64,000 bases of DNA from Phenylobacterium immobile (ATCC 35973) (GTDB taxonomy: Bacteria; Pseudomonadota; Alphaproteobacteria; Caulobacterales; Caulobacteraceae), in assembly GCF_001375595.1 (NCBI RefSeq), contig NZ_CVJQ01000001.1:2631001-2695000 (forward strand), given 5' to 3'. The notes below the pieces were generated by a model that was not told the DNA's origin, ran no database searches, and worked only from the letters and a program-made list of their open reading frames with translations. Shown in pieces: positions 1 through 64,000 of this stretch (within the stretch, counting starts at the first letter, position 1; each line of letters opens with the position of its first letter). The position numbers and the translations under genes are program-made.

Positions 1-470
1 TCGTTGTTTCTGATGCGAGTGGCTCTGGGGCCGATCTCTTGGACGACGCCGCGCTCGCCCGTTTGAATCTCGATGTAGTCGCCTATCCTCACAAGTCGGT
101 CGAACACCAGGACCAGGCCGGACACGAACTCCTTTACAACACCTTGCAGGCCGAGACCGACACCTACGCCGAGCGCGCCAGCGAAGACAGCTACAGAGGA
201 AAGATCCAAGCCGACTGTCGAGAGGCCCGCGATGAACCCAAAGATCACGAGACCATAAGTCACGAGCTTTTCGACGATGTAGATCGCCGCAGCTTGGCCA
301 TCAGCTCGCCTTCGCAAGCGGTGCAAGCCCGCGCCGGCGAGGCGAGAAGCCAGTAGGGCGAAGGCGAGCACGAGCAACCCGGAGACCACCCCCCCCAAGG
401 TCACGATGGACTTGCCCATCCGCCACAAAGGAACGCGATCGAACAGCAAGAGGTCTGGCGATAGATCCAT
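1..470 (-). CDS. MscS-type mechanosensitive channel (C-terminus beyond window)
   Basis: This is the 5' part of a small-conductance mechanosensitive channel gene, an inner-membrane pore that releases osmolytes on hypo-osmotic shock. The reverse complement reads from ATG 470 (GGAG seven bases upstream) to the window edge without a stop, about 156 codons. Two hydrophobic helices are followed by the Gly/Ala/Val-rich pore helix, then VFDRLVRIGDYIEIQTGERG and a beta-domain segment ending TRIRNN, all typical of the MscS fold. The C-terminal vestibule lies outside the window. Family assignment is secure; physiology is inferred. Confidence 0.85.
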   Translation of the reverse strand, partial: MDLSPDLLLFDRVPLWRMGKSIVTLGGVVSGLLVLAFALLASRLAGAGLHRLRRRADGQAAAIYIVEKLVTYGLVIFGFIAGLSTVGLDLSSVAVFAGALGVGVGLGLQGVVKEFVSGLVLVFDRLVRIGDYIEIQTGERGVVQEIGPRATRIRNN

Positions 471-841
471 GGACAACTCCGCCCTTTCGTACGACTGGGT
501 TTGCGAGCGTGAAGGAGCCTGCATCCAAAGAGTAGGCGAAGCGCTAAAGGATCCCCAGCCTCTCTTCGATACCAACGACCGCTCAGCTCCGGCGCGGAAT
601 TGCCGAAGTGTCGGTCTGCTGATGGAATGCCGCTGAGCCTAGTAGGTGTTGTAGATTATTGCGCGCGGGGTGAGGAAGCGCTGGGCGGAGGCTCAGCTCC
701 TAACGAGCTGCATTTGGCCTTTAGCTTCCGGACAACGGCTGCGGTCAATCAGAGGCTGACTAGCTCCAGATCTTGCACTGCCCTTCAACCCAGGAGGCAC
801 GGAAGCACCCGCCCAGGATCAGGACATCGCGCAGCTCGTGG
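471..841. other. intergenic, no gene recognised
   Basis: About 370 bases between the divergent MscS start and the convergent end of the sulfatase-modifying enzyme gene. Open frames here lack a convincing ribosome site, recognisable motif or the codon use of neighbouring genes. I see no strong hairpin followed by a T-tract. Confidence 0.5.
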
Positions 842-1747
842 CTAGGCGCCCGCTTGGGCCACCGTCCTAAAGCCGATGTGTGATGTTGAGAGGTCGCGTT
901 CCTGAGCTTGCCGCCCCGCAGGTCGGAAGTTTGCGCAATAGTTACTCGCGCAAAGAAAAGACCCGCCGCGCACGATTAATCGACCATTGGCCAAGGGCTC
1001 GCTCGTCCACTCCCACACATTGCCGATCATGTCCTGGACGCCAAAGTCATTTGGCTCGAAGCACCCGACTGGCGCTAGGCCACGATGCCCGTCGTCGCCC
1101 ATGTCGCGCACAGGAAAGACGCCCTGCCATGTGTTCGCGCTCGGCGATCCGTCGGCGGCGTAGGCCCAATCAGCAGGAGCTCTGCGTTCCGTCTGAAGAC
1201 CGCGGGCGGCGCGCTCCCACTGCTCGCGGCTGGGCAGCGCCCGTCCGGCCCACGCCGCATAGGCGCTCGCATCGGCCCAAGTGACTTGGACGACGGGGTG
1301 CTCCATCGCTCTGCTGATGTTGCTGGATGGGCCAGTCGGGTGACGCCACTCGGCGCCGGCCACAAGCCGCCACCACTGGACAGCGTCGGGCCCCTCGACA
1401 CGCTCAGGAGCGACGAATACCGCGCCTGCGCCGGTGCGCTCAGCCTCTGTGCGGTATCCGGTCGCCGCCACGAAGGACGCGAACTGCCGGTTGGTCACCT
1501 CGTGGCGGTCGATACGAAACGCCGGGACCGTGACCTGACGACCCGCATCAGCGTCCCCGTCTTCGCCGAGCAGGACAACGCCGGCAGGGATCGACACCAA
1601 GCCATCGACTGAGGCGCAGTGAACGGCGGCGGACTTCGAACGCTCTGCAGCACGATGGATTGTCAGGCTTGCTGCAATCCCCGCCCCCACCGGCAACGCC
1701 ATGGCCATCAATATGATAATCGCGCTGCGACGAGAGAAGATCGCCAT
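842..1747 (-). CDS. formylglycine-generating enzyme (sulfatase-modifying factor)
   Basis: FGE/SUMF1-family oxidase converts the active-site cysteine of type I sulfatases to C-alpha-formylglycine. The 301-residue protein has an N-terminal hydrophobic segment (about residues 8-27), so it is probably exported or membrane-anchored. The domain shows VEW/WEWT-type signatures (GNVWEWTSEPL) and RGGSFLC...YC at 260-271. Cys266 and Cys271 have the five-residue spacing of the catalytic copper-binding pair of FGE. It starts three bases after the stop of the sulfatase gene, so the two are very likely co-transcribed enzyme and maturase. FGE acts on unfolded sulfatase, which fits both having export signals. 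Confidence 0.93.
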   Translation of the reverse strand: MAIFSRRSAIIILMAMALPVGAGIAASLTIHRAAERSKSAAVHCASVDGLVSIPAGVVLLGEDGDADAGRQVTVPAFRIDRHEVTNRQFASFVAATGYRTEAERTGAGAVFVAPERVEGPDAVQWWRLVAGAEWRHPTGPSSNISRAMEHPVVQVTWADASAYAAWAGRALPSREQWERAARGLQTERRAPADWAYAADGSPSANTWQGVFPVRDMGDDGHRGLAPVGCFEPNDFGVQDMIGNVWEWTSEPLANGRLIVRGGSFLCASNYCANFRPAGRQAQERDLSTSHIGFRTVAQAGA

Positions 1748-1750
1748 CGC

Positions 1751-3415
1751 TCAGGGTCGCGCGGCGCTGACAGGCGGCAGAATGACACCTTTGCTGGCGG
1801 CGTAGCGCTCCCATTGGGCGATGAGTTGCGTCAACACCTCAGGATGCATGTGCGCCAAGTCGGTCGTCTCGCCGGGATCAGCAACAACATCATAGAGCGC
1901 CCAGCTATCCTGACCCAAGGGGGCGACCTCGTCTGTCTTTCGGCGCAGCATGTTCACCGCCTTGAACCGGCCTTTGCGCGCCGCGCGCGAATAGCCCATC
2001 TCCCAGTTTAACTCGGCCTGATCGTCGCGCACCGCAGGTCCGCCGGCCAGCAGGGAAGCCCAAGACGCCCCGAGTGGCTCCAGTGAGGGCCGCCCGTCGA
2101 TGGTCGCCGGCTGGATAGCGCCTGTCATTTCCATAACAGTGGGCGTGATATCCATGACGTGCAGGACGGAATCCTCGACCCGACCACCTCTGACGCCAGC
2201 GCCAGCCGCGAAGGCCACTGTCCGGATGCCCCCCTCCGTCGTCATGCCCTTGCGCCCGCGGAACAAGGGGTCGCCAGCGTCGCTCCATGCGCGCCCATAG
2301 GCGAACACCGAGGTGGCCGCGCCCAAGTTCTCCAAGCTATTGTCGAAGGGTACATCGATCGGGTTCCACGGCGCCCGCATGGACATTGGGTGCTCATAGC
2401 CGCCGCCATCCGGTCCATTGTCGGACATGAAGATCACTAAGGTGTTCTCCAGCTCGCCACGGCGGCGAAGCGCATCCAGGACCCGCCCGACGTTCTGGTC
2501 GAGGCGGTCCACCATGGCCGCATACACTTCCATCTTCCTGGCCTCTACGGCGCGCTCATCCGGGCTGAGTGAGGTCCAGTCTTCCACCGGATCTGTGGAG
2601 ACTTGTGCGTTCGCAGGGGCGACGCCCAGAACCTTCATCCTTTCGAGCCGCTCAGCGCGCAGCGCCGCAGGCCCAGCGTCATAGCGGCCACTATACTTGG
2701 CGATGGTCTCCGGCGGCGCCTGCACAGGCCAGTGCGGTTCGGTGAAGGTCAGATAGGCGAAGAATGGCTGGCCGACGGGCTCCTCTTCGAGGAAGCCGAT
2801 CATTCGATCTGTGAAATAGTCCGCCGAGTAGCGGCCGGTGGGATAGGTCACCTTGCGACCGTTTTCGCGGTACTCTGATTGCTCGCCGATCCGCGTGTAG
2901 ATCTCATCCTGATCAGCGCCGAAGTGGTTCGCTGCGCCGTCCAACATGGCGTAGGAGCGCTGAAAGCCACGCGCCGACGGCAGCATCGAGTCTTCACGAC
3001 CCAGATGCCATTTGCCCGCCATCAGCGTGCGGTAGCCCACCGCTGAGAGACGCTCCGCCAGGGTGACGGCGCGCCGATTGAGCACGCCTTCGTAACCGGG
3101 ACGGCTCCGAAACGACGGCGCCATGCCCTCGGCCATAGCGCCGAGGCCCACTTCGTGGTTGTCACGACCGGTCAGCAGCATCGACCGGGTCGGCGAGCAG
3201 ACTGGCGCGGTATAGAAACTCGTAAATTTCACGCCTTTTTTGGCGAGAGCATCCAGGTTGGGCGTCGCGATCTCACCGCCGAAGGCGCCAATGTCAGCAA
3301 AGCCCATGTCGTCGGCGACGATGATAAGAACGTTTGGCTGCGCCGGCGCCGCATGAACCACTGACCCCCAACCCAAGGCGGCGGCGATCAGGAAGGGCGC
3401 AATATGGTTGATCAT
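1751..3415 (-). CDS. type I arylsulfatase, secreted
   Basis: Alkaline-phosphatase-superfamily sulfatase of 554 residues hydrolysing a sulfate ester. A signal peptide (about residues 1-23) precedes NVLIIVADDMG, whose Asp35-Asp36 are metal ligands. The core motif C-S-P-T-R at 73-77 puts the formylglycine precursor at Cys73 with Arg77. KWHLG and FMSDNGPDGG supply further active-site residues. The length is normal for the PAS/AtsA group. It lies between the TonB receptor and its own FGE in one minus-strand operon, so the substrate is probably a sulfated molecule imported by that receptor. The identity of the substrate cannot be read from the sequence. Confidence 0.95.
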   Translation of the reverse strand: MINHIAPFLIAAALGWGSVVHAAPAQPNVLIIVADDMGFADIGAFGGEIATPNLDALAKKGVKFTSFYTAPVCSPTRSMLLTGRDNHEVGLGAMAEGMAPSFRSRPGYEGVLNRRAVTLAERLSAVGYRTLMAGKWHLGREDSMLPSARGFQRSYAMLDGAANHFGADQDEIYTRIGEQSEYRENGRKVTYPTGRYSADYFTDRMIGFLEEEPVGQPFFAYLTFTEPHWPVQAPPETIAKYSGRYDAGPAALRAERLERMKVLGVAPANAQVSTDPVEDWTSLSPDERAVEARKMEVYAAMVDRLDQNVGRVLDALRRRGELENTLVIFMSDNGPDGGGYEHPMSMRAPWNPIDVPFDNSLENLGAATSVFAYGRAWSDAGDPLFRGRKGMTTEGGIRTVAFAAGAGVRGGRVEDSVLHVMDITPTVMEMTGAIQPATIDGRPSLEPLGASWASLLAGGPAVRDDQAELNWEMGYSRAARKGRFKAVNMLRRKTDEVAPLGQDSWALYDVVADPGETTDLAHMHPEVLTQLIAQWERYAASKGVILPPVSAARP

Positions 3416-3423
3416 CTTAGGCC

Positions 3424-6129
3424 CTAGCGCTTGAAGGAAAGTTGCACGCCCACCGTACGCGGCGGATCAGCCATAGTTTGGATGCTGCCAAGCGATCCGC
3501 CGCCGAGCTGCTGGCGGAACCCGCCTGTCAGGCGATTGGTGATGTTGCGACCGATCACCGCCACCTCCCACATACCGCTCTCCGGCCCGACCCCCAGCCG
3601 GAGGTCGAACTTTGTTGACCCGTCTTGGGACAAATAATCGTCCGCCGTGGCCTGCTGGAAGAATTTCGTCGTGAAATAGGCCGTGAGGTCAAGGTTCGCC
3701 CGCCACCGCTCGGCGAACACGCGCTGGTAGTTCGCATTGAAATTGCCGCTCCACCTCGGCGCATAGGCGCGCGGCCTGCCTGACATATCCTGCACGCAGG
3801 CGCCGCCGGCGATAAGCTGGACGATGGTGCAGGGAGCATTGGGATAAGCGTCGTACTTCGAAGACAGATAAGAGATGTCAGTGCTGAGGTTGAGGCCGCG
3901 TGCAGCGCGCCAGACACCGCTGACCTCCACACCTTTGGCCGTCGACGCCGCCACGTTTGCGACTGCGCCGATCGTTGCGCCGCTTGGAAGGAATAGCGTC
4001 GTCGTTTCTTGTAGGTCTTTGAACTTGTTGTGGAACGCTGCAACATTCAGGGTCAACCGACGTTCGAACAAGGTCGACTTCAAGCCGATTTCAAAGGCGT
4101 CGACCGTTTCGGGCCCGAAGGTCGACTTCGCGCCCACGGAGAAGCCGCCCGCCTTGAAGCCCTTATTGTAGGAGCCGTAGACCATGGCGGCCGGATTAAG
4201 GTCGTACTGGACGCTGGCGGTCGGCATGAACTTGGCGTCCTTGCGATCGGGATCGGCCCAGTTGCCAAGGGCGCCGCCTGTCAGAGGAAGGAGCGCAGCC
4301 TGTTGCGCCGCCGATCCAGGGATGAAGGCCGACACCGACGGCGTTGTTACGCTGTCGGCGTAGCTGCCGGGCATCGAGAGGCGCGCCGCCTGCTTCTTCA
4401 CCTCCGAATACCGGAAGCCCAGGTTGACGCGGAAGTCGCTCGTCACCTTGTATGTCGCAGCAGCGAACACCGAAGCAGTGTCGCTTTCTTCCCGGTTGGC
4501 GTTCAGTACCCCGATCCGCGCGTTCGCGGGGTAGAGACCGCCGGATTGAGCGCCGAACTGCGAGAAGAAGTAGGCGTTCGCGGAGTCGGTCTTCAGCTTG
4601 CTGCTGGCGACATAGACGCCCGCGAGATAGCTCAGCCGCCATTCGGCCGGCGAAGTGATGCGGACTTCCTGGCTGACCTGCCGGTACCATTCTCCCGACG
4701 CGCTCGGGAAGGTGTTCGGCGTGTTGAACAGGCTGCCGATCGCGCGGCCATTCAAGGCAGCGGGAATCGCCATGAGTTCCGACAGCTGGTCGAAGTCGTG
4801 CTCGAAGTATCCGGTGTTCAGGATCAGTGCGTGGTCGCCAAGAGCGATGCGTGTCGACCAGGCCGACTCCACGAACTTGTAGTCTGCGCTTGTGGGATTG
4901 GTGGCCGCGTTACGGTCCAGGGCGTCGTCGACGTCTCCGCCAAGCGCGTTCAGATAACGAAGACAGGCGCCGAGCGGTCCGCGAAACGGCGGCGCGTCCG
5001 GCGCGCAGTGCTCAAGCTCCCACAACTGGGTGTTCTTGCCCTTCATTGAACCCAGGTCGACCCGACCGCTGATCTCCACGGAGTCCGTCGGATCCCAGCG
5101 GACCGATGCACGCCCGATGCGGTCGGTGGAATCGGGCCCATCCTCGTTCAGGCGCGTGTTTCGGACATAGCCGCCCGTGGCCGTCTCGCGGCCGGACAGC
5201 CTGACGGAAAGCTTGTCATTAATCGGAGCCGTCACGCCGAGCTCGAGGGTGTAGTCGTCGAAGGCAGGCGCCCAGTAGGCCGTTCCATTAGCCGCGAAGG
5301 TCGCGCCAGGCTTGCGAGTGGTGATGTTGAGGGCGCCAGCAATGGCGTTACTGCCGAAAAACGTCGTCTGCGGCCCCTTAAGCACCTCGACCCGCTCAAG
5401 ATCGAATAGCGCGGCCCGTGTCGACCGAGCACGCGCGCGGTAGACTCCATCGACGAAGGTGGCGACGGACTGCTCAAAGCCCGCATTGAGAGACGAACCG
5501 ACGCCGCGAACATTGATGACGTCAGCGGCGGGGCCTCGGGCGATCCGCACTGCCGGCAGGCGGGCGGAGAGCTCTTCCAGGTTCCGGATATTGGCCTGCT
5601 CCAGGGTCGCGCCGCTCGTAATGCTGGCGGAGATCGGCACATCCTGAAGACGTTGAACTCGCCCCTGCGCGGTAACCAGCACCTCAGTCACGTCGGCCTC
5701 AGGGACGCCTTCTGATGCGCGGCTTTCAGCGGCGGGCGGCGGCGCAGAAATCATCTGGGTCGACGCCTTAATCAGCTTCGGCGCAGCGCTTTGGGGAGCG
5801 CGTGCGAGAACAAATGCGCCGTCCGATGTCCTCTTGATGGTCATGCCTGCGGAGCGCGCTAGAATTGCGAGCGCAGTCTCGGCAGTGTAGGCGCCACGAA
5901 GCGCCGGAGCGCGACGCCCCCCAATGTCCGCGGGATCAAAGGCGACGCTGACGCCAGCACTCGCCCCAACGGCAAGCATCGAGTCGGACAACAGTTGCTC
6001 TGGAATATTGTAAGGACGAGCAAAGTCCGGTCTTAGGCCGGCTCTGGCCTGCCCCGGAAGGGCGAAGGACATTGCGATAACAATCGCGGTTCCGGACGCC
6101 AAGGCGACGCGCTTGTGGAGTTTGGACAT
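3424..6129 (-). CDS. TonB-dependent receptor/transducer with STN domain
   Basis: Outer-membrane TonB-dependent receptor of 901 residues. After the signal peptide (about 1-30) a secretin/TonB short N-terminal (STN) domain spans roughly residues 40-110, as in FecA-type transducers that signal to FecR. The plug follows (about 150-270, with VPISASI, NVRGVG, FVDGVYRARA and the RVEVLKGPQ motif), then a 22-strand barrel ending in ...QLSFKR. It sits directly after the sigma/anti-sigma pair and eight bases before the sulfatase gene, the layout of a substrate-induced import locus. The STN domain makes surface signalling through the adjacent FecR the likely control. The ligand is probably a sulfated compound, an inference from context. 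Confidence 0.94.
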   Translation of the reverse strand: MSKLHKRVALASGTAIVIAMSFALPGQARAGLRPDFARPYNIPEQLLSDSMLAVGASAGVSVAFDPADIGGRRAPALRGAYTAETALAILARSAGMTIKRTSDGAFVLARAPQSAAPKLIKASTQMISAPPPAAESRASEGVPEADVTEVLVTAQGRVQRLQDVPISASITSGATLEQANIRNLEELSARLPAVRIARGPAADVINVRGVGSSLNAGFEQSVATFVDGVYRARARSTRAALFDLERVEVLKGPQTTFFGSNAIAGALNITTRKPGATFAANGTAYWAPAFDDYTLELGVTAPINDKLSVRLSGRETATGGYVRNTRLNEDGPDSTDRIGRASVRWDPTDSVEISGRVDLGSMKGKNTQLWELEHCAPDAPPFRGPLGACLRYLNALGGDVDDALDRNAATNPTSADYKFVESAWSTRIALGDHALILNTGYFEHDFDQLSELMAIPAALNGRAIGSLFNTPNTFPSASGEWYRQVSQEVRITSPAEWRLSYLAGVYVASSKLKTDSANAYFFSQFGAQSGGLYPANARIGVLNANREESDTASVFAAATYKVTSDFRVNLGFRYSEVKKQAARLSMPGSYADSVTTPSVSAFIPGSAAQQAALLPLTGGALGNWADPDRKDAKFMPTASVQYDLNPAAMVYGSYNKGFKAGGFSVGAKSTFGPETVDAFEIGLKSTLFERRLTLNVAAFHNKFKDLQETTTLFLPSGATIGAVANVAASTAKGVEVSGVWRAARGLNLSTDISYLSSKYDAYPNAPCTIVQLIAGGACVQDMSGRPRAYAPRWSGNFNANYQRVFAERWRANLDLTAYFTTKFFQQATADDYLSQDGSTKFDLRLGVGPESGMWEVAVIGRNITNRLTGGFRQQLGGGSLGSIQTMADPPRTVGVQLSFKR

Positions 6130-6224
6130 GTTTCCCCCGGATCAGGCGGCCCATCGTTCGCGGGCTTTGCCTGTCAGTAGTTAGACGGGGACGGCGTCCG
6201 ATCCCGACATCGCGGAAAAGAGTT
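6130..6224 (-). promoter_or_regulatory. candidate FecI-dependent promoter region
   Basis: The 95 bases between fecR-like and receptor genes are where FecI-type sigma factors usually drive the receptor. On the minus strand a GGGATCGG block is followed after a short spacer by CCGTCTAA, a plausible -35/-10 pair. This assignment rests on position and motif shape only. Confidence 0.3.
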
Positions 6225-7157
6225 TCATTGTCGGTCCAGTCTTACTAGTGCGCCTGTGTCTGTCACCCTCGCATCATGCAGTAGGGCTACTGAGCGCGCG
6301 AATCCTGCAGGATCGGCTGTGTTGAACACCCCGGACACTTTGAGCCCCGCAAGGTCAGGGTCCGCCACCTGCAAGGGCCTGCGGTTGTAACGGTTGAACT
6401 CGCTCGCCGCTTCTAGCAACGTCGCGTTGTCGAGCACCAGCAATCCCCGCCGCCAAGCGGTCACTGTTTCGAGACTTGGGCGATCGATCATTGAACCGGC
6501 AGGCCCGATGGTCAGCCTCTCTTGTGGATCGAGGATGGCCAACCGCTTAACGCCGCCCGCGCCAGCCTGGGTGACCTCAACTCGGCCTGAAACCAGTGTG
6601 ACCGCCGTCTCGGTCGCCTCTTGCCGGACGACGAATATTGTCCCAAGCGCCCTAACCTCCTCCGAACCGGCCTGCGCGATGAACGGGCGGTTCGGGTTCT
6701 TGGCCACCTCAAACATCGCCTCGCCGCGTCGGAGAACCACGCGCCGCCGCAGCCGACCGTAGTCGACCATAACTTCAGAGCCGGTGTTCAAGGCGACGCG
6801 ACTGCCGTCATCCAGAGTTAGCACCCTCTGCTCGCCGATGGCGGTCCGATAGACGGGGCGCTTGGCGGTCCATGACAACGAAAGCCCGATGCCCGCCAAG
6901 ACGCACGCAGCAATGGCAAGTCCAGCCGCCAGACGCCGCGGTTGTCTTTCGCGAGCTGGTGAGGAGGCCACCGCTCCCGGCAACAGTTCCCAGGTTTCGG
7001 TAACCTGCGCGAACGCGCGGGCATGGCCTTCATCAGCAAGCCAGGCTCTAAACCCCTCCTCAAGACCTGCTGAACGTTCCGGTTGCCGCATACGGCCGAG
7101 CCAGGCTGCAGCCTCGGCGAGCGCGACGTCGTCAATCAGTTCCACCCGTCGCCCCAT
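6225..7157 (-). CDS. FecR-type anti-sigma factor
   Basis: Inner-membrane anti-sigma regulator that passes a signal from the outer-membrane transducer to the cognate ECF sigma factor. An N-terminal cytoplasmic segment (WLGRMRQPERSAGLEEGFRAWLADE) is followed by one transmembrane helix (near residues 90-110) and a periplasmic FecR domain with VYRTAIGEQRVLTLDDGS and ALGTIFVVRQ, then a C-terminal STN-like region. I take the start at ATG 7157 because it forms a TGATG overlap with the sigma gene stop. An in-frame ATG at 7175 would add six residues. Translational coupling to the sigma factor is likely. Confidence 0.9.
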   Translation of the reverse strand: MGRRVELIDDVALAEAAAWLGRMRQPERSAGLEEGFRAWLADEGHARAFAQVTETWELLPGAVASSPARERQPRRLAAGLAIAACVLAGIGLSLSWTAKRPVYRTAIGEQRVLTLDDGSRVALNTGSEVMVDYGRLRRRVVLRRGEAMFEVAKNPNRPFIAQAGSEEVRALGTIFVVRQEATETAVTLVSGRVEVTQAGAGGVKRLAILDPQERLTIGPAGSMIDRPSLETVTAWRRGLLVLDNATLLEAASEFNRYNRRPLQVADPDLAGLKVSGVFNTADPAGFARSVALLHDARVTDTGALVRLDRQ

Positions 7158-7633
7158 CACCAGCCATCCAGCCAATTGGTGGGGAAGACGAGAGCGCGGG
7201 CCACCCGCTTCTCTGCCGCAGCGACGCTGATCCCCTCCGCCTTAGCGAGCTCTGCATAGGTCGCGCCCTCCAGCCGCTGGGCCAGCAGACAGCGCCTCGT
7301 GACAGGATCCAATTGAGCTACGCCGGCTTTGGCGCGCCTGAGGCGCTCGCGCCCCCGCAGCACCTCCTCAGGGGTTGGCGCGCCGTCCGCAATCTCCGTG
7401 ACCTGGGAAGCATCGAAGACGAATGGAGCATTGCGGCGCCGGCGTGCCTCGTCCTTGCTGATATTCACCGCCGCGCGAACAAGAAACGCTTCTTTGGACC
7501 GCACGCTATGGATGCGTTCGTAGGCCTCAAGACGCGCGAAAGCTTCCTGAACGACATCATCGATGTCGTCGCGGGCGACGCCACGTCGGGCGACGACATT
7601 GCGCGCCTTTTTCAGCATCTGGCCAAGCGCCAT
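7157..7633 (-). CDS. ECF RNA polymerase sigma factor, FecI group
   Basis: Extracytoplasmic-function sigma factor of 158 residues. Region 2 includes DIDDVVQEAFARLEAYE, and region 4 includes LDPVTRRCLLAQRLEGATYAELAKAEGISVAAAEKRVARAL, a typical helix-turn-helix for the -35 element. The gene is the first of a probable five-gene operon with FecR, the STN receptor, sulfatase and FGE. It likely activates the receptor promoter when the receptor binds its ligand. Target promoters elsewhere cannot be judged from this window. Confidence 0.92.
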   Translation of the reverse strand: MALGQMLKKARNVVARRGVARDDIDDVVQEAFARLEAYERIHSVRSKEAFLVRAAVNISKDEARRRRNAPFVFDASQVTEIADGAPTPEEVLRGRERLRRAKAGVAQLDPVTRRCLLAQRLEGATYAELAKAEGISVAAAEKRVARALVFPTNWLDGW

Positions 7634-7742
7634 GCCACCCGTCCCTAACCACAGTGCTCGTCAATTAGACGTTCGGGACCGACGATTCAGATGACTTGAG
7701 CGAAAAAAATCGCGCGCCCCCGTCCGTCGGGCTCAGGCCGTC

Positions 7743-7925
7743 GCTTTGTCAGAGCAAATAGCCTGGGGTGATCGCGGCCTGCTAGCGCAAACGTAGGGCC
7801 GACCCGAAGAAGCCCTTCCGCCTCTTCAACCCTTCGCCCGAGGTCATTCGCCTCGTCGGAACCGGTTGGCCCGCCGGCTGCCCTCAAGATCGTCAAGCGG
7901 CTCATGAAGCAGTCTTGAGGCCTGC
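7743..7925 (+). pseudogene. IS6-family relic with internal deletion
   Basis: A degenerate IS6-family transposase fragment. It opens with GCTTTGTCAGAGCAAAT, the same end as the relic near 22562. It then encodes DPKKPFRLFNPSPEVIRLV (transposase N-terminus) and, after a large internal loss, AALKIVKRLMKQS, matching the KAAALKLLRKLLKKQ segment of IS6 transposases. No DDE catalytic core remains and there is no complete right end, so it is dead. The short antisense frame over this stretch has no support. Confidence 0.65.
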
Positions 7926-7964
7926 AGGGCTGCGAACGTCGCGGGGCCGAGAAGAGGTGGTCAG

Positions 7965-8570
7965 CTACGCGCCGGGCGGCGTCTCCGCTGCGGCCGACGC
8001 GTCTTTGCGCAACGCGTCTCGGAACCTGGCCAAGCGGGCCCGATAGTTCTCAGCGTCGCCATAGTCGAGGAAGGCGTTGTACCTCTGGTGCGGGTCGACC
8101 ACCCTCAGGGCGTGTTTGATCGGACACCAATATTGCTCCGTCCGGCTGCCGATCTCGCGGACATAGGCGAACACACCGTTGGCGTAGGCGCAGTAAAGGC
8201 AGTTTAGCGCCTCGATGACGTTCAGATAGGCTAGGCGCCGCCGGTCGAAGAGGACGTAGCCGGCCCGGGGAACCTGCGGCACGCCGTAAACGCGAAAGCA
8301 GATCGCCTGGAAGAGGCTCGCCCAGCCGTCCAGCAAGAGGATGGGCAAGGCCAGGGAATAGATCACCGGCGCGCTGAGGACGGTGGCGAGGGAGGCGCGG
8401 GACAGATATTCCGGGACACTCTGACGCAGGCGGCGGTGCTCCAAGGCGATGCCGTGCTCAAATTCTGCGAGCCCGTTCTTCAGGCTCCAGCCGAGCACTT
8501 TGCGGCGCGCGTGGATCTCCCGATCGAGGGCGGCCTGGAGTTCGACGATCTGGCTTGCCAGATCCTGCAT
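7965..8570 (-). CDS. conserved hypothetical membrane protein with paired cysteines
   Basis: I do not recognise a named family. From ATG 8568-8570 the product is about 201 residues. A charged N-terminal helix (QIVELQAALDREIHARRKVL) precedes a hydrophobic region (LATVLSAPVIYSLALPILLLDGWASLFQAICF), then a soluble C-terminal part with LNCLYCAYANG and YWCPIKHALRVVDPHQRY. The CxxC plus a later Cys-Pro-Ile-Lys-His suggests a metal or disulfide site. The open frame extends to 8855, but the extra N-terminal region is Arg/Pro-rich and looks non-coding. A GTG at 8582 is another possible start. No good ribosome site settles the choice. Confidence 0.6.
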   Translation of the reverse strand: MQDLASQIVELQAALDREIHARRKVLGWSLKNGLAEFEHGIALEHRRLRQSVPEYLSRASLATVLSAPVIYSLALPILLLDGWASLFQAICFRVYGVPQVPRAGYVLFDRRRLAYLNVIEALNCLYCAYANGVFAYVREIGSRTEQYWCPIKHALRVVDPHQRYNAFLDYGDAENYRARLARFRDALRKDASAAAETPPGA

Positions 8571-8891
8571 GCGTTGTGTCACCAGGAGGGGTTCCGGCCG
8601 CTTAGGAGGGCCCGCGCTGTGCAGGAGCACTGAAGAGCTTACAGGCGCGCGCCATGAAGCCGAAGCGCATTCCCGGTGGCGGATTTCCAACGGCGGCGCC
8701 TGGTATGCGCGCGCTCCCTTGCTCGGACGGGAGCGCAGCGGGGGCACGGAAACCGTACCGGCGACCGCCCGGACACACCTGCGCCGCATTGCCACGACGC
8801 CCCTCGCAATTGGACGGCAGCCACCAAATGCGATTGCGTGAGGGACTTCGTCCATGGCGGCGTCAGCTTCTGGGGGATTGGAGATCGCCTG
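8571..8891. other. divergent intergenic region, nothing recognised
   Basis: About 320 bases between two divergent starts. Frames cross it on both strands, but none has a family motif or ribosome site. I could not identify an operator or a transposon end. Confidence 0.4.
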
Positions 8892-9401
8892 ATGACACCG
8901 ACCGCACGCCCACGATTTGCCGCCCTCACGACTCTCGCCCTGTTGTCCGTAATCACGACCGCGGTGCGCGCACAGTCCTCTGGGCTGGGCAACGCAGCTT
9001 CAGGCCCATCGAGGAGCGGGTTCAGCGATGTGGAGCACACGACTGAAAACATAATCACTCAACCCAACCGCGACGCCGGATTGATGAGCGTTGACATTCC
9101 CGCCCCTCTGATGCGGGCGAGCGCCGCTCCTTATGCCCTGCCAAACGAGCCAAGCTGCGAGGAAATCGAGACCGAGCTCGGCGAGTTGAACGCGCTTTTG
9201 GGGCCGGAGTCCGTCACACCCCCCGACTCTATGAGTATGCGGGTGGCCAAGGTCGCCGAAGCTGGCGGCAGAGCGGCCGTCAACTCGATAGTCCCTTTTA
9301 GAACCTTCGTGCGCGAAGTGTCCGGCGCCGCGCTCGCACAGCGGCCATCCGTCTGTTTGATCACGTACTGGTCTCAGGCCCAAAGCTCCGCGACCGCATG
9401 A
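8892..9401 (+). pseudogene. secreted hypothetical protein, 3' end replaced at a deletion junction
   Basis: From ATG 8892 (GGAG upstream) the product has a signal peptide (MTPTARPRFAALTTLALLS...ARA), then a soluble domain with EIETELGELNALLGPES and NSIVPFRTFVREVSGAA. The tail after about base 9335 looks out of frame: from there another frame encodes AAIRLFDHVLVSGPKLRDRM, the inner part of a different protein. The most economical reading is a deletion fusing this gene's 5' portion to the 3' portion of the next. What remains may still be translated to the stop at 9401 with a foreign tail of about 20 residues. Confidence 0.55.
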
Positions 9402-10135
9402 TCCGTGATACCGGCGTCGACCCAAACCGAATTAGCATCATTGGCTATCCGAAGTTCGACATGGCGCCCCGCGCTGCGGCCTCGCGCCCGGCGGGCGATG
9501 CCCGGCGCCCCGTAGTACTCTACAATCCCCACGTTTCGCCGCACCTGTCCTCCTGGTATCGGCATGGCCGCAAGGTGCTCGACTGGTTCGCTGGCCAAGA
9601 CGAATACGACCTGATTTTCGCGCCGCACGTCATGCTGTTCCAGCGGCCCTACGTGCTGACGATCGACCGCCTGCGGATCGACCGCGTTGGCGTAGTCGCC
9701 CCGAATCACTGGCAGGCGGCGAACATCCATATCGACCTCGGCGGCCCGCGCTCGACCGACATGACCTACACCACCCGGGCCGACATCTACCTCGGCGACG
9801 CCAGCAGCCAGGTGTATGAGTTCCTGCTGCGCCCCCGACCCTGCGTCTTCATCAACAGCCACCGAGTCGCCTGGCGCGACGACGTCAACTTTAGCCACTG
9901 GCGCCACGGCCCGGTCATCGATGATGTCGCCAACCTGGGCGACGCCCTGCTGGCTGCGCGTCGTGATCACGAAGCCGTCTACCGATCCATTCAGCAGGCG
10001 CTCTTTGACTACACCTTTGATCTTTCGGCCGAGCCTTCCGCCCGACGCGCGGCGGCCGTGATCGCCGAATTGGCTGGCCTGACATGGACAGTACGATTTG
10101 AACGCCCCCGCCAGCGTCGGCGGGCTGGCGTTTGA
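9341..10135 (+). pseudogene. CDP-glycerol glycerophosphotransferase-like / GT-B protein, N-terminally truncated
   Basis: The frame encodes LFDHVLVSGPKLRDRMIRDTGV, RISIIGYPKFD, VVLYNPHVSPHLSSWY, DLIFAPHVMLFQRP and YLGDASSQVYEFLLRPRPC. This resembles the C-terminal nucleotide-binding half of GT-B-fold transferases such as TagB/TagF-like CDP-glycerol transferases. The reading frame is closed at 9299, inside the preceding gene, so the N-terminal domain is missing. An ATG at 9398 could still give a 245-residue product, but without the acceptor domain it is probably inactive. The sugar or polyol donor is not deducible. Confidence 0.55.
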
Positions 10136-10682
10136 CCGATGACACACAAGGTGCGTAGCGCAGGCAGCAATGTCCCCCAAATCACGCGGGGCTGACGGGT
10201 GACAAGGCTTTCGCCACCACTCTGGACGAGAACGTTAGCTACTGGAGCGCTTGATGGTCTTGCCGCTTCACCGCTTTCCCGTCGCTGCAGCCGCCGTCGC
10301 AGCGGCCGGCGCCATTCTGGTGATGGGTTTGGATGCCTGCATCCTCCTGGCGGCGCTGTCGTCCTGGGGGCGGCGCTGTCGTCCTGGGGGCGGCGCTGCC
10401 GCCCTCGCCAACAGGATCGGCGGCGCCTGCCCGCACACTCGCCTTTCCACGTGCGCGCGGTTTCGCCTCCGTTTGACTTTCTTCCGGGTTGGGAGGCCAA
10501 TGGACTCATGACGCTGCGATCGACATTCCGGCGCTTCTGCCATTACGGCGGCAGCCTCCTCGCAGTCCAGTAGCCCCGGACTTTCCGCGCACCGCGCTGG
10601 TCCGGGGGCTCTCCCCTTCCATAAAATTATGCGTCGCCATTCCAAGGCGGCGCATTCCAATTCCACGGTTTGGAGTATCGCC
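10136..10682. other. intergenic stretch with a 20-bp tandem repeat
   Basis: Roughly 550 bases without a supported gene. A frame starting near 10254 encodes a signal-like Ala-rich start but degenerates into Arg/Gly-rich sequence and lacks a clear family. The notable element is a perfect 20-bp unit repeated twice (10351-10370 and 10371-10390) plus eight more bases of a third copy. Confidence 0.45.
10351..10398. repeat. 20-bp direct tandem repeat, 2.4 copies
   Basis: The unit CGGCGCTGTCGTCCTGGGGG occurs twice without mismatch and a third copy begins before diverging. Unit length 20 does not preserve frame, which argues against a coding role. It is probably a slippage product in non-coding DNA. 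Confidence 0.85.
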
Positions 10683-11105
10683 ATGGCCCATCAGGCTAAA
10701 TCAGAGTTTCGTCCTGCCATCGTCCTGCGGGAGACCGATGCCGAGCGGCTATCGAATCTCGCGAGCCAGATGGAGGCCAGCGCCTCTTTGGCCGCCAACC
10801 TGCTGCTTGACGAAATCGATCGCGCTGAGGTTCGGGCGGACCACTTGGTTGCGGACACCACGGTCGGTATGCATTCCGTCGTGGAGTTTATCGATGGCGC
10901 GCACGAACGGGCACGGACCGTCACGCTCGTCTATCCGAGCGAAGCTGATATCTCAGCTAATCGGATCTCCATTCTCACACCAGTGGGGGCGGGATTAATC
11001 GGCCTGTCGCCCGGCCAGAGCATTAACTGGCCCGATCGCGACGGCAACGAGCGGGCCCTGCGCATCCTCAAGGTCTCCCGGAGTGAGGCCGCCGGGGGAA
11101 CCTGA
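10683..11105 (+). CDS. rnk: Rnk-type regulator of nucleoside diphosphate kinase (GreA/GreB C-terminal family)
   Basis: Small RNA-polymerase secondary-channel-type regulator of 140 residues. An N-terminal helical part (RPAIVLRETDAERLSNLASQM) is followed by the GreA/GreB-like FKBP-fold domain with VVEFIDGAHERARTVTLVYPSEAD and the closing ISILTPVGAGLIGLSPGQSINW signature. ATG 10683 has GGAG at a suitable distance. The longer frame from 10629 adds 18 residues without support. It stands alone with no operon partner. Rnk proteins influence nucleoside triphosphate pools; the exact role here is not shown. Confidence 0.88.
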   Translation: MAHQAKSEFRPAIVLRETDAERLSNLASQMEASASLAANLLLDEIDRAEVRADHLVADTTVGMHSVVEFIDGAHERARTVTLVYPSEADISANRISILTPVGAGLIGLSPGQSINWPDRDGNERALRILKVSRSEAAGGT

Positions 11106-11412
11106 AGGCCGTCATGATCGCCAAGAGCGGCGTCTGGCACGGGCAATCCAGGCTTCCAGTGAAGAAGCCCGATGGGAGGCGTTCAACCTTCTGTCGAGGC
11201 GCGGACCAGAGGCGGCGCCGGCTCTGCTGCGAGGTCACTCAGGGAAGCTGGCCGTTTCGCCGACGAGTCGTGATCAACTACTGAGCTTAGCCTTGGATCA
11301 GACGGCGGCATCAATCCAACGGGGCGGGAAGACGCCGGAAGCGGCCCCGGCAAGACCAGGCGTCGGCCGCAGGCGTTGGTCAGAAATCGCGCGCGCTACA
11401 ACGGCGACACCG
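11106..11412. other. intergenic, possible coding remnant
   Basis: About 300 bases. A plus-strand frame reads LARAIQASSEEARWEAFNLLSRRGPEAAPALL..., which looks protein-like for about 50 residues, but it has no recognised family or clean start and runs on antisense to the DUF1971 gene. I treat it as unresolved. Confidence 0.3.
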
Positions 11413-11706
11413 CTAAGGCGATGGCGGCGCGCGCAGGAACTCGACGTAAAAACGCACCGGCCCCAGGGGCTGCACCTCGTGCAGTATGGTCGGTTCGACC
11501 AACCCCGGCGCGCCCTCTGGCGAGAGAATGGTTTCCAGCGGCGCGCGCCGAGGGTCGGTAATCCGGTAGGCCAGGCGACCCTTGAGCACATGGATCAGGC
11601 CCCAAGCGCCCGCCTTGGTGGTGTGCGAGCGCAGCAGGCCCGCGGGGACCGTCGTTTCCGTGAACTCGGCGGTTCGGGCGTAAGGCGTGACGTCAGCAGG
11701 GAGCAT
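11413..11706 (-). CDS. DUF1971 cupin-like protein (TehB-related fold)
   Basis: Small DUF1971-family protein of 97 residues with the family pattern LPADVTPYARTAEFTETTVPAGLLRSHTT, WGLIHVLKGRLAYRITDPRR and VEPTILHEVQPLGPVRFYVEFLR, a single-domain beta-barrel. ATG 11706 has GGAGG upstream; the in-frame ATG at 11718 lies inside that ribosome site and is less likely. The gene follows the truncated haemoglobin gene on the same strand at 109 bases. DUF1971 genes often accompany nitric-oxide or nitrite response genes, so a shared nitrosative-stress role is plausible but not shown here. Confidence 0.85.
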   Translation of the reverse strand: MLPADVTPYARTAEFTETTVPAGLLRSHTTKAGAWGLIHVLKGRLAYRITDPRRAPLETILSPEGAPGLVEPTILHEVQPLGPVRFYVEFLRAPPSP

Positions 11707-11815
11707 GTCCGCCTCCATTAGGATGACGACGCCGGCACGGGCCCGACAGCCGCAGATTTAGCGCCTCGAAAGTGACGATCACCGTCGCGAGCGTGACGAC
11801 TTCCAATCTCTCCGA

Positions 11816-12259
11816 TCAGGGAGGACTCGCGATGGCCGCCTGGAATCCGCCCTCTGGGAGCTGAAGGCCCATCTGAAGGCTGCGGCCGATCATCTGGGAC
11901 TTCTCAACGAAGATCGCCGTAGCCTCTGGCGGACAGGTTTCCTCAGCGGTTTTTTGAAAGAGCTCAAGCCAGCGGGCGAAGTGCGCCGGCCCAATACCCC
12001 CAACCCTCAGGTGCGCCTGCATCGGCGTGCCTTTGAACCGCCCGGTCATCAAGGTGACCGAGGACCAAAAGTCGCAAAGCTTGGCGAGGTGGGCCGGCCA
12101 GGCGTTTTCCATGATCGCCCGGTTGAAGATCGGTCCCAGCATTGGGTCGCGGCGAACCTTCTCGTAGAAGGCATGAACCAGAGTTTGGATCATCGCCTCG
12201 GTCACCGGAGAGGCGGCGGCATAGGCTTGGCGGCGGGTTGGAGCGGCGGGGCTAGTCAT
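11816..12259 (-). CDS. group III truncated haemoglobin
   Basis: Haem-binding 2-over-2 globin of 147 residues. The N-terminal helix (ITEAMIQTLVHAFYEKVRRDPMLGPIF-like) is followed by WPAHLAKLCDFWSSVTLMTGRFKGTPMQAHLRV, where the proximal His lies in the HLRVGGIGPAHF region. The C-terminal helices are normal. Group III proteins are linked to oxygen or nitric oxide handling at low oxygen. No FNR-type box is evident in the upstream region. It probably pairs with the downstream DUF1971 gene. Confidence 0.9.
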   Translation of the reverse strand: MTSPAAPTRRQAYAAASPVTEAMIQTLVHAFYEKVRRDPMLGPIFNRAIMENAWPAHLAKLCDFWSSVTLMTGRFKGTPMQAHLRVGGIGPAHFARWLELFQKTAEETCPPEATAIFVEKSQMIGRSLQMGLQLPEGGFQAAIASPP

Positions 12260-12697
12260 GTCGGACTCTGGTGTCGCCCTTTCATATAGGGCGCCGGCGT
12301 GCGGTCACCTAACGACATCCTGAAGCTGGCCGCCGGGTTGGGGCGCTAGGTGTCAGGAATACCGTTCAGCGCACATGATCACACATGCACACGATCACGT
12401 CTGAATTTGCGCTCAGGGGAGGCCCATTCGCTAGAGCGCTTCTCCGCCCGATTTTTCTCCCGCAAGCGGCCGGGACGGTGGCGGTCCTGAAGGCCGAGCT
12501 CCCTCAAAGCGGATGCGTAGGAGGCCAGGGACAGTGGAGCGGAGACAGTTAGCGTTAGACGGACAGCACCGTTCGATCTGCTTCAAAAGCATGTAGGCTG
12601 TGCAAACGCGAAAAATCACCAAGCGATGCACGATCGCAAGGTCGGAGGCCTCGCCTGGGTAGCCCGTCAATAACACCACGGGAGATTCTGGATTAAG
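12260..12697. other. intergenic with a possible response-regulator remnant
   Basis: On the minus strand bases about 12560-12690 read SPVVLLTGYPGEASDLAIV followed by YMLLKQIERC, resembling the beta4-alpha5 end of a receiver domain. There is no phosphoacceptor part and the remainder is disrupted. It lies just 3' of the hybrid kinase gene, so it may be a relic of a second receiver or response regulator. The rest shows no feature. Confidence 0.35.
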
Positions 12698-15145
12698 CTA
12701 ATCCCGGCCCTCGCGCGGTTCGAGCGCCTGTCTTATGGTCCGCTGGAGTGCGTTCAATCGGAAGGGCTTACGCAAAAAGCTGACGCTTTCACCCTCCAGC
12801 GCATGGATCGCGTCTGTATCGGCCAGCCCGCTCGTGAAGATGATCGGCAGCGACGCCCAGCGGCGGCGCACTTCGCGCGCCATCTCCGCGCCGTTCATGC
12901 CGGGCATGGCGTAGTCCAACAGCAAAACGTCGGGTGTTGCGATCTCCAGCGCCGAGAGGGCCGAAGGGCCGTCCTGCGCCTCGGAGGCGATATGTCCTAG
13001 GGCTTCAACCCCTTTGAGGAGCATGCTCCTGTGGTCTTGGTCGTCATCCACGATCAACACCTTGAGCGGCGCCATCGGCGCGTCATTGATGTCGGCGCGG
13101 TCACCGTCGGCTCGCGCCGGACTCAGGTGCGTGCAGGGAAGGAAAACGTGAACGGTCGTACCCGCACCGGGCGCGCTTTCTATTCGCACGGCGCCGCCGG
13201 ACTGGCGGGCGCTGCCGTAGATTTGCGCGAGGCCAAGGCCTGTTCCCTTGCCCACGGGCTTGGTGGTGAAAAAGGGCTCCATTGCGCGGCGCAGCGTCAC
13301 CTCGTCCATCCCCACGCCCGTGTCACGCACGCTAACGATCACATAGTCGCCATCGGCTAGCTCCCCGTCTCCAGCCACATGTCGCACCCTCGTGGAGATT
13401 GTCAGAGAACCGCCGCTCGGCATGGCGTCGCGCGCGTTGATGGCCAGGTTCAGGATCATCATCTCCACCTGCGTCGGGTCGGCAAGAACTGCGGCGGGCG
13501 TAGGATTGAGGTCGAGATCTAGGACAATCATCGGCCCAAGGGTGCGGGCCAGCATGTCGCGGATGTCATCAATGACATCGCAGACGAGAAGGGGCCGCAG
13601 CTCGATGCTCTGGGAGCGTGAAAAGGCGAGCAATTGGGACGTCAGCTTGGATCCGCGCTCGGCGGCCTGAAGACCGGCGCCGGCGAGGCGCCGGACACGC
13701 TCGGGATCTTCGGCGCGTCGTTCAATCAGGTCGAAAGAACCTACAACCGCCCCGAGCACATTGTTGAAATCATGCGCTAAACCCGACACCAGCTGCCCGA
13801 TGGCCTCCATCTTCTGGCTTTGCAGGAGCGCCTCCTGCGCCAGCCGCAGTTCGGCGGTGCGCACCTCGACACGCGCCTCTAGGGTCGCATTCAATTCGCG
13901 AAGCGCGGCTTCCACGGTCTCTCGCTCGATCACCAGGCGCGTGCGTTCGGCGAGTTCCTCCATGAAGCTGATGTCATCGGCGTGCCACTGGCGGGGCGAT
14001 CTGTCGTTCAGGTAGACGATGGTCTGAAGCCGGCCATTGCGCACAAAGGGCACGACCAGGATTGAGCGGGTGTCAACTTCTCGCGCGGTTTCGCGGGTGC
14101 GCGCCTCATCGCTTAGGTCGGCTGCAAGGAGATCCTCGACCGCGACAGTGTCGCCGGCCTTCAGCGCCGCGACGATCTTCACCCCAAACGCCGCCGCCGG
14201 GAAGCGGCCGAGCAAAGGGGGCGTCTGACCCTCAGTCCAGCAGACGTCATAAGTGAAGATGTCTTCTACCGGGTCGAGTTGGCCATAGCCTGTGCGGGTC
14301 ACCTTGAAATGCTCACCCATGAGGGCGGCGATTTCGTGCAGGGATTCGAGGGAACTGCCGTTTCGCAGGATATCAGCCACCCTCAGGCGCATTTCGATCC
14401 GGGCTTCGCGCCTGGCGAGGTCATGGAAAAGACGCTCGAGACGTGCGCTGGCGAGCGCCAGCAGCAGGATCAGCGCTGTGATGGCGCTAATGGCGATGGC
14501 CAGATAGGTCTGGCCGACCGTCGCCAACCCGCCCGGCGCATCGTTTGGCGCGACGTGTTCGAAAATTGCCGCCCGCATGCCAGCGTAGTGCATGCCGGAG
14601 ATCGCCCCGCCCATGAGGATCGCCGCGACAACCTTCTGGGCCATCTGTTGATCTCGCGACGCCAGCCAGACCGCCGTTGTGGCCGCACCGATCGCAATCA
14701 GAACGGAGGCTGCGACCCAGATCCGATCGTAGCTGACGGTTGCGCCCAACTGCATGGCGGACATACCGAGGTAGTGCATGGCCAGCACACCGCAGCCCAT
14801 CAGAAGGCCCGCCGCCACGGTCCGTGTCCGGAAGGGGCGCCGCCACCCCATGATCGTGAAGCCGCCGCCGGTGAAGATGATGGCGAGAACCAGCGACAGG
14901 AGCGTCAGCCAAAGGTTGTAGCCCATCCGAACGGATGGGAGGCTGAAGGCGAGCATGGCCACGAAGTGCATCGACCAAATGCCTCCGCCCAAGGCGACAG
15001 AGGCGGCGCACGTCCAGATCCAGCGAGTCCGCCCCGCGGAGACTCGGATCCGGCCGGCTATATCGAGCGCGGTAAACGACGCGAAGATCGCAATGAGGAT
15101 CGACAGCGCCACCAGAAAGGAATTGTAGGCGCCCGTTATGACCAT
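12698..15145 (-). CDS. MHYT-GAF hybrid histidine kinase with C-terminal receiver
   Basis: An 815-residue membrane sensor. The N-terminal seven-helix MHYT domain (about 8-240) has three repeats with MHFVAM, MHYLGM and MHYAGM, proposed to bind copper and sense O2, CO or NO. A GAF domain (about 255-420) precedes a coiled coil and the HisKA domain with LVSGLAHDFNNVLG (phospho-His). HATPase_c boxes follow (NLAINARDAM, DTGVGM, GKGTGLGLAQIYG), then a receiver with VLIVDDDQDH and phospho-Asp in PDVLLLDYAMPGM. Its partner is unknown. The nearby truncated globin fits a gas-sensing role by proximity only. Confidence 0.93.
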   Translation of the reverse strand: MVITGAYNSFLVALSILIAIFASFTALDIAGRIRVSAGRTRWIWTCAASVALGGGIWSMHFVAMLAFSLPSVRMGYNLWLTLLSLVLAIIFTGGGFTIMGWRRPFRTRTVAAGLLMGCGVLAMHYLGMSAMQLGATVSYDRIWVAASVLIAIGAATTAVWLASRDQQMAQKVVAAILMGGAISGMHYAGMRAAIFEHVAPNDAPGGLATVGQTYLAIAISAITALILLLALASARLERLFHDLARREARIEMRLRVADILRNGSSLESLHEIAALMGEHFKVTRTGYGQLDPVEDIFTYDVCWTEGQTPPLLGRFPAAAFGVKIVAALKAGDTVAVEDLLAADLSDEARTRETAREVDTRSILVVPFVRNGRLQTIVYLNDRSPRQWHADDISFMEELAERTRLVIERETVEAALRELNATLEARVEVRTAELRLAQEALLQSQKMEAIGQLVSGLAHDFNNVLGAVVGSFDLIERRAEDPERVRRLAGAGLQAAERGSKLTSQLLAFSRSQSIELRPLLVCDVIDDIRDMLARTLGPMIVLDLDLNPTPAAVLADPTQVEMMILNLAINARDAMPSGGSLTISTRVRHVAGDGELADGDYVIVSVRDTGVGMDEVTLRRAMEPFFTTKPVGKGTGLGLAQIYGSARQSGGAVRIESAPGAGTTVHVFLPCTHLSPARADGDRADINDAPMAPLKVLIVDDDQDHRSMLLKGVEALGHIASEAQDGPSALSALEIATPDVLLLDYAMPGMNGAEMAREVRRRWASLPIIFTSGLADTDAIHALEGESVSFLRKPFRLNALQRTIRQALEPREGRD

Positions 15146-15179
15146 GCGCTGCAGTTTTCACAGGCTCGCGCCGGCTTCA

Positions 15180-15430
15180 AGCCGTTTGATCCCGGGTTGC
15201 CGACCGCTTTGCGATCCTCCAGGCGTGCGACATCACGCTCGCTGACCGCGCCTGCGACGCGACCGGCCGCCTTGTTCCGGCGCTTCTGGACCAGCACATC
15301 CGGCACCTCGCCTCCGTCGTCGACGGCCCGCCACAGGTGCATTCGACGACGCCGCTCTTCACCACCATCTCATCCAGACACCAGCGGCACGTCGGAGCGG
15401 ATCGGCGCCGGCGGAAAGCAAGTGGCGCTT
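15180..15430 (-). pseudogene. IS6-family transposase core fragment
   Basis: On the minus strand one frame reads CRWCLDEMVVKSG and another continues MHLWRAVDDGGEVPDVLVQKRRNKAA. Together they match the WHLDEVFVKI...YLWRAVDxEGEVLDVLVQxxRNKAA core of IS6 transposases around the first catalytic Asp. A frameshift separates them, and both ends of the element are missing. Confidence 0.7.
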
Positions 15431-15676
15431 GAACGACGCATGGCCTTCCCCCGAGGGAGACTGCAGTCGGCCAGCCTGGAGATAGGTTAGCGTGAGACTG
15501 CCGGCGCCCTAGTGCAGTCCGGTCGGTCCTTGAGCCTTCAGCGGCTTCGGCGCGCATAGCTGGGCTCGCCGCTTCAATTACCCATCACGCCCACCTACAA
15601 ACAAATTTTATGATAATTCCCGCCGATTAAAACATGACACCTGCTTTAACATCCATCCCGCTATTATATTTTCGTC

Positions 15677-15700
15677 TATCGCCAAATATATTTGGCGATA
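15677..15700. promoter_or_regulatory. 24-bp perfect palindrome upstream of tpsB
   Basis: Two 12-base arms (TATCGCCAAATA and its exact complement) meet with no spacer, 92 bases before the TpsB start. A perfect palindrome of this length in AT-rich upstream DNA is a strong candidate operator for a dimeric regulator. It could also be a cruciform or relic end. Confidence 0.55.
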
Positions 15701-15731
15701 CGGAACATAAATATTTAGGATGCATTTAATA

Positions 15732-15784
15732 TAAACGTCATGAGGTTGAGCGTCTTCTTGACGTTTACAGGCTCCCGACGGGAG
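15732..15784 (+). promoter_or_regulatory. structured 5' leader of tpsB with hairpin over the ribosome site
   Basis: A 9-bp stem (TAAACGTCA at 15732-15740 with TGACGTTTA at 15759-15767) is followed by a short hairpin CTCCC-GAC-GGGAG at 15772-15784. Its right arm, GGGAG, is also the presumed ribosome-binding site seven bases before ATG 15792. The start may therefore be translationally masked. Prediction from base pairing only. Confidence 0.45.
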
Positions 15785-15791
15785 TTTCTCC

Positions 15792-17459
15792 ATGAACAAA
15801 TACTCTTTTTTGACCGCCGCCCTGTGGGCGGCGGCCGCCGGTGCGCAAGCGCAGCCCGCGCCGGCGAACGTTCGGGGACAACTGCAGCAGATTCCACCGG
15901 CGCCAACGCAGCCTAGGGCCATCCCGGACCTTCGCATCGAGCGCGGTCAGGCGCCGGCCGCGCAGGGTCCAGCCGGCGCGCGGTTCGCGGTGGGAGAGCT
16001 GCGCATCACCGGCGCGACCCTGTTCACCGAGAGCGAGTTGGTCGAAGCGGCGCAATTCCACCCAGGCGCCGATACCGACCTGGCAGGCCTTCGCGCCATG
16101 GCGGCGCGGATTACCGAATTCTATGCGCGCCGGGGATACTTTGTGGCCCAGGCCTATGTGCCAGCCCAGGATGTCGCCGGCGGCGCGGTGACGATCGCGG
16201 TCATCGAGGGGCGCTACGGCAAGGTCGCGCTGAGGAACGAGTCCCGGGTGTCCGACCGACTGGCGCGAAGCATCCTGGCAGGCCTGGACAGTGGCGATCC
16301 AGTCGCCACGGTCCCGCTGGAGCGACGGCTGCTGCTGCTGTCGGACCTGCCTGGCGTGAAGGTGCAGTCGACCCTGGCCCCCGGCGAGGCGGTGGGCGCG
16401 TCGGACCTGCTGGTCGATCTCCAACCCGGCCGGCGCATCAGCGGCAGCCTGGAAGCCGACAACGGCGGGAACCGCTACACCGGCGCCTACCGCGCGGGCG
16501 GTACGATCAATTTCAACGAGTTGATTGGTCAGGGCGACGTGGCGAGCCTGCGGGCTCTGAGCGCCGGGTCGGGCCTGACTTATCTACGGGGCGCCTACCA
16601 GGCCCAGGTGGGGAGCCTGACCGTGGGGGCGGCCTACACCCACCTCGACTATGAACTGGGCAAGGAATTCAAGCCTCTGGGGGCGCATGGCACGGCCCGG
16701 ATCGCTAGCCTCTACGGCAGCTATCCCGTGGTCCGGTCTCGCGACGCCAATCTCTACGCCCTCGCCGGCTTCGATGCGAAGGCCTTCAAGGACGAGGTCG
16801 ACACGACCGGGACGGCGACCAAGCGCACTGCGCGGGTCGCCAGTCTCGGTCTGGCCGGCGATCTCCACGATCGCCTGGGCGGCGGCGGGTGGAGCAGCTA
16901 TTCCCTCAGCTGGTCCCAGGGCGACCTTGACATCAAGACGCCGACGGCGCGGGCGATCGACGCCGTCACAGCCCGGACCAGCGGCGCCTATGGCAAGCTG
17001 TCATTTCAAGCCGCCCGCCTGCAACAGCTCACCGACACGCTATCGCTGAACGCCCAGGTGCGTGGGCAACTCGCGTCGAAGAACCTTGATTCCTCTGAGA
17101 AAATGGAGTTGGGCGGCCCCTTCGGGGTGCGCGCTTACCCGGAAGGGGAGGCCTACGGGGACGAGGGATACATCGCCACGGCGGAGGCGAGATTAAGCCT
17201 CGCCGCGATTTCCGAGGGTCTGCATCAACTTCAGGCCGTCGCATTCGCTGACTACGGCTCGATAACCCTCAACAAGACCCCCTGGATGGCGGGTCGTAAT
17301 CACCGAAACCTGTCAGCCGTCGGCGTGGGCCTTACCTGGTCTGACCGGCGCAACTTGGTGGCCAAGATTTCCTACGCTTTCAAGCTTGGCGACCAGCCGG
17401 CGCAGTCGGCGCCGGATCGCTCTGGCCGACTCTGGGTCCAGGTCTCGAAATTCTTCTGA
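15792..17459 (+). CDS. TpsB outer-membrane transporter (ShlB/FhaC/HecB family)
   Basis: Two-partner secretion transporter of 555 residues of the Omp85 superfamily. A signal peptide (about 1-20, ending AQAQPAPA) precedes a linker helix and POTRA domains (FAVGELRITGATLFTESELVEAAQF, GRYGKVALRNES), then a 16-strand barrel with the conserved motif FGVRAYPEGEAYGDEGYIATAEARL and a terminal WVQVSKFF strand. It exports the TpsA protein encoded 52 bases downstream. The length matches FhaC-type proteins. The structured AT-rich leader is its most unusual feature. Confidence 0.95.
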   Translation: MNKYSFLTAALWAAAAGAQAQPAPANVRGQLQQIPPAPTQPRAIPDLRIERGQAPAAQGPAGARFAVGELRITGATLFTESELVEAAQFHPGADTDLAGLRAMAARITEFYARRGYFVAQAYVPAQDVAGGAVTIAVIEGRYGKVALRNESRVSDRLARSILAGLDSGDPVATVPLERRLLLLSDLPGVKVQSTLAPGEAVGASDLLVDLQPGRRISGSLEADNGGNRYTGAYRAGGTINFNELIGQGDVASLRALSAGSGLTYLRGAYQAQVGSLTVGAAYTHLDYELGKEFKPLGAHGTARIASLYGSYPVVRSRDANLYALAGFDAKAFKDEVDTTGTATKRTARVASLGLAGDLHDRLGGGGWSSYSLSWSQGDLDIKTPTARAIDAVTARTSGAYGKLSFQAARLQQLTDTLSLNAQVRGQLASKNLDSSEKMELGGPFGVRAYPEGEAYGDEGYIATAEARLSLAAISEGLHQLQAVAFADYGSITLNKTPWMAGRNHRNLSAVGVGLTWSDRRNLVAKISYAFKLGDQPAQSAPDRSGRLWVQVSKFF

Positions 17460-17511
17460 TGGCGGCGTCAGCACGCACCGCAGGCTCGCCTTCAGTTACA
17501 GGAACACGACC

Positions 17512-20001
17512 ATGAACAGATCTATCACGGCGGCCGACGCTCCCGTCATGAGCGGCCGGCGCACGCGGCGCGGATGGCTAATCGGCTCCTCATGCCTCGC
17601 CGGAACGTTGGTATTGGCGCTGGCAGGCGCCGCCTACGCCCTCCCGACAGGAGGCGCAGCGGCGGCCGGGGCGTCGACGATCACCGGTGCTGCCGGCGCG
17701 TTGACCATCACCCAGACCAGCCAGAATGCCGTCATCAACTGGCAGGGTTTCAGCATCGGTCAGGCCGAGTCTGTGCAGTTCGTCCAGCCCAACGCCCAGT
17801 CAGTGTCCCTGAACCGCGTCCTCGGCGCCGATCCCTCGGTCATCCTTGGGCGACTGTCCGCCAATGGACAGGTCTTTCTGACCAATCCCAACGGCGTGCT
17901 ATTCGGGGGCGGCTCACAGGTGAACGTCGGCGGCCTCGTCGCCTCGACGCTGTCGATCACCGACGCCGATTTCATGGCGCGGGACTATCGGTTCACCGCG
18001 GCCGGGCCCGGTTCGGTGGTCAACGAAGGCCGGATCTCCGCCGACGCCGGCTCGGTGGCCTTGCTCGGCGCTCATGTGAGCAACCAGGGCGTGATCTCCG
18101 CCCGGCTCGGGGCGGTGACTCTGGCCGCTGGCGCCGCCATGACGCTGGATGTCGCCGGGGACGGTCTGCTGAACGTCACCATTGATGAGGGCGCGATGAA
18201 CGCCCTGGCTGAGAACGGCGGCCTGATCCGCGCCGATGGCGGCCGGGTGATGATGGGCGCGCGTTCAGCCAGCGCCCTGATCCGCACCGCGGTCAACAAC
18301 ACCGGAGTGATCGAGGCGCGCAACGTCGAGAACCGCAGCGGCGTGATCATGCTGATGGGCGACATGTCCAACGGCGTGGTGAACGTCGGCGGCGCCCTGG
18401 ACGCCAGCGCGCCTAGCGGCGGCGAGGGCGGGTTCATCGAGACTTCCGCGGCGACGGTCAACATCGCTGATGACGCGAAGGTCAACACCCTGGCGGATGG
18501 CGGGGCTGGCACTTGGCTGATCGATCCCCAGGACTTCACCATCGAAGCGGGAAAGAACATTTCCGGCGCTCAGCTCTCTACCCTGCTGGTGACCACCAGC
18601 GTGGTGATCTCCACCTTGCCAGGCAATGACGTCACCGTGGCGGGCGCACCGCCGGTGAGAGACCTCTTCACCTCGTCGCCCGGCAACGGCGACATCTTCA
18701 TCAATGAGCCGATCGCCTGGACGGCCGCCCCCAACACGACGACGCTGACCTTGAACGCCGCCCGGGACGTGATCCAGCGGCTGGGCGCCGACATCACCGC
18801 CACCAACGGCAACTTCAAAGTCTGCTGCGGCCGCGACATCACCCTTGGCGGCGCCATCTCGACGACCAACGGTAGCATCCTGCTGGCAGCCGGCCGCGAC
18901 ATCACCATGGCGGCCACCGCCGCGATCACGACCACCGACGGGAACATAACGTTCTGCGCCGATGAAGATCTGACGCTGTCCGGCGCCCTCGTCCTAACGC
19001 GAGGCGCCAGTCCGTTCAGCGCGCAAGGCCTGGGCCTGACCCGCGGCCTGGTGTTGACCGCCGGAAACGGCGCGCTGCAGCCAGGCGTCGGCGGCGGAAC
19101 GCTCTCCTTCGGGCTCGCCGCGCCGCTCGTGGCAGTCACCGGGCCGAACGCGCCGGTGTTCATCAACTACAACCCAGTCTCCTATGCGGCGCCGACGGAC
19201 TTTTCGACCAAGTTCACTCTGGTCACATCAACCCTGACCCAGCGCATGTTGGTCTACGCGACGGCGACTAAGGTCAGCGACGGCTCCACGGCCGTATTGC
19301 TCAACGCCTTCAAGAGCGGATCCGCCGGTCGGCCGAACGGCGTAATCCTCGTCGCCGGCCCGGGCGCGACCGCCAACTTTGCTTCACCCGCGGCCGGGAC
19401 GAACATCGGGATCACCTACGCCGGCTACACCTTGGCCGGAGCGAACGCCGCCCTTTACTCCCTGCCCGTATCCTGCTGCGCGACGACCTTCAGCACCACC
19501 GGCACAATTACGGCAGCCCCGCCGCCGCCTCCGCCTCCGCCTCCACCTCCGCCGCCGCCTCCGCCGCCGCCGCCTCCGCCGCCGCCGCCGCCTCCGCCTC
19601 CGCCTCCGCCGACACCGACGCCAGTGCCCATACCGACACCAGCGCCCACACCGACGCCAGTGCCCACACCGACGCCAGTGCCCACACCGATCCCAACCCC
19701 CGCGCCTATTCCCACACCCACGCCCACCCCACCGCCCCCGCTGACCCCGGTGGCGCTTCCCGCAGCCCGCGACGCCGAGTTCGCGCGGGCGCAGGCGCAG
19801 GCCCAGGGCTTTCCGCTGCGGGCGATGGCCCCGACTGGGCTGAGCCTTGCGGTCGTTGAGGCCGGCGTTCGAATGCCGGATCGGCAGGTGGCCGAGTTGG
19901 CGCCCGAACTCCAGCCGAGCCCGACGGCAGCTCCGGCCGCTATCCCGGCCCCAGCACCCTACGTAGCGCCGGTCTATGCGCCCAAGCAGGGCCGCAACTG
20001 A
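17512..20001 (+). CDS. TpsA secreted exoprotein with TPS domain and Pro-rich tail
   Basis: Filamentous-haemagglutinin-type exoprotein of 829 residues, the cargo of the preceding TpsB. A long signal region with RRTRRGWLIGSSCLAG (about 20-45) precedes the TPS secretion domain (AVINWQGFSIGQAESVQFVQP, VFLTNPNGVLFG), beta-helix repeats, and motifs DITLGGAIS/DITMAATAAI. Around residues 670-700 is an uninterrupted proline tract of about thirty residues, then alternating Pro-Thr/Pro-Val/Pro-Ala repeats. ATG 17512 has AGGA upstream; the frame open from 17386 overlaps tpsB and is not the start. Adhesin or surface fibre is the likely role. Short for a TpsA. Confidence 0.9.
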   Translation: MNRSITAADAPVMSGRRTRRGWLIGSSCLAGTLVLALAGAAYALPTGGAAAAGASTITGAAGALTITQTSQNAVINWQGFSIGQAESVQFVQPNAQSVSLNRVLGADPSVILGRLSANGQVFLTNPNGVLFGGGSQVNVGGLVASTLSITDADFMARDYRFTAAGPGSVVNEGRISADAGSVALLGAHVSNQGVISARLGAVTLAAGAAMTLDVAGDGLLNVTIDEGAMNALAENGGLIRADGGRVMMGARSASALIRTAVNNTGVIEARNVENRSGVIMLMGDMSNGVVNVGGALDASAPSGGEGGFIETSAATVNIADDAKVNTLADGGAGTWLIDPQDFTIEAGKNISGAQLSTLLVTTSVVISTLPGNDVTVAGAPPVRDLFTSSPGNGDIFINEPIAWTAAPNTTTLTLNAARDVIQRLGADITATNGNFKVCCGRDITLGGAISTTNGSILLAAGRDITMAATAAITTTDGNITFCADEDLTLSGALVLTRGASPFSAQGLGLTRGLVLTAGNGALQPGVGGGTLSFGLAAPLVAVTGPNAPVFINYNPVSYAAPTDFSTKFTLVTSTLTQRMLVYATATKVSDGSTAVLLNAFKSGSAGRPNGVILVAGPGATANFASPAAGTNIGITYAGYTLAGANAALYSLPVSCCATTFSTTGTITAAPPPPPPPPPPPPPPPPPPPPPPPPPPPPPPPTPTPVPIPTPAPTPTPVPTPTPVPTPIPTPAPIPTPTPTPPPPLTPVALPAARDAEFARAQAQAQGFPLRAMAPTGLSLAVVEAGVRMPDRQVAELAPELQPSPTAAPAAIPAPAPYVAPVYAPKQGRN
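19516..19735 (+). repeat. proline codon tract and PT/PV/PA repeats inside tpsA
   Basis: Runs of CCG/CCT codons from about 19516 to 19612 encode near-continuous proline. They are followed by a 12- to 18-base repeat (CCGACGCCAGTGCCCACA type) encoding TPTPVP units to about 19730. The tract is prone to slippage and so to length variation between strains. It probably forms a stiff spacer between the beta-helix and the C-terminus. Confidence 0.85.
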
Positions 20002-20018
20002 GCCGGCGGCTTAAAGGG

Positions 20019-20678
20019 GTGAGGGCCGCCTTGGGCCATTGGACGGGAGCGGCATTGACCGCCCTCGCCCTCTTGTTTGGCGCGGTCGCTCCAGTGGCGG
20101 CGCAGCCGGGAGCCCCGCCGGCGGGCTCCGCCGCCATGCGGCAGGTGGTCAGTTGGGTCATTGCGTCGGGCGACAACCAGCAGCTCCCCTTCGTGATCGT
20201 CGACAAGGGGGCGGCCACGGCCTACGTATTCCATCCTGACGGGCGCCTTCGCGGGGCCTCGCCCGCCTTGCTCGGGTCGGCGCTGGGCGACGATTCGGCG
20301 CCTGGGGTCGGCGACCGCAAGCTGTCTGACATCCGACCTGCGGAGAGGACGACCCCGGCGGGTCGCTTCTTCTCATCACTGGGGCTGGATCTTGCGGAGA
20401 AGGAGCTGGTCTGGGTGGACTACGGTGCGGCCGTATCGCTCCACGCGGTGGTCACCGGCAACCGGAAGGAACGCCGACTGGAACGGTTGGCCACGGCCTC
20501 CGCGCTCGACAACCGCATATCCTACGGCTGCATCAACGTCCCAGCGGTGTTCTTCGACACCGTCGTTCGGCCCGCATTCACGGGGACCAGCGGGATCGTC
20601 TATATCCTGCCCGAGGTCCGCTCGCTCGGTGAGGTCTTCCCGGGATATCCCGGCGGTGTTCCGCCCCGCGTCCCCTGA
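20019..20678 (+). CDS. L,D-transpeptidase (YkuD)-like periplasmic protein
   Basis: Exported protein of 219 residues with a signal peptide (about 1-28, ending PVAAQP). The C-terminal part holds His142 in LHAVVTG and NRISYGCINVP with Cys171, the HX(n)S-x-GC motif of YkuD catalytic domains, although the usual Arg after Cys-Ile is Asn. It starts at a GTG 17 bases after tpsA stops and is probably co-transcribed. It may remodel peptidoglycan for surface protein passage, or be a divergent enzyme with another substrate. Catalytic competence is uncertain because of the Arg-to-Asn change. Confidence 0.75.
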   Translation: MRAALGHWTGAALTALALLFGAVAPVAAQPGAPPAGSAAMRQVVSWVIASGDNQQLPFVIVDKGAATAYVFHPDGRLRGASPALLGSALGDDSAPGVGDRKLSDIRPAERTTPAGRFFSSLGLDLAEKELVWVDYGAAVSLHAVVTGNRKERRLERLATASALDNRISYGCINVPAVFFDTVVRPAFTGTSGIVYILPEVRSLGEVFPGYPGGVPPRVP

Positions 20679-21112
20679 CGGCGCGACCTTGGAGCGGAGA
20701 TAGTCGCGTCAAATTGACAGCACCGCAAAAATTTCTCTGACAGCGTCCTCAGAAAATGACACTGAGCATCGCGATCCAAGAGCGCGACTCAAGCTTCAAG
20801 GGGCATTTCAAGGCCTCCATGGCCTAAGCGGGCAGCGCCTTACCGTCGGCCACGCCGGAACCAGGGAAATGAGGAGCTGACAGGATCCGACGAAATGCCG
20901 GCAAGCGTCCGTTGGGTGATGAAGCTTAGCAATTTAGGTTGCTTGGGACGTAGTTCCTTCCCTACGGTCCTTTTTGTTGAACGGGCGGGGCGTCGGCAAT
21001 CAGGAAATTCCCGATATGCAGGGGCCATGACCGGCTGTTCTCTCAGGGGATCCGTGAGTGGCGTTGAGTTCAAGTTCCTTTCTCTTAATCTGAACCGAAG
21101 AGGATAACTTTG
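20679..21112. other. intergenic, no supported gene
   Basis: About 430 bases. A 23-codon frame at 20757-20828 and a 70-codon frame at 20895 are open but have no recognisable family. The stretch presumably holds the promoter of the downstream secreted protein gene. No terminator hairpin with a T-tract was found after the transpeptidase gene. Confidence 0.4.
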
Positions 21113-22423
21113 ATGTCTCCCTCTATGCTCGCGGCCACATGCTCGGCCGTCTCGAAGGCGCTCGCCCTGGCGGGAGCAGTTTTCCTTCTTCCAGCCCTCG
21201 CTCAGGCCCAGACGCAACAAGTGCTCGTCAATGGCGGGTTCGAAGCCGTCACGCAGCCGGCGTTCGGCAACAACTTCTACATCCCCAACGCCGTCCCTGC
21301 GCCGGTCATCACGCCCTGGGTGCTGGACACTGGGGCCGGAGCCAACGTTGTCCGGGTAGACGGCCCCGGGGGCACGGTATACGCGGGCGGCGGTCCCCAA
21401 ATCGACGCCACCGGCCTAAACGCCACGCGGCACTATCTGGACATCAACCAGGGCGGCAACAAGATCCGCCAGGCTTTCACCGCGCCCTGCAACGGAACAG
21501 TGACCTTCCGCGGGTTCTTCTCCTCTCGGCTTCAGGGGCAGATGGCGCTGTCCGGCAACGGCAGCATCGCGATCCTGAACGGCGATGGCTTCAACGGAAC
21601 TCAGGTCGCCACGACGCCGGTGGCCAACTACGCGAGCGCCAACTGGGCCGCATCACAGGCTACGGCGACCGTCACGGGAGGGCAGACCTATTCCTTTGTC
21701 GTGACAATGGACAACAACCTAAACTTCGACGAGGGAACGGTCACCTATACTCAGAACTGCCCGCTCGGCCCGATCGACACAAGCGTCACCTACGGTGAGG
21801 GCCAGATCAATCAGAACCTGCACGCGATCATGGTGACTCCGCCCGATCCCTGCTGCCCGCCGTGGAACGAGCAGATCCTGCAGAGCAGCCTGTCCTACTC
21901 GGGGACAACTGTCGGTGGCAGCTACACCCTGCGCTGGCAGCCACCCTCCTCGCTGAACGCGCAGATGCAGGCCTACATCAACTATCTGCATGCGGTGGAT
22001 CCCTCGATCAACACGATCAACATCGCGTTCGGCCTGTTCCCAGCGGGTAACGGAGCGGCTCCCGGAACTGCAGGACCACAGGTAGGCGGAACCGGCGGCA
22101 CGGCTATCGTCACCTGGACGGCAGGGCAAAACGCACCGAGCGGAAACACCAACTTCTTCCCGGCCAATGCGATGAGCCCCGGTCTCTGGTACACGGTGGG
22201 CACGACCATCTTCCTGGGCGACGGGGCCGTATTCTTCGGCGTGGACTGCGCTCAGAACGCGATGTCCGTCCGCTTCCAAGTCGCCCCGGGCATGGCGCCG
22301 CAAGCCGGCGGCGGTCGAGGAGATGTCCGTTCCACCCGCTCCCCGCTTGAGGTGCGCGCTGCGCCCGGGCCGGTTGGGCCTGCGGCGCCCCCGCGCCGCG
22401 CGTCGCCGATGCGTCGGCGATAG
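21113..22423 (+). CDS. secreted hypothetical protein with jellyroll-like N-terminus
   Basis: About 436 residues with a signal peptide (about 1-33, ending ALAQAQ). The mature start VLVNGGFEAV resembles the NGGFE opening of DUF642 and carbohydrate-binding jellyroll modules, and two cysteine regions (APCNGTVTF, YTQNCPLGP) fit extracellular disulfides. The C-terminal half has DPCCPPWNEQILQ and SVRFQVAPG and ends in an Arg/Pro-rich tail. ATG 21113 has GAGG upstream. I do not recognise a specific family. A terminator follows, so it is probably a single-gene unit. Confidence 0.75.
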   Translation: MSPSMLAATCSAVSKALALAGAVFLLPALAQAQTQQVLVNGGFEAVTQPAFGNNFYIPNAVPAPVITPWVLDTGAGANVVRVDGPGGTVYAGGGPQIDATGLNATRHYLDINQGGNKIRQAFTAPCNGTVTFRGFFSSRLQGQMALSGNGSIAILNGDGFNGTQVATTPVANYASANWAASQATATVTGGQTYSFVVTMDNNLNFDEGTVTYTQNCPLGPIDTSVTYGEGQINQNLHAIMVTPPDPCCPPWNEQILQSSLSYSGTTVGGSYTLRWQPPSSLNAQMQAYINYLHAVDPSINTINIAFGLFPAGNGAAPGTAGPQVGGTGGTAIVTWTAGQNAPSGNTNFFPANAMSPGLWYTVGTTIFLGDGAVFFGVDCAQNAMSVRFQVAPGMAPQAGGGRGDVRSTRSPLEVRAAPGPVGPAAPPRRASPMRRR

Positions 22424-22434
22424 GGCGCAAACTT

Positions 22435-22463
22435 GGGGCGGCGGCGCGATCCGCCGCCCCTTT
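22435..22463 (+). terminator. intrinsic terminator
   Basis: A perfect 10-bp stem GGGGCGGCGG / CCGCCGCCCC with a 6-base loop is followed by TTT, starting 12 bases after the stop of the secreted protein gene. Confidence 0.75.
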
Positions 22464-22561
22464 GCCGGGCCCGGTCTTTGTCGGCGCAAATTAGGCGGCC
22501 GGTCGCCAGCGTCCGGGCGCTGGCAAGTTACGCGGGAGGAGCTCAAGTTGAGCCCTCCCAG

Positions 22562-22965
22562 AGCTTTGTCAGAACAAATTAGCCGGCAGGTAATCTCACC
22601 CGCTAGCGCAGGCGGATGGCTCATCCGAAGAACCCTTTCCGCTATTCACTCCTCGCCCGAGGTCATCCGCCTCGTGGTGATGATGTATGTGAAGTACACG
22701 CTCTCTGTGCGGAACGTTGAGGACCTGCGCCTTGAATCCGGCATCGATGTCTACCCCGAGACGGTGCGGATCTGATGGAATCGGCTTGGGCCGGTGTTTG
22801 CCTCCGAGATCAAACGGAAACGCTCGTCGTCGCTGCGGCGGCGCACACTGTGGCGGTGGCGCCTCGGCGAGGTCTACGTGAAGATCAATGGCGAGACGCA
22901 CTACCCATGGCGGGCCGTGGATCACGAGGGTGAGGTGCTCGAATCCTTGGCCAGCAAAACCCGCT
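22562..22965 (+). pseudogene. IS6-family transposase relic, frameshifted
   Basis: It begins with GCTTTGTCAGAACAAAT, shared with the relic at 7743. The transposase N-terminus (MAHPKNPFRY) then shifts frame to HSSPEVIRLVVMMYVKYTLSVRNVEDL and GIDVYPETVRI, meets a stop, and resumes as WRLGEVYVKINGETHYPWRAVDHEGEVLESLASKTR. This is the IS6 order: N-terminal HTH then the first DDE Asp region, here altered (usual LDEMYVKI reads LGEVYVKI, so the catalytic Asp is lost). The C-terminal half and right end are absent. Confidence 0.8.
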
Positions 22966-23237
22966 CCGCCCTCCGAAAGCGGCCGTGGCGAATCCGACGC
23001 CACTTCCTTCTGCGTTGTCTCGGGATGAAACGCGGTGCTGTTGCGCCTTCGACATACGAGGCCCCGCCGGCCAGCCGAATACTGGCGGACATCACGATGC
23101 GGGACACCGCACCCGCCAGTTCTCCAATGTCGAAGCCGCCGCCCGCGCAATGTCGCCCGGAAAGCTTGCAAGATTTTCCCGGGCTTGATGCATAACAGCG
23201 TTGCTGTACGACAGCGCATCAAGGTGCGGCGCCAAGA
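22966..23237. other. intergenic, no gene recognised
   Basis: Sequence between the IS6 relic and the GGDEF-EAL gene. A minus-strand frame reading MHQARENLASFPGDIARAAASTLENW ends here but has no known family. I see no regulatory motif. Confidence 0.35.
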
Positions 23238-24851
23238 ATGTCGAGGTATCCCGCTGTGGCCCGGAGCGAAGAGAGCGCACACATGCCCTCCGGCATGGGC
23301 CGAAGCCTCCGCGATTTGGCATGGATAGCTGCGGCGACTGGCTCAGTGCTGACGATGTCGATCACATTCGACGTCGGAGACCGTCTCGCTCGACTGAGCG
23401 CCCGGCATGAGAGCTGGGAGCTGGATGAAATTCTCACCACTATTCTAGCGCTGGCATTCGCCGGCTTCGTCTTTGCCGCCCGTCGGACGCTCGACCTCCG
23501 TAGCGAACTGCACGCTCGCAAGAACGCGGAGGCGCGGGCGCTGTTGCTCGCGATGCACGATCCCCTTACCGGCCTCCCCAATCGCCGGCGGCTCGTCGCG
23601 GCGCTCGCCGATGCTGCAGAGGCGCATAGGGCGGAGGGCGCTGTTACGGCGCTTTTGATGATCGACCTGGACCGTTTCAAGCCCGTCAATGACTTGTACG
23701 GCCATTTCCTCGGCGACGAACTCCTGAAGATGGTCGCCGGACGCATCGGCGCAGTCGTGCGAGACGATGAGATCGTCGCGCGCGTGGGCGGCGACGAGTT
23801 TGCCGTCCTGTCGCCCAGGGTGCAAACTGAGCAGAGCGTGGCTGGTTCGGCGAACCGCATACTGAAGGCGCTGGAAGCGCCGTTTGAAATCAGCGGCGTC
23901 GTCTGCCAGGTCAGCGCCAGCGTCGGCATCAGCGTGACGAATTTGGCCGCGTTTGACTCGGAGCTGCTCATGCAGCGGGCCGACCATGCTCTCTATCGCG
24001 CCAAACGCGAAGGCGGTGGCCAATACCGCTTCTTTCATGAAGAGGTGGACGGCCAGATGCGCGCTCGCGCCAGCCTTGAACTCCACCTGCGTCAGGCCAT
24101 TAACGACGAGGACATTCGACCCCATTATCAGCCTCTGGTCAGGCTATCGACCGGAGAGGTGACGGGCTTTGAGGCTCTAGCCCGTTGGACCCAACCCAAC
24201 CTCGGCGAGGTCCCGCCGATGGCGTTCATTCCCGTCGCAGAGAACGCCGGGCTGATTGGACGTCTCACTTTTGATCTGCTTCGCCGAGCCTGTCTCGACG
24301 CGCTTAGCTGGCCCGCAGAAATGATCTTGGCCGTGAACATTTCGCCGCTGCTTCTGCGCGACCAACTGCTGGCCCGCCAGATCATCGACATCCTGCGAGA
24401 GACAGGCTTGCCGAGCAGTCGGCTTGAAATCGAGATCACCGAGAACGCCTTGGTGGACGACCCGCCTGTGGCCAGGGCGACGCTGCTGCAACTGAAGGCG
24501 GAGGGCGTCAATATCGCGCTGGACGACTTTGGCACCGGCTATTCCAGCTTGAACCATCTCCGTGAATTGCCGTTCGAGAGGCTTAAGATCGATAGTTCAT
24601 TCATCCAGTCGATGAATGAGAGCGACGAAGGCCGAAAAATCGTCGGCGCCATCATCGGCCTTGGACAGAGCCTGGGCCTAGCGACTACGGCGGAGGGCGT
24701 TGAGACCATCGAACAAGCCCGCCAGTTGTCCGAGCTTGGCTGCGATCTCGGACAGGGGTACCTCTTCGGCCATGCCGAGGCCGAGGCCGTCACCGGACAG
24801 CGTCAGCTTAGCGGCGGGAGGTTTCACGGCACCCTTCCCGACCCCCCGTAG
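23238..24851 (+). CDS. GGDEF-EAL cyclic-di-GMP enzyme, membrane-anchored
   Basis: A 537-residue protein with one or two N-terminal hydrophobic segments (about 27-43 and 65-82), a short charged linker, a GGDEF domain (about 100-265, with active-site GGDEF at 184-188) and an EAL domain. The usual RxxD inhibitory site before GGDEF reads RDDE. The EAL domain keeps GFEALARW, NISPLLL, EITE, LDDFGTGYSS, LKID and AEGVE, so phosphodiesterase residues look intact. It could make or degrade c-di-GMP; the sequence does not decide. ATG 23283 has a better ribosome site (GAAGAGAG) and is an alternative start. Confidence 0.92.
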   Translation: MSRYPAVARSEESAHMPSGMGRSLRDLAWIAAATGSVLTMSITFDVGDRLARLSARHESWELDEILTTILALAFAGFVFAARRTLDLRSELHARKNAEARALLLAMHDPLTGLPNRRRLVAALADAAEAHRAEGAVTALLMIDLDRFKPVNDLYGHFLGDELLKMVAGRIGAVVRDDEIVARVGGDEFAVLSPRVQTEQSVAGSANRILKALEAPFEISGVVCQVSASVGISVTNLAAFDSELLMQRADHALYRAKREGGGQYRFFHEEVDGQMRARASLELHLRQAINDEDIRPHYQPLVRLSTGEVTGFEALARWTQPNLGEVPPMAFIPVAENAGLIGRLTFDLLRRACLDALSWPAEMILAVNISPLLLRDQLLARQIIDILRETGLPSSRLEIEITENALVDDPPVARATLLQLKAEGVNIALDDFGTGYSSLNHLRELPFERLKIDSSFIQSMNESDEGRKIVGAIIGLGQSLGLATTAEGVETIEQARQLSELGCDLGQGYLFGHAEAEAVTGQRQLSGGRFHGTLPDPP

Positions 24852-24876
24852 GCCATAGTTCGACCCGGCCGACAGC

Positions 24877-25329
24877 TTAATCCTCCGGCAGCTCCACCAG
24901 GACGCCGCTGGCCGCAACGTTGAGCTGCAGGCCGCGGTCCACAGTGTGCAAGCGGATCACGACGCCTTTGCTATTTCGCAGCACCGCCGTTCCCCCACCG
25001 AACTCCGCTGCTGAGCCCCCGGCGCCCGCAGCGACGTAGAGGCCCGGGAAGTCAGACAATGACTGCAGGTGGTAAATCTCCGCCACGCCGCGCGACTTTG
25101 CGGCGCCGATGCCGATGACTGAAAGCCCCTTGGCTCGAAAGGGATGGATACGCCCTTTGAACCTGAGAGCGCCTTTGCCCCAGCCATATCCGATCCCGAT
25201 CGCAAGGGAAGTCCCGGAGAAGTTTGCTGTCGCCGACGGAATATCCGCAGCAGCAGCGGTCGAACCGAGCCCTCCCGCCCCAGCCAGTACAAGGGATAGC
25301 GCGCCGAACATCGCCGCTTTCATTCGCAT
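24877..25329 (-). CDS. exported hypothetical protein
   Basis: A 150-residue protein with a clear signal peptide (about 1-28, AGAGGLGSTAAAA). The rest is Gly/Ala-rich and beta-like: AIGIGYGWGKGALRFKGRIHPFRAKGLSVIGIG, SLSDFPGLYVAAGAGGSA, and KGVVIRLHTVDRGLQLNVAASGV. I have seen similar exported proteins in proteobacteria without assigned function; it resembles lipid-binding or DUF1134-like folds only loosely. GAGGA upstream supports ATG 25329. No operon partner. Confidence 0.75.
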   Translation of the reverse strand: MRMKAAMFGALSLVLAGAGGLGSTAAAADIPSATANFSGTSLAIGIGYGWGKGALRFKGRIHPFRAKGLSVIGIGAAKSRGVAEIYHLQSLSDFPGLYVAAGAGGSAAEFGGGTAVLRNSKGVVIRLHTVDRGLQLNVAASGVLVELPED

Positions 25330-25561
25330 GTCTCGTCCTCATCAAAGACGCGAATTTGGGGGATAGCGGGCGAGTTGCCTTGATACAGCGCAAGATGGTC
25401 AAAGAGAGAATTCGAAGGCGCAGATGATCTGCGACTCTAGGCCGCCGACGGGCCCATCCCCTCCGAACCGACGGCGGCAGGCCGGCCGCCTCAGGGGCGT
25501 TGACACGCCGGGGGCCGTACCGCCGCGGATCGCCAAAGTCGCGGTAAGGCGCCGCTCGCCG

Positions 25562-25846
25562 CTAGGCGTCGTTGAGAAGAGGCTCGGACAAACCACACGC
25601 GCGCAGGTGCGCCCCCTCCATCCAGCGAAAGACTTCAGGCGCCGCCCACGGGAAAGCCCAAGCGGCGGCCACAGCTGGTCTTGCGGACCCGGTCTGAGCC
25701 AAGGGCCACGGTTCGGCCAGCCAAGCCTGGGTGGCCTCGCCGGCGACCCGGCAGGTTTCCAACGCCATATTTCCCCAAGCATGCGTCCACGCGAGCGCAA
25801 GCGTGGACGGCAATGCAGCCATCTCGCTCCAAGAGCCATTGCCCAT
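25562..25846 (-). CDS. small Trp/Ala-rich hypothetical protein
   Basis: A 94-residue product with seven or more tryptophans (GNGSWSEMAALPSTLALAWTHAWGNMALE and WPLAQT, WAFPWAAPEVFRWM). Codon use is strongly GC-ending like its neighbours. I place the start at ATG 25846 (GGGGA upstream) because a FixK/FNR-type box then lies about 56 bases before it, as for other genes in this island; the frame is open to 25933, which would put that box inside the gene. The amphipathic Ala-rich pattern recalls phasin-like proteins, but I do not assign a function. Confidence 0.5.
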   Translation of the reverse strand: MGNGSWSEMAALPSTLALAWTHAWGNMALETCRVAGEATQAWLAEPWPLAQTGSARPAVAAAWAFPWAAPEVFRWMEGAHLRACGLSEPLLNDA

Positions 25847-25895
25847 GATCAGGTCCCCAAAATGGGCGCTGTGCGCCGTTCGTGGGGCCCACGCC

Positions 25896-25909
25896 TTGAC
25901 CTGCGTCAA
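25896..25909. promoter_or_regulatory. FixK/FNR-type box 1
   Basis: TTGACCTGCGTCAA fits the FixK consensus TTGM-N6-KCAA on both strands. Its centre is about 56 bases before the presumed start of the minus-strand Trp-rich gene. Confidence 0.6.
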
Positions 25910-25997
25910 GGCCGCAGCGGCCAGCGACCGCAAGCCTTAAGCCCGAGGTCCGCGGGCATCCCTCGGAATCCGCGCGGTCTGAGGATCGAGATATCCC

Positions 25998-26011
25998 TTG
26001 ATCTGGCGCAA
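25998..26011. promoter_or_regulatory. FixK/FNR-type box 2
   Basis: TTGATCTGGCGCAA fits TTGM-N6-KCAA and is centred about 73 bases before the BON-domain gene start. Confidence 0.6.
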
Positions 26012-26077
26012 TGCTGCTTCCTGCATCTTGAGCCTTCTGGGGGCTGGCCAATCACCGGCCGCCAAGGAGTCACCCTG

Positions 26078-26725
26078 ATGGACGACAAGGTTCTCAAGAC
26101 GCTCGTGGAAGATGAGCTGGAGTATCAGCCAGATATCGACACCGCCGACATTGGCGTCAGCGTGGAGCATGGGATTGTGCACCTTAACGGGCATGTCCCG
26201 ACCTTCGCTCAGAAGAAGGCGGTGGAGGCGGCGGTGAAACGCGTCAAAGGCGTGCGCGGCTACGTCGAAGACTTGGCTGTCCGTAGCTATCCTGATCCTG
26301 AAAGCGACGACGCGATCGCCAACCGCGTCGCCAACGTCCTGGAGTGGGATGTCACGCTGCCCAAGGGCGTGATTAAGGTGAATGTTGAGGGAGGCTGGGT
26401 CACCTTATCTGGAGAGGTCGAATGGGCGTTCCAACGCCACACGGCCGAGAACATCGCCGGCCGGCTCGCAGGCATTCGCGGGGTGATCAACACCATCACC
26501 ATGAAGTCGCGGATTGAAGCCCGGGACATCAAGCACCGCATCGAGTCCGCCCTGGATCGGCATGCCGACATCCAGGCCCACGCGATCTCGGTTTCCGTCG
26601 ATGGCTCCAAGGTGAAATTGTCCGGCAAGGTGCGCGCTTGGTATGAGCGTGATCTGGCCGAACGCGCGGCCTGGGCGGCCCCTGGCGTCGAGGCCGTGGA
26701 AGACGGCCTAACCGTCACCGGTTGA
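26078..26725 (+). CDS. BON-domain protein (OsmY-like)
   Basis: Three consecutive BON domains in 215 residues: about 5-70 (VEDELEYQPDIDTADIGVSVEHGIVHLNG), 78-145 (VEWD...IKVNVEGGWVTLSGEVEWAFQR) and 150-214 (IKHRIESALDRHADIQAHAISVSVDGSKVKLSG). BON domains are thought to bind phospholipids or other interfaces; OsmY-type proteins are stress-induced. There is no signal peptide, so this one is probably cytoplasmic. ATG 26078 has AAGGAG at optimal spacing; the frame open from 25424 is not the gene. It overlaps the convergent small gene by 18 bases. Confidence 0.92.
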   Translation: MDDKVLKTLVEDELEYQPDIDTADIGVSVEHGIVHLNGHVPTFAQKKAVEAAVKRVKGVRGYVEDLAVRSYPDPESDDAIANRVANVLEWDVTLPKGVIKVNVEGGWVTLSGEVEWAFQRHTAENIAGRLAGIRGVINTITMKSRIEARDIKHRIESALDRHADIQAHAISVSVDGSKVKLSGKVRAWYERDLAERAAWAAPGVEAVEDGLTVTG

Positions 26726-26932
26726 GCTTGGGGGCGTCGAACCTGATCCAGCGCCCCCAGGATCCGGGCGTCCGCCCTCTCGACGGTCGGGGTCCTGGCG
26801 CAGGAGAACTTCCAGACGTAGGCGTTCCGCTGCGAGAATCTCGCTTAGGATCGCGTGTCGGCCTGGGTCGGTTTCGCGCTGCAAATCGCGCTCAAACCGC
26901 TCGATGTTTTTGCGATGAGCGTACTCTTCCAT
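26708..26932 (-). CDS. small conserved-type hypothetical protein
   Basis: A 74-residue product starting MEEYAHRKNIERFERDLQRE and continuing RHAILSEILAAERLRLEVLL, a helical pattern I associate with short alphaproteobacterial proteins of unknown function; a disordered Gly/Pro/Ser tail follows. ATG 26932 has AGGAGA eight bases upstream, but that site lies within a perfect 10-bp hairpin (separate entry). Its 3' end overlaps the BON gene convergently. Function unknown; neighbours suggest a stress context. Confidence 0.6.
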   Translation of the reverse strand: MEEYAHRKNIERFERDLQRETDPGRHAILSEILAAERLRLEVLLRQDPDRREGGRPDPGGAGSGSTPPSSTGDG

Positions 26933-26936
26933 GCGC

Positions 26937-26958
26937 AATCTCCTGTAGACAGGAGATT
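26937..26958 (-). promoter_or_regulatory. perfect 10-bp inverted repeat masking a ribosome-binding site
   Basis: Arms AATCTCCTGT and ACAGGAGATT are separated by two bases. In the minus-strand mRNA the right arm holds AGGAG, the ribosome site of the 26932 gene, so the hairpin would sequester it. A two-base loop is tight, so two or three pairs would open at the apex. A DNA operator role is the alternative. A second 6-bp inverted repeat (CTGTGG/CCACAG, 26968-26984) lies just upstream. Confidence 0.6.
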
Positions 26959-26984
26959 AGAACTATTCTGTGGAAACACCACAG

Positions 26985-27361
26985 TTCTCCCAAATCTTAA
27001 CTTGCCGCCTTCAAGTTCAATGTATTCCAATGAATTCCTGCTGGTTGGCGGGCCAGCCTCGCGTGGATGCTGTCAACCCAGGCGAATACGTCTCCAGGTC
27101 CGTCCAGATTCTTCGTCGTCTGCGGGTGGTTGTGGCTAGGTTCGGCGGGGCGCCGCGCGCGGTCGTCAGGTCGCCGGGGATGGCCGCGACCCAACAATCT
27201 CGGCGCCCTGTGTCGCCTGGATGAGACCAATTTCAGAGATCGTGAGGGATGCCCGGTTCGACAAACACGCCGCACCGGCGCCCGGATTTGACCCAACGCA
27301 ACGCGCGCTGATCCGACAAGCCTAGCCTGACGCCATCCACGGTTCGACCTGTGAAGGCGCG
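26985..27361. other. intergenic with a FixK-type box, no secure gene
   Basis: On the minus strand a frame ends DVFAWVDSIHARLARQPAGIHWNTLNLKAAS, which looks like a protein C-terminus without identifiable family. On the plus strand a 34-codon frame occupies 27221-27325. Neither has convincing support. Confidence 0.35.
27288..27301. promoter_or_regulatory. FixK/FNR-type box 3
   Basis: TTGACCCAACGCAA fits TTGM-N6-KCAA, centred about 67 bases before the oxidoreductase start at 27362. Confidence 0.55.
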
Positions 27362-27937
27362 ATGACCCGCATCCTGATCCTCGATGGCCACCCCGACCCC
27401 AGACCGGAGCGCCTGGGCAGGGCGCTGGTCGCCGCCTATGCCGCCGGCGCAACCAAGGCTGGGCATGACGTTCGGATCATCAAAGTCGCCGATCTTGGCC
27501 TGCCTGTCCTGCGGACCGCCGAGGCGTTCGCCAGCCCCCATCCGCCGGAGGAAGTGCGGCGCGCTCAGGACGACATTCGCTGGGCCCAACACCTGGCGAT
27601 CTTCCACCCGCTGTGGCTCGGGGCCGCCCCAGCGCTTCTGAAGGGCTTCTTCGAGCAGGTCTTCCGGTATGGGTTCGCCCTCTCGCCCGACAATCCGCTG
27701 GCGCGCCCGCTGAAAGGAAGGACCGCCAGGACCGTGGTCACCATGGGTATGCCGGCGCCGCTCTATGGCCTGGCGTTCGGCGCCTTCGGCGTAAAGGCGC
27801 TGGAGCGCAGCGTTCTGGCGCTGGCCGGCTTCTGGCCGGTGAGGCGCACTTTGCTGGGCGGCGTCGGCGCGATTTCGACAGCGACCTATGGCAAATGGCT
27901 CGCCAGAATGCGGGCCCTGGGCGCGGATGCGCGGTGA
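27362..27937 (+). CDS. flavodoxin-fold NAD(P)H dehydrogenase (quinone)
   Basis: A 191-residue oxidoreductase of the NQO1/MdaB/KefF-like flavodoxin-fold family. It begins TRILILDGHPDPRPERLGRALVAAYAAGA, the FMN/FAD phosphate-binding segment, and contains HLAIFHPLWLGAAPALLKGFFEQVFRYGFAL, the family signature for quinone and flavin contacts. It probably reduces quinones by two electrons. The stop overlaps the GTG start of the next gene. A FixK-type box upstream suggests induction at low oxygen. A second member of the family is at 32270. Confidence 0.9.
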   Translation: MTRILILDGHPDPRPERLGRALVAAYAAGATKAGHDVRIIKVADLGLPVLRTAEAFASPHPPEEVRRAQDDIRWAQHLAIFHPLWLGAAPALLKGFFEQVFRYGFALSPDNPLARPLKGRTARTVVTMGMPAPLYGLAFGAFGVKALERSVLALAGFWPVRRTLLGGVGAISTATYGKWLARMRALGADAR

Positions 27938-28572
27938 GCAGGGCCCATCCCCAGTCCTTGCTCAGTTCGCACGATCCTGCGGCGCGCGATCGGATCGAAC
28001 TGAAGGTCGATGACCTTCGGCTTCTGTTCCACGCTCTGGATCCTCTGCCTTATCGAGAACGAGACCTCGACCCCGAGGTGGAGGCCTTCGTTGTGGACTG
28101 GGCCAGCGAACTCGGACCAGGACGCGTGACGGAGATCCGTATTCATGCGCCTGGACAGGCAACTGAGCCAGGCCCGCGACAGGTCGAGGCCGCGATACAA
28201 GCCTATTTCGCGGGGCGCGCGGCGGTCACGGCCCGACAGCACCGCAACCTGCTACGTCGGGGGCGAACCTCCTTGTTGGTCGGCATGGCTGTGCTGGCGG
28301 CAAGCAACCTGGCTGGCCGCTTGGCCATGCATTTCGCCCCAGGCCCCTTCGGCGCTTTTGTCGCGGAGGGTCTCGTGATTTTCGGTTGGGTCGCCAACTG
28401 GCGGCCGATCGAAATATTTCTCTACGATTGGTGGCCGCTGCTGCGGCTACGGCGACTGTACAGGCGCCTATCCCAGTGCCGCGTGACCGTGGTGACAGAC
28501 GAGGCGAAAGAGAAAGGCGGCCGGGGCGCGGACGACCTTCCGTCAGGACTTGCCCGCAAAGAAGGCCGCTAG
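27934..28572 (+). CDS. hypothetical membrane protein with two helices
   Basis: A 212-residue product beginning at GTG 27934, overlapping the oxidoreductase stop (GTGA). The N-terminal soluble part (DRIELKVDDLRLLFHALDPLPYRERDLDPEVEAFVVDWA, then a segment with RVTEIRIHAPG) precedes two membrane segments (TSLLVGMAVLAASNLAGRL, FGAFVAEGLVIFGWVANWRPIEIFLYDWW) and a basic tail. The FVVDWA segment is typical of a small family encoded in such stress clusters, but no function is known to me. Translational coupling suggests it works with the preceding reductase. Confidence 0.75.
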   Translation: MSRAHPQSLLSSHDPAARDRIELKVDDLRLLFHALDPLPYRERDLDPEVEAFVVDWASELGPGRVTEIRIHAPGQATEPGPRQVEAAIQAYFAGRAAVTARQHRNLLRRGRTSLLVGMAVLAASNLAGRLAMHFAPGPFGAFVAEGLVIFGWVANWRPIEIFLYDWWPLLRLRRLYRRLSQCRVTVVTDEAKEKGGRGADDLPSGLARKEGR

Positions 28573-28903
28573 GGCCACCAAGCCAGCGCGAAAGAAGGCG
28601 GCGATTTCGCGCGTGCCCCTCCACCACCGGCGCAAGCCAGCAAGGGGTTTGAACCCTCGGCCATTCGGCGTGGCGGGAGCTTCGATCGGCTGCGGCTTGG
28701 GAGATATCGGTGTCATGGCGGCCCTCGATCATGCACACCATGGAGCTTCGACGGCGGTCCGCTTTGATCTCGCACAAGCGGCCAAGCATCGGGCAGCCGC
28801 GCTTGAGGCGCGTAGTTGAGCCCGATCAAGGCCCCGCACGGTCGTCGATGGGAGGCTTGCATAAGGCCCAGAGACGCGAGCCCCAGAGACGCGAGCCAAA
28901 GCC
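28573..28903. other. intergenic with FixK-type box and short direct repeat
   Basis: About 330 bases. A frame starting TTG 28550 encodes a Lys/Ala/Arg-rich stretch (PAKKAARATKPARKKAA), histone-H1-like in composition, but lacks a good ribosome site and degenerates. A 14-bp unit (CCCAGAGACGCGAG) is repeated at 28868-28895. Confidence 0.35.
28816..28829. promoter_or_regulatory. FixK/FNR-type box 4
   Basis: TTGAGCCCGATCAA fits TTGM-N6-KCAA. It is about 81 bases before the short frame at 28904 and 155 bases before the membrane protein start at 28978. Confidence 0.5.
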
Positions 28904-28981
28904 ATGACGACTCGAAGATCAGGACACTGGACTTGGATTTTTCCGCCCCCTCTTGCGACGCTGGGCGGGGACCAACCGTGA
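28904..28981 (+). CDS. possible 25-residue leader peptide
   Basis: ATG 28904 opens a 25-codon frame ([25 protein letters not shown]) whose TGA overlaps the GTG start of the next gene (GTGA). The overlap and the upstream FixK-type box at a normal promoter distance suggest it may be the first translated frame of the operon. No ribosome site is obvious, so this may be chance. Confidence 0.25.
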   Translation: MTTRRSGHWTWIFPPPLATLGGDQP

Positions 28982-29232
28982 ATCCTCGGCGCCCGGAGGC
29001 GCGCGAACACTGGCGATCCAGGCTGGCTGGCGCGATCCTGTCCTTGGCCGGAGCCGGCGGCTTGATCGCCCTGGTCGCCCTGATTTCCGACTCTTCGAGA
29101 ACAAGCTCCGTCCTGGCTCTTCGTTTGGGGATGCCCGGCCTGTTGATCATCTCCGCCGCGGCCCAGATCCTCACCGTGACCGGCGCCTGGATGGTCTGGC
29201 GAACCTTCCCGCATCGATCGAGGCGCAGATGA
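28978..29232 (+). CDS. small two-helix membrane protein
   Basis: An 84-residue product from GTG 28978 with GGGGA upstream. Two hydrophobic helices ([20 protein letters not shown] and [21 protein letters not shown]) join a short polar loop; both ends are basic. Its TGA overlaps the ATG of the alcohol dehydrogenase (ATGA), so the pair is translationally coupled. Family not recognised. Confidence 0.65.
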
Positions 29233-30221
29233 TCGCGCTACGACTCTTCAAGACCCGCAAGCCGCTCATCGCCACCTGGAACGAAGACCCAGCTCCGGGT
29301 CCGGGCGAAGTCCGTCTGCGCGTCAGATGCTGCGGGGTCTGCCGGACAGATTTGCATCTGGTCGACGGTGATCTCGCGTCACATCGCCCGGGAGTGATTC
29401 CCGGTCACCAGGTCGTGGGCGTCATCGACGCCCTCGGCGACGGCGTTACGGACAGGGTTGTCGGCGAGCGGGTCGGCGTTCCGTGGTTAGGGGGCGCTTG
29501 CGGGACTTGCCCCTACTGCCAGGTTGGGCGCGAGAACCTTTGCGACAATCCGACCTTCACCGGCTGGACTCGCGACGGCGGGTTCGCTGATACGATGATC
29601 GCCCGTGCGGCCTTTTGCGTTTCGCTGCCCGCCGGACTGCCCGACCAACTCGCCGCGCCCCTGCTTTGCGCGGGCCTCATCGGTTTCCGGACTTGGCGTC
29701 TCGCTTGCCGCGAGGGCGAGGTCCGGCGCCTGGGGCTATATGGTTTCGGTGCGGCCGCGCACCTGCTCGCCCAGCTCGCCGTGCGCGAAGGCCAAATGGT
29801 CCATGCATTCACCAAGCCGGGCGACGCCGCCGCACAGGCGCTCGCGCTGGAGGTAGGTTGCGTGTGGGCCGGAGGCTCCGATGTTGCGCCAGAGACGCCT
29901 CTCGACGCCGCGATCATCTTCGCCCCGGACGGGGCGCTGGCGCCCACGGCGCTCGCCGCAGTGAAGAAAGGCGGGACCGTTGTCTGCGGCGGAATCCACA
30001 TGAGCGACATTCCAAGCTTTCCCCACGCTCTCCTGTGGGACGAACGCCGGCTGCTCTCCGTCGCCAATCTGACGCGGGCTGACGCGGCGGAATACTTTCC
30101 CCTGGCCATCGCGGCGGGCGTGAGGCCGCATGTGCGGCCCTATCCCTTGCGGGAAGCGAACGACGCGCTGGATGACCTACGCCGCGGCGCCTTCACTGGG
30201 GCCGCAGTGCTCATCGTCTAG
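29229..30221 (+). CDS. zinc-dependent alcohol dehydrogenase
   Basis: Medium-chain dehydrogenase of 330 residues. The catalytic zinc region is CGVCRTDLH with IPGHQVVG (Gln where most family members have Glu). The structural zinc loop [15 protein letters not shown] has all four cysteines. The Rossmann segment is [17 protein letters not shown]. It belongs to the COG1064-type group common in stress clusters, oxidising or reducing a small alcohol or aldehyde with NAD(P). Start ATG 29229 overlaps the preceding stop. Substrate unknown. Confidence 0.92.
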
Positions 30222-30280
30222 GTCGCCCCGGAGTTCAGGCGAGCGAGACAAACCATCGCTGCGCGGGCGATCTCAGCCTT

Positions 30281-30294
30281 GATCTGCATCAGCG
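30281..30294. promoter_or_regulatory. FixK/FNR-type box 5
   Basis: TTGATCTGCATCAG matches TTGM-N6-KCAA with one terminal mismatch, centred about 67 bases before the transpeptidase start. Confidence 0.5.
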
Positions 30295-30354
30295 CAGCGA
30301 GCGCGGTGACAGTTCAGGGTCGAGACAAGAAAGCCTTCCTTGCCCAGAGCCCTC

Positions 30355-31740
30355 ATGAGCATTCATCCCCACGATCCAGGCGATCTGGCTTCACTCACCC
30401 CGGCACCGCGCCGTGGCCGCGAGATGGACAGGCGGCTTTTCATTGTCGGCGCCGCAGGCTCCGGGCTTTGCCTCGCCGCTGGAAGCGTCGCCCCCCTGTC
30501 CATCGCCGAGCGTCGCCTCGTCGCGGCGACGCTCGGCGCAGACGGCCGGACCGCGCCGGACCTGTTGGAAGCGCTGATGACGTATGCGCGCCGCGAAGCC
30601 GGTCAGCGCTTACGCCCGTCGTCCATCGACCGCGCCTGGACCCTGGAAGCGGCCCGTCGCGACCTGGGCCGAGAACTCGCCGCCGCGCGGCAAGACGGAC
30701 GACTCGCCGAGTGGATCGCTGGCTTGTCGCCCCGCGCGCCAGACTACGCCGCGCTGCAAGGTCTGAAGACTCGCTACGCCAGCTTCGCGCAAGCTGGCGA
30801 CTGGTCCGCCTGGGATGGCCCAGCGCGCCTGCTTCCGGACGCCCGCGACCCCCAGGTCGCAAGGCTTCGAGCCCGGCTGAGCGCTGAGGGCTACAGTGCG
30901 CCCGCCGCAGAGCCGGAACTGTTCGACCGGGGATTGGCGGACGCCTTGCGGGTCTTCCAGGCCAACCACGGTCTTACCGTCGATGGCGTCCCCGGCCCGG
31001 CCACGCGCCGCGAATTGAACGTCGCCCCTGCGGCGCGCCTCGCCGCGATCGAAGCGAACTTGGAACGCGCGCGCTGGTCACCCCGCCTTCGCGCCCCCGA
31101 CCGCGTCGAGGTCGATACAGGCCTGCAAGTGGCCCGCCTGATCGTGGGCGGCCAAGAACATTTGCGGATGCCCGTCGTCGTCGGCGCGCCAGCCCATCCG
31201 ACGCCAATGTTCGCGGCGCAGATCGAGGCGGTGGTGGCCAACCCCTTCTGGAACGTCCCTGACTCGATTGCGCGCAACGAGCTCCTGCCCGCCGAGCGGC
31301 GGCGGCCCGGTCATCTCGCCGCAATGGGCATAGGCTGGGTCAACGGGCGTTTGCGCCAAAGGCCTGGACCGCAAAACGCGCTAGGCCTCACAAAGCTGGA
31401 AGTTCGGAGCCCCTTCGACGTGCATTTGCATGACACGCCCGCCAAGGCGTTGTTTTCTAAACCTGTGCGGGCCTTCAGCCATGGCTGCATTCGCCTGGAG
31501 CAGGCCGAGGCCATGGCGACCGCCCTCTTGGGAACCCTAAACATGCCGTTGGATCCCTATCGCCAGGCCCTGCATACGGGCGCGACGACGCGTTGGCCCC
31601 TGGTGCGGCCCTTGCCCCTGATCGTGACCCATACGACGGTCGCAACCGACGACTACGGCAGGGCGCTCTTCAGACCGGACATCTACGGCTGGGACCGCAA
31701 GCTGACGCTGGCGTTGGCGCAATCCGCCCGCCAAGGTTGA
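30355..31740 (+). CDS. L,D-transpeptidase, YcbB type
   Basis: About 461 residues. The N-terminal RRLFIVGAAGSGLCLAAG segment is a possible Tat-type signal. A helical scaffold precedes a peptidoglycan-binding motif (LADALRVFQANHGLTVDGVPGPATRREL, about 195-225). The YkuD catalytic domain has VVGAPAHPTPMFAAQIEAVVANPFWNVP and RAFSHGCIRLEQA with the active cysteine. It makes 3-3 crosslinks in periplasmic peptidoglycan. Its place in the low-oxygen/stress island and the FixK-type box suggest envelope remodelling in that state. ATG 30424 (MDRRLF) is an alternative start. Confidence 0.88.
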   Translation: MSIHPHDPGDLASLTPAPRRGREMDRRLFIVGAAGSGLCLAAGSVAPLSIAERRLVAATLGADGRTAPDLLEALMTYARREAGQRLRPSSIDRAWTLEAARRDLGRELAAARQDGRLAEWIAGLSPRAPDYAALQGLKTRYASFAQAGDWSAWDGPARLLPDARDPQVARLRARLSAEGYSAPAAEPELFDRGLADALRVFQANHGLTVDGVPGPATRRELNVAPAARLAAIEANLERARWSPRLRAPDRVEVDTGLQVARLIVGGQEHLRMPVVVGAPAHPTPMFAAQIEAVVANPFWNVPDSIARNELLPAERRRPGHLAAMGIGWVNGRLRQRPGPQNALGLTKLEVRSPFDVHLHDTPAKALFSKPVRAFSHGCIRLEQAEAMATALLGTLNMPLDPYRQALHTGATTRWPLVRPLPLIVTHTTVATDDYGRALFRPDIYGWDRKLTLALAQSARQG

Positions 31741-31750
31741 CTTCGCGCAA
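31737..31750. promoter_or_regulatory. FixK/FNR-type box 6
   Basis: TTGACTTCGCGCAA fits TTGM-N6-KCAA, overlaps the stop of the transpeptidase gene and is centred about 55 bases before the Hsp20 start. Confidence 0.55.
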
Positions 31751-31798
31751 GGCGCAGACCGGCGACGAGCGCTTCGATGGCGCAAACCGGAGGCTCAT

Positions 31799-32251
31799 GT
31801 GAACGCGGCATTGCAGGACGAGACGTCCGAACCGACCCTCGACCCCCAACAGGGCGTCGCCTTGCGAGGCCTTGAGGAGAGGCTCGACGCGCTCGGCTCA
31901 GGTTTCGGGGCCTTTGCGGAGCCCAGCTTTACGCCTCGGATGGATGTTGTTGAGACGCCGGGGTCGATGCGCCTTCATATCGACCTTCCCGGCGTCAGCC
32001 GGGACGATATCACCATCGATGCGGAAGATCAGGTGTTGGTCATTTGCGGCGTGCGGCGTCACGAAGATATCGATGACGCTCATGTAAGGCTCCAGGAACG
32101 CGCCACGGGGACGTTCTCACGCTCTCTTTACGTGCCGGGTGGCTTCGACCCAGACACCGTGAAGGCCGTCCTGCGCGATGGCGTGCTGACCATCGTCGTT
32201 CCCCGGCGGACGGACACCGAGAAGAAGCGGATTCCAGTCTCGGTCCGTTGA
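31799..32251 (+). CDS. Hsp20 small heat-shock protein
   Basis: Alpha-crystallin-domain chaperone of 150 residues. The domain covers about 42-135: PRMDVVETPGSMRLHIDLPGVSRDDITI, ERATGTFSRSLYVPGGFDPDTVKAVLRDGVLTI, and a C-terminal IPV anchoring motif (RIPVSV). GTG 31799 has GGAGG upstream. No ROSE-like element is apparent in the short leader; the FixK-type box 55 bases upstream is the visible control. It would hold unfolded cytoplasmic proteins during stress. Confidence 0.94.
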   Translation: MNAALQDETSEPTLDPQQGVALRGLEERLDALGSGFGAFAEPSFTPRMDVVETPGSMRLHIDLPGVSRDDITIDAEDQVLVICGVRRHEDIDDAHVRLQERATGTFSRSLYVPGGFDPDTVKAVLRDGVLTIVVPRRTDTEKKRIPVSVR

Positions 32252-32269
32252 AATAGCTGCATGGTCGGC

Positions 32270-32860
32270 TCAGCAGGCGAAGTGCGATGCGACAGCCTGT
32301 CTGACGCTTGCGACAACACGATCGACAACATCCTGCCGGACGCCGGTAGTCATTCCGCCAAAGTGCAGGTGGTCCAAGACGGTCAACCCGCAGACGGCGC
32401 CGATGTGATGGTCGAACCCGAGCTGCAGCGGCTCCAGTGCGGAGGTCTCGCTCAGCCAATCGTCCGGCGCGCCCGATGTGGTGATGCTGATCAGGCGGCG
32501 ACCATTGAGCTGCGGCTCCATGCCCCCGACCACAGGCTCAAAGCCGAAGCCCATGCCGAACACGCGGTCGATATAGCCCTTCAATATCGCAGGCGGACCG
32601 TTAAACCAGAGCGGATAGACGAACGCGAATACGCGCGCTTCGGCGAGCCTGTGTCTCTCACGCTCGACGTCGGCGCCGAAACGCGGAAGGTTCGGCCCCG
32701 GAATCTCGGCGGCCTTAAGGCAAGGATCGAAACCGATGGCGTACAGGTCAATGAGGTCCGCAGCCTGACCCAGGCCGCGTGCGGCCTCGACGTAGGTCGT
32801 AGCGATCAGCCGATTCAGACTTTCCGGCGCGGGATGGGCAAGGATGACGGCGTGCCGCAT
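32270..32860 (-). CDS. flavodoxin-fold NAD(P)H oxidoreductase
   Basis: A 196-residue enzyme of the NQO1/MdaB family with HAVILAHPAPESLNRLIATTYVEAA at the start and VFAFVYPLWFNGPPAILKGYIDRVFGMGFGF, the typical flavin and quinone contact motif. ATG 32860 has AGGAGG upstream; longer frames continuing to 33544 run through the HdeD gene and are not real. It is the last gene of a minus-strand operon that starts at the UspA gene at 36227. Probable quinone or flavin reductase. Confidence 0.9.
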   Translation of the reverse strand: MRHAVILAHPAPESLNRLIATTYVEAARGLGQAADLIDLYAIGFDPCLKAAEIPGPNLPRFGADVERERHRLAEARVFAFVYPLWFNGPPAILKGYIDRVFGMGFGFEPVVGGMEPQLNGRRLISITTSGAPDDWLSETSALEPLQLGFDHHIGAVCGLTVLDHLHFGGMTTGVRQDVVDRVVASVRQAVASHFAC

Positions 32861-32871
32861 GAAACGTCCTC

Positions 32872-33423
32872 CTAGCTGTCGCGCGGCGACGCGCTCACCG
32901 CGATGAGGGCCGCCCCAGAGGCCGCAAAGGCGACCGCCAACACCTCGCCAAGCCCGACCGCTGAGTTCGGGCGCGCGAAGGCTATGAGAGCGGCCATGCA
33001 CAGGGTGGTCGCCGAGGAGGCGAGCAGCCAACGCCAGGCCGGCAGGGGGCGCAGCTGAAGCGCGGCCGCCAGGGCGGAGCTGCCGTCGATAACCAGCACC
33101 GCCGTCATCAAGCCGAGCGCGGTCATCGCGCCGGCGTGGGGATTGAAGGTCATCCAGGCCCCAGCGCCGACGGCGCAAGTCGAGGCGATCGCCCCGATGA
33201 CTCGGAGACGCCCGGACAGGGTTATGATTGCAAACCCCAACATCAGCGCGCCGAACAGCCAGAGCAGCCAGCCCGCCAGTGCGCCCATCGCCATGAAGGC
33301 CAGGCGCGGGGTGAATGCGGCCGCAGCGGCCAGGGCGATCATCATGACGCCGATCAGCAATGCAGGCCGCCGCCGCCGAGGGTGAAGGCTCGCCGCCGTC
33401 CGATCGATATAGGCCGACGTCAT
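32872..33423 (-). CDS. HdeD/DUF308 membrane protein
   Basis: A 183-residue protein with six predicted helices, including RPALLIGVMMIALAAAAAF, LAGWLLWLFGALMLGFAIITL and GLGEVLAVAFAASGAALIAVS. The arrangement of paired helices matches HdeD-type (DUF308) proteins, associated with acid and other stress. Its ATG overlaps the stop of the AI-2E transporter gene (ATGA), so translation is coupled. Confidence 0.82.
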   Translation of the reverse strand: MTSAYIDRTAASLHPRRRRPALLIGVMMIALAAAAAFTPRLAFMAMGALAGWLLWLFGALMLGFAIITLSGRLRVIGAIASTCAVGAGAWMTFNPHAGAMTALGLMTAVLVIDGSSALAAALQLRPLPAWRWLLASSATTLCMAALIAFARPNSAVGLGEVLAVAFAASGAALIAVSASPRDS

Positions 33424-34508
33424 CAGGACATTCCTTCTTGTGCGGATGGCCGGTCGCCCAGCACGTCTTCGACGTAAAGGCGGCGGACCAGAACGTGCGC
33501 GACGATGGCCAGAGGGGTGGCGAAGAAGACGCCCAGTGGTCCAAGAAGAACCCCCATGGCCAGCACGGCGAAAAGGGTAAGGGCCATCGGCAGCTCCACC
33601 ATCTGACGAAGGACCAGCGGTGTGAGGACGTTTGCTTCAGCTTGCGATGCGCAGAGGTAGACGATGGCCGTCCAGATCAGGGTGTTCGGACCAGCCCCGC
33701 TCGCGACCAGAAGCCCGGGCAAAGTCGCCGCCATTGGTCCGACGACCGGCACGAACTGCCCCAAGCCCGCCAGCACGCCAAGCGCCAGGGGGGACGGTGT
33801 TCCGGCCGCCCACAGACCCAGGCCGACCGACGCCCCGACGACGATCATCGAGATCATCTGGCCGACCAGCCAGCGGTTCAACGCCTCGCCGCAGTGGCGG
33901 ACAACGGCGGCCGCTCTTGGTCGGGAGGTTGGGGGGACCAGCCGCAACGCGCCGCTGAGATAGGTCGCCGGGTGGAAGGCCAGGTAGAGCCCGGCGAACA
34001 TGACGATGACGGCGCCGACGCCGCTTTCCGCCACGGCGCCGAAGACCTTGGGCAACGCGCCGACGACGAGCCCATCGACATGACCCAGAGTCTCGAGATC
34101 GCGAAGGAGAAAGGCGCCCGCCGTGCTCGTCGACAAATCGCGCCTCAAGGCCTCCCATGCCCTGGGAAGGAGATCCCCTAGCGCGGCGGCCTGCACCGTC
34201 GCCTGGCTGCCGAAAAGCCACAGGGCGGCGGCGGCGGCGGCGGCCAGGAAGCAGATCGACAGCGACAGGGCGATCTTACGAGGTATGTGAAGCCGCTGGA
34301 CGAGGGGCCGCGACAAGGCGTCGAGCAGGATTGCGACGAGCACGGCGCCGAAGGCCATGAGCAGAACGTCCGCTAGGCGCCAGGCGAGCACGAGGCCAAT
34401 CGCCAGCCAGGCCCACCGCCACGGGCGCAAGCGACCCTCGGCGGACACCCGCCGCGGTCCGGGCCCTCGCCTCAAGGCTGGCGCTAGTGCGACAGCAAGA
34501 CCGGGCAT
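33423..34508 (-). CDS. AI-2E / PerM family transporter
   Basis: A 361-residue multi-pass membrane protein. Helices near the N-terminus (WAWLAIGLVLAWRLADVLLMAFGAVLVAILL) are followed by a soluble segment. The family C-terminus has GVLAGLGQFVPVVGPMAATLPGLLVA, ANVLTPLVLRQMVELPMALTLFAVLAMG and LLGPLGVFFATPLA. PerM proteins export small solutes or autoinducer-like compounds; the cargo here is unknown. It overlaps the upstream UspA gene by 25 bases. Confidence 0.88.
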   Translation of the reverse strand: MPGLAVALAPALRRGPGPRRVSAEGRLRPWRWAWLAIGLVLAWRLADVLLMAFGAVLVAILLDALSRPLVQRLHIPRKIALSLSICFLAAAAAAALWLFGSQATVQAAALGDLLPRAWEALRRDLSTSTAGAFLLRDLETLGHVDGLVVGALPKVFGAVAESGVGAVIVMFAGLYLAFHPATYLSGALRLVPPTSRPRAAAVVRHCGEALNRWLVGQMISMIVVGASVGLGLWAAGTPSPLALGVLAGLGQFVPVVGPMAATLPGLLVASGAGPNTLIWTAIVYLCASQAEANVLTPLVLRQMVELPMALTLFAVLAMGVLLGPLGVFFATPLAIVAHVLVRRLYVEDVLGDRPSAQEGMS

Positions 34509-35329
34509 GGCGGCGCGTCCAGAATGGCGCGGGTCGCGCCTCCGAGGATGAATTCGCGAAAGCGCGCGTGACCGAAGGCGCCCATCACCAGAAAGTCGGG
34601 CGACGTTTCAGAGACCCGGTCCGCCAGCAGCGCGCCTATTCGTTCACCGGAGGCCGGACGCTCCTCGAGGGTCGCCCGGACACCGTGCGTCTCGAGCCGA
34701 CGCAACAGGTCCTCAGCCCCCCCACGCTTCACCGCGGGCTTCTCGTCGAGGGCCGCAAAGACCTCGACCTTGGCCGCCCGCTTCAAGATTGGGAGCGAGT
34801 CGCTGACCGCCCGCGCGGCCGAGGCGCCGCCGTCCCAGGCGACCAGAACCGAGCCGACGCCATCGCCTTCCCGCGGCGCCATCTCCTCAGGATAGACCAG
34901 GACCGGACGCCCAGACCCGAACAGCACGGCCTCGGCCATTTCCCGGCTCGCAATCACCGAGGGCCCCACCGGCGACAGGACGATGTCATGGGTGCGCGCG
35001 GCCACGGCGACAACCTCGGCCTGGAGTTGCATGGAGGCCGTCACCGTAACGCACCGCATGGGCTCGCCGAACTGCTCGGCGGCAAGCCGCGCGGCGTTCG
35101 CCTCAGCCTGGGCGCGGGCGGCGCTGCGCGCCTCCTCATGCTGAGCCAGTTTCTCGAAGCCGAAGACGGCGTCGGCGAAGGCGTTCCCAAGGGCCGGGAT
35201 GTCCACCTTCACCGTCAGCAGCGTCATGAGGCCGCCCAACTGCCGCGCAAGAGCCACCCCGTTACGGATCGCCGGGTCCGGCGTCGCATCGGGATAGGTC
35301 AAGGCGGCGAGCATCAGGTCGCGATACAT
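34484..35329 (-). CDS. universal stress protein, tandem UspA domains
   Basis: A 281-residue cytoplasmic protein with two UspA domains. The second ends in DFLVMGAFGHARFREFILGGATRAIL, the G-x2-G-x9-G(S/T) type ATP-binding loop, here with Gly-Gly-Ala-Thr; the first has HDIVLSPVGPSVI. GGAGG lies upstream of ATG 35329. It follows a paralogous Usp gene by 31 bases in the same operon. Proposed roles are nucleotide-linked stress survival; no substrate is evident. Confidence 0.92.
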   Translation of the reverse strand: MYRDLMLAALTYPDATPDPAIRNGVALARQLGGLMTLLTVKVDIPALGNAFADAVFGFEKLAQHEEARSAARAQAEANAARLAAEQFGEPMRCVTVTASMQLQAEVVAVAARTHDIVLSPVGPSVIASREMAEAVLFGSGRPVLVYPEEMAPREGDGVGSVLVAWDGGASAARAVSDSLPILKRAAKVEVFAALDEKPAVKRGGAEDLLRRLETHGVRATLEERPASGERIGALLADRVSETSPDFLVMGAFGHARFREFILGGATRAILDAPPCPVLLSH

Positions 35330-35360
35330 CCTAGCCTCCAGGCTGGTTCGTGGCGGTCTC

Positions 35361-36227
35361 TCAATGACTCATCATCACGAACTCGCGCCCGCCCCTCAGA
35401 AAATGCTCCGTGACGCCACCGAACGCCCACTCGCGCAGACGATTGTGTCCGTAGGCGCCGCAGACGATGAGATCGGCCCCCTCGACACGCGCCACGCGCT
35501 CAAGCTCCTCGGCCGTTCCGTTCGCCGCCACCGTCACCATTTGGCGCGCGGCCACGCCATGGCGGCGCAGGTAGGACGCCACATCCTCGACCTCCGCTTT
35601 TACTGGGCCCTTTTCGCCGCGCGGCGCGACCCCGTGCACCAACACGGTTTTAGCGGCCTGCAGGAACGGCATGGCGTCGGCGATGGCCCGCCGGCACTCG
35701 CGGGTGTCCTTCCAGGCGACCACGATCGCCTCGGCGCGCAGGTGGTTCCGGCCCCGTGGGGCCACAAGGACCGGGCGGCCCGCGGCCATGACCACCTCTG
35801 CCGGGTCGGGATACCGCGTCCCGTTTTCAGGCGCCTTCTGACCGACGATGATCAGGTCCGCCGCCCGGGCGGCGCGGACGAGCGCACGCGCCGGATAATC
35901 CTTCACAGCGCGCCACTCGATATCCGCCCCGGCGGCGTCACGCCGAAACGCGGTCTCCGCCGCCTTAAGATCCTTCGTCACGCGTTCCTGCATGGCCGCG
36001 TACCAGTCGGCCATCGCCAGTGCTGAGATCGGGTCGGCCGCCGGCGGGGCATCAAAGGTTTCAGCAGCCAGCCCGATCAGGTGCGCGTCGAAAGCGCGGG
36101 CGAGACGGGCGCCGAGTTCTGCGCGATGACCGGGCTCTAGCCCCGCCTCTGCGTGAACAAGCAGTGTCCGATAAGTGCGGCGGCCCGATGCGGCGTCGGT
36201 GGCGACGCGTTCCTTGACCTGGTCCAA
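35361..36227 (-). CDS. universal stress protein, tandem UspA domains
   Basis: A 288-residue UspA-family protein, first gene of a five-gene minus-strand operon. The first domain starts TYRTLLVHAEAGLEPGHRAELGARLARAFDA; the second ends LIVCGAYGHNRLREWAFGGVTEHFLRGG. TTG 36227 has GGGGAG eight bases upstream and gives the same length as the paralogue at 39683; the longer frame to 36371 lacks support. The element CTCCGTATCGCTACGTAG lies about 100 bases upstream. Confidence 0.88.
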   Translation of the reverse strand: MDQVKERVATDAASGRRTYRTLLVHAEAGLEPGHRAELGARLARAFDAHLIGLAAETFDAPPAADPISALAMADWYAAMQERVTKDLKAAETAFRRDAAGADIEWRAVKDYPARALVRAARAADLIIVGQKAPENGTRYPDPAEVVMAAGRPVLVAPRGRNHLRAEAIVVAWKDTRECRRAIADAMPFLQAAKTVLVHGVAPRGEKGPVKAEVEDVASYLRRHGVAARQMVTVAANGTAEELERVARVEGADLIVCGAYGHNRLREWAFGGVTEHFLRGGREFVMMSH

Positions 36228-36325
36228 TGTAGAGCTCCCCTGAGCGCTGCTGATCGAGTGAACCCCGCTCTCGGGCTTCCTGGAGAACCAACCATCGACC
36301 AGGTCAGGCGAACATTCGTGTGCGA

Positions 36326-36346
36326 CTCCTACGTAGCGATACGGAG
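36326..36346 (-). promoter_or_regulatory. CTCCGTANCGCTACGTAG element, copy 1
   Basis: Minus-strand CTCCGTATCGCTACGTAG followed by GAG, located about 100 bases before the Usp operon start. The same 18-base core recurs before the Usp gene at 40549 and the cytochrome unit at 37887, always pointing to the downstream gene. It contains the inverted pair CGTA-N4-TACG. Confidence 0.65.
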
Positions 36347-36437
36347 CCGGCCACGGCGCCGCGTGACCCATCGCGGAGACCCTGTCGGCGCGCCGGCTTG
36401 GCGAACGCGCCGGGCGTTCCGAGGCCGGGTTCCGTCC

Positions 36438-37712
36438 TCAGCCCCAAAAGCGGATGCCGCGCCATTGGAGCGCGAGCACGCTCGCCGCCGCAATCAGGGC
36501 GCCAAGCGTAGAGGCGGAGAACCATGAGGCGAACCGCCCCCCGCCCTGGAAGAAGCCGAGCGCCATCTTTGTCGACGAATCCATCGCCACGGCCAGAACC
36601 ACCGCTCCAGCGGACGTTCCAAGCGCGCAGGGGCTCAGGATGACCGCCTGCGCCGCCGCGATCGTCACCGTGTCGACATCGACCAGACCGCCGAGAGCCG
36701 CGACCGCCAGCAACCCTGACGCGCCAAACGTCGCCGAAAGCGTTCTGGCCAGGGCAAGCACCGCCCCCAGCACGGCGGCGAATTTGAAGACGACGACCAA
36801 GTCGAATGGGCTGCGCACGGTGGGAGCCGCCAGGGGTGGTCCCATATCACCGCGCCTGAGCAAGAGGAGTCCAAACAGCACGGAAGCCATCGCGAAGACT
36901 GCGAGCGGGGCCGCAAGCCTTAGCGCCAGGGGCGGCGAGAACGCGGCGGAGATCAGCCCGATCCTGACGGCCATGACCCCGTTCGCCAAGGCGGCCGCGC
37001 CCGCCGCGGTCTTAGCCAGACTGGGTGTAACCTTGGCCGTCCGCGCGAGATTAAAGGTCACCGCCGTCGAGGAGACGACGGCGCCGACCAGGCTGCCGAC
37101 GACCAGACCACGGCCTTCGCCGAGCGACCTGCCCGCCGCGTAGCCCATGAAAGAGGCTGCTGTCAGCATGATCGTCAGCAGCCAAAGCTCATGAGGGTTG
37201 ACGGCGCCGCTCGGTCCAAAAGCGCGATCCGGGATCAGCGGCAATACGACGAGCGTCATCGCCAGCAGCACGATCGCGCTTCTCAATTCCTCCAAGGTGA
37301 TCCGGGTGACCCACCGATGAATGGGCGTCTTGAACGCCAGAAGGCCGGTGACAACCACGCCGGCGCCGGCCACGACGGTCTGGTCGGTCAGCACCGCGCC
37401 GGCGCCCAAGCAGAAGACCGCCAGGCCCGCCACCACACCCGTCATCGAAAGGTCACGGCTCGTCGCCTGCTCCCGGCTCTTCCAGGAAACCAGCGCAAGG
37501 GAGAAGCAAATGAGAACCGCAGCGAAAGCGGTCCCGCCCAGGGCCTGGCCTAGGAGGCCCGCCAGGCCGCCGAGCAACCCGATCAGTGCGAAGGTGCGCA
37601 CGCCCGCCACGCGACGCCCTTCCTGGGCGTCGCGTCGGCGCCAGCCTCTTTCAATACCGACAAGGAGACCGATCGCGAGGGCGAGGGCTAGGCTTTGGGC
37701 TGCTTGGGGCAT
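36438..37712 (-). CDS. MgtC/SapB-DUF4010 membrane protein
   Basis: A 424-residue protein of about 12 helices. The N-terminal MgtC-like part has LALALAIGLLVGIERGWRRRDAQ, VAGVRTFALIGLLGGLAGLLG and FKTPIHRWVTRITLEELRSAIVLLAMTLVVLPLIP. The DUF4010 part includes GRGLVVGSLVGAVVSSTAVTF and LAVAALGGLVDVDTVTIA. CGGAGG supports ATG 37712. A FixK-type box is centred 50 bases upstream. Transport or signalling role unknown; MgtC proteins are linked to Mg2+ or phosphate stress. Confidence 0.9.
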   Translation of the reverse strand: MPQAAQSLALALAIGLLVGIERGWRRRDAQEGRRVAGVRTFALIGLLGGLAGLLGQALGGTAFAAVLICFSLALVSWKSREQATSRDLSMTGVVAGLAVFCLGAGAVLTDQTVVAGAGVVVTGLLAFKTPIHRWVTRITLEELRSAIVLLAMTLVVLPLIPDRAFGPSGAVNPHELWLLTIMLTAASFMGYAAGRSLGEGRGLVVGSLVGAVVSSTAVTFNLARTAKVTPSLAKTAAGAAALANGVMAVRIGLISAAFSPPLALRLAAPLAVFAMASVLFGLLLLRRGDMGPPLAAPTVRSPFDLVVVFKFAAVLGAVLALARTLSATFGASGLLAVAALGGLVDVDTVTIAAAQAVILSPCALGTSAGAVVLAVAMDSSTKMALGFFQGGGRFASWFSASTLGALIAAASVLALQWRGIRFWG

Positions 37713-37755
37713 GGCACCTCCGCATGCCTATTGCAGCAGGTCCAGACGCAGCGAC

Positions 37756-37769
37756 TTGCGCTGCATCAA
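37756..37769. promoter_or_regulatory. FixK/FNR-type box 7
   Basis: TTGCGCTGCATCAA fits TTGM-N6-KCAA, centred about 50 bases before the start of the DUF4010 gene on the minus strand. Confidence 0.5.
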
Positions 37770-37799
37770 GGCGACCTTGCGTCCCAAGCCCGCGGGCGA

Positions 37800-37822
37800 C
37801 TCCGTAGCGCTACTTAGAGGAG
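37800..37822 (+). promoter_or_regulatory. CTCCGTANCGCTACGTAG element, copy 3
   Basis: CTCCGTAGCGCTACTTAG (one mismatch in the second half) followed by AGGAG, on the plus strand about 70 bases before ATG 37887. Confidence 0.55.
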
Positions 37823-37886
37823 CGACCGAAATACAGCCCTTCCGCCCCTTCGCTTAACCATCGGAGCTTGAAAACGAGGTTCCGCG

Positions 37887-38147
37887 ATGTCCGACTCCCT
37901 CACCCACGCGCCGAAACCCGAAGGCCTTGGCGCCGCGGCGGCTCGCCTGGGCGCCCGGCTCAATGTCCTCCGCGAGTGCGATGTCCGCACTTTTGAGTAT
38001 CCCGCCGACCGGCTCTATTTCATTGCGAGAAGCGTCACCGCTTGCCCGACAGCCGACGGTCGCGCATCAAGGGCGCCTGCCCCTTTCCCTTGGACTTCCA
38101 AAGCGACGCCGTTCACCGCGCAAGGCGCTCGAAGCCATGGCCGCCTG
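37887..38147 (+). other. open N-terminal extension ahead of cytochrome c
   Basis: ATG 37887 has GAGG at good spacing and a conserved promoter-like element upstream, so translation probably starts here. The 87 codons encode MSDSLTHAPKPEGLGAAAARLGARLNVL, then RTFEYPADRLYFIARSV and a low-complexity Pro/Ala part, and stay in frame with the cytochrome. An internal signal peptide after 87 residues is abnormal. The stretch may be a separate small gene that lost its stop, or a leader. I recognise no family. Confidence 0.4.
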
Positions 38148-38525
38148 ATGCAGCGCCTCGTCTCGCTTAACGTCCGTGCCTCTGCGGCGCTCGCTCTGGC
38201 GGCCGCGCTTGCCGGCGCCGACCCCGCATGTTCCGCCGAGGCCATAGCCGCCGTCGACAGCGGTCAACGCGCGGTCGCTCGCGGAGAGCGCTTCGCGCGC
38301 GCCAATTGCAGCGGTTGCCACAACATCGGCTCGGACGATGGAGCGCCCTACAAGGCGCCTCCCTTCCGGGGGCTGGCGCAGGTCGTTGAGGGCCGTTTGC
38401 TGCTCGACCGCTTCGCGACGATCTCCGCCCATGGCGTGAGACAGATGCCGCCTGTCACGATCCCCAATCAGGATGTCGACGACCTGGCGGCGTACTTTGA
38501 TCACCTGCGCGACCGACCCCGTTAA
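38148..38525 (+). CDS. class I c-type cytochrome
   Basis: A 125-residue periplasmic cytochrome from ATG 38148: signal peptide (about 1-29, ALAAALAGADPACSA), haem-binding CSGCH with Cys54, Cys57 and axial His58, and a distal Met in GVRQMPPV. The C-terminal helix DVDDLAAYFDHL is normal. It would carry electrons in the periplasm. The reading frame is open back to 37887, where a better ribosome site lies, so the true start is debatable. Confidence 0.85.
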   Translation: MQRLVSLNVRASAALALAAALAGADPACSAEAIAAVDSGQRAVARGERFARANCSGCHNIGSDDGAPYKAPPFRGLAQVVEGRLLLDRFATISAHGVRQMPPVTIPNQDVDDLAAYFDHLRDRPR

Positions 38526-38683
38526 TCGAGGCTGCGGGCGGCGGCGGCCTGCGCGAGCGCAAGGTTGTCAAGCGGCCGGCCTGGTTGGCGCGCGGAGCCG
38601 TAAGCGTCGAGAAGCGCCTGCCGATCGCCCGTCTCAATCCTGGCCAGACGAGGGTGGCCGTCGATGAGCCCCGTTCGGAAGGG

Positions 38684-39499
38684 TCACGCCAGGGCGTCGG
38701 GAAGCTTGGGCAACCGGTCGCCGAGGACGCGAAGCTGAGCGGCGTCCATCGTGGCGTGAAAATCCAGGCTCGATATCTCTCCCTCGGGCAACAACCGCCT
38801 CACGATGCGCTTCTGCACGTGCCGGTCATGCGCATCGCCCAAGGTGGAATGAAGCTCTGCAAGACGATCCATGTAGGCGTGTGAGGCGGCGTCGCCCGCC
38901 AGCAATTCAACAGCGTAACGAAGGCGACGGGCGCGCCGCCGCAGACGATGTTGCGCCCTGGGTCCCATCGGCGTGTTCGCGCGCAAAGCCCGGCGCAGTT
39001 TTCGATCCTGCCTGACCACGATATCGCGCAGCACGGCCTCGAGGCGCCCAACGTCAACACTGCAGAGGGTATCCTCCAGCAGGGCGCCTGCGAGATACGG
39101 GCCCAGGGGCGGCGCGCCAAGGGCGTGGGTCGCCTTGATCACCAGATCCTGACGCCTGTGGAAGAGGCGGGCCGCCAGCAGGTCATCGGCGTTCGTCGCC
39201 AGGGTGTAGGGGCGCTCCTCTTCGAGCCGCAGCCTCAGCACATCAAGGTCGCGCACGCGCCCGAGCAAGCGGTTCGCCCGCTTAACGGGGGGCGTGGGTT
39301 TGCGTCCCGCCTTCGCACAGGCGGCCTCGAGCGCCTGCGCGAAGGCGAGACGCCGCAGCGCTCGGCGCAAGGCATGCACCCGTTGCGGATCCGGGCTTTG
39401 CAGAAAGGCGCGATGAATCTGGGGGAGGGCCGCCAGTTGATCACGAATCCGTCGTTCCAGGCGGTCGTGCTCGACCACCAGGGGAGCGCCGTCAGCCAT
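38684..39499 (-). CDS. CHAD-domain protein
   Basis: A 271-residue all-helical protein with the conserved His/Arg/Lys surfaces of the CHAD domain: VHALRRALRRLAFAQALEA (about 38-60) and RRRARRLRYAVELLAGDAAS. CHAD proteins bind polyphosphate granules. ATG 39499 follows GGAGGATGAC; the longer frame to 39613 lacks a ribosome site. The stop at 38684 is followed in the same frame by another 52 sense codons before TAA, so the gene may once have been longer (see findings). Confidence 0.85.
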   Translation of the reverse strand: MADGAPLVVEHDRLERRIRDQLAALPQIHRAFLQSPDPQRVHALRRALRRLAFAQALEAACAKAGRKPTPPVKRANRLLGRVRDLDVLRLRLEEERPYTLATNADDLLAARLFHRRQDLVIKATHALGAPPLGPYLAGALLEDTLCSVDVGRLEAVLRDIVVRQDRKLRRALRANTPMGPRAQHRLRRRARRLRYAVELLAGDAASHAYMDRLAELHSTLGDAHDRHVQKRIVRRLLPEGEISSLDFHATMDAAQLRVLGDRLPKLPDALA

Positions 39500-39639
39500 G
39501 TCATCCTCCGCAACCGCCGCGCCTGCATGCTGCGCAGCCGCGCCAAGCCCGCCTTGCGATCGATCAAGCCTATTGCGATCCCCACCGCTATCCATCGCCA
39601 TGCGTCGGGACACGACTGTGCGGCGTTGAGGGCGAACAG

Positions 39640-39660
39640 GCCCGGCGCCGCGCGCCGGGC
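39640..39660. terminator. GC-rich hairpin between usp and CHAD genes
   Basis: A perfect 9-bp stem GCCCGGCGC / GCGCCGGGC with a three-base loop lies 23 bases after the Usp stop on the minus strand. No long T-tract follows, so it may be a weak terminator or mRNA-stabilising structure. Confidence 0.5.
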
Positions 39661-39682
39661 TCTTCCAACACGGCGCCTGTCG

Positions 39683-40549
39683 TCAGTGGCTCAGCAACAC
39701 GTAGCAAGTGGGCTCGTGAAGCAGCGCGCGCGTCACCCCGCCAAACACCCACTCCCGCGCGCGGCTGTGACCGTAGGCCCCAGCGACGATCAGGTCGGCG
39801 CTGTTCAGCTCCGCCGCGCTACGCAGCAGGTCCGCGGCGTCCTGATCGTTACCGTGAGTGATCGCAGTACGCGCCGCCACGCCATGGCGACGCAGGGCCG
39901 TGGCGACATCGTTCGTCACGAATACGGCGTTCGCGTCTTCATCCTTGCCACAGACCACCTGGACGATGACGTCGTCCGCCCGGCGAAGGAAGGGCATTGC
40001 GTCCGCCACTGCCCGCCGCGCCTCGCGCGTGTCCTTCCATGCCACAATCACCGTGCGGCCGTGAAAATGATGGGCGGACCTTGGCGCGATCAATACTGGT
40101 CGGCCCGCCTGAACAACCAGCTCCGCAGGGTCGACAGAGCGAACCGATCCGCCCCGACCTTTTGGACTGGCGATGATCAGGTCCGCTGCGCGGGCGGTCT
40201 TGGCCATGGCTTGGACCGGATAGTCCTGAACAGCGCGCCACTCGAGATCGGCGCCGGCGGCGTCTCGCTCGAAAGCGCGCTGCGCCTCGACCAGATCGGC
40301 CTCAACCTGTTCCTGCAGAAGCGACGTCCAATCCGCAGCAGGGCCCATCATCGGATCAACCATGGCGATCGGCTCGATCGTCTGGGCGCCAAGACCGATG
40401 AGGCGGGCGCCCATCGACCTGGCGAGGTTGGCCGCCACCTCAACGCGTTGGCTGCTGGCTAGCCCCGCCTCCACATGGGTGAGGATCGCCGCGTATCCAT
40501 CCGTCACTGCGCGTGCAGGGATCGACCTTAAGGGCTCGCTGGTGATCAT
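39683..40549 (-). CDS. universal stress protein, tandem UspA domains
   Basis: A 288-residue UspA-family protein, a close paralogue of the one at 35361 (shared AILTHVEAGL/TLLVHAEAGL start, DAAGADLEWRAVQDYP/DAAGADIEWRAVKDYP, and AGAYGHSRAREWVFGGVTRALL). ATG 40549 follows GAGGAG at seven bases; the upstream in-frame TTG at 40570 is less likely. CTCCGTAACGCTACGTAG lies about 80 bases upstream, as for its paralogue, so the two are probably co-regulated. Confidence 0.92.
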   Translation of the reverse strand: MITSEPLRSIPARAVTDGYAAILTHVEAGLASSQRVEVAANLARSMGARLIGLGAQTIEPIAMVDPMMGPAADWTSLLQEQVEADLVEAQRAFERDAAGADLEWRAVQDYPVQAMAKTARAADLIIASPKGRGGSVRSVDPAELVVQAGRPVLIAPRSAHHFHGRTVIVAWKDTREARRAVADAMPFLRRADDVIVQVVCGKDEDANAVFVTNDVATALRRHGVAARTAITHGNDQDAADLLRSAAELNSADLIVAGAYGHSRAREWVFGGVTRALLHEPTCYVLLSH

Positions 40550-40627
40550 GACTATGCTCCTCGACATCAAGTCTGTTGACGCGATGGTGCTAAGCTTCTT
40601 GTCGAAGCACCGACATTCCGGAGCGTG

Positions 40628-40647
40628 CTCTACGTAGCGTTACGGAG
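40628..40647 (-). promoter_or_regulatory. CTCCGTANCGCTACGTAG element, copy 2
   Basis: Minus-strand CTCCGTAACGCTACGTAG followed by AG, about 80 bases before the start of the Usp gene. It differs from copy 1 only at the N position within the core. Confidence 0.65.
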
Positions 40648-40974
40648 CCGCGGCCCGGGGCCAATTCGACATCGCACAGGGGGCGCCGACACGCGGTCGG
40701 CGTTCGCGGGCGACCGCGCTGGACACAGCGGCCCATAGCTTCAGCTGAATTGAGGCTGCGGTCCCAGGAGATGCACTCAGGCCTCAAACGGGCCGACGGG
40801 CGCACATTTCCCGACCCCGCAGAGAGATCATTAGGCGGATCGGCATCCGCGTCTGCGCCTCAAGGACGCGTCGATCGCATCACCGCGCTAACGGCGTTGC
40901 GCGGGGCTCGCGCATTGCTCTCTCGACTCCGTCGACGCGCAAGGCGCTCGGATCGAAACCGTGGAGTGCAGGTC

Positions 40975-41061
40975 ATGAAGGTCGTGCGTTATCATGAGAA
41001 GCGTCCCGCGGACGTTCTGAGGATGGAGGACCTGCCGGCGCCGACGCCGGGCGATCCGAAG
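40975..41061 (+). pseudogene. truncated N-terminus of a zinc/quinone-type dehydrogenase
   Basis: ATG 40975 encodes MKVVRYHEKRPADVLRMEDL followed by PAPTPGDPK, the standard opening of medium-chain alcohol dehydrogenase/quinone reductase proteins. Homology then stops abruptly and the frame runs into unrelated sequence. This marks a deletion or insertion breakpoint at about 41060 between the stress island and the receptor locus. Confidence 0.6.
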
Positions 41062-41158
41062 CTTACCCCCTTCAACCGACACTCCCCCACGTGTCGGGCA
41101 ATTTCGCCGTGTCGGTGGTAACTGTCGAAGCTCCGTCAACGCCGTCTTCGAACGAAAA

Positions 41159-41184
41159 CGGCCGCGCCCTGGTGGGCGCGGCCG
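41159..41184 (-). terminator. intrinsic terminator of the TonB receptor gene
   Basis: A perfect 11-bp stem CGGCCGCGCCC / GGGCGCGGCCG with a four-base loop, followed on the minus strand by TTTTCG. It begins 24 bases after the receptor stop. Confidence 0.8.
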
Positions 41185-41207
41185 CAGTCGTCAGCTGTGT
41201 TGGAGGC

Positions 41208-43676
41208 TTAGAACTGGGCCTCGAGCCGCACGCCGAAGGTGCGCGGCGAGCTGATGTTGGCCACGACCATGCCCGCGTAGTTCGGGTTGGAGTCGGTGCC
41301 GGTGTAGACGAGCTCGTCCGAGAGGTTGCGGACGAAGGCGCCCACAGACCACTTGGCCGGATCGCGATAGGTCACGTTGACGTCCTGGGTGAAGTAGCCC
41401 TTGAGCTTCATCGCATCCAGGTAGGCCACGCCGCCCCAACGCAGGGTGGCGAACTGGGTGTTGATGCCCGCATCGATGGTCGCGCCGTTCTCCAGGAAGA
41501 AGGTGTGCGTATAGCCCACCGTGCCGGCCCAACGCGGGGTGCGGATCAACTGACGGCCCGAGCAGTCGACGTTCTGGAACGTCAGGCCGGGGACCGGCTG
41601 GACAGTCTGAGGGCTGACCGCGCAGGTGGAAGCTGCGGAGTTCACATTCACGCCGGTGTAGACGAACTTGCCGAAGTTGGCGTGGTTGTACTCCACGCCC
41701 GCATGGAAGACGTCGTTGGGCGTGAAGCGCCAGGTCACGTCGATGTCGCCGCCGTACATCTTGGCTTCACCGGCGTTGGTGTAGCCGTTGGTCGGCAGGC
41801 CAGCGCCCGACAGGAAGTTGAAGTTCTGCTGGCTGTCCTTGTAGGTCCAGTGGAACAGTTCCAGGTTCACCTGCAGGGCGTTGTCCAGGAAGCGGTTGCG
41901 CGAACCGATTTCCAGGGCGTTCAGCTTCTCAGGCCGGTAGAACGAGGCCTCGCCAGGCGCGCCGCCGAGGACGGAGGTGGCGTTGAAGCCGCCCGCCTTC
42001 TGGCCAAGCGCATAGGTGACGAACAGCATGTTGCGCTCGGTCAGGTCGTACTCCAGGCCGACCTTGCCGGTCGTCGCCGTGAAGTCCTTCTTGCCGATGA
42101 ACACGTCGCGCGTGCACGGATCCGGCTTCAGGTAGCAGAGACCCGAGTTCGGGCCGTTGCCAGCCGGGAACCAGGGCTGGCCGCCCAGCAGGCTGTACTG
42201 CAAGATCTTGCCGTCCACCGCCCGGTGATCCTTCGTATAGCGAAGGCCGCCGATCAGGCGCAGTTGGTCGGTGACGCTGAACGTCGCCTGGCCGAACAGG
42301 GCTTCGGCCTGGTTGCGGAAGATGTAGTAGGTCTCCGCGTTGCCGTTACGGATCGTGTAGGACATCACGCCGCCGGTGATGGCGCTCTGACGTTCGTCGA
42401 AGATGTAGAGACCGGCGACCCAGGTCAGGCGCTCCGACGAGTTGCCCAGGCGGGCTTCGAAGGACCGCATGTCGGACTTCTCAGGCCGACGGGCCGCGGA
42501 GTTGAACACGCCGCCCGGGAAGGTGACGTAGTCGTTGCGCACTTCGCGATAGGCCGGCAGCACGGTCAGGGTCGCAAAACCCAGGTCGTAGTCGAACTGC
42601 GCGGTCAGGTTGCTGAACTTGTTGTTCACGTGCGGAATGACGGTCCGGACACCCGGCTCGGTGGGGGTCAGGATCTGGCTGTTGCCGGGTCCGCACAGGC
42701 CTTGCGAGCCGATCGGGGTATAGACCGGGCCGTTGGCGCTGGCGCCGAGGGTGAAGCGGGTGTTGGGCGCGCAGTTGTTGTTGGCGACCGCCACCGCGTA
42801 ATAGATCCGGCGGTATTCCGGATCGAAGAAGTCCGCCCGCGGGTCGCTCGGATAGGGCACATTGCCCAGACGGGCGTTAACGAGATTTTGCGTCACCGCC
42901 TGCAGCGGGCCCTTGAAGACCTGGGCCGGGCCGACGCCGCCGACGTGGGTGTACTGGGCGATCAGCAGGGCTGAGAAGCGGTCATTGGGCTTCCACAGGC
43001 CGCTGACCCGGAAGCTCTCGTGCTTGTCGTCGTCGAAGCCGCTGGTCGAATAGCCGTTGCGGGTGACGAACTGGGTCGAGGCCCGGATCGCGGCGTTCTC
43101 GCCGATCGGCACGTTGATGGCGGCTTCGCCGTTCACCAGCTTGTAGTTGCCGACTTCGAGACTGGCGCGGCCACCGTAAGAGCCCAGGGTCGGCTTGCGG
43201 CTGATGATGTTCAGCACGCCGCCCGAGGAGTTACGGCCGTAGAGGGTCCCTTGCGGTCCCTTCAGCACTTCAATCCGTTCGAGATCGAAGAAGTTGCCTT
43301 CGATCGACTGAGACCGGGCGACGTAGACGCCGTCGACGTTGGTGGCCACGGCCGGGTTGGTCAACGGCGTCGAGCCGAAGTCGCCGACGCCGCGGACGTA
43401 GATCTGGGTCGCCGGGCCGCCTTGGCCGATCTGGACGCCCGGATCGAGCTTGACCAGGTCGCGGGCCTGGGTGACGCCGGCCTGGGCCAGGGCCTCGGGC
43501 GACAGCACCGAGATGGCCAGTGACGACTTCTGGATAGATTGCGTGCGGCGTTCGGCGGTGACGATGACTTCGCCGACGGCGACGCTGCTAGCGTCCTGCG
43601 CTGCAGCCGAGGCGGCGATCGCCGTCGCAGACGCGACGACGCTCGCTCCCAACAACAGGAGTGTTCGTAGATTCAT
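41208..43676 (-). CDS. TonB-dependent receptor of the flavin-monooxygenase locus
   Basis: Outer-membrane receptor of 822 residues with a signal peptide (about 1-27, ending SAAAQ), a TonB-box region near VGEVIVTAERR, the plug (LVKLDPGVQIGQGG, IYVRGVGDF, VDGVYVARSQSIEGNFFDLERIEVLKGPQGTLYGRNSSGG) and a barrel ending FGVRLEAQF. There is no STN domain, so it is an uptake receptor without FecR signalling. It shares the CTTAC-N3-GTAAG operator with the monooxygenase genes, which suggests it imports their substrate, perhaps an aromatic compound. Ligand not deducible. Confidence 0.93.
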   Translation of the reverse strand: MNLRTLLLLGASVVASATAIAASAAAQDASSVAVGEVIVTAERRTQSIQKSSLAISVLSPEALAQAGVTQARDLVKLDPGVQIGQGGPATQIYVRGVGDFGSTPLTNPAVATNVDGVYVARSQSIEGNFFDLERIEVLKGPQGTLYGRNSSGGVLNIISRKPTLGSYGGRASLEVGNYKLVNGEAAINVPIGENAAIRASTQFVTRNGYSTSGFDDDKHESFRVSGLWKPNDRFSALLIAQYTHVGGVGPAQVFKGPLQAVTQNLVNARLGNVPYPSDPRADFFDPEYRRIYYAVAVANNNCAPNTRFTLGASANGPVYTPIGSQGLCGPGNSQILTPTEPGVRTVIPHVNNKFSNLTAQFDYDLGFATLTVLPAYREVRNDYVTFPGGVFNSAARRPEKSDMRSFEARLGNSSERLTWVAGLYIFDERQSAITGGVMSYTIRNGNAETYYIFRNQAEALFGQATFSVTDQLRLIGGLRYTKDHRAVDGKILQYSLLGGQPWFPAGNGPNSGLCYLKPDPCTRDVFIGKKDFTATTGKVGLEYDLTERNMLFVTYALGQKAGGFNATSVLGGAPGEASFYRPEKLNALEIGSRNRFLDNALQVNLELFHWTYKDSQQNFNFLSGAGLPTNGYTNAGEAKMYGGDIDVTWRFTPNDVFHAGVEYNHANFGKFVYTGVNVNSAASTCAVSPQTVQPVPGLTFQNVDCSGRQLIRTPRWAGTVGYTHTFFLENGATIDAGINTQFATLRWGGVAYLDAMKLKGYFTQDVNVTYRDPAKWSVGAFVRNLSDELVYTGTDSNPNYAGMVVANISSPRTFGVRLEAQF

Positions 43677-44063
43677 GGCGCTTCCCCCATATTTGTTTTA
43701 AGGCCGTGGATTTCCCTGTGAGAAATCCAAACTGGTTCTGGATGAACTCAATATTTTCTTGGATCCAATTTGCGAATTCAAAATTCGCAAAAGCATTACT
43801 AACTACTGTCACACTCCAGGACGACGGATATATTGATCCGTTACAATGAAAAATCTACTCGACCTTTCACGTACACGCACCTCTATCTTCGCAGAGGTTG
43901 ATGTGGATTTCCCAATATACACGATCTCCAGTACCATCCTTACGGGGTAAGGACATTAAGTCAATGTGATTCCCGAACAATGACCTCGTGTTCGAGTGAC
44001 TAATATTGAAGGTGTGGCGATAATGTCTCCACCAATACTTGCAACCTCAAGAACTATCTTTTG
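43677..44063. promoter_or_regulatory. AT-rich upstream region of the receptor with several inverted repeats
   Basis: This 387-base stretch is much richer in A+T than its surroundings. It contains TGGATTTC/GAAATCCA (43707-43729, 8-bp arms), TTTGCGAATT/AATTCGCAAA (43769-43791, 10-bp arms), ACCTCT/AGAGGT (43879-43898) and the perfect operator-like CCTTAC-GGG-GTAAGG at 43938. No gene is present. The repeats may be binding sites or folds of a long 5' leader. Confidence 0.6.
43938..43952. promoter_or_regulatory. YCTTAC-N3-GTAAGR operator 1
   Basis: CCTTACGGGGTAAGG, a perfect 6-bp-arm palindrome with 3-base spacer, between the HpaB-like gene and the TonB receptor, 262 bases before the receptor start. 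Confidence 0.75.
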
Positions 44064-45641
44064 TTAGGTCACTGAAGCTTTAGGTGTCGTGGGGTGTGAC
44101 GCCGCCGGATAGCTCAGGGTGAGATCCGCATTTCGCTCGCGGCGCGCGGGCGGCGTGTAGCCGACGGCCGGCACGGGTTGATCAGCGCCAGGCCCGACCA
44201 AGGCCCGCTCCACGGTCGCAAAGAAGGGCGACTTGTCGTAGCCGAGGTAGAAGCCCGCCGAGTTACGCACTGGGTCGCCGCTGTAGAACTTGACGTACTG
44301 GCGGATCCGCTGACCGAAGGCGTCGCCCGTCAAGTCCCACGCCAGCTTGAAGAGCTTGACCCGTTCCTCGGCGCTGACACCGGGGCGACCGCGCACATAC
44401 TTGTCGATATACGGCCGCAGCTCGGCGTTATCGAAATCGCCCTTCGATGGCGCATAGAAGAAACCGCCGCCTGCGAGGGTATGGATGATGTCGACGTACT
44501 GCTGGTGGATCGAACCAGCCAGGCGGTGGCCCGCCCCGATGCCGTCGGAATAGGCGACCCAGTAGCCGTCGGGCCGCTCGAAGGCCATGGCGTCGGCCGC
44601 CAGATAACTCGTCTTTACCTGGTCGTAGGTCTGCAGCATCTGGCCAAGCTTTTCCTGGATATGCAGGAAACCGGTGATGCCGATCGCGTCGGCGAGCTTG
44701 GTGGCCACGCCGATGAGGAGTTCCAGCGACGCCATCTGGCGCGAGGAGGTCTGGATCATCATGCCGGACCGCGGGTCCATGGGCGCGGAGTTCACCACGA
44801 GGCCGCTGCCGGGCGAGCCGTCGACGATGACCCGGTCCCAGGGCACAAGGACGTCATCGAAGATGGCCACGCAGTCCATCTCCTCGAAGCGGCTGCTCAG
44901 CGGGTGATCGAAGAACGTCTTGTCGCCCGGCGAATAGCTTTCGCGACACAAGAACTTCACGCCCTTGGTGTTCGTCGGAATGGCGAAGACCAAGGCGTAG
45001 GCGTCGTCGCCCGGGGCCACGCCGCCGAAGGGGCTGACGACCAGTTCTTCAGTAAGCGGCGCCATAGTGCCCAGCATCTTGGCGCCGCGAACGATGATGC
45101 CTTCTTCCGTCTCGCCGACGCGGCCGAGATGCAGGAAGGGATCTTCCTGGTTGGCGGATGTCCTGTTGCGATCGATCTGCGGATTGACCAGCACGTGGGT
45201 CATGAACAGATCATTTTCCCGAACATGCTCAAGGTAGGCGAGCGCGTTTTGGCCGTACTTGGGATTGACCTTGCCGTAGTGCTCGGCCGAAAAATTCCAG
45301 CTCGACACCCAGGCGTTCATGAAGTCCGGAGCCCGGCCCATGGTGCCGAAGTTCTGATCGGCGCGGGCTTTGAAATGCCGGCGGCGCTTGACGATCTCTT
45401 CGCGTGAACGCGGAATCAGAAACGAGGTCGAAACCGGTTCGCCCGTTGTCGGCGACGGGAAGAGGCAAATGTCACGGAACTTCGGATCATGCTGCAGATC
45501 GTACTGCTCCATGATCGACTGAATCGGGCCGGTAAAAGCCGGATGCGTCGTCACATCCTCAAGGCGAACCCCGTTCAGCCACACTTCCGGCTGAGCATTC
45601 CGCAAGGAGTCGAGATAGTTCTGGCCTGTACGTGCGCCCAT
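44064..45641 (-). CDS. 4-hydroxyphenylacetate 3-monooxygenase-type oxygenase (HpaB family), copy 1
   Basis: A 525-residue FADH2-dependent monooxygenase oxygenase component. It opens MGARTGQNYLDSLRNAQPEVWLNG and has GTMGRAPDFMN, THVLVNPQIDRNRT, IIVRGAKMLGTMAPLTEELVV and RFEEMDCVAIFDDVLVPWDRV, the HpaB/acyl-CoA-dehydrogenase-like fold. It needs reduced flavin from a separate reductase, presumably HpaC at 50146. The product would be an ortho-hydroxylated phenol, but related enzymes use other phenolics. Start ATG 45641 matches the paralogue at 48545. Two operators precede it. Confidence 0.92.
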   Translation of the reverse strand: MGARTGQNYLDSLRNAQPEVWLNGVRLEDVTTHPAFTGPIQSIMEQYDLQHDPKFRDICLFPSPTTGEPVSTSFLIPRSREEIVKRRRHFKARADQNFGTMGRAPDFMNAWVSSWNFSAEHYGKVNPKYGQNALAYLEHVRENDLFMTHVLVNPQIDRNRTSANQEDPFLHLGRVGETEEGIIVRGAKMLGTMAPLTEELVVSPFGGVAPGDDAYALVFAIPTNTKGVKFLCRESYSPGDKTFFDHPLSSRFEEMDCVAIFDDVLVPWDRVIVDGSPGSGLVVNSAPMDPRSGMMIQTSSRQMASLELLIGVATKLADAIGITGFLHIQEKLGQMLQTYDQVKTSYLAADAMAFERPDGYWVAYSDGIGAGHRLAGSIHQQYVDIIHTLAGGGFFYAPSKGDFDNAELRPYIDKYVRGRPGVSAEERVKLFKLAWDLTGDAFGQRIRQYVKFYSGDPVRNSAGFYLGYDKSPFFATVERALVGPGADQPVPAVGYTPPARRERNADLTLSYPAASHPTTPKASVT

Positions 45642-45706
45642 AGTTTCCGTCCCAAGTTCGCGTCCGACGACGCAATGGCGCTTGAGCGCCTTTGTGGGCG
45701 GAAGAA

Positions 45707-45721
45707 ACTTACACCGTAGGG
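45707..45721. promoter_or_regulatory. YCTTAC-N3-GTAAGR operator 2
   Basis: ACTTACACCGTAGGG (left half perfect, right half GTAGGG). On the minus strand it lies just downstream of a TTGACA -35 candidate (45731-45726), so it would cover the -10 of hpaB-1. Confidence 0.7.
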
Positions 45722-45732
45722 CTTCTGTCAAG

Positions 45733-45747
45733 CCTGACGTTGTAAGG
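45733..45747. promoter_or_regulatory. YCTTAC-N3-GTAAGR operator 3
   Basis: CCTGACGTTGTAAGG, one mismatch in the left arm, 26 bases centre to centre from operator 2 and immediately upstream of the hpaB-1 -35 candidate. Confidence 0.5.
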
Positions 45748-45954
45748 CTGGGAGGTGAAAGCTAAGGCGGATGGTCCGTCATCGGTCGCAAGTCTGCGAC
45801 GGGCCCGCTGTGCGGGTCGGGATTATCCTATTGTTTCCATACGAATTATTGTCGGATTATGGGACTGCCGCCAGGGTTTGGCGCGAAGGCTGACGGCTGG
45901 AAATTATGCGGACGATTTCACACGCGAGGCGGAGTGCGGATCACGGGTTCGTGA

Positions 45955-45969
45955 TCTTACGGCGTAAAT
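45955..45969. promoter_or_regulatory. YCTTAC-N3-GTAAGR operator 4
   Basis: TCTTACGGCGTAAAT, 45 bases upstream of operator 5 on the ribBX side of the divergent region. Confidence 0.65.
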
Positions 45970-45985
45970 CAATTCACGAGCCGGA

Positions 45986-46014
45986 TTGACGCGGGAGAAA
46001 CTTACGTCGTAAGT
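45986..46014 (+). promoter_or_regulatory. ribBX promoter with overlapping operator 5
   Basis: TTGACG at 45986-45991 is a good -35. ACTTACGTCGTAAGT, a perfect palindrome at 46000-46014, occupies the spacer and -10 position (TAAGTT at 46010). Binding of a repressor here would block RNA polymerase. Confidence 0.7.
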
Positions 46015-46022
46015 TTTATTGG

Positions 46023-46110
46023 CGCTGAGGTTTTAAGCATTATCTCAGCGGCTGTTGTTTTACCTCCAATTGAACTTCCCACCCTTAGCAATGAGGGTGG
46101 GAATTTTTTT
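46023..46110 (+). terminator. leader hairpin and intrinsic terminator upstream of ribBX
   Basis: A 7-bp stem CGCTGAG/CTCAGCG (46023-46050) is followed by a textbook terminator: TTCCCACCCT/AGGGTGGGAA (46076-46103, 10 bp, 8-base loop) and seven Ts. It lies downstream of the operator-covered promoter and 34 bases before ATG 46144, so ribBX transcription must read through it or start after it. The FMN riboswitch consensus is not present. Confidence 0.8.
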
Positions 46111-46143
46111 GACTACTTAACAACGCTAGCTTGTGAGGAAGAT

Positions 46144-47310
46144 ATGATAAGATCACAGGCGTCAGATAGCCTTGATGCCGTGGCCTCGCATTTTGAACGA
46201 GCGATTTCTCCGATTGAGGAGATCATTGAGGAGGCGCGCAACGGCCGGCCCTATATCCTGGTTGACGCTGAGGACCGGGAGAACGAGGGCGACATCATCA
46301 TCCCCGCCCAGTTCGCCACGCCCGAGCAGGTCAACTTCATGGCCCGCTACGCCCGCGGCCTGATCTGCCTGTCGATCACGGCGGAACGCGCCAAGGCTTT
46401 GCGCCTGCCGCCCATGGCCGTCGACAACCAGTCCGGCCACGGCACAGCCTTCACCGTCTCCATCGAGGCCCGGGAAGGCGTCACCACCGGCATCTCCGCC
46501 CAGGACCGCGCCCACACCATCGCCGTCGCCGTCGATCCCTCCAAAGGCCCCGACGACATCGTCTCGCCGGGCCACGTCTTTCCCCTGGTCGCCAAGGACG
46601 GCGGCGTCCTCGTCCGCGCCGGACACACCGAAGCCGCCGTCGACATCTCGCGCATGGCCGGCCTCAACCCCGCCGGCGTCATCTGCGAGATCATGAAGGA
46701 CGACGGCTCCATGGCCCGCCTGCCGGACCTCGTCGCCTTCGCCCAGCTGCACGGCCTCAAGATCGGCGCCATCGCCGACCTCATCGCCTACCGCCGCCGC
46801 ACCGAGCGCCAGGTCGAGCGCGTGCTGGAACGCCCCTTCGACTCCGCCTACGGCGGCCGCTTCCGCATGCTCGTCTACCGCAACGTGCTCGACCGGACCG
46901 AGCACCTGGTCCTCGCCAAGGGCCGCATCGATCCAGACAGGCCCACCCTAGTGCGCATGCATCGCGTCGACATCGCCGCCGACATGCTCGGCCACGTCGA
47001 AAAGCGCCGCGACTACGTCCCCGCGGCCCTCAAGGCCATCGCCGACCACGACGGCGCAGGCGTCGCCGTCTTCATCCGCGATCCCAATCCCGCGTGGCTC
47101 TCCGAGCGATATGGCGCCGACGACGACAACCAGAGCGACCACACCTTGAGAGACTACGGCATCGGAGCCCAGATCCTCCTCGACATGGGCGTCGGCGAAC
47201 TCATCCTCCTCAGCTCCTCACAGACCGTCCTCCCCGCCGCAATGGGCTTCGGACTCAAAATCGTCGGGCGAAAAGAACTCGCCGAAACCACCCACCACCG
47301 ATCGGTCTAG
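46144..47310 (+). CDS. ribBX: RibBX: 3,4-dihydroxy-2-butanone-4-phosphate synthase with degenerate GTP cyclohydrolase II domain
   Basis: A 388-residue riboflavin-synthesis protein. The RibB domain (about 20-225) has ILVDAEDRENEGDII with the catalytic Glu/Asp cluster and RAGHTEAAVDISRMAGL, so it should convert ribulose-5-phosphate to the riboflavin four-carbon precursor. The C-terminal part (about 226-388) aligns with RibA but lacks the zinc cysteines of ECLTGD...LRCDCG; there is VRMHRVDIAADML instead. This is the RibBX type described in other proteobacteria, not a GTP cyclohydrolase. Its location and operators suggest extra flavin supply for the monooxygenases. Stop overlaps the convergent gene (CTAG). 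Confidence 0.9.
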   Translation: MIRSQASDSLDAVASHFERAISPIEEIIEEARNGRPYILVDAEDRENEGDIIIPAQFATPEQVNFMARYARGLICLSITAERAKALRLPPMAVDNQSGHGTAFTVSIEAREGVTTGISAQDRAHTIAVAVDPSKGPDDIVSPGHVFPLVAKDGGVLVRAGHTEAAVDISRMAGLNPAGVICEIMKDDGSMARLPDLVAFAQLHGLKIGAIADLIAYRRRTERQVERVLERPFDSAYGGRFRMLVYRNVLDRTEHLVLAKGRIDPDRPTLVRMHRVDIAADMLGHVEKRRDYVPAALKAIADHDGAGVAVFIRDPNPAWLSERYGADDDNQSDHTLRDYGIGAQILLDMGVGELILLSSSQTVLPAAMGFGLKIVGRKELAETTHHRSV

Positions 47311-48287
47311 CCAGGGACGAGAATGACCCGCCCCTTAACGCCGCCCGTTTCCAGAAGACGGTGCGCCGCGGCGGCCTCTGCGAGCGGCGCCGTCTGCGAC
47401 TCCGGCAGGACCATGCCGTCGCCTTTCAAGACGGCAAGCGCCTTGACGACACGGTCCAGAGCGACGCCATCTAAATCCTCCGAACTGTAGCCCGTCAGGG
47501 TGAGCGGGCGGATCAGGGTCCAAGCGTCAAAGGCGACGTCGCCGCCCGCCATGGCGCCTACAAGAGACAGGACGCCGCCGGGCCGCAGAGCGCGGACGGC
47601 CGCACTGAAGACGACCCCCGCGACTGAATCGAGCACCCCGTCGATCGACTCCGGTGGGATTTGCGGTGCGGTCCCTCTCGCGGCGACGATCACCTCATCG
47701 GCGCCCAGGCTGCGCGCATAGTCCCCATGGGCGTCCCGCGAGACCATGGCGATCACCGTCGCGCCTTGGGCCTTGGCGATGCTGACGCCTGATGAGCCGA
47801 CGCCGCCGGCGGCGCCGGTGATCAGGATTCTTTTGCCGGCGACCGCGCCGATCCGGCCAAGACCTTCATAAGCGGTGACACCACCGAGGCCGATGGTCGC
47901 CATCTCAAGCGGCGTCAGGCCATCGGGCAAGGCTGCGATGGCATCGGCGCCCACCGTCACATAGTCCGCATAGCCCCCGGCCCGCCGCGCCAGTACGCCA
48001 CCCAGGCCCTGCATCATGGTGACCACCGCCTGACCCGGCGACCAATCTGACACCGCGACGCCCACTTCAGTGAGCACGCCCACGACCTCGACACCGGGCG
48101 TGTATGGAAAGGGCGCGGCCTTGGCGATCGGCCAGACGCCCGCGCGAATCTCGAGATCGGTGTGGTTGATCCCCGCTGCGGTCATGCGGATCCTGACGTC
48201 GCCAGGCGCGGGAGGTTCGACCTCAACAGTCTCGTAAACCATGACGTCAGGGTCGCCGTAGCGTCGGATCCGGATCGCCTTGGGCAT
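47307..48287 (-). CDS. zinc-free quinone oxidoreductase (MDR family)
   Basis: A 326-residue medium-chain reductase. MPKAIRIRRYGDPDVMVYETVEVEPPAPGDVRI starts at ATG 48287; the extension to 48365 lacks a ribosome site. The Rossmann motif is ILITGAAGGVGSSGVSIAKAQGA, and FPYTPGVEVVGVLTEVG replaces zinc ligands, as in NADPH:quinone oxidoreductases. It could reduce a quinone formed from a hydroxylated phenol, which would fit the neighbouring monooxygenases. It converges with ribBX and has a 4-base overlap at the stops. Confidence 0.88.
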   Translation of the reverse strand: MPKAIRIRRYGDPDVMVYETVEVEPPAPGDVRIRMTAAGINHTDLEIRAGVWPIAKAAPFPYTPGVEVVGVLTEVGVAVSDWSPGQAVVTMMQGLGGVLARRAGGYADYVTVGADAIAALPDGLTPLEMATIGLGGVTAYEGLGRIGAVAGKRILITGAAGGVGSSGVSIAKAQGATVIAMVSRDAHGDYARSLGADEVIVAARGTAPQIPPESIDGVLDSVAGVVFSAAVRALRPGGVLSLVGAMAGGDVAFDAWTLIRPLTLTGYSSEDLDGVALDRVVKALAVLKGDGMVLPESQTAPLAEAAAAHRLLETGGVKGRVILVPG

Positions 48288-48465
48288 CGATTCTGCGGCC
48301 CTGGTTATGAGTGCGGAATTTGGCACGGTAGGCGCCAGGCGAGCCGATCGTAAGGCCGAGCCCAAAAAAACTTGGCGGAACCTGGTACTTCACCGCGCGA
48401 GGCGGCGCTTGTTATTCATTAAAATTAGTCACTTAGGTGGAAGAGAAGCTGAGCTACGGTTCTTC

Positions 48466-48493
48466 TTGACTCCTAAGCCTTACGGCGTAAGTT
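48466..48493 (+). promoter_or_regulatory. hpaB-2 promoter with overlapping operator 6
   Basis: TTGACT at 48466-48471 and TAAGTT at 48488-48493 form a -35/-10 pair with 16-base spacing. CCTTACGGCGTAAGT at 48478-48492 overlies the spacer and -10, the same layout as for ribBX. It is about 55 bases before ATG 48545. Confidence 0.7.
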
Positions 48494-48544
48494 TGCAGTC
48501 AGGCGCCATTAAGGCGTGCCAACAGAGAGAAGAGGGTCGAGGCC

Positions 48545-50134
48545 ATGGGCGCCCGGACAGGTCAACAGTATTTGGAATCTATGCGGGTGAACCAGCCCGA
48601 GGTGTGGCTCAACGGCGAACGCGTCGAAGACATCACCACCCACCCGGTTTTCGTGGGCCCGATCAAGTCGATCATGGAGCAGTACGACCTCCAGCATCAT
48701 CCCGACTTCCGCGACATCTGCCTTTATGAATCGCCCACGACCGGCGACCTGGTCTCGACCGGCTTCATGACACCGAAGTCGCGCGAAGACATCATCAAGC
48801 GCCGCCGCCACTTCAAGGCCCGCGCCGACCTGAACTTCGGCACCATGGGCCGCGCGCCTGACTTCATGAACGCCCTGGTCACCATGTGGCAGTTCTCGGA
48901 CGAGCACTACAGCGCCGCACAACCGAAGTACGCCGGCAACGCCAAGCGCTACTATGAAAAGTGCCGTGAAGAAGATCTGTACCTCACCCACGTGCTGGTG
49001 AACCCGCAGATCGACCGCAGCCGCACCTCGGCCAACCAGGAAGATCCCTTCCTGCACCTGGGCCGCGTCGGTGAAACCGAAGAAGGCATCATCGTCCGCG
49101 GCGCCAAGATGCTCGGCACCATGGCCGCCCTCACCGAGGAAATGCTGGTCCAGCCCTTCGGCGGCGTCGCCCCCGGCGATGACGCCTACGCCCTGGTCTT
49201 CTCGATCCCCTCCAACGCCCCGGGCATGAAGTTCATCTGCCGCGAGAGCTTCTCGCCGGGCGGCCGGACCCTGTTCGACCACCCGTTGTCGAGCCGCTTC
49301 GAGGAAATGGACTGCGTCGCGATCTTTGACGACGTCCTGATCCCCTGGGACCGCATCGTCGTCGACGGCTCGCCGGGTTCGGGCGATATCGTCAATGGCG
49401 CCGGCATGGATCCCCGTGCAGCCGTCAACATCCAGACCGCTTCGCGCAACCTGGCTTGCATGGAGCTGCTCTGCGGCACCGCCGTGCGCGTCGCTGACGC
49501 GGTTGGCATCACCGGCTTCCTGCACATCCAGGAAAAGCTGGGCTTTATGCTCCAGCACCTCGAAATGGTGAAAGCGCAGTTCTACGGTTCCGACGCCATG
49601 GCCGTGGAACGTCCCGATGGCTATTGGGTCTCTTACGGCGCTGGCCTTGCCGCGGTTCACATGCAAGCCGGCGCGCTGCACGCCCAGTTCGTCGAGATCA
49701 TCAACACCCTGGCCGGCGGCGGTTACTTCTACGCCCCGTCGAAGGGCGACTTCGACAACCCCGAACTGCGCGGCTACATCGACAAGTACGTCCGTGGCCG
49801 TCCGGGTGTGACGGCTGAAGACCGCGTGAAGCTGTTCAAGCTGGCCTGGGACCTGTCGGGCGAGGCCTTCGGCCAACGTCTGCGCCAGTACATCAAGTTC
49901 TTCTCGGGCGACCCGGTGCGCAACACCGCCGGCTTCTATCTCAACTACGACAAGACCGAGTTGTACGCGACGATCGACCGCGTCCTGGCCGGCCCCGGCG
50001 CCGACATGCCGGTGCCCCCCGCCACGCCGCAACCGCCGGCTCGTCGGGAACGGAACAAGGCGATGACGCTGTCCTACCCGGCCGCGTCGCACCCTGTGCA
50101 GAACGCCAAGGCCCCCGCGCCGGCGACGGCCTAA
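48545..50134 (+). CDS. 4-hydroxyphenylacetate 3-monooxygenase-type oxygenase (HpaB family), copy 2
   Basis: A 529-residue paralogue of the 44064 gene, with MGARTGQQYLESMRVNQPEVWLNG, GTMGRAPDFMN, THVLVNPQIDRSRT, IIVRGAKMLGTMAALTEEMLV and EMDCVAIFDDVLIPWDRI. GAGGGTCGAGG precedes ATG 48545. It is followed 11 bases later by the flavin reductase gene, so this copy is the one directly paired with HpaC. Divergence between the paralogues, such as TSFLIP against TGFMTP and DQPVPAVGYTPP against DMPVPPATPQPP, suggests different substrates or a subunit pair. Confidence 0.93.
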   Translation: MGARTGQQYLESMRVNQPEVWLNGERVEDITTHPVFVGPIKSIMEQYDLQHHPDFRDICLYESPTTGDLVSTGFMTPKSREDIIKRRRHFKARADLNFGTMGRAPDFMNALVTMWQFSDEHYSAAQPKYAGNAKRYYEKCREEDLYLTHVLVNPQIDRSRTSANQEDPFLHLGRVGETEEGIIVRGAKMLGTMAALTEEMLVQPFGGVAPGDDAYALVFSIPSNAPGMKFICRESFSPGGRTLFDHPLSSRFEEMDCVAIFDDVLIPWDRIVVDGSPGSGDIVNGAGMDPRAAVNIQTASRNLACMELLCGTAVRVADAVGITGFLHIQEKLGFMLQHLEMVKAQFYGSDAMAVERPDGYWVSYGAGLAAVHMQAGALHAQFVEIINTLAGGGYFYAPSKGDFDNPELRGYIDKYVRGRPGVTAEDRVKLFKLAWDLSGEAFGQRLRQYIKFFSGDPVRNTAGFYLNYDKTELYATIDRVLAGPGADMPVPPATPQPPARRERNKAMTLSYPAASHPVQNAKAPAPATA

Positions 50135-50145
50135 GGGTTACCGAG

Positions 50146-50628
50146 ATGGTGAGGATCCAGCCTGAACTTTTCCGCGACGCGCTTTCGGGTCTCCCGGCGG
50201 GCGTCACGGTGATCACCAGTGTGGATAGCGCCGGCGTGTTTGTCGGGGCCACAGTCAGCGCCTTCATGTCGCTGTCGCTGGATCCTCCGCTGGTTCTGGC
50301 CAGTGTGGCGGCGAGTGCGAGAACCGCGCTCGCCGCCCAGTCCTCCGGCGCCTATGCCGCCCACATCGTGGGCGCCAAGCACCAGGATCTGGCCATGCGC
50401 TTCGCCTCGTCGAATCCCGACAAGTTCGAAGGCCTGCGGTATCACCTGAGCGCCCGTGGCGTGCCGGTGCTGGAAGACTTCGATATCAGCCTGGAATGCT
50501 CGCTCTACGCCGAGCATCCCGGGGGAGACCACACAATCCTGGTGGGGCTCGTAGAGGCCGTCAACATGGTCGAGCGAGGACCGCCGGCCGTCTGGTACGA
50601 TCGAAGTTTCCATAATCTGAAGCGTTAA
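50146..50628 (+). CDS. HpaC-type flavin reductase
   Basis: A 160-residue flavin:NAD(P)H oxidoreductase of the HpaC/flavin-reductase-like family. It begins FRDALSGLPAGVTVITSVDSAGVFVGATVSAFMSLSLDPPLVLASV, the FMN-binding split-barrel signature, and has a C-terminal HTILVGLVEAV strand. It provides diffusible FADH2 or FMNH2 to the HpaB-like oxygenases, directly for copy 2 by operon linkage and probably also for copy 1. It is 11 bases after the hpaB-2 stop. Confidence 0.93.
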   Translation: MVRIQPELFRDALSGLPAGVTVITSVDSAGVFVGATVSAFMSLSLDPPLVLASVAASARTALAAQSSGAYAAHIVGAKHQDLAMRFASSNPDKFEGLRYHLSARGVPVLEDFDISLECSLYAEHPGGDHTILVGLVEAVNMVERGPPAVWYDRSFHNLKR

Positions 50629-50646
50629 GCGCCAAAAAATCGAAAC

Positions 50647-50674
50647 TTAGCCCGCCGCAAACACGGCGGGCTAA
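50647..50674 (+). terminator. stem-loop between hpaC and the MFS gene
   Basis: An 11-bp perfect stem TTAGCCCGCCG/CGGCGGGCTAA with a six-base loop starts 18 bases after the hpaC stop. No T-tract follows, so it may only partly terminate or act as a processing site before the transporter gene. Confidence 0.6.
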
Positions 50675-50725
50675 GCCCGTTCTGGGCATCAATGCGGACC
50701 GACAAAGGTCCTGTTAGGGGGAAAT

Positions 50726-52039
50726 ATGTCCGACCTTACCGGCGGACGTCAGCGTACGACCACGAGGGCCTATGCCTATTACGTCATGGCGATCCTCACG
50801 CTGACGAACGCGCTGAGCATCGCCGACCGTACGGTGATGAGTCTGCTGCTCGAGCCCATCAAGATGGACCTCGGCGCCAGCGACACCTCGATGAGCTTGC
50901 TGACCGGCGCAGCCTTCGTCCTGTTCTACACTCTGTTCGGCATTCCGATCGCCCGTTGGGCCGACCGCGGCAATCGCCGCAGCATCCTCTCCTTGGGGGT
51001 CGCGCTCTGGTCCGTCGCCACAGGCCTCTGCGGCGTGGCTGGCAACTTCGCCACCATGGCCTTGGCCCGCGCCGGCGTCGGCGTCGGCGAATCGACCAGC
51101 ACGCCCACCTCGATGTCGCTGATCGCCGACTATTTCGAACGCAAGACGCGGCCGAAGATGATCGCCATCTTCAACATGGCCCAGCCGTTCAGCGCTGTTC
51201 TGATCACCCCGTTCATCGGCATCGTCGCCGACCAGTACGGCTGGCGCTCGGCCTTCTACTTCCTGGCGATCCCCGGGATCCTCATCGCCCTGCTGGTGCA
51301 ATTCACGGTCCGGGAGCCGATCCGAGGCGCCACCGACGAGAAGCCGATCAACGTCGGTCTCGACACCACGACGATCAATGACGCGCTCAAGGCCATGTGG
51401 CGCTCGAAGCCCTTCATGCTGATTCTGCTAGGCACGGCGATCACCGGTCTCGGCAACGGCACCCTGGGCGCCTGGGGCCCTGCTCTGATGATGCGCGGCT
51501 TCGGCCTCAGCATGACCGAGGTCGGCGCTATCAACGCGCCAATCGGCGCGATCGGCGGCATCCTCGGCGGCATCGGCGGCGGCTTCCTGACCGGATGGAT
51601 CGCCAGCAAGCGCAAATCCGAGCGCTGGAACGTGCTGCTGCCGGCGATCGCCGGCATCGTCACCGTTCCGGCCGCCTTCCTCTACGCCTGGGCGCCCAGC
51701 TGGCAATGGATGGTGTTCGGCGGCTTCTGGGGGGCGCTGACCATTGCTTTCCGCGTCGCACCGTACCTCGCGCTATCGATGGAGCTGGTCCCGGCGAACT
51801 TCCGGGGCATGGTCGCCGCGGCGACGCTTATCGCCACCAATGTCGTCGGCCAAGCCGGCGGCCCGCTCGTGGTTGGCATGATCAGCGACGCGCTCGCGCC
51901 GACAATGGGACCGGTCCTGGCGCTCCGCTGGGCCATGACCTTCGCACCCTTCACCCTGGCGTTGGGCGTGATCCCATTCTTTATCGCGCTGAAGTACTTC
52001 GATAACCAAGGGGTCAAGACGGCTGACCGTCTGACCTGA
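50726..52039 (+). CDS. MFS transporter (spinster-like)
   Basis: A 437-residue major facilitator with 12 helices: AYAYYVMAILTLTNALSIADRTVMSLLLEPIKMDLGASDT, then the MFS motif A region PIARWADRGNRR, and RAGVGVGESTSTPTSMSLIADYFERKTRP in the second motif. It presumably moves the aromatic substrate or a product across the inner membrane. AGGGGG precedes ATG 50726. It is on the same strand as hpaB-2 and hpaC and converges with tetR. Confidence 0.92.
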   Translation: MSDLTGGRQRTTTRAYAYYVMAILTLTNALSIADRTVMSLLLEPIKMDLGASDTSMSLLTGAAFVLFYTLFGIPIARWADRGNRRSILSLGVALWSVATGLCGVAGNFATMALARAGVGVGESTSTPTSMSLIADYFERKTRPKMIAIFNMAQPFSAVLITPFIGIVADQYGWRSAFYFLAIPGILIALLVQFTVREPIRGATDEKPINVGLDTTTINDALKAMWRSKPFMLILLGTAITGLGNGTLGAWGPALMMRGFGLSMTEVGAINAPIGAIGGILGGIGGGFLTGWIASKRKSERWNVLLPAIAGIVTVPAAFLYAWAPSWQWMVFGGFWGALTIAFRVAPYLALSMELVPANFRGMVAAATLIATNVVGQAGGPLVVGMISDALAPTMGPVLALRWAMTFAPFTLALGVIPFFIALKYFDNQGVKTADRLT

Positions 52040-52043
52040 AGAC

Positions 52044-52625
52044 CTAGACCGGCGCGTCGGACTTTCCGGCGCGCCGATGGGCCTCCTGACGCAGGCCGCT
52101 CAGCATCATGTCCAGCCCGTATTCGAATGCGATCTGCCGCCCCTCCGCGGTCGCCTGACGTCGTTGCCGCACCGCGCCAATCGTGAAAGCGACCAGGCCG
52201 CCTAGCGCAAGGTGGGCGTCATCCACGAAGCCCGCGGAGACGAGCGCCGCGCGATCTCGTTCTCCCCGGGCGACAAGCTCCTGGACGGAAGGACCTGACG
52301 ACATCAGGTCGACCATGCTGGGGTGGGCCTCCACCAGGCTGTGGAAGGCGATCATGACATCGCGAAGACCATCGATAGGGTCTTTCGCCGCCGGCGGATT
52401 CTGAATGGTGGCGAAGAGAGTGCTGCTGGCCGCAGCCAGCAGGGCTTCCTTGCTGGGGAAGTAGTTGTACAGCGACATCGCCTGCACCGAGAGCCTGGAT
52501 CCCAAGCGCCGCATTGAAAGCGCAGCGACGCCGTCTTGGTCCATCATCTCGATCGCTGCGGCGATAATCCGCTCAGGCGTTAGAGGATCACGCGCTACCG
52601 CGGCCTTGATTGTTGTCTTAACCAT
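52044..52625 (-). CDS. TetR-family regulator
   Basis: A 193-residue repressor. The N-terminal HTH covers about 17-62: LTPERIIAAAIEMMDQDGVAALSMRRLGSRLSVQAMSLYNYFPSKEALL. The rest is a helical ligand-binding domain typical of the TetR_C group. It is the only DNA-binding protein encoded in this locus and the simplest candidate for the YCTTAC-N3-GTAAGR palindromes. Its own upstream region lacks that palindrome but has two TCGTTGCA copies ten bases apart (52632-52649), so autoregulation might differ. The ligand is unknown. Confidence 0.9.
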   Translation of the reverse strand: MVKTTIKAAVARDPLTPERIIAAAIEMMDQDGVAALSMRRLGSRLSVQAMSLYNYFPSKEALLAAASSTLFATIQNPPAAKDPIDGLRDVMIAFHSLVEAHPSMVDLMSSGPSVQELVARGERDRAALVSAGFVDDAHLALGGLVAFTIGAVRQRRQATAEGRQIAFEYGLDMMLSGLRQEAHRRAGKSDAPV

Positions 52626-52631
52626 AGCCGT

Positions 52632-52649
52632 TCGTTGCAGATCGTTGCA
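52632..52649. promoter_or_regulatory. phased direct repeats upstream of tetR
   Basis: TCGTTGCA at 52632-52639 and again at 52642-52649, exactly ten bases (one helical turn) apart, within seven bases of the tetR start codon. They may be an autoregulatory site or chance. Confidence 0.4.
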
Positions 52650-52773
52650 TTCGCATCAAGCTTCATGCGCGCTACGGCCTGGGCAGGGACGAAGATGGCC
52701 TCAACAAAGCACCGTGGTCCGCCGAAGCGTGACTGCGCGTGAGCCCTATCGAGAATGCGCCTGACGACCGGCG

Positions 52774-52986
52774 TTAATCCTCGATCGTATAGCCAAGCTT
52801 CACGGTCACTTGGAAGTGAGCCACGCGTTGGTCGACGACGTGACCGCGGGTCTCGATAACCTCGAACCAACGAATAGAGCGGCGGTTCTGGGCCCCATGC
52901 TCAATGGCATTGCGGATCGCATCTTCAATCGAAGTCTCTGACGATCCGACGATCTCGCTGATACCGTAGTTGTGGCTCTCACTCAT
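52774..52986 (-). CDS. dodecin flavin-binding protein
   Basis: A 70-residue dodecin: SHNYGISEIVGSSETSIEDAIRNAIEHG, the flavin-stacking Trp in RSIRWFEVIETRGHVVD, then VAHFQVTVKLGYTIED. Dodecins form 12-mers that store or buffer flavins. The operator-like ACTTAC-ATT-GTACGC lies 38 bases upstream and overlaps a TACAAT -10 candidate. Its presence beside flavin-dependent monooxygenases and RibBX supports a flavin-handling role in this locus. Confidence 0.93.
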   Translation of the reverse strand: MSESHNYGISEIVGSSETSIEDAIRNAIEHGAQNRRSIRWFEVIETRGHVVDQRVAHFQVTVKLGYTIED

Positions 52987-53023
52987 GGTTTGCTCCCCGG
53001 CGTTTCCCCTCGAAGGGGATTGT

Positions 53024-53038
53024 ACTTACATTGTACGC
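53024..53038. promoter_or_regulatory. YCTTAC-N3-GTAAGR operator 7
   Basis: ACTTACATTGTACGC (right arm GTACGC), in the dodecin promoter on the minus strand, overlapping TACAAT at 53024-53019. Confidence 0.6.
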
Positions 53039-53113
53039 CCGGTGAAAACGTCGGCTGAGAAGCCCGGTTCCGCGCCTAGGCGCTTAAAGTTAAGCTTTGC
53101 GCCTGTGGACAAG

Positions 53114-53196
53114 GCTCCCCGGGACACTTTCTGGGGGAGGTCAGGTGTCCCGGAGAGCAACCCGTCTGGCGCAGATGCTCACGGGTGAGCCAGACG
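53114..53196 (-). terminator. two strong stem-loops between the 67-residue gene and dodecin
   Basis: One stem pairs GCTCCCCGGGACAC (53114-53127) with GTGTCCCGGAGAGC (53145-53158) at 13 of 14 positions. A second pairs CCGTCTGGC (53162-53170) with GCCAGACGG (53188-53196) and spans the stop codon of the upstream gene. There is no T-tract; they probably separate the two transcripts or stabilise the mRNA end. Confidence 0.55.
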
Positions 53197-53382
53197 GCCT
53201 TCGATACACCAGGCGAAAAAGGCGCCCAGTTGAGCTTCGGTTTCGCCGGCGAGACCTGCGGAGCCGTAGCTGTTGGCCCAGTCGTAGGTGCGCGTCACAG
53301 CTTGGCGGCCCGCCACGTTGGTGTCGGGACGGCTGGTCAGAACGGCGTTGGCGGCGGCGGCGGTGGGGGGAACATGGATCAT
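53179..53382 (-). CDS. orphan 67-residue protein under the locus operators
   Basis: MIHVPPTAAAANAVLTSRPD begins the product, which continues VTRTYDWANSYGSAGLAGETEAQLGAFFAWCIEGRLAHP. AAGGAGAG lies eight bases upstream of ATG 53382. I know no family for it. It has no signal peptide or membrane segment. Two operator copies precede it, one of which (53392-53406) includes its ribosome site. Regulation with the monooxygenase genes suggests a role in the same pathway, for example as a small accessory factor. Confidence 0.7.
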   Translation of the reverse strand: MIHVPPTAAAANAVLTSRPDTNVAGRQAVTRTYDWANSYGSAGLAGETEAQLGAFFAWCIEGRLAHP

Positions 53383-53391
53383 TTGCGCTCT

Positions 53392-53406
53392 CCTTACAGT
53401 GTAAGG
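53392..53406. promoter_or_regulatory. YCTTAC-N3-GTAAGR operator 8
   Basis: CCTTACAGTGTAAGG, a perfect palindrome ten bases before the start of the 67-residue protein gene. The minus-strand GTAAGG arm runs into the ribosome-binding site. Confidence 0.7.
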
Positions 53407-53438
53407 TTGATGTAACCCATCCCCTGCGGGCGCGCAAG

Positions 53439-53453
53439 ACTTACGGTGTAAGT
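53439..53453. promoter_or_regulatory. YCTTAC-N3-GTAAGR operator 9
   Basis: ACTTACGGTGTAAGT, a perfect palindrome 47 bases centre to centre from operator 8 and 33 bases downstream of the DUF819 stop. Confidence 0.75.
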
Positions 53454-53485
53454 TTTTTTGGTCCGCGGTTTGTTCGCGAGGCTCC

Positions 53486-54652
53486 CTAGGCTAGCGCGCG
53501 ACAGACGGCGGCCACCGCCAAGGCCACGAAGGTGCCATAGGCCAGACCCAGCGGGACAAGCAGCACCGCGACCCCAGGCAACGCGGGCTGATAGACCGAG
53601 GCCACAATAGGGGCCGTGGCCATTCCGCCCACATTGGCCTGGCTGGCGGTCACCAGCAGAAAGGCGGGCGCGCGCAACAGCCGCGCGACCAGCAACATAA
53701 CCGCGGCGTGGAAGACCAGGATCAGCACGCCGGCCAGCAGGAACAGCGGCGCCGACGCGACGCCTCGCAAGTCGGCCCGGGCGCCGATGGCGGCATAGAC
53801 CACATAGAGCAGGAAGGTCCCCACCGGCGTGGCGCCGGCGTACTGGAGACGGGAGATCGGCGTCAGCGAACAGGCGATCCCGGCCGCGCTGGCCAGAATG
53901 ACCGTCCAGGTGAAGGCGCTCATCACGCCTCCGGCTGAAGGCAGAACGCCCCCTGCGGCCGCGGCGATGAATGCGACGCCAAAGGCGAGACCGATCATGA
54001 TGGCCAGGTCGCCGACCTTCGCCGGCCGGTCGTGCGCCGCGTGCATCTCACTGAGTCGCTGGTTGAGGTCGTCGAGCACGGTTCGGTCCGCGCCGATCCA
54101 ACGATCCAGCCGGCCCTGCATCCCCGCCATGGTGATCAGGAGACTCATCCAGCCGTAGCCGATGATGGTGTCGGTGATGATCACGTTGGCGACCATCCCC
54201 GCCGAGGCGTTCACGCTGGTGGAGACCGCCAGCATGTTGCCGTAGCCACCGGTCCAGACACCCGTCAGCGCGCCGAAGGCCGTCCAGGCGTCGGCGGGAA
54301 GCCAGAGGCGCAAAGCCACGAAGGCGGTCACCGCCCCCACCGCCAGACTGAGCGAAGCCGTCAGCATCATGATCAGAGCCGGGGCGCCCAGTCGGGCGAT
54401 GCTCTTCAGGTTGGTCGCCGTCAACAGGAGGAAGAGCGCCGCCACCATGACGTAGTCCTGCAGCCAATCGTAGAGCGCGTGCTCCTTCGGGATTAGACCG
54501 AAGGTCGTCGATAGCGTCGGGATCAGCAGGATCCAGAGCACCGGCGGGACGAAGTGAAACAGCCGCTCCAGCGCCGGGAGGCGCGCCAGGGCGAACAGGC
54601 CGGCGATCACCGCCAGCAGATAGCTCAGCAGGGCGAATGGCTCTTGGATCAT
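53486..54652 (-). CDS. DUF819 family membrane protein
   Basis: A 388-residue integral membrane protein with about ten helices: ALLSYLLAVIAGLFALARLP, VPPVLWILLIPTLSTTFGLIP, TGVWTGGYGNMLAVSTSVNAS, and ASQANVGGMATAPIVASVYQPAL near the C-terminus, the signature of DUF819. The family resembles sodium-dependent carboxylate or gluconate transporters in fold. GGGAGCG supports ATG 54652. It lies upstream of the operator-controlled small genes, but no operator copy was seen before its own start. Confidence 0.85.
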   Translation of the reverse strand: MIQEPFALLSYLLAVIAGLFALARLPALERLFHFVPPVLWILLIPTLSTTFGLIPKEHALYDWLQDYVMVAALFLLLTATNLKSIARLGAPALIMMLTASLSLAVGAVTAFVALRLWLPADAWTAFGALTGVWTGGYGNMLAVSTSVNASAGMVANVIITDTIIGYGWMSLLITMAGMQGRLDRWIGADRTVLDDLNQRLSEMHAAHDRPAKVGDLAIMIGLAFGVAFIAAAAGGVLPSAGGVMSAFTWTVILASAAGIACSLTPISRLQYAGATPVGTFLLYVVYAAIGARADLRGVASAPLFLLAGVLILVFHAAVMLLVARLLRAPAFLLVTASQANVGGMATAPIVASVYQPALPGVAVLLVPLGLAYGTFVALAVAAVCRALA

Positions 54653-54717
54653 TGGACGCGCTCCCGTTCGCGAGCTTAGCGCGTCCCGCCGCGCCCTGTC
54701 CGTGCTAGAGTCGCGTC

Positions 54718-54882
54718 ATGGATGACCAAGCGCCCGCCGACGAAACCCCGATGCAGCGCGCCCTGCGCTTGAAGAAGGCCGCTCTGGACGCGAAGTCGGC
54801 AGGCCGGCCGACCGGCAAAGGCCCGCCCAAGCCGACCGCCGGCGTCGCAGCCGGCGCGTCACGGCCTTGGATGAAGAAGTAG
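54718..54882 (+). CDS. small basic hypothetical protein
   Basis: A 54-codon gene encoding MDDQAPADETPMQRALRLKK, then AALDAKSAGRPTGKGPPKPTAG and a C-terminal RPWMKK. Acidic start, helical Lys-rich middle, Gly/Pro-rich end; the pattern is familiar from short alphaproteobacterial proteins of unknown function. It lies four bases before the next frame, suggesting an operon. No ribosome site is obvious; codon use is consistent with coding. Confidence 0.6.
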   Translation: MDDQAPADETPMQRALRLKKAALDAKSAGRPTGKGPPKPTAGVAAGASRPWMKK

Positions 54883-54886
54883 GCCC

Positions 54887-55273
54887 TTGCCCGTCGACGA
54901 TCTTGAGAGCGATGGCGGCGGATTCGACGTCGATGATTGGCGTCGGCTCACGTCGTTCACCGGCGCCGCGGCGACACTGGATGACGTCCAGGCTGGCCGC
55001 GCGATCTTCGCCTTGGCCGACTCGATTGATCCGCGGCCCCTGCCGATGGAGCTGCCGCAGCCCGTGATCTGGTGGGATGACGACAGCGCGCAGGCCGCCG
55101 TAGTCGTCCAGGCCGAAATCCACGACCGCCTCGAAGAAGAGGCGATGGAAGTCCTGGGAATCATCCTGCCGGATGGCGGCTCGGCGGTGGCCTTGCTTGA
55201 GGATGTCGATCTGGTGGACGATTCCGATCCCACCTGGCGCGAACTGGTCGAACGCGCGGTTGACGACGCCTAG
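54887..55273 (+). CDS. acidic hypothetical protein
   Basis: A 128-residue, strongly acidic protein from TTG 54887: PVDDLESDGGGFDVDDWRRL, ATLDDVQAGRAIFALADSID, then PVIWWDDDSAQAAVVVQAEIHD and DVDLVDDSDPTWRELVERAVDDA. I do not recognise a family. There is no signal peptide or membrane segment. It is probably co-transcribed with the preceding small gene. Confidence 0.6.
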   Translation: MPVDDLESDGGGFDVDDWRRLTSFTGAAATLDDVQAGRAIFALADSIDPRPLPMELPQPVIWWDDDSAQAAVVVQAEIHDRLEEEAMEVLGIILPDGGSAVALLEDVDLVDDSDPTWRELVERAVDDA

Positions 55274-55377
55274 GTCGTCTTAATCATCAACCGCCACAGC
55301 GGCCGCCAGATCCGCGGTGAGCCTCCGCGCCGCCAGCATCATCGCCAGCCCAACGAAGGCGAAGGGGCAAGGTTATG

Positions 55378-55397
55378 CTATTATGCCAAATTAATAG
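55378..55397. promoter_or_regulatory. inverted repeat upstream of the aldo/keto reductase
   Basis: CTATTA and TAATAG flank an eight-base spacer, 95 bases before ATG 55492. It is an AT-rich island in GC-rich surroundings and so a plausible operator. It shows some similarity to the TAGTATGATTA elements before glcC and glcD. Confidence 0.4.
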
Positions 55398-55491
55398 ACG
55401 GTCGCGTTCCACCGCGGCGCGCGGCGCGGCGGACGGTTGAACGCATCCACGCGTCATCCCAAGGGTGCGCCGCGACAATCAGGAGCCTCCC

Positions 55492-56439
55492 ATGAAGTAT
55501 CGTAAGCTTGGCGCCAGCGACCTGAACGTCTCCGTCATCTCCCTCGGCTCATGGCTCACCTTCGGGGTCGGCGTCGAGGCCGACAAGACCCGCGATTCGA
55601 TCGACAGGGCCTTTGATCTGGGCGTGAACTTCATCGACACCGCCAACGTCTACGGCCAGGGCGCGGCCGAAGCCGTGCTGGGCGAGATGCTCGCGGGCCG
55701 GCCGCGCGACAGCTACATCATGGCCACCAAGGTGTTCGGCGTTATGAGCCCCGAGGACAAGGGCCTCTCGCGCGCCCAGATCATCAAGCAGATGGACGCT
55801 TCCCTGCAGCGCCTGAAGACCGACTACGTCGATCTCTACCAGTGCCACCGCTACGACCCGGAAACCCCGCTGGAAGAGACGATGGAGGCCCTGACCGAAG
55901 TCGTGAAGGCCGGCAAGGCCCGCTACATCGGCTTCAGCGAGTGGACCCCGGCCCAGATCGAGGCCGCCGCCGCCATCCCGGGCGTCGAGCGCTTCGTCTC
56001 CAGCCAGCCGCAGTATTCGATGCTCTATCGCAAGCCTGAGGCCGAGGTGATCCCGCTCAGCGCCAAGACCGGCATTTCCCAGATCGTCTGGTCGCCGCTC
56101 GCCCAGGGCGTGCTGTCCGGCAAGTACCTGCCGGGCGCCCAGCCGCCGGTCGACTCCCGCGCCGCCAGCGACGACATGGGGACCTACATGGCCAGCTGGC
56201 TGAAGGACGACATCCTGACCGCCGTCCAGCAGCTGAAGCCGATCGCCGCTGAAGCCGGCTGCACCGTCGCCCAGTTCGCCCTGGCCTGGGTGCTGCGCGA
56301 ACCCAACGTCGCCTCGGCCATCGTCGGCGCCAGCCGTCCGCAGCAGATGGACGACAACGCCGCCGCCGCCGACCTGGTCATCGACCCGGCGCTGTTCGCC
56401 AGGGCCGAAGCCGCACTGGCCGGCGTGCAGCAGGGCTAG
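55492..56439 (+). CDS. aldo/keto reductase (K+-channel beta-subunit-like)
   Basis: A 315-residue NADPH-dependent reductase: MKYRKLGASDLNVSVISLGSW, then DLGVNFIDTANVYGQGAAEAVLG with the catalytic Asp/Tyr, ATKVFG with the catalytic Lys, DYVDLYQCHRYDP with the His, and VIPLSAKTGISQIVWSPLAQGVLSGKY. It reduces an aldehyde or ketone. AGGAG precedes ATG 55492. It converges with the metallo-hydrolase genes and is not obviously part of their operon. Confidence 0.93.
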   Translation: MKYRKLGASDLNVSVISLGSWLTFGVGVEADKTRDSIDRAFDLGVNFIDTANVYGQGAAEAVLGEMLAGRPRDSYIMATKVFGVMSPEDKGLSRAQIIKQMDASLQRLKTDYVDLYQCHRYDPETPLEETMEALTEVVKAGKARYIGFSEWTPAQIEAAAAIPGVERFVSSQPQYSMLYRKPEAEVIPLSAKTGISQIVWSPLAQGVLSGKYLPGAQPPVDSRAASDDMGTYMASWLKDDILTAVQQLKPIAAEAGCTVAQFALAWVLREPNVASAIVGASRPQQMDDNAAAADLVIDPALFARAEAALAGVQQG

Positions 56440-56446
56440 GCTGGTC

Positions 56447-57451
56447 TCAGGGCGCCAGGTCCAGCTTCTGGGCTTCGGCGCACTCTGAGCTGACGGTGAA
56501 GTACCGGCCGACGGCGTCGGACCCGACCTCGAAGGGGCTGAGCTGGCCGGGCTTGCGCGGCAGTTGCGAGATGCGTGCATAGTCGTAGGCGTGGTCAAAC
56601 TGCGAGTGGTTCGACAGCAGGATCGTCGCGCCGGCGTCCGCCGCCGCCTTCGCAAGCTTCTTCTGCGAAGCGATGTAGGTGTCGTAGCGCTCGACGGACT
56701 TTGGGAAGTTGAAGGCCGTGCCGCCGGAATAGGCGACGGTGATCGGCCGGCCCTTGTCCTTCACCTGAAAGACCAGCGAGATCGTGCCAAGCGTGTGACC
56801 CGGCGTCAGGTAGGTTGTGACGCTTGTATCGCCGAGCGTGACCTTGTCGCCGTCCGCCACCACCACGTCGCGAGTCGGCCGCCCGCCCGGGATATCCGGC
56901 TGGGCGTCCATCAGCGTCCAGTCCTCGGCGCTCATCACCACCTTGGTCCCATAGCGCTGCTGCAGCATGCGCGCGCCTTCGTCGTGATCGCCGTGGGCGT
57001 GTGTGATGATCACAAATTTCACCTGGGCCGGATCAAGGCCCAGGGTCTTCAGGCCGGCGACGATCTCGTCCTCGTTGGCGTAGTGCCACAGGGTGTCGAT
57101 CAGGATGATCCCCTCGCTGGTCGTCAGCGCCCAGGAGGAGTGCACCTTCGTGCCCACCCAATAGAGGTTGTCGAACACCTTGTAGGGCTCGGCGTACCAG
57201 GTCTCGCGGGCGGGGATGGCCTGGGTGAAGGCGCCTGTCGACTTGCGCAGCGCATTGTCGGGCACGGTGCAGAGGCGGCCCAGCGTGCCGTCCCAGTTCT
57301 GGCCGACCGCCGCCTTGGCCGTCGTCTTGTGGGCGAAGATCTGCTCGGCCTTGGTCGGCGCGGGCTGGACCGCTTCCGACTGCGCATAGGCGCCCGCCGC
57401 CGTTCCAAGGCCGGCGACCAGGGCCAGCGCCATTCCCAATTGAGCCTTCAT
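56447..57451 (-). CDS. secreted metallo-beta-lactamase-fold hydrolase, copy 1
   Basis: A 334-residue exported MBL-fold protein with a signal peptide (about 1-23, AGLGTAAGAYAQ). The zinc site is THAHGDHDEGARML (HxHxDH), then GHTLGTISL and NHSQFDHAYD. WALTTSEGIILIDTLWHY leads into it. It belongs to the subclass-B3-like hydrolases; whether it acts on beta-lactams or other esters/lactones is open. GGGAGCGG precedes ATG 57451. A close paralogue lies 75 bases upstream. Confidence 0.9.
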   Translation of the reverse strand: MKAQLGMALALVAGLGTAAGAYAQSEAVQPAPTKAEQIFAHKTTAKAAVGQNWDGTLGRLCTVPDNALRKSTGAFTQAIPARETWYAEPYKVFDNLYWVGTKVHSSWALTTSEGIILIDTLWHYANEDEIVAGLKTLGLDPAQVKFVIITHAHGDHDEGARMLQQRYGTKVVMSAEDWTLMDAQPDIPGGRPTRDVVVADGDKVTLGDTSVTTYLTPGHTLGTISLVFQVKDKGRPITVAYSGGTAFNFPKSVERYDTYIASQKKLAKAAADAGATILLSNHSQFDHAYDYARISQLPRKPGQLSPFEVGSDAVGRYFTVSSECAEAQKLDLAP

Positions 57452-57526
57452 GTTCCGCTCCCGCCTCGCCGCGTGTCGAGGGATCACCCCGCGGCCTTTG
57501 ATTGATGTTCTTTGGGCCGTTCAGCC

Positions 57527-58534
57527 TTAGCGGCTGCTCATTTCGAGCTTCGCGGCTTCAGCGCATTCCGAACTGACGACGAAGTAGTCCGCCACCGCGC
57601 CCGCGCCGATCTCGAAGGGGTTCGGTTCGCCCGCCTTGCGCGGCAGCTGCGCGATGCGCGCCAGGTCATAGGCGTTATCGAACTGCGCATGATTGGAGAG
57701 CAGGACCGTGGCGCCCGCGTCGGCCGCCGCCTTGGCCAGCTTCTTCTGCGAGGCGACATAGAGATCGAAGGTCGCCGCGGCCGGCGGGAAGACGAAAGCC
57801 GTGCCACCGGAATAGGCTACCGTCACCGGCCTTCCATGATCCTTTACCTGGAAGATCGCCGAGACCGTGCCGGGGGTATGGCCGGGCGTCAGGATGGTGG
57901 TGACCGTCGTGTCGCCGAGCGTGATCTTCTCGCCATCCTGAGCGACCAGGTCGCGCTTCGGCTGGCCGCCCGCCATGGCCGTCTGCTTGGCGACCAAGTC
58001 CCAGTCCTCGGCGCCCATGACCACCTTGGCGCCGTAGCGCTCCTGCAGAAGGCGCGCGCCCTCATCGTGGTCGCCGTGGCCGTGGCTGATGATCACATAT
58101 TTCACGTCGGCGGGGTTAAGACCGAGCGCCTTCAGACCGTCAACGATCTCGGCTTCGGCGGCGTAGTTGTAGAGGGTGTCGATCAGGATGATGCCGTCGC
58201 TGGTGGTCAGGGCCCAGGACGAGTGGATCTTGGTGCCCACCCAGTAGAGGTTGTCAAAGACCTTGTAGGGTTGGGCGTACCAGGTCTCCCGCGGCGGCGT
58301 GGAGGCCGGGACGGCGCTGCGCACCCGCGGCACGGCGTTATCGGCGACCGAACAGAGCCTGGCCACCGTCCCGTCGAAGATCCCAGCCCCCACCGCCTTG
58401 GCCTTGGCCTTGTGCTGCAGGATCAGTTCGGCTGTCGTCGGCGCGGGCTTTGCCGGCTCGGTCTGGGCGGAAGCTCCGGCGCTGGCGGCCAGGCCGGCGA
58501 CCAGGGCCAGCACGATTGTCGTCCGAACCTTCAT
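57527..58534 (-). CDS. secreted metallo-beta-lactamase-fold hydrolase, copy 2
   Basis: A 335-residue paralogue of the previous gene: signal peptide (about 1-23, AGLAASAGASAQ), zinc motif SHGHGDHDEGARLL, GHTPGTVSAIFQ and NHAQFDNAYDLARI. Its GGGAGCGGAAC leader before ATG 58534 is identical to that of copy 1, so the tandem duplication includes the 5' region. The open frame continues to 59440 but those codons lie antisense to the glcC gene. The His-to-Asn change in NAQFDN against HSQFDH may alter activity. Confidence 0.9.
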   Translation of the reverse strand: MKVRTTIVLALVAGLAASAGASAQTEPAKPAPTTAELILQHKAKAKAVGAGIFDGTVARLCSVADNAVPRVRSAVPASTPPRETWYAQPYKVFDNLYWVGTKIHSSWALTTSDGIILIDTLYNYAAEAEIVDGLKALGLNPADVKYVIISHGHGDHDEGARLLQERYGAKVVMGAEDWDLVAKQTAMAGGQPKRDLVAQDGEKITLGDTTVTTILTPGHTPGTVSAIFQVKDHGRPVTVAYSGGTAFVFPPAAATFDLYVASQKKLAKAAADAGATVLLSNHAQFDNAYDLARIAQLPRKAGEPNPFEIGAGAVADYFVVSSECAEAAKLEMSSR

Positions 58535-58598
58535 GTTCCGCTCCCGCCTCGCCGCTCTGTCCGTGGTCCGCCCGAGGCGGCTGCGCTGGCGGCTGTGG

Positions 58599-58613
58599 TT
58601 AGTATGATTAATG
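58599..58613. promoter_or_regulatory. TAGTATGATTAWTG element upstream of glcC
   Basis: TTAGTATGATTAATG in the divergent gap between the metallo-hydrolase and the GntR-family gene. Shared with 59458-59472. Confidence 0.55.
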
Positions 58614-58661
58614 ACGCGCGGAATTAGGCTGGCAAGCTGGATTCGGACGTCGCAGAAAGCG

Positions 58662-59420
58662 ATGATGAGCGACGCCATCAGCCATCTCGGACGCTTCGGC
58701 GCGGACCGCGGCCGGTCGAGCCACGCGCGCGTGGTGCGTGAACTGGGCGGTGAGATCGTTTCGGGCCGCCTGCCCCCCGGCGTGAACCTCCCGGCCGAGG
58801 CCGAGTTGTTGGAACGGTTCGGGGTCTCGCGCACCTGCCTGCGCGAGGCGTTGAAGACGCTCTCCGCCAAGGGCCTGGTCAGCTCCAAGACCCGCGTCGG
58901 CACGCGCGTCCTGCCGGAGTCCGAGTGGAACTTCTTTGACGCCGCCATGCTCGGCTGGAAAGCTGGCGAAGGCTTCGACGAGCATTTCCGCAGCAGCCTG
59001 ACTGAGATCCGCCAGGCGGTGGAGGGCAAGGCCGCCGAGCTCTGCGCCGTCCGACGTACGCCCGAGCAGCTGGCCATGCTGCGCCAGTGCATCGCCGACA
59101 TGCGCCGCTCTGGCCACACCGCCCAGAGCTTCGCCGAGGCCGACCTCGCCTTCCACATCGCCATTGGCGTGGCCTCGGGCAATCCCTTCATCCGCTCGGT
59201 CGCCGCCGTGATCGAGGCGGCCCTGGTCGCCTCCTTCGCCATCGGCTCGCCCGCCGATGACCCGGCGCTGCAGGAAGAGGCGGTGATCCAGCACGAAGTG
59301 ATCGTCGACGCCATCGAGGCCCACGACGCCGACGCCGCCCGCGCGGGCATGCTGGGCGCGATCCACGGCGGCGTCACGCGGATGGAGACCAACCTAGCGC
59401 TGCGGGCCGCCAAGGCCTGA
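58662..59420 (+). CDS. FadR-subfamily GntR regulator (GlcC-like)
   Basis: About 252 residues. The winged HTH (about 20-80) has RVVRELGGEIVSGRLPPGVNLPAEAELLERFGVSRTCLREALKTLSAKGLV. The C-terminal FCD domain has the helix EIRQAVEGKAAELCA and HIAIGVASGNPF with metal-binding His. It probably controls the downstream glc genes in response to glycolate, as GlcC does in Escherichia coli, where the gene is divergent rather than collinear. ATG 58662 is preferred over 58611 because AGAAAG lies before it. Confidence 0.85.
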   Translation: MMSDAISHLGRFGADRGRSSHARVVRELGGEIVSGRLPPGVNLPAEAELLERFGVSRTCLREALKTLSAKGLVSSKTRVGTRVLPESEWNFFDAAMLGWKAGEGFDEHFRSSLTEIRQAVEGKAAELCAVRRTPEQLAMLRQCIADMRRSGHTAQSFAEADLAFHIAIGVASGNPFIRSVAAVIEAALVASFAIGSPADDPALQEEAVIQHEVIVDAIEAHDADAARAGMLGAIHGGVTRMETNLALRAAKA

Positions 59421-59457
59421 GCGAACTGGGCCGGTTCCACTATCGGCCATTCCGTAT

Positions 59458-59472
59458 ATAGTATGATTATTG
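59458..59472. promoter_or_regulatory. TAGTATGATTAWTG element upstream of glcD
   Basis: ATAGTATGATTATTG, matching the copy before glcC at 12 of 15 positions, 33 bases before the glcD start. Probable GlcC binding site. Confidence 0.6.
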
Positions 59473-59504
59473 TGTCGAACCGTCCTCAAGCCTGGGCCTG
59501 AATC

Positions 59505-60998
59505 ATGCCCCTCGTCATGCCCCAGCCGAACGCGGCGATCCTGGCGCGCCGCGATGAGGTCATCGCCGCCCTGCGCGCGATCGTGCCGGGCGAAGGCGTG
59601 ATCGACCACGAGGATGCGCTGCGCGCCTATGAGACCGATGCGCTGACCGCCTACCGCCAACCGCCAATGGTCGCAGTTCTGCCGGAGACCGTCGCGCAGG
59701 TCTCGGCGATCCTCGCCTGGTGCAGCGCCAATGGTGTGAACGTCGTCCCGCGCGGCTCAGGCACCTCTCTGTCAGGCGGGTCCTTGCCCGTGGCCGACGG
59801 CGTCCTGTTGGGCCTATCCAAGTTCAACCGTGTGCTGGAGATCGACTACGACGACCGCATCGCCGTGGTGCAGCCCGGCGTCACCAACCTGGCCATCACC
59901 CGCGCCGTCGAGGGCGAGGGCTTCTATTACGCCCCCGACCCCTCCAGCCAGATCGCCTGCTCCATCGGCGGCAATGTCGCGGAGAACTCCGGCGGCGTGC
60001 ACTGCCTGAAGTACGGCCTGACAACGAACAACGTCCTGGGCGTCGAGCTGGTGCTGATCGATGGCGAGGTCGTGCGTATCGGCGGCAAGTCGCTGGACGC
60101 CGCCGACATGGACCTGCTGGGCGTCATCGTCGGCTCTGAGGGCCTGCTGGGCGTCGTGACCGAGGTCACCGTCCGCATTCTGCCCAAGCCCGAGATCGCC
60201 CGCGCCGTCCTGATCGGCTTTCCCACGGTCGAGAGCGCCGCCAAGTGCGTCGGCGACGTCATCGCCGCCGGCGTCATCCCTGCCGGCATGGAGATGATGG
60301 ACGCCAACGCCATCGCCGCCACCGAGGACTTCATCCACGCGGGCTACCCGCTGGACGCCGCGGCCCTGCTGATCGTCGAGCTTGATGGCCCGGGCGCGGA
60401 ATGCGACCACCTGATCGAGACCGTGGTGGCGATCGCCCGCGAGAACCTGGCGACCACCGTCCGCGTCTCCGCCGACGACGCCGAACGTCTGAAGTTCTGG
60501 GCCGGCCGCAAGGCCGCCTTCCCGGCGGTCAGCCGGCTGGCGCCCGACTACTACTGCATGGACGGCACCATCCCGCGCCGGCGGCTGCCGGAAGTCCTGA
60601 CCAAGATCAGCGAATTCGCCGCGCACCACCGGCTGGGGGTCGCCAATGTCTTCCACGCCGGCGACGGCAACCTGCACCCCCTGATCCTCTATGACGCCAC
60701 CATTGACGACCAGCTGCACCGCGCCGAGCTGTTCGGCGAGGATATCCTGCGCCTGTGCGTCCAAGTGGGCGGCGTGCTGACCGGCGAGCACGGGGTCGGC
60801 GTCGAAAAGCGCGACCTCATGCCCGAGATGTTCAGCGAGATCGACCTCACCCAGCAGCGGCTGTTGAAGCGGGCCTTCGATCCGGACCAGCTCTTGAACC
60901 CAGGCAAGGTCTTCCCGCTGCTTTGCCGCTGCGCAGACCACGGGGCGATGCACGTCCACAATGGCCAGACGGCCTTCCCTGACCTGCCGCGCTTCTAG
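59505..60998 (+). CDS. glcD: glycolate oxidase subunit GlcD
   Basis: FAD-linked subunit of glycolate dehydrogenase, 497 residues. The PCMH-type FAD-binding domain has VNVVPRGSGTSLSGGSLP, GFYYAPDPSSQIACSIGGNVAENSGGVHCLKYG and GSEGLLGVVTEVTVRI. The FAD-oxidase C-terminal domain has VFHAGDGNLHPLI and GGVLTGEHGVGVEKRD. It oxidises glycolate to glyoxylate at the membrane with GlcE and GlcF. The ATG of glcE follows the stop immediately. An in-frame ATG at 59517 is possible. Confidence 0.96.
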   Translation: MPLVMPQPNAAILARRDEVIAALRAIVPGEGVIDHEDALRAYETDALTAYRQPPMVAVLPETVAQVSAILAWCSANGVNVVPRGSGTSLSGGSLPVADGVLLGLSKFNRVLEIDYDDRIAVVQPGVTNLAITRAVEGEGFYYAPDPSSQIACSIGGNVAENSGGVHCLKYGLTTNNVLGVELVLIDGEVVRIGGKSLDAADMDLLGVIVGSEGLLGVVTEVTVRILPKPEIARAVLIGFPTVESAAKCVGDVIAAGVIPAGMEMMDANAIAATEDFIHAGYPLDAAALLIVELDGPGAECDHLIETVVAIARENLATTVRVSADDAERLKFWAGRKAAFPAVSRLAPDYYCMDGTIPRRRLPEVLTKISEFAAHHRLGVANVFHAGDGNLHPLILYDATIDDQLHRAELFGEDILRLCVQVGGVLTGEHGVGVEKRDLMPEMFSEIDLTQQRLLKRAFDPDQLLNPGKVFPLLCRCADHGAMHVHNGQTAFPDLPRF

Positions 60999-62162
60999 AT
61001 GCAGGCCGGATCCATCCTGAAGGCGAGCGCCGAGGGCGACGTGGTCGAGGCCGTTGCGGCGGCCAAGGCCGCAGGCCTGCGCCTGGCGATCCGCGGCGGC
61101 GGCAGCAAGGCGGGCGTCGGCGCGCCGACGCCCGACGCCGTGACGCTGGACCTGTCGGCCCTGAGCGGGGTGATCGACTACGACCCGGCCGAACTGCTGC
61201 TGACCGTGCGGCCGGCGACGCCGCTCGCCGACGTGCTGGCCCTGGTGGCGGCGCAAGGTCAGATGCTGGCCTTCGACCCCTTCGACCACGGCCCGATCTT
61301 CGGCGAAGTTGCGGGAGCGGCGACGATAGGCGGCGCGGTCTGCGCTGGCGTCTCCGGTTCGCGACGGCTTTCGCGGGGCGCAGCGCGCGACCATCTGCTG
61401 GGCTTCCGGGCGGTCTCCGGCCGTGGCGAGACCCTGATCGGCGGCTCCAGCGTCGTGAAGAACGTCACCGGCTACGACCTGCCCAAGCTGGTCGCCGGCA
61501 GCTGGGGCCGCCTGGCGGCGGTGACCCAGATGCACCTCAAGGTCGTCCCCCATGGACCCGAGCGCGTAACCCTGGCGGTGGACGGCCTTGACCCGGCGGC
61601 CGCCTACACCCTGATGGCGCGGGCCATGGGCTCGCAGGCCGACGTCGCCGCCGCCGCCCACCTGCCGACGGGCCTCGCTGGCGGCCGGGCGCTGACGGCG
61701 ATGCGGTTGGAGGGTTTCGGCCCCTCGGTGCGCGCGCGCAGTGAGATGCTGGCTGGCTTCGGCGCAGCCGTACTGCCCGCAGCGGACGCCGAGGCCGTCT
61801 GGGAAGAGACCCGCTCGCTCTCAACCCTGGACCCCTCCGCGCCGCTCTGGCGCGTCAACACCGCGCCCCGGGGCGGCCCCGCGGTGGTGGCCGCACTCGC
61901 GCCGCTCGGCGCACGTTGGCTGTTCGACTGGGCCGGCGGCCTGACATGGCTGACCTTCGATGGCGACGTCGAGCTTGTGCGTCAGGCGGCGGCCGGGGCC
62001 GGCGGCCACGCCACACTGATCCGTGGTCCAGAAGCCCAGCGCCGCGTCACGCCCACCTTCCAGCCCGCGACCGCCGGGGTCCGCGCCCTTGAACAGCGCG
62101 TCCGCCAGGCCTTCGACCCCGACGGCGTCTTTGACACCGGCCGCTTCACGGCGGGAGCCTGA
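60999..62162 (+). CDS. glcE: glycolate oxidase FAD-binding subunit GlcE
   Basis: A 387-residue second FAD-binding subunit. The PCMH domain reads [57 protein letters not shown] and [28 protein letters not shown], the GlcE pattern. It begins at the base after the glcD stop and ends two bases before glcF, so the three subunits are translated in step. Confidence 0.95.
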
Positions 62163-62164
62163 TC

Positions 62165-63505
62165 ATGCTGACCAAGTTCCGCCCGGACCTTCTGGCCGAC
62201 CCCGCGATGGCGGTCTCGGAATCGGTGATCCGCAAGTGCGTGCACTGCGGCTTCTGTACGGCCACCTGCCCGACCTACCTGCTGCTGGGCGACGAGCTCG
62301 ATAGCCCGCGCGGGCGCATCTATCTGATGAAGGAGATGCTTGAGAACGAGCGCGAACCGACCGCCGAGGTCGTCAAGCACATCGACCGCTGCCTCTCTTG
62401 CCTGTCATGCATGACGACCTGCCCGTCCGACGTGAACTACATGCACCTGGTCGACCACGCCCGGTCCTACATCCAGGAACGCTACAAGCGCCCCTTGATG
62501 GAGCGGCTGTTCCGCGACCTGCTCGCCGGCGTTCTGCCCCATCCCAAGCGGTTCCGAGTCGCCCTGGCCCTGGCCCGTCTGGCGCGGCCGCTGCGTCGCC
62601 CGATCGATCGCCTGGTCGAGGGCGCGCCGGGTCTGAAACCGCTCGCCGCCATGCTGTCCATGGCGCCGGCCCAGGGCGCGCACACCGCCACCGCCCGCGA
62701 CGCCCGGGTGGCCAACCCAAAGGGCCGCATCGCCCTGCTGCAGGGCTGCGCGGAGCCGGTCCTGAAGCCTGAGATCCGCGAGGCGACAGTCCGCCTGCTG
62801 AACCGCGCCGGCTACGACGTAATCTTCGCCAGCGGCGAGGTCTGCTGCGGCGCCCTGGTCCACCACATGGGCCGCGAGGCCCAGGCCCTGGAGAGCGCCC
62901 GGCGCAATGTCGACGCCTGGAGCCGGCTGGCCGCCGATGGCCTCGACGCCGTCGTCATCACCGCCTCCGGCTGCGGGACGACCATCAAGGACTACGGCTT
63001 CATGCTGCGCGACGACCCGGCCTACGCCGAGAAGGCCGCGACGGTCTCGGCCCTGGCCGTGGATGTCAGCGAGCTGCTCGCCCGGATCGACCTGCCACCG
63101 GTGCTCAATCCCCACCGCCTCGTGGTGGCCTATCACGCCGCCTGCTCGCTGCAGCACGGCCAGCGGGTCGTTGATGCGCCCAAGGCCCTGCTCACCGCCG
63201 CCGGCTTCACTGTCCGCACGCCGGTGGACGCCCATCTCTGCTGCGGTTCGGCGGGCACCTACAACATCCTGCAGCCGCAGATCGCCGGACAATTGGGTGA
63301 CCGCAAGGCCCAGACTCTGACCCAGCTCAAACCCGATATCGTCGCCACCGGCAATATCGGCTGCGCCATGCAGCTCGGTCAGCGGCTGGATGCGCCAATG
63401 GCGCACACCGTCGAACTCCTCGACTGGGCCACCGGCGGGCCGGTTCCCCCATCCCTCGCTCAACGCCTTAGCTCTGGAGCTTCCCATGTCGCGCATCACG
63501 CTTGA
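62165..63505 (+). CDS. glcF: glycolate oxidase iron-sulfur subunit GlcF
   Basis: A 446-residue electron-transfer subunit with two 4Fe-4S motifs, [12 protein letters not shown] (about 20-31) and [12 protein letters not shown] (about 77-88). Two CCG domains follow, one with [12 protein letters not shown] and one with [14 protein letters not shown]. It passes electrons from the flavin subunits to the respiratory quinone pool. The gene overlaps glcG by 20 bases. Confidence 0.96.
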
Positions 63506-63914
63506 TCAGGCCCGCGCCGTCATCGCCGCCGCCTTCGCCGAGGGCGCGACCCTGGGCCTCGCGCCCCTGACCGTCGCCGTGCTGGATCCGGGCGGCCACC
63601 TGATCGCGCTCGACCGGCAGGACGGCTCGGGCACGCTCCGTCCGCAGCTGGCCGTCTCCAAGGCGTCCGGCGCGCTCGGCCTCGGCCTCTCCTCGCGCAA
63701 GATCGGCGAGATGGCGGCCGACCGTCCGACCTTCATCGCCACGCTGGCCGCGATCGCCCCGCACGGCGTCACGCCGGCCGCCGGCGGGATTATCGTCGTC
63801 GACGATTCGGGCGACGTCATCGGCGCGGTGGGCGCCTCTGGCGACCTGTCGGACAAGGACGAGCTTTGCGTGCTGGCCGGCCTCAAGGCCGCCGGCCTCC
63901 TCGTCCAGGCCTGA
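63486..63914 (+). CDS. glcG: GlcG/HbpS-type protein
   Basis: A 142-residue member of the GlcG/HbpS (DUF336) family: [41 protein letters not shown], and GGIIVVDDSGDVIGAVGASGDLSDKDE near the end. Family members bind haem or cobalamin-like ligands or act in glycol utilisation; in glc operons the role is undefined. ATG 63486 lies inside the end of glcF, so it is translationally coupled. Confidence 0.92.
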   Translation: MSRITLDQARAVIAAAFAEGATLGLAPLTVAVLDPGGHLIALDRQDGSGTLRPQLAVSKASGALGLGLSSRKIGEMAADRPTFIATLAAIAPHGVTPAAGGIIVVDDSGDVIGAVGASGDLSDKDELCVLAGLKAAGLLVQA

Positions 63915-63921
63915 GGACCCC

Positions 63922-64000
63922 ATGACCGACCGTATCGATAAGGCCGGCCTCCAGGTCGACGCCGCCCTGGCGAAATTTGTCGACCAGGATGTCCTGCCGG
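63922..64000 (+). CDS. glcB: malate synthase G, N-terminus only
   Basis: ATG 63922 opens MTDRIDKAGLQVDAALAKFV, then DQDVLP to the window end, matching the N-terminal NLQVAKVLYDFINNEALPG pattern of malate synthase G. The enzyme condenses glyoxylate with acetyl-CoA to malate, the expected next step after glycolate oxidation. Only 26 codons are visible, so the call rests on those plus operon order. Confidence 0.8.
   Translation, partial: MTDRIDKAGLQVDAALAKFVDQDVLP

Follow-up and report, generated by a model that had tools for sequence, protein, structure and literature searches.

The leader of ribBX in the 64-kb stretch of DNA analysed here (the window), which belongs to a genome that groups among Phenylobacterium-like Caulobacteraceae, contains a strong intrinsic terminator between an operator-covered promoter and the gene. 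The reading that we favour, with a probability of about 0.5, is that the terminator works as a fixed attenuator with read-through, from which an RNA of about 89 nt would be released. A TetR-type repressor would leave the operator at 46000 and transcription would proceed from about 46022; most transcripts would stop at 46110, giving an RNA composed of a 5′ hairpin, an unpaired linker and the terminator, and RibBX would be produced from the fraction that reads through. As a fixed attenuator, the terminator would keep ribBX expressed at a lower level than the monooxygenases induced together with it. A fixed attenuator was favoured because neither a competing fold nor a leader peptide was found and the downstream promoter candidates were weak. 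We infer the start site, the identity of the repressor, the efficiency of termination, read-through and a possible role for the short RNA from sequence and predicted structure.

A predicted operator-covered promoter precedes the ribBX leader

The ribBX gene (46144–47310, + strand), encoding a DHBP synthase with a GTP-cyclohydrolase-II-like domain (PF00926 and PF00925), is divergent from hpaB1 (44064–45641, − strand), which encodes an HpaB-like flavin monooxygenase (PF11794 and PF03241). The intergenic region of 502 bp contains, toward ribBX, the promoter and operator, a hairpin, a 25-nt linker and the terminator. Pfam searches showed that a flavin reductase (PF01613) is also encoded at this HpaB locus.

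The predicted promoter, TTGACG-N18-TAAGTT (45986–46015, + strand), was the best + strand candidate in 45940–46130 and ranked 9th of 319,800 position and spacing combinations on the + strand of the window when scored with hand-set matrices. A palindromic operator, ACTTACGTCGTAAGT (46000–46014, motif CTTACNNNGTAAG), overlaps this promoter, and its right half-site constitutes the −10 region; a second, weaker operator copy, TCTTACGGCGTAAAT, is located at 45955–45969. The same layout of TTGAC, operator and TAAG(T/A)T or TAAGGG was also observed at hpaB2, at the hpaB genes at C1:1053574 and C3:35474, and in a relative (G120), with a spacer of 16 nt at these promoters and of 14 nt at hpaB1. The RNA probably starts near 46022 (predicted 46021–46022), because this promoter layout is common to the operators of the regulon. 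Both the rank and the shared layout support the operator-covered promoter that had been proposed in the preliminary description.

The leader terminator is unusual in its position

The terminator, TTCCCACCCTTA-GCAA-TGAGGGTGGGAA followed by TTTTTTT, was detected by both simple and stricter scans at 46076–46110 (+ strand; seven Ts at 46104–46110), and was the sole + strand match in 64 kb to a perfect stem of at least 7 bp with a T-rich tail. The − strand of the window contained one strict match, at 41159–41184, directly behind a TonB-receptor gene. When the 502-bp intergenic region was shuffled with its dinucleotides preserved, a terminator with at least 7 perfect bp appeared in 9 of 4,000 shuffles and one with at least 10 bp in 0 of 4,000. 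A loose terminator scan was not significant (2 found, 3.0 expected), and the claim is therefore based on the strength of the terminator. As is characteristic of intrinsic terminators, a stable G+C-rich hairpin is followed directly by a U run. The strict scans and the shuffles thus bear out the strong terminator of the preliminary description. Its 10 contiguous Watson-Crick pairs and seven Ts were recovered as described, but the full stem comprises 12 pairs, including one G-U (−20.9 kcal/mol).

The same strict definition yielded two further terminators in 58 kb of other genome stretches, one in L156 directly behind a gene at 1593–2804 (−) and another near the edge of L157, indicating that the leader terminator is unusual in its position rather than in its strength. 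Among 114 upstream regions scanned at ribBX-bearing loci, a terminator was present only in five loci containing the same leader. Transcription from the operator-covered promoter appears, by structure prediction, to end at 46110, and so strong a terminator may leave very little ribBX expression.

The predicted leader RNA is built like a 5′-UTR-derived small RNA

The leader was predicted to fold with −44.2 kcal/mol (z = −4.0). For the 5′ hairpin (46023–46050, + strand), described at first as a 7-bp stem, the fold gave 9 pairs instead (46023–46031 with 46042–46050) around a 10-nt loop (−13.2 kcal/mol). The linker (46051–46075, + strand) was predicted to be unpaired in the 46022–46110 transcript and carries ACCTCC, an anti-Shine-Dalgarno-like sequence and possible seed; in a longer read-through RNA, part of it was predicted to pair with AACAAC on the 3′ side of the terminator. 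Despite its ACCUCC motif, the linker paired with 11 start regions from the three HpaB loci no better than shuffled linkers did. No homologue of the leader was found in the 101 genus genomes, plasmids or phages.

In the predicted 46022–46110 RNA, the 5′ end coincides with the base of the first hairpin and the 3′ end is a U7 tail. With its unpaired linker and a 3′ end of seven U supplied by the intrinsic terminator, this ~89-nt RNA would be built like a 5′-UTR-derived sRNA, and among the options offered in the preliminary description an RNA of about 90 nt fitted the anatomy of the leader best. U tails of at least seven have been reported to be necessary for functional Hfq-binding sRNAs (PMC6582626).

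The predicted leader resembles known bacterial leaders. IspZ of E. coli is an sRNA from the 5′ UTR of ispU that is ended by an intrinsic terminator with a 6-bp stem and eight U (PMC7815308), and the two have in common a short RNA that arises from the leader of a protein gene and ends at an intrinsic terminator. Unlike IspZ, the ribBX leader RNA is a prediction only, belongs to another gene with another sequence, has its promoter under a catabolic operator and is without a known target. Leaders of rib genes with the FMN riboswitch (RF00050) are likewise structured and place a terminator before a riboflavin gene, but the ribBX leader is without the aptamer.

No FMN riboswitch and no competing fold were found

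The absence of the FMN riboswitch from the ribBX leader, noted earlier from the missing consensus, was confirmed at three scales: RF00050 gave no gathering-level Rfam match in the 64-kb window, the leader region gave nothing relevant with E-values up to 10, and the whole genome gave none even at E up to 1. The weak Rfam matches that did appear (mir-2012, L10 leader, HepC CRE and others) were all far below gathering and were rejected as chance. Across the genus, RF00050 was present in 74 of 101 genomes; it precedes a lumazine-synthase-like gene (family assigned by eye) at L165, the single locus of the genus that was examined closely, and no ribBX was found nearby in the five RF00050 loci checked.

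A genome without this riboswitch, unlike 74 of the 101 in the genus, would suit a conditional antitermination in which a protein, a trans-acting RNA or the ribosome blocks the terminator when flavin is short, as a second flavin-related control of ribBX. The terminator sits exactly between promoter and gene, as such a control would have it, and inspection by eye suggests that the 5′ arm (GCUGAGG) might pair with the CCUUAGC of the terminator. Classical attenuation depends on either an alternative structure that competes with the terminator or a leader peptide. However, the best terminator-free structure had −19.9 kcal/mol compared with −34.3 kcal/mol with the terminator (14 kcal/mol worse), and stepwise folding showed that hairpin 1 forms first and persists and that the terminator then forms without competition; no mutually exclusive antiterminator fold was found in the full leader or during stepwise chain growth. 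Nor did the leader contain a credible ORF with a start site and a regulatory codon run, the only ORF being a 21-aa TTG ORF across the stem without a convincing ribosome site. No known RNA family was matched in Rfam. The novel attenuator that had been suggested was thus not recovered in its classical form, and conditional antitermination of another kind is rather unlikely.

Two further explanations place the control of ribBX elsewhere or deny the leader a role. If ribBX were driven by a second promoter that overlaps the terminator or lies beyond it, the terminator would insulate the gene from the operator promoter. Such a promoter after 46110 had been listed as an option, and TTGACT at 46109 and GCTAGCTT at 46125 are present, which we take to resemble the Caulobacter housekeeping promoter. 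Their spacing is too short, however, and the matrix candidates after 46110 ranked 70th or lower, compared with 9th for the operator promoter. These candidates, like TTGACT-GCTAGCTT, would start transcription no earlier than about 46139, within or beyond the Shine-Dalgarno-like purine stretch (46134–46140, + strand) 5′ of the ATG at 46144, and would thereby remove it; this explanation is very unlikely. The leader could also be a relic without selected function: the terminator would stem from an older short transcription unit or ancestral gene, and the ribBX segment would have landed behind it. In favour of this, the leader occurs in this genome alone, no upstream terminator was found for ribBX homologues elsewhere, and the body of ribBX is a sharply bounded, recent copy. 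The gene has, however, its own start, Shine-Dalgarno-like site, stop and RibBX-like tail, all of which fit gene conversion better than a new insertion, and a relic is unlikely. The fixed attenuator with read-through is therefore the reading carried forward here, given that no competing fold, no leader peptide and no strong downstream promoter was found.

The body of ribBX is nearly identical to a housekeeping gene

A second, housekeeping ribBX is located at C1:195k (L112 5348–6426). The segment 46201–47279 (+ strand) of the window ribBX is 99.7% identical to it over 1,079 bp, with three mismatches, and the similarity ends abruptly on both sides, inside the gene. The leader, the start codon, the Shine-Dalgarno-like site, 19 N-terminal and about 10 C-terminal residues and the stop are the window gene's own, and its tail, ...ASHFERAIS, resembles the RibBX tails of relatives (...APHESAIS). 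The simplest reading is that an older second ribBX was likely overwritten recently by the housekeeping copy via gene conversion; alternatively, a copied segment may have been inserted, or the assembly may be at fault. As the gene body is copied and the leader is its own, the two differ in history.

The product combines PF00926 and PF00925, and its RibA-like domain is without the zinc cysteines: in the alignment, SEC and RCDC of 4i14 are replaced by RVD and RRDY. It is thus like the RibBX of PMC10012899 and of Brutinel 2013, cited there, in which RibB is fused to a RibA-like domain without zinc cysteines. Unlike that RibBX, the window ribBX is a second copy under a catabolic operator, and part of it is copied from the housekeeping ribBX.

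The operator joins ribBX to other flavin genes

The operator motif CTTACNNNGTAAG occurred at nine sites in the 3.33-Mb genome, compared with 0 for the reversed control, and all nine were confined to three flavin-monooxygenase (HpaB) loci: 43939, 46001, 48479, 53393 and 53440 in the window, C1:1053410–1053526, and C3:35413. Their genes include ribBX as well as those for a RibF-like protein, dodecin and a TetR regulator. Since the operator is found only at HpaB loci with flavin genes, the ribBX leader is considered part of a TetR-type flavin-supply regulon. In the window, the gene for the TetR-family regulator (PF00440), the likely repressor of the operator, is located at 52044–52625 (− strand), and the flavin-binding dodecin is encoded at 52774–52986 (− strand; PF07311, 3.6e-24), with a 67-aa ORF (53179–53382, −) between the dodecin gene and the operators at 53393 and 53440. 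At the second HpaB locus, a FAD-synthetase-like (RibF) gene (L156 6563–7429, −) is divergent from hpaB, with three operators between them.

Among 390 genomes of the taxonomic family, loci of this HpaB family were found in one other genome only, G120, at E ≤ 1e-150. There, a TetR gene lies directly before the operator and hpaB, and the window TetR is its best homologue here, with 58% identity. This gene neighbourhood suggests that a TetR-type repressor acts at the CTTACNNNGTAAG operator. The G120 contig, which ends inside hpaB, contains no ribBX.

Two-component monooxygenases consume reduced flavin, and to our knowledge the raising of flavin supply by bacteria during catabolism has been little studied. 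The joining of monooxygenase genes to ribBX, the RibF-like gene and dodecin by one operator provides a testable case, and the extra terminator on the ribBX branch could determine the ratio or give rise to a small RNA. It is a distinctly speculative extension that one repressor matches flavin supply (ribBX, the RibF-like protein, dodecin and the reductase) to flavin-monooxygenase induction in a genome without an FMN riboswitch, with the ribBX leader serving either as a conditional attenuator of a new type or as the source of an inducible sRNA by which flavin use is tuned. A riboflavin gene inside a two-component flavin monooxygenase cluster is also found in the ipp cluster of Rhodococcus (PMC12442392), which differs in its monooxygenase family and in its 214-aa RibB-like protein; no leader is described in the available excerpt of that source.

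Two minor observations concern other operator sites. hpaB1 has, besides the operator at 45955, an operator-like site of its own, CCTACGGTGTAAG (− strand), in 45642–45735 near its start. The called start of the RibF-like gene at L156 overlaps an operator, and its true start is probably further in.
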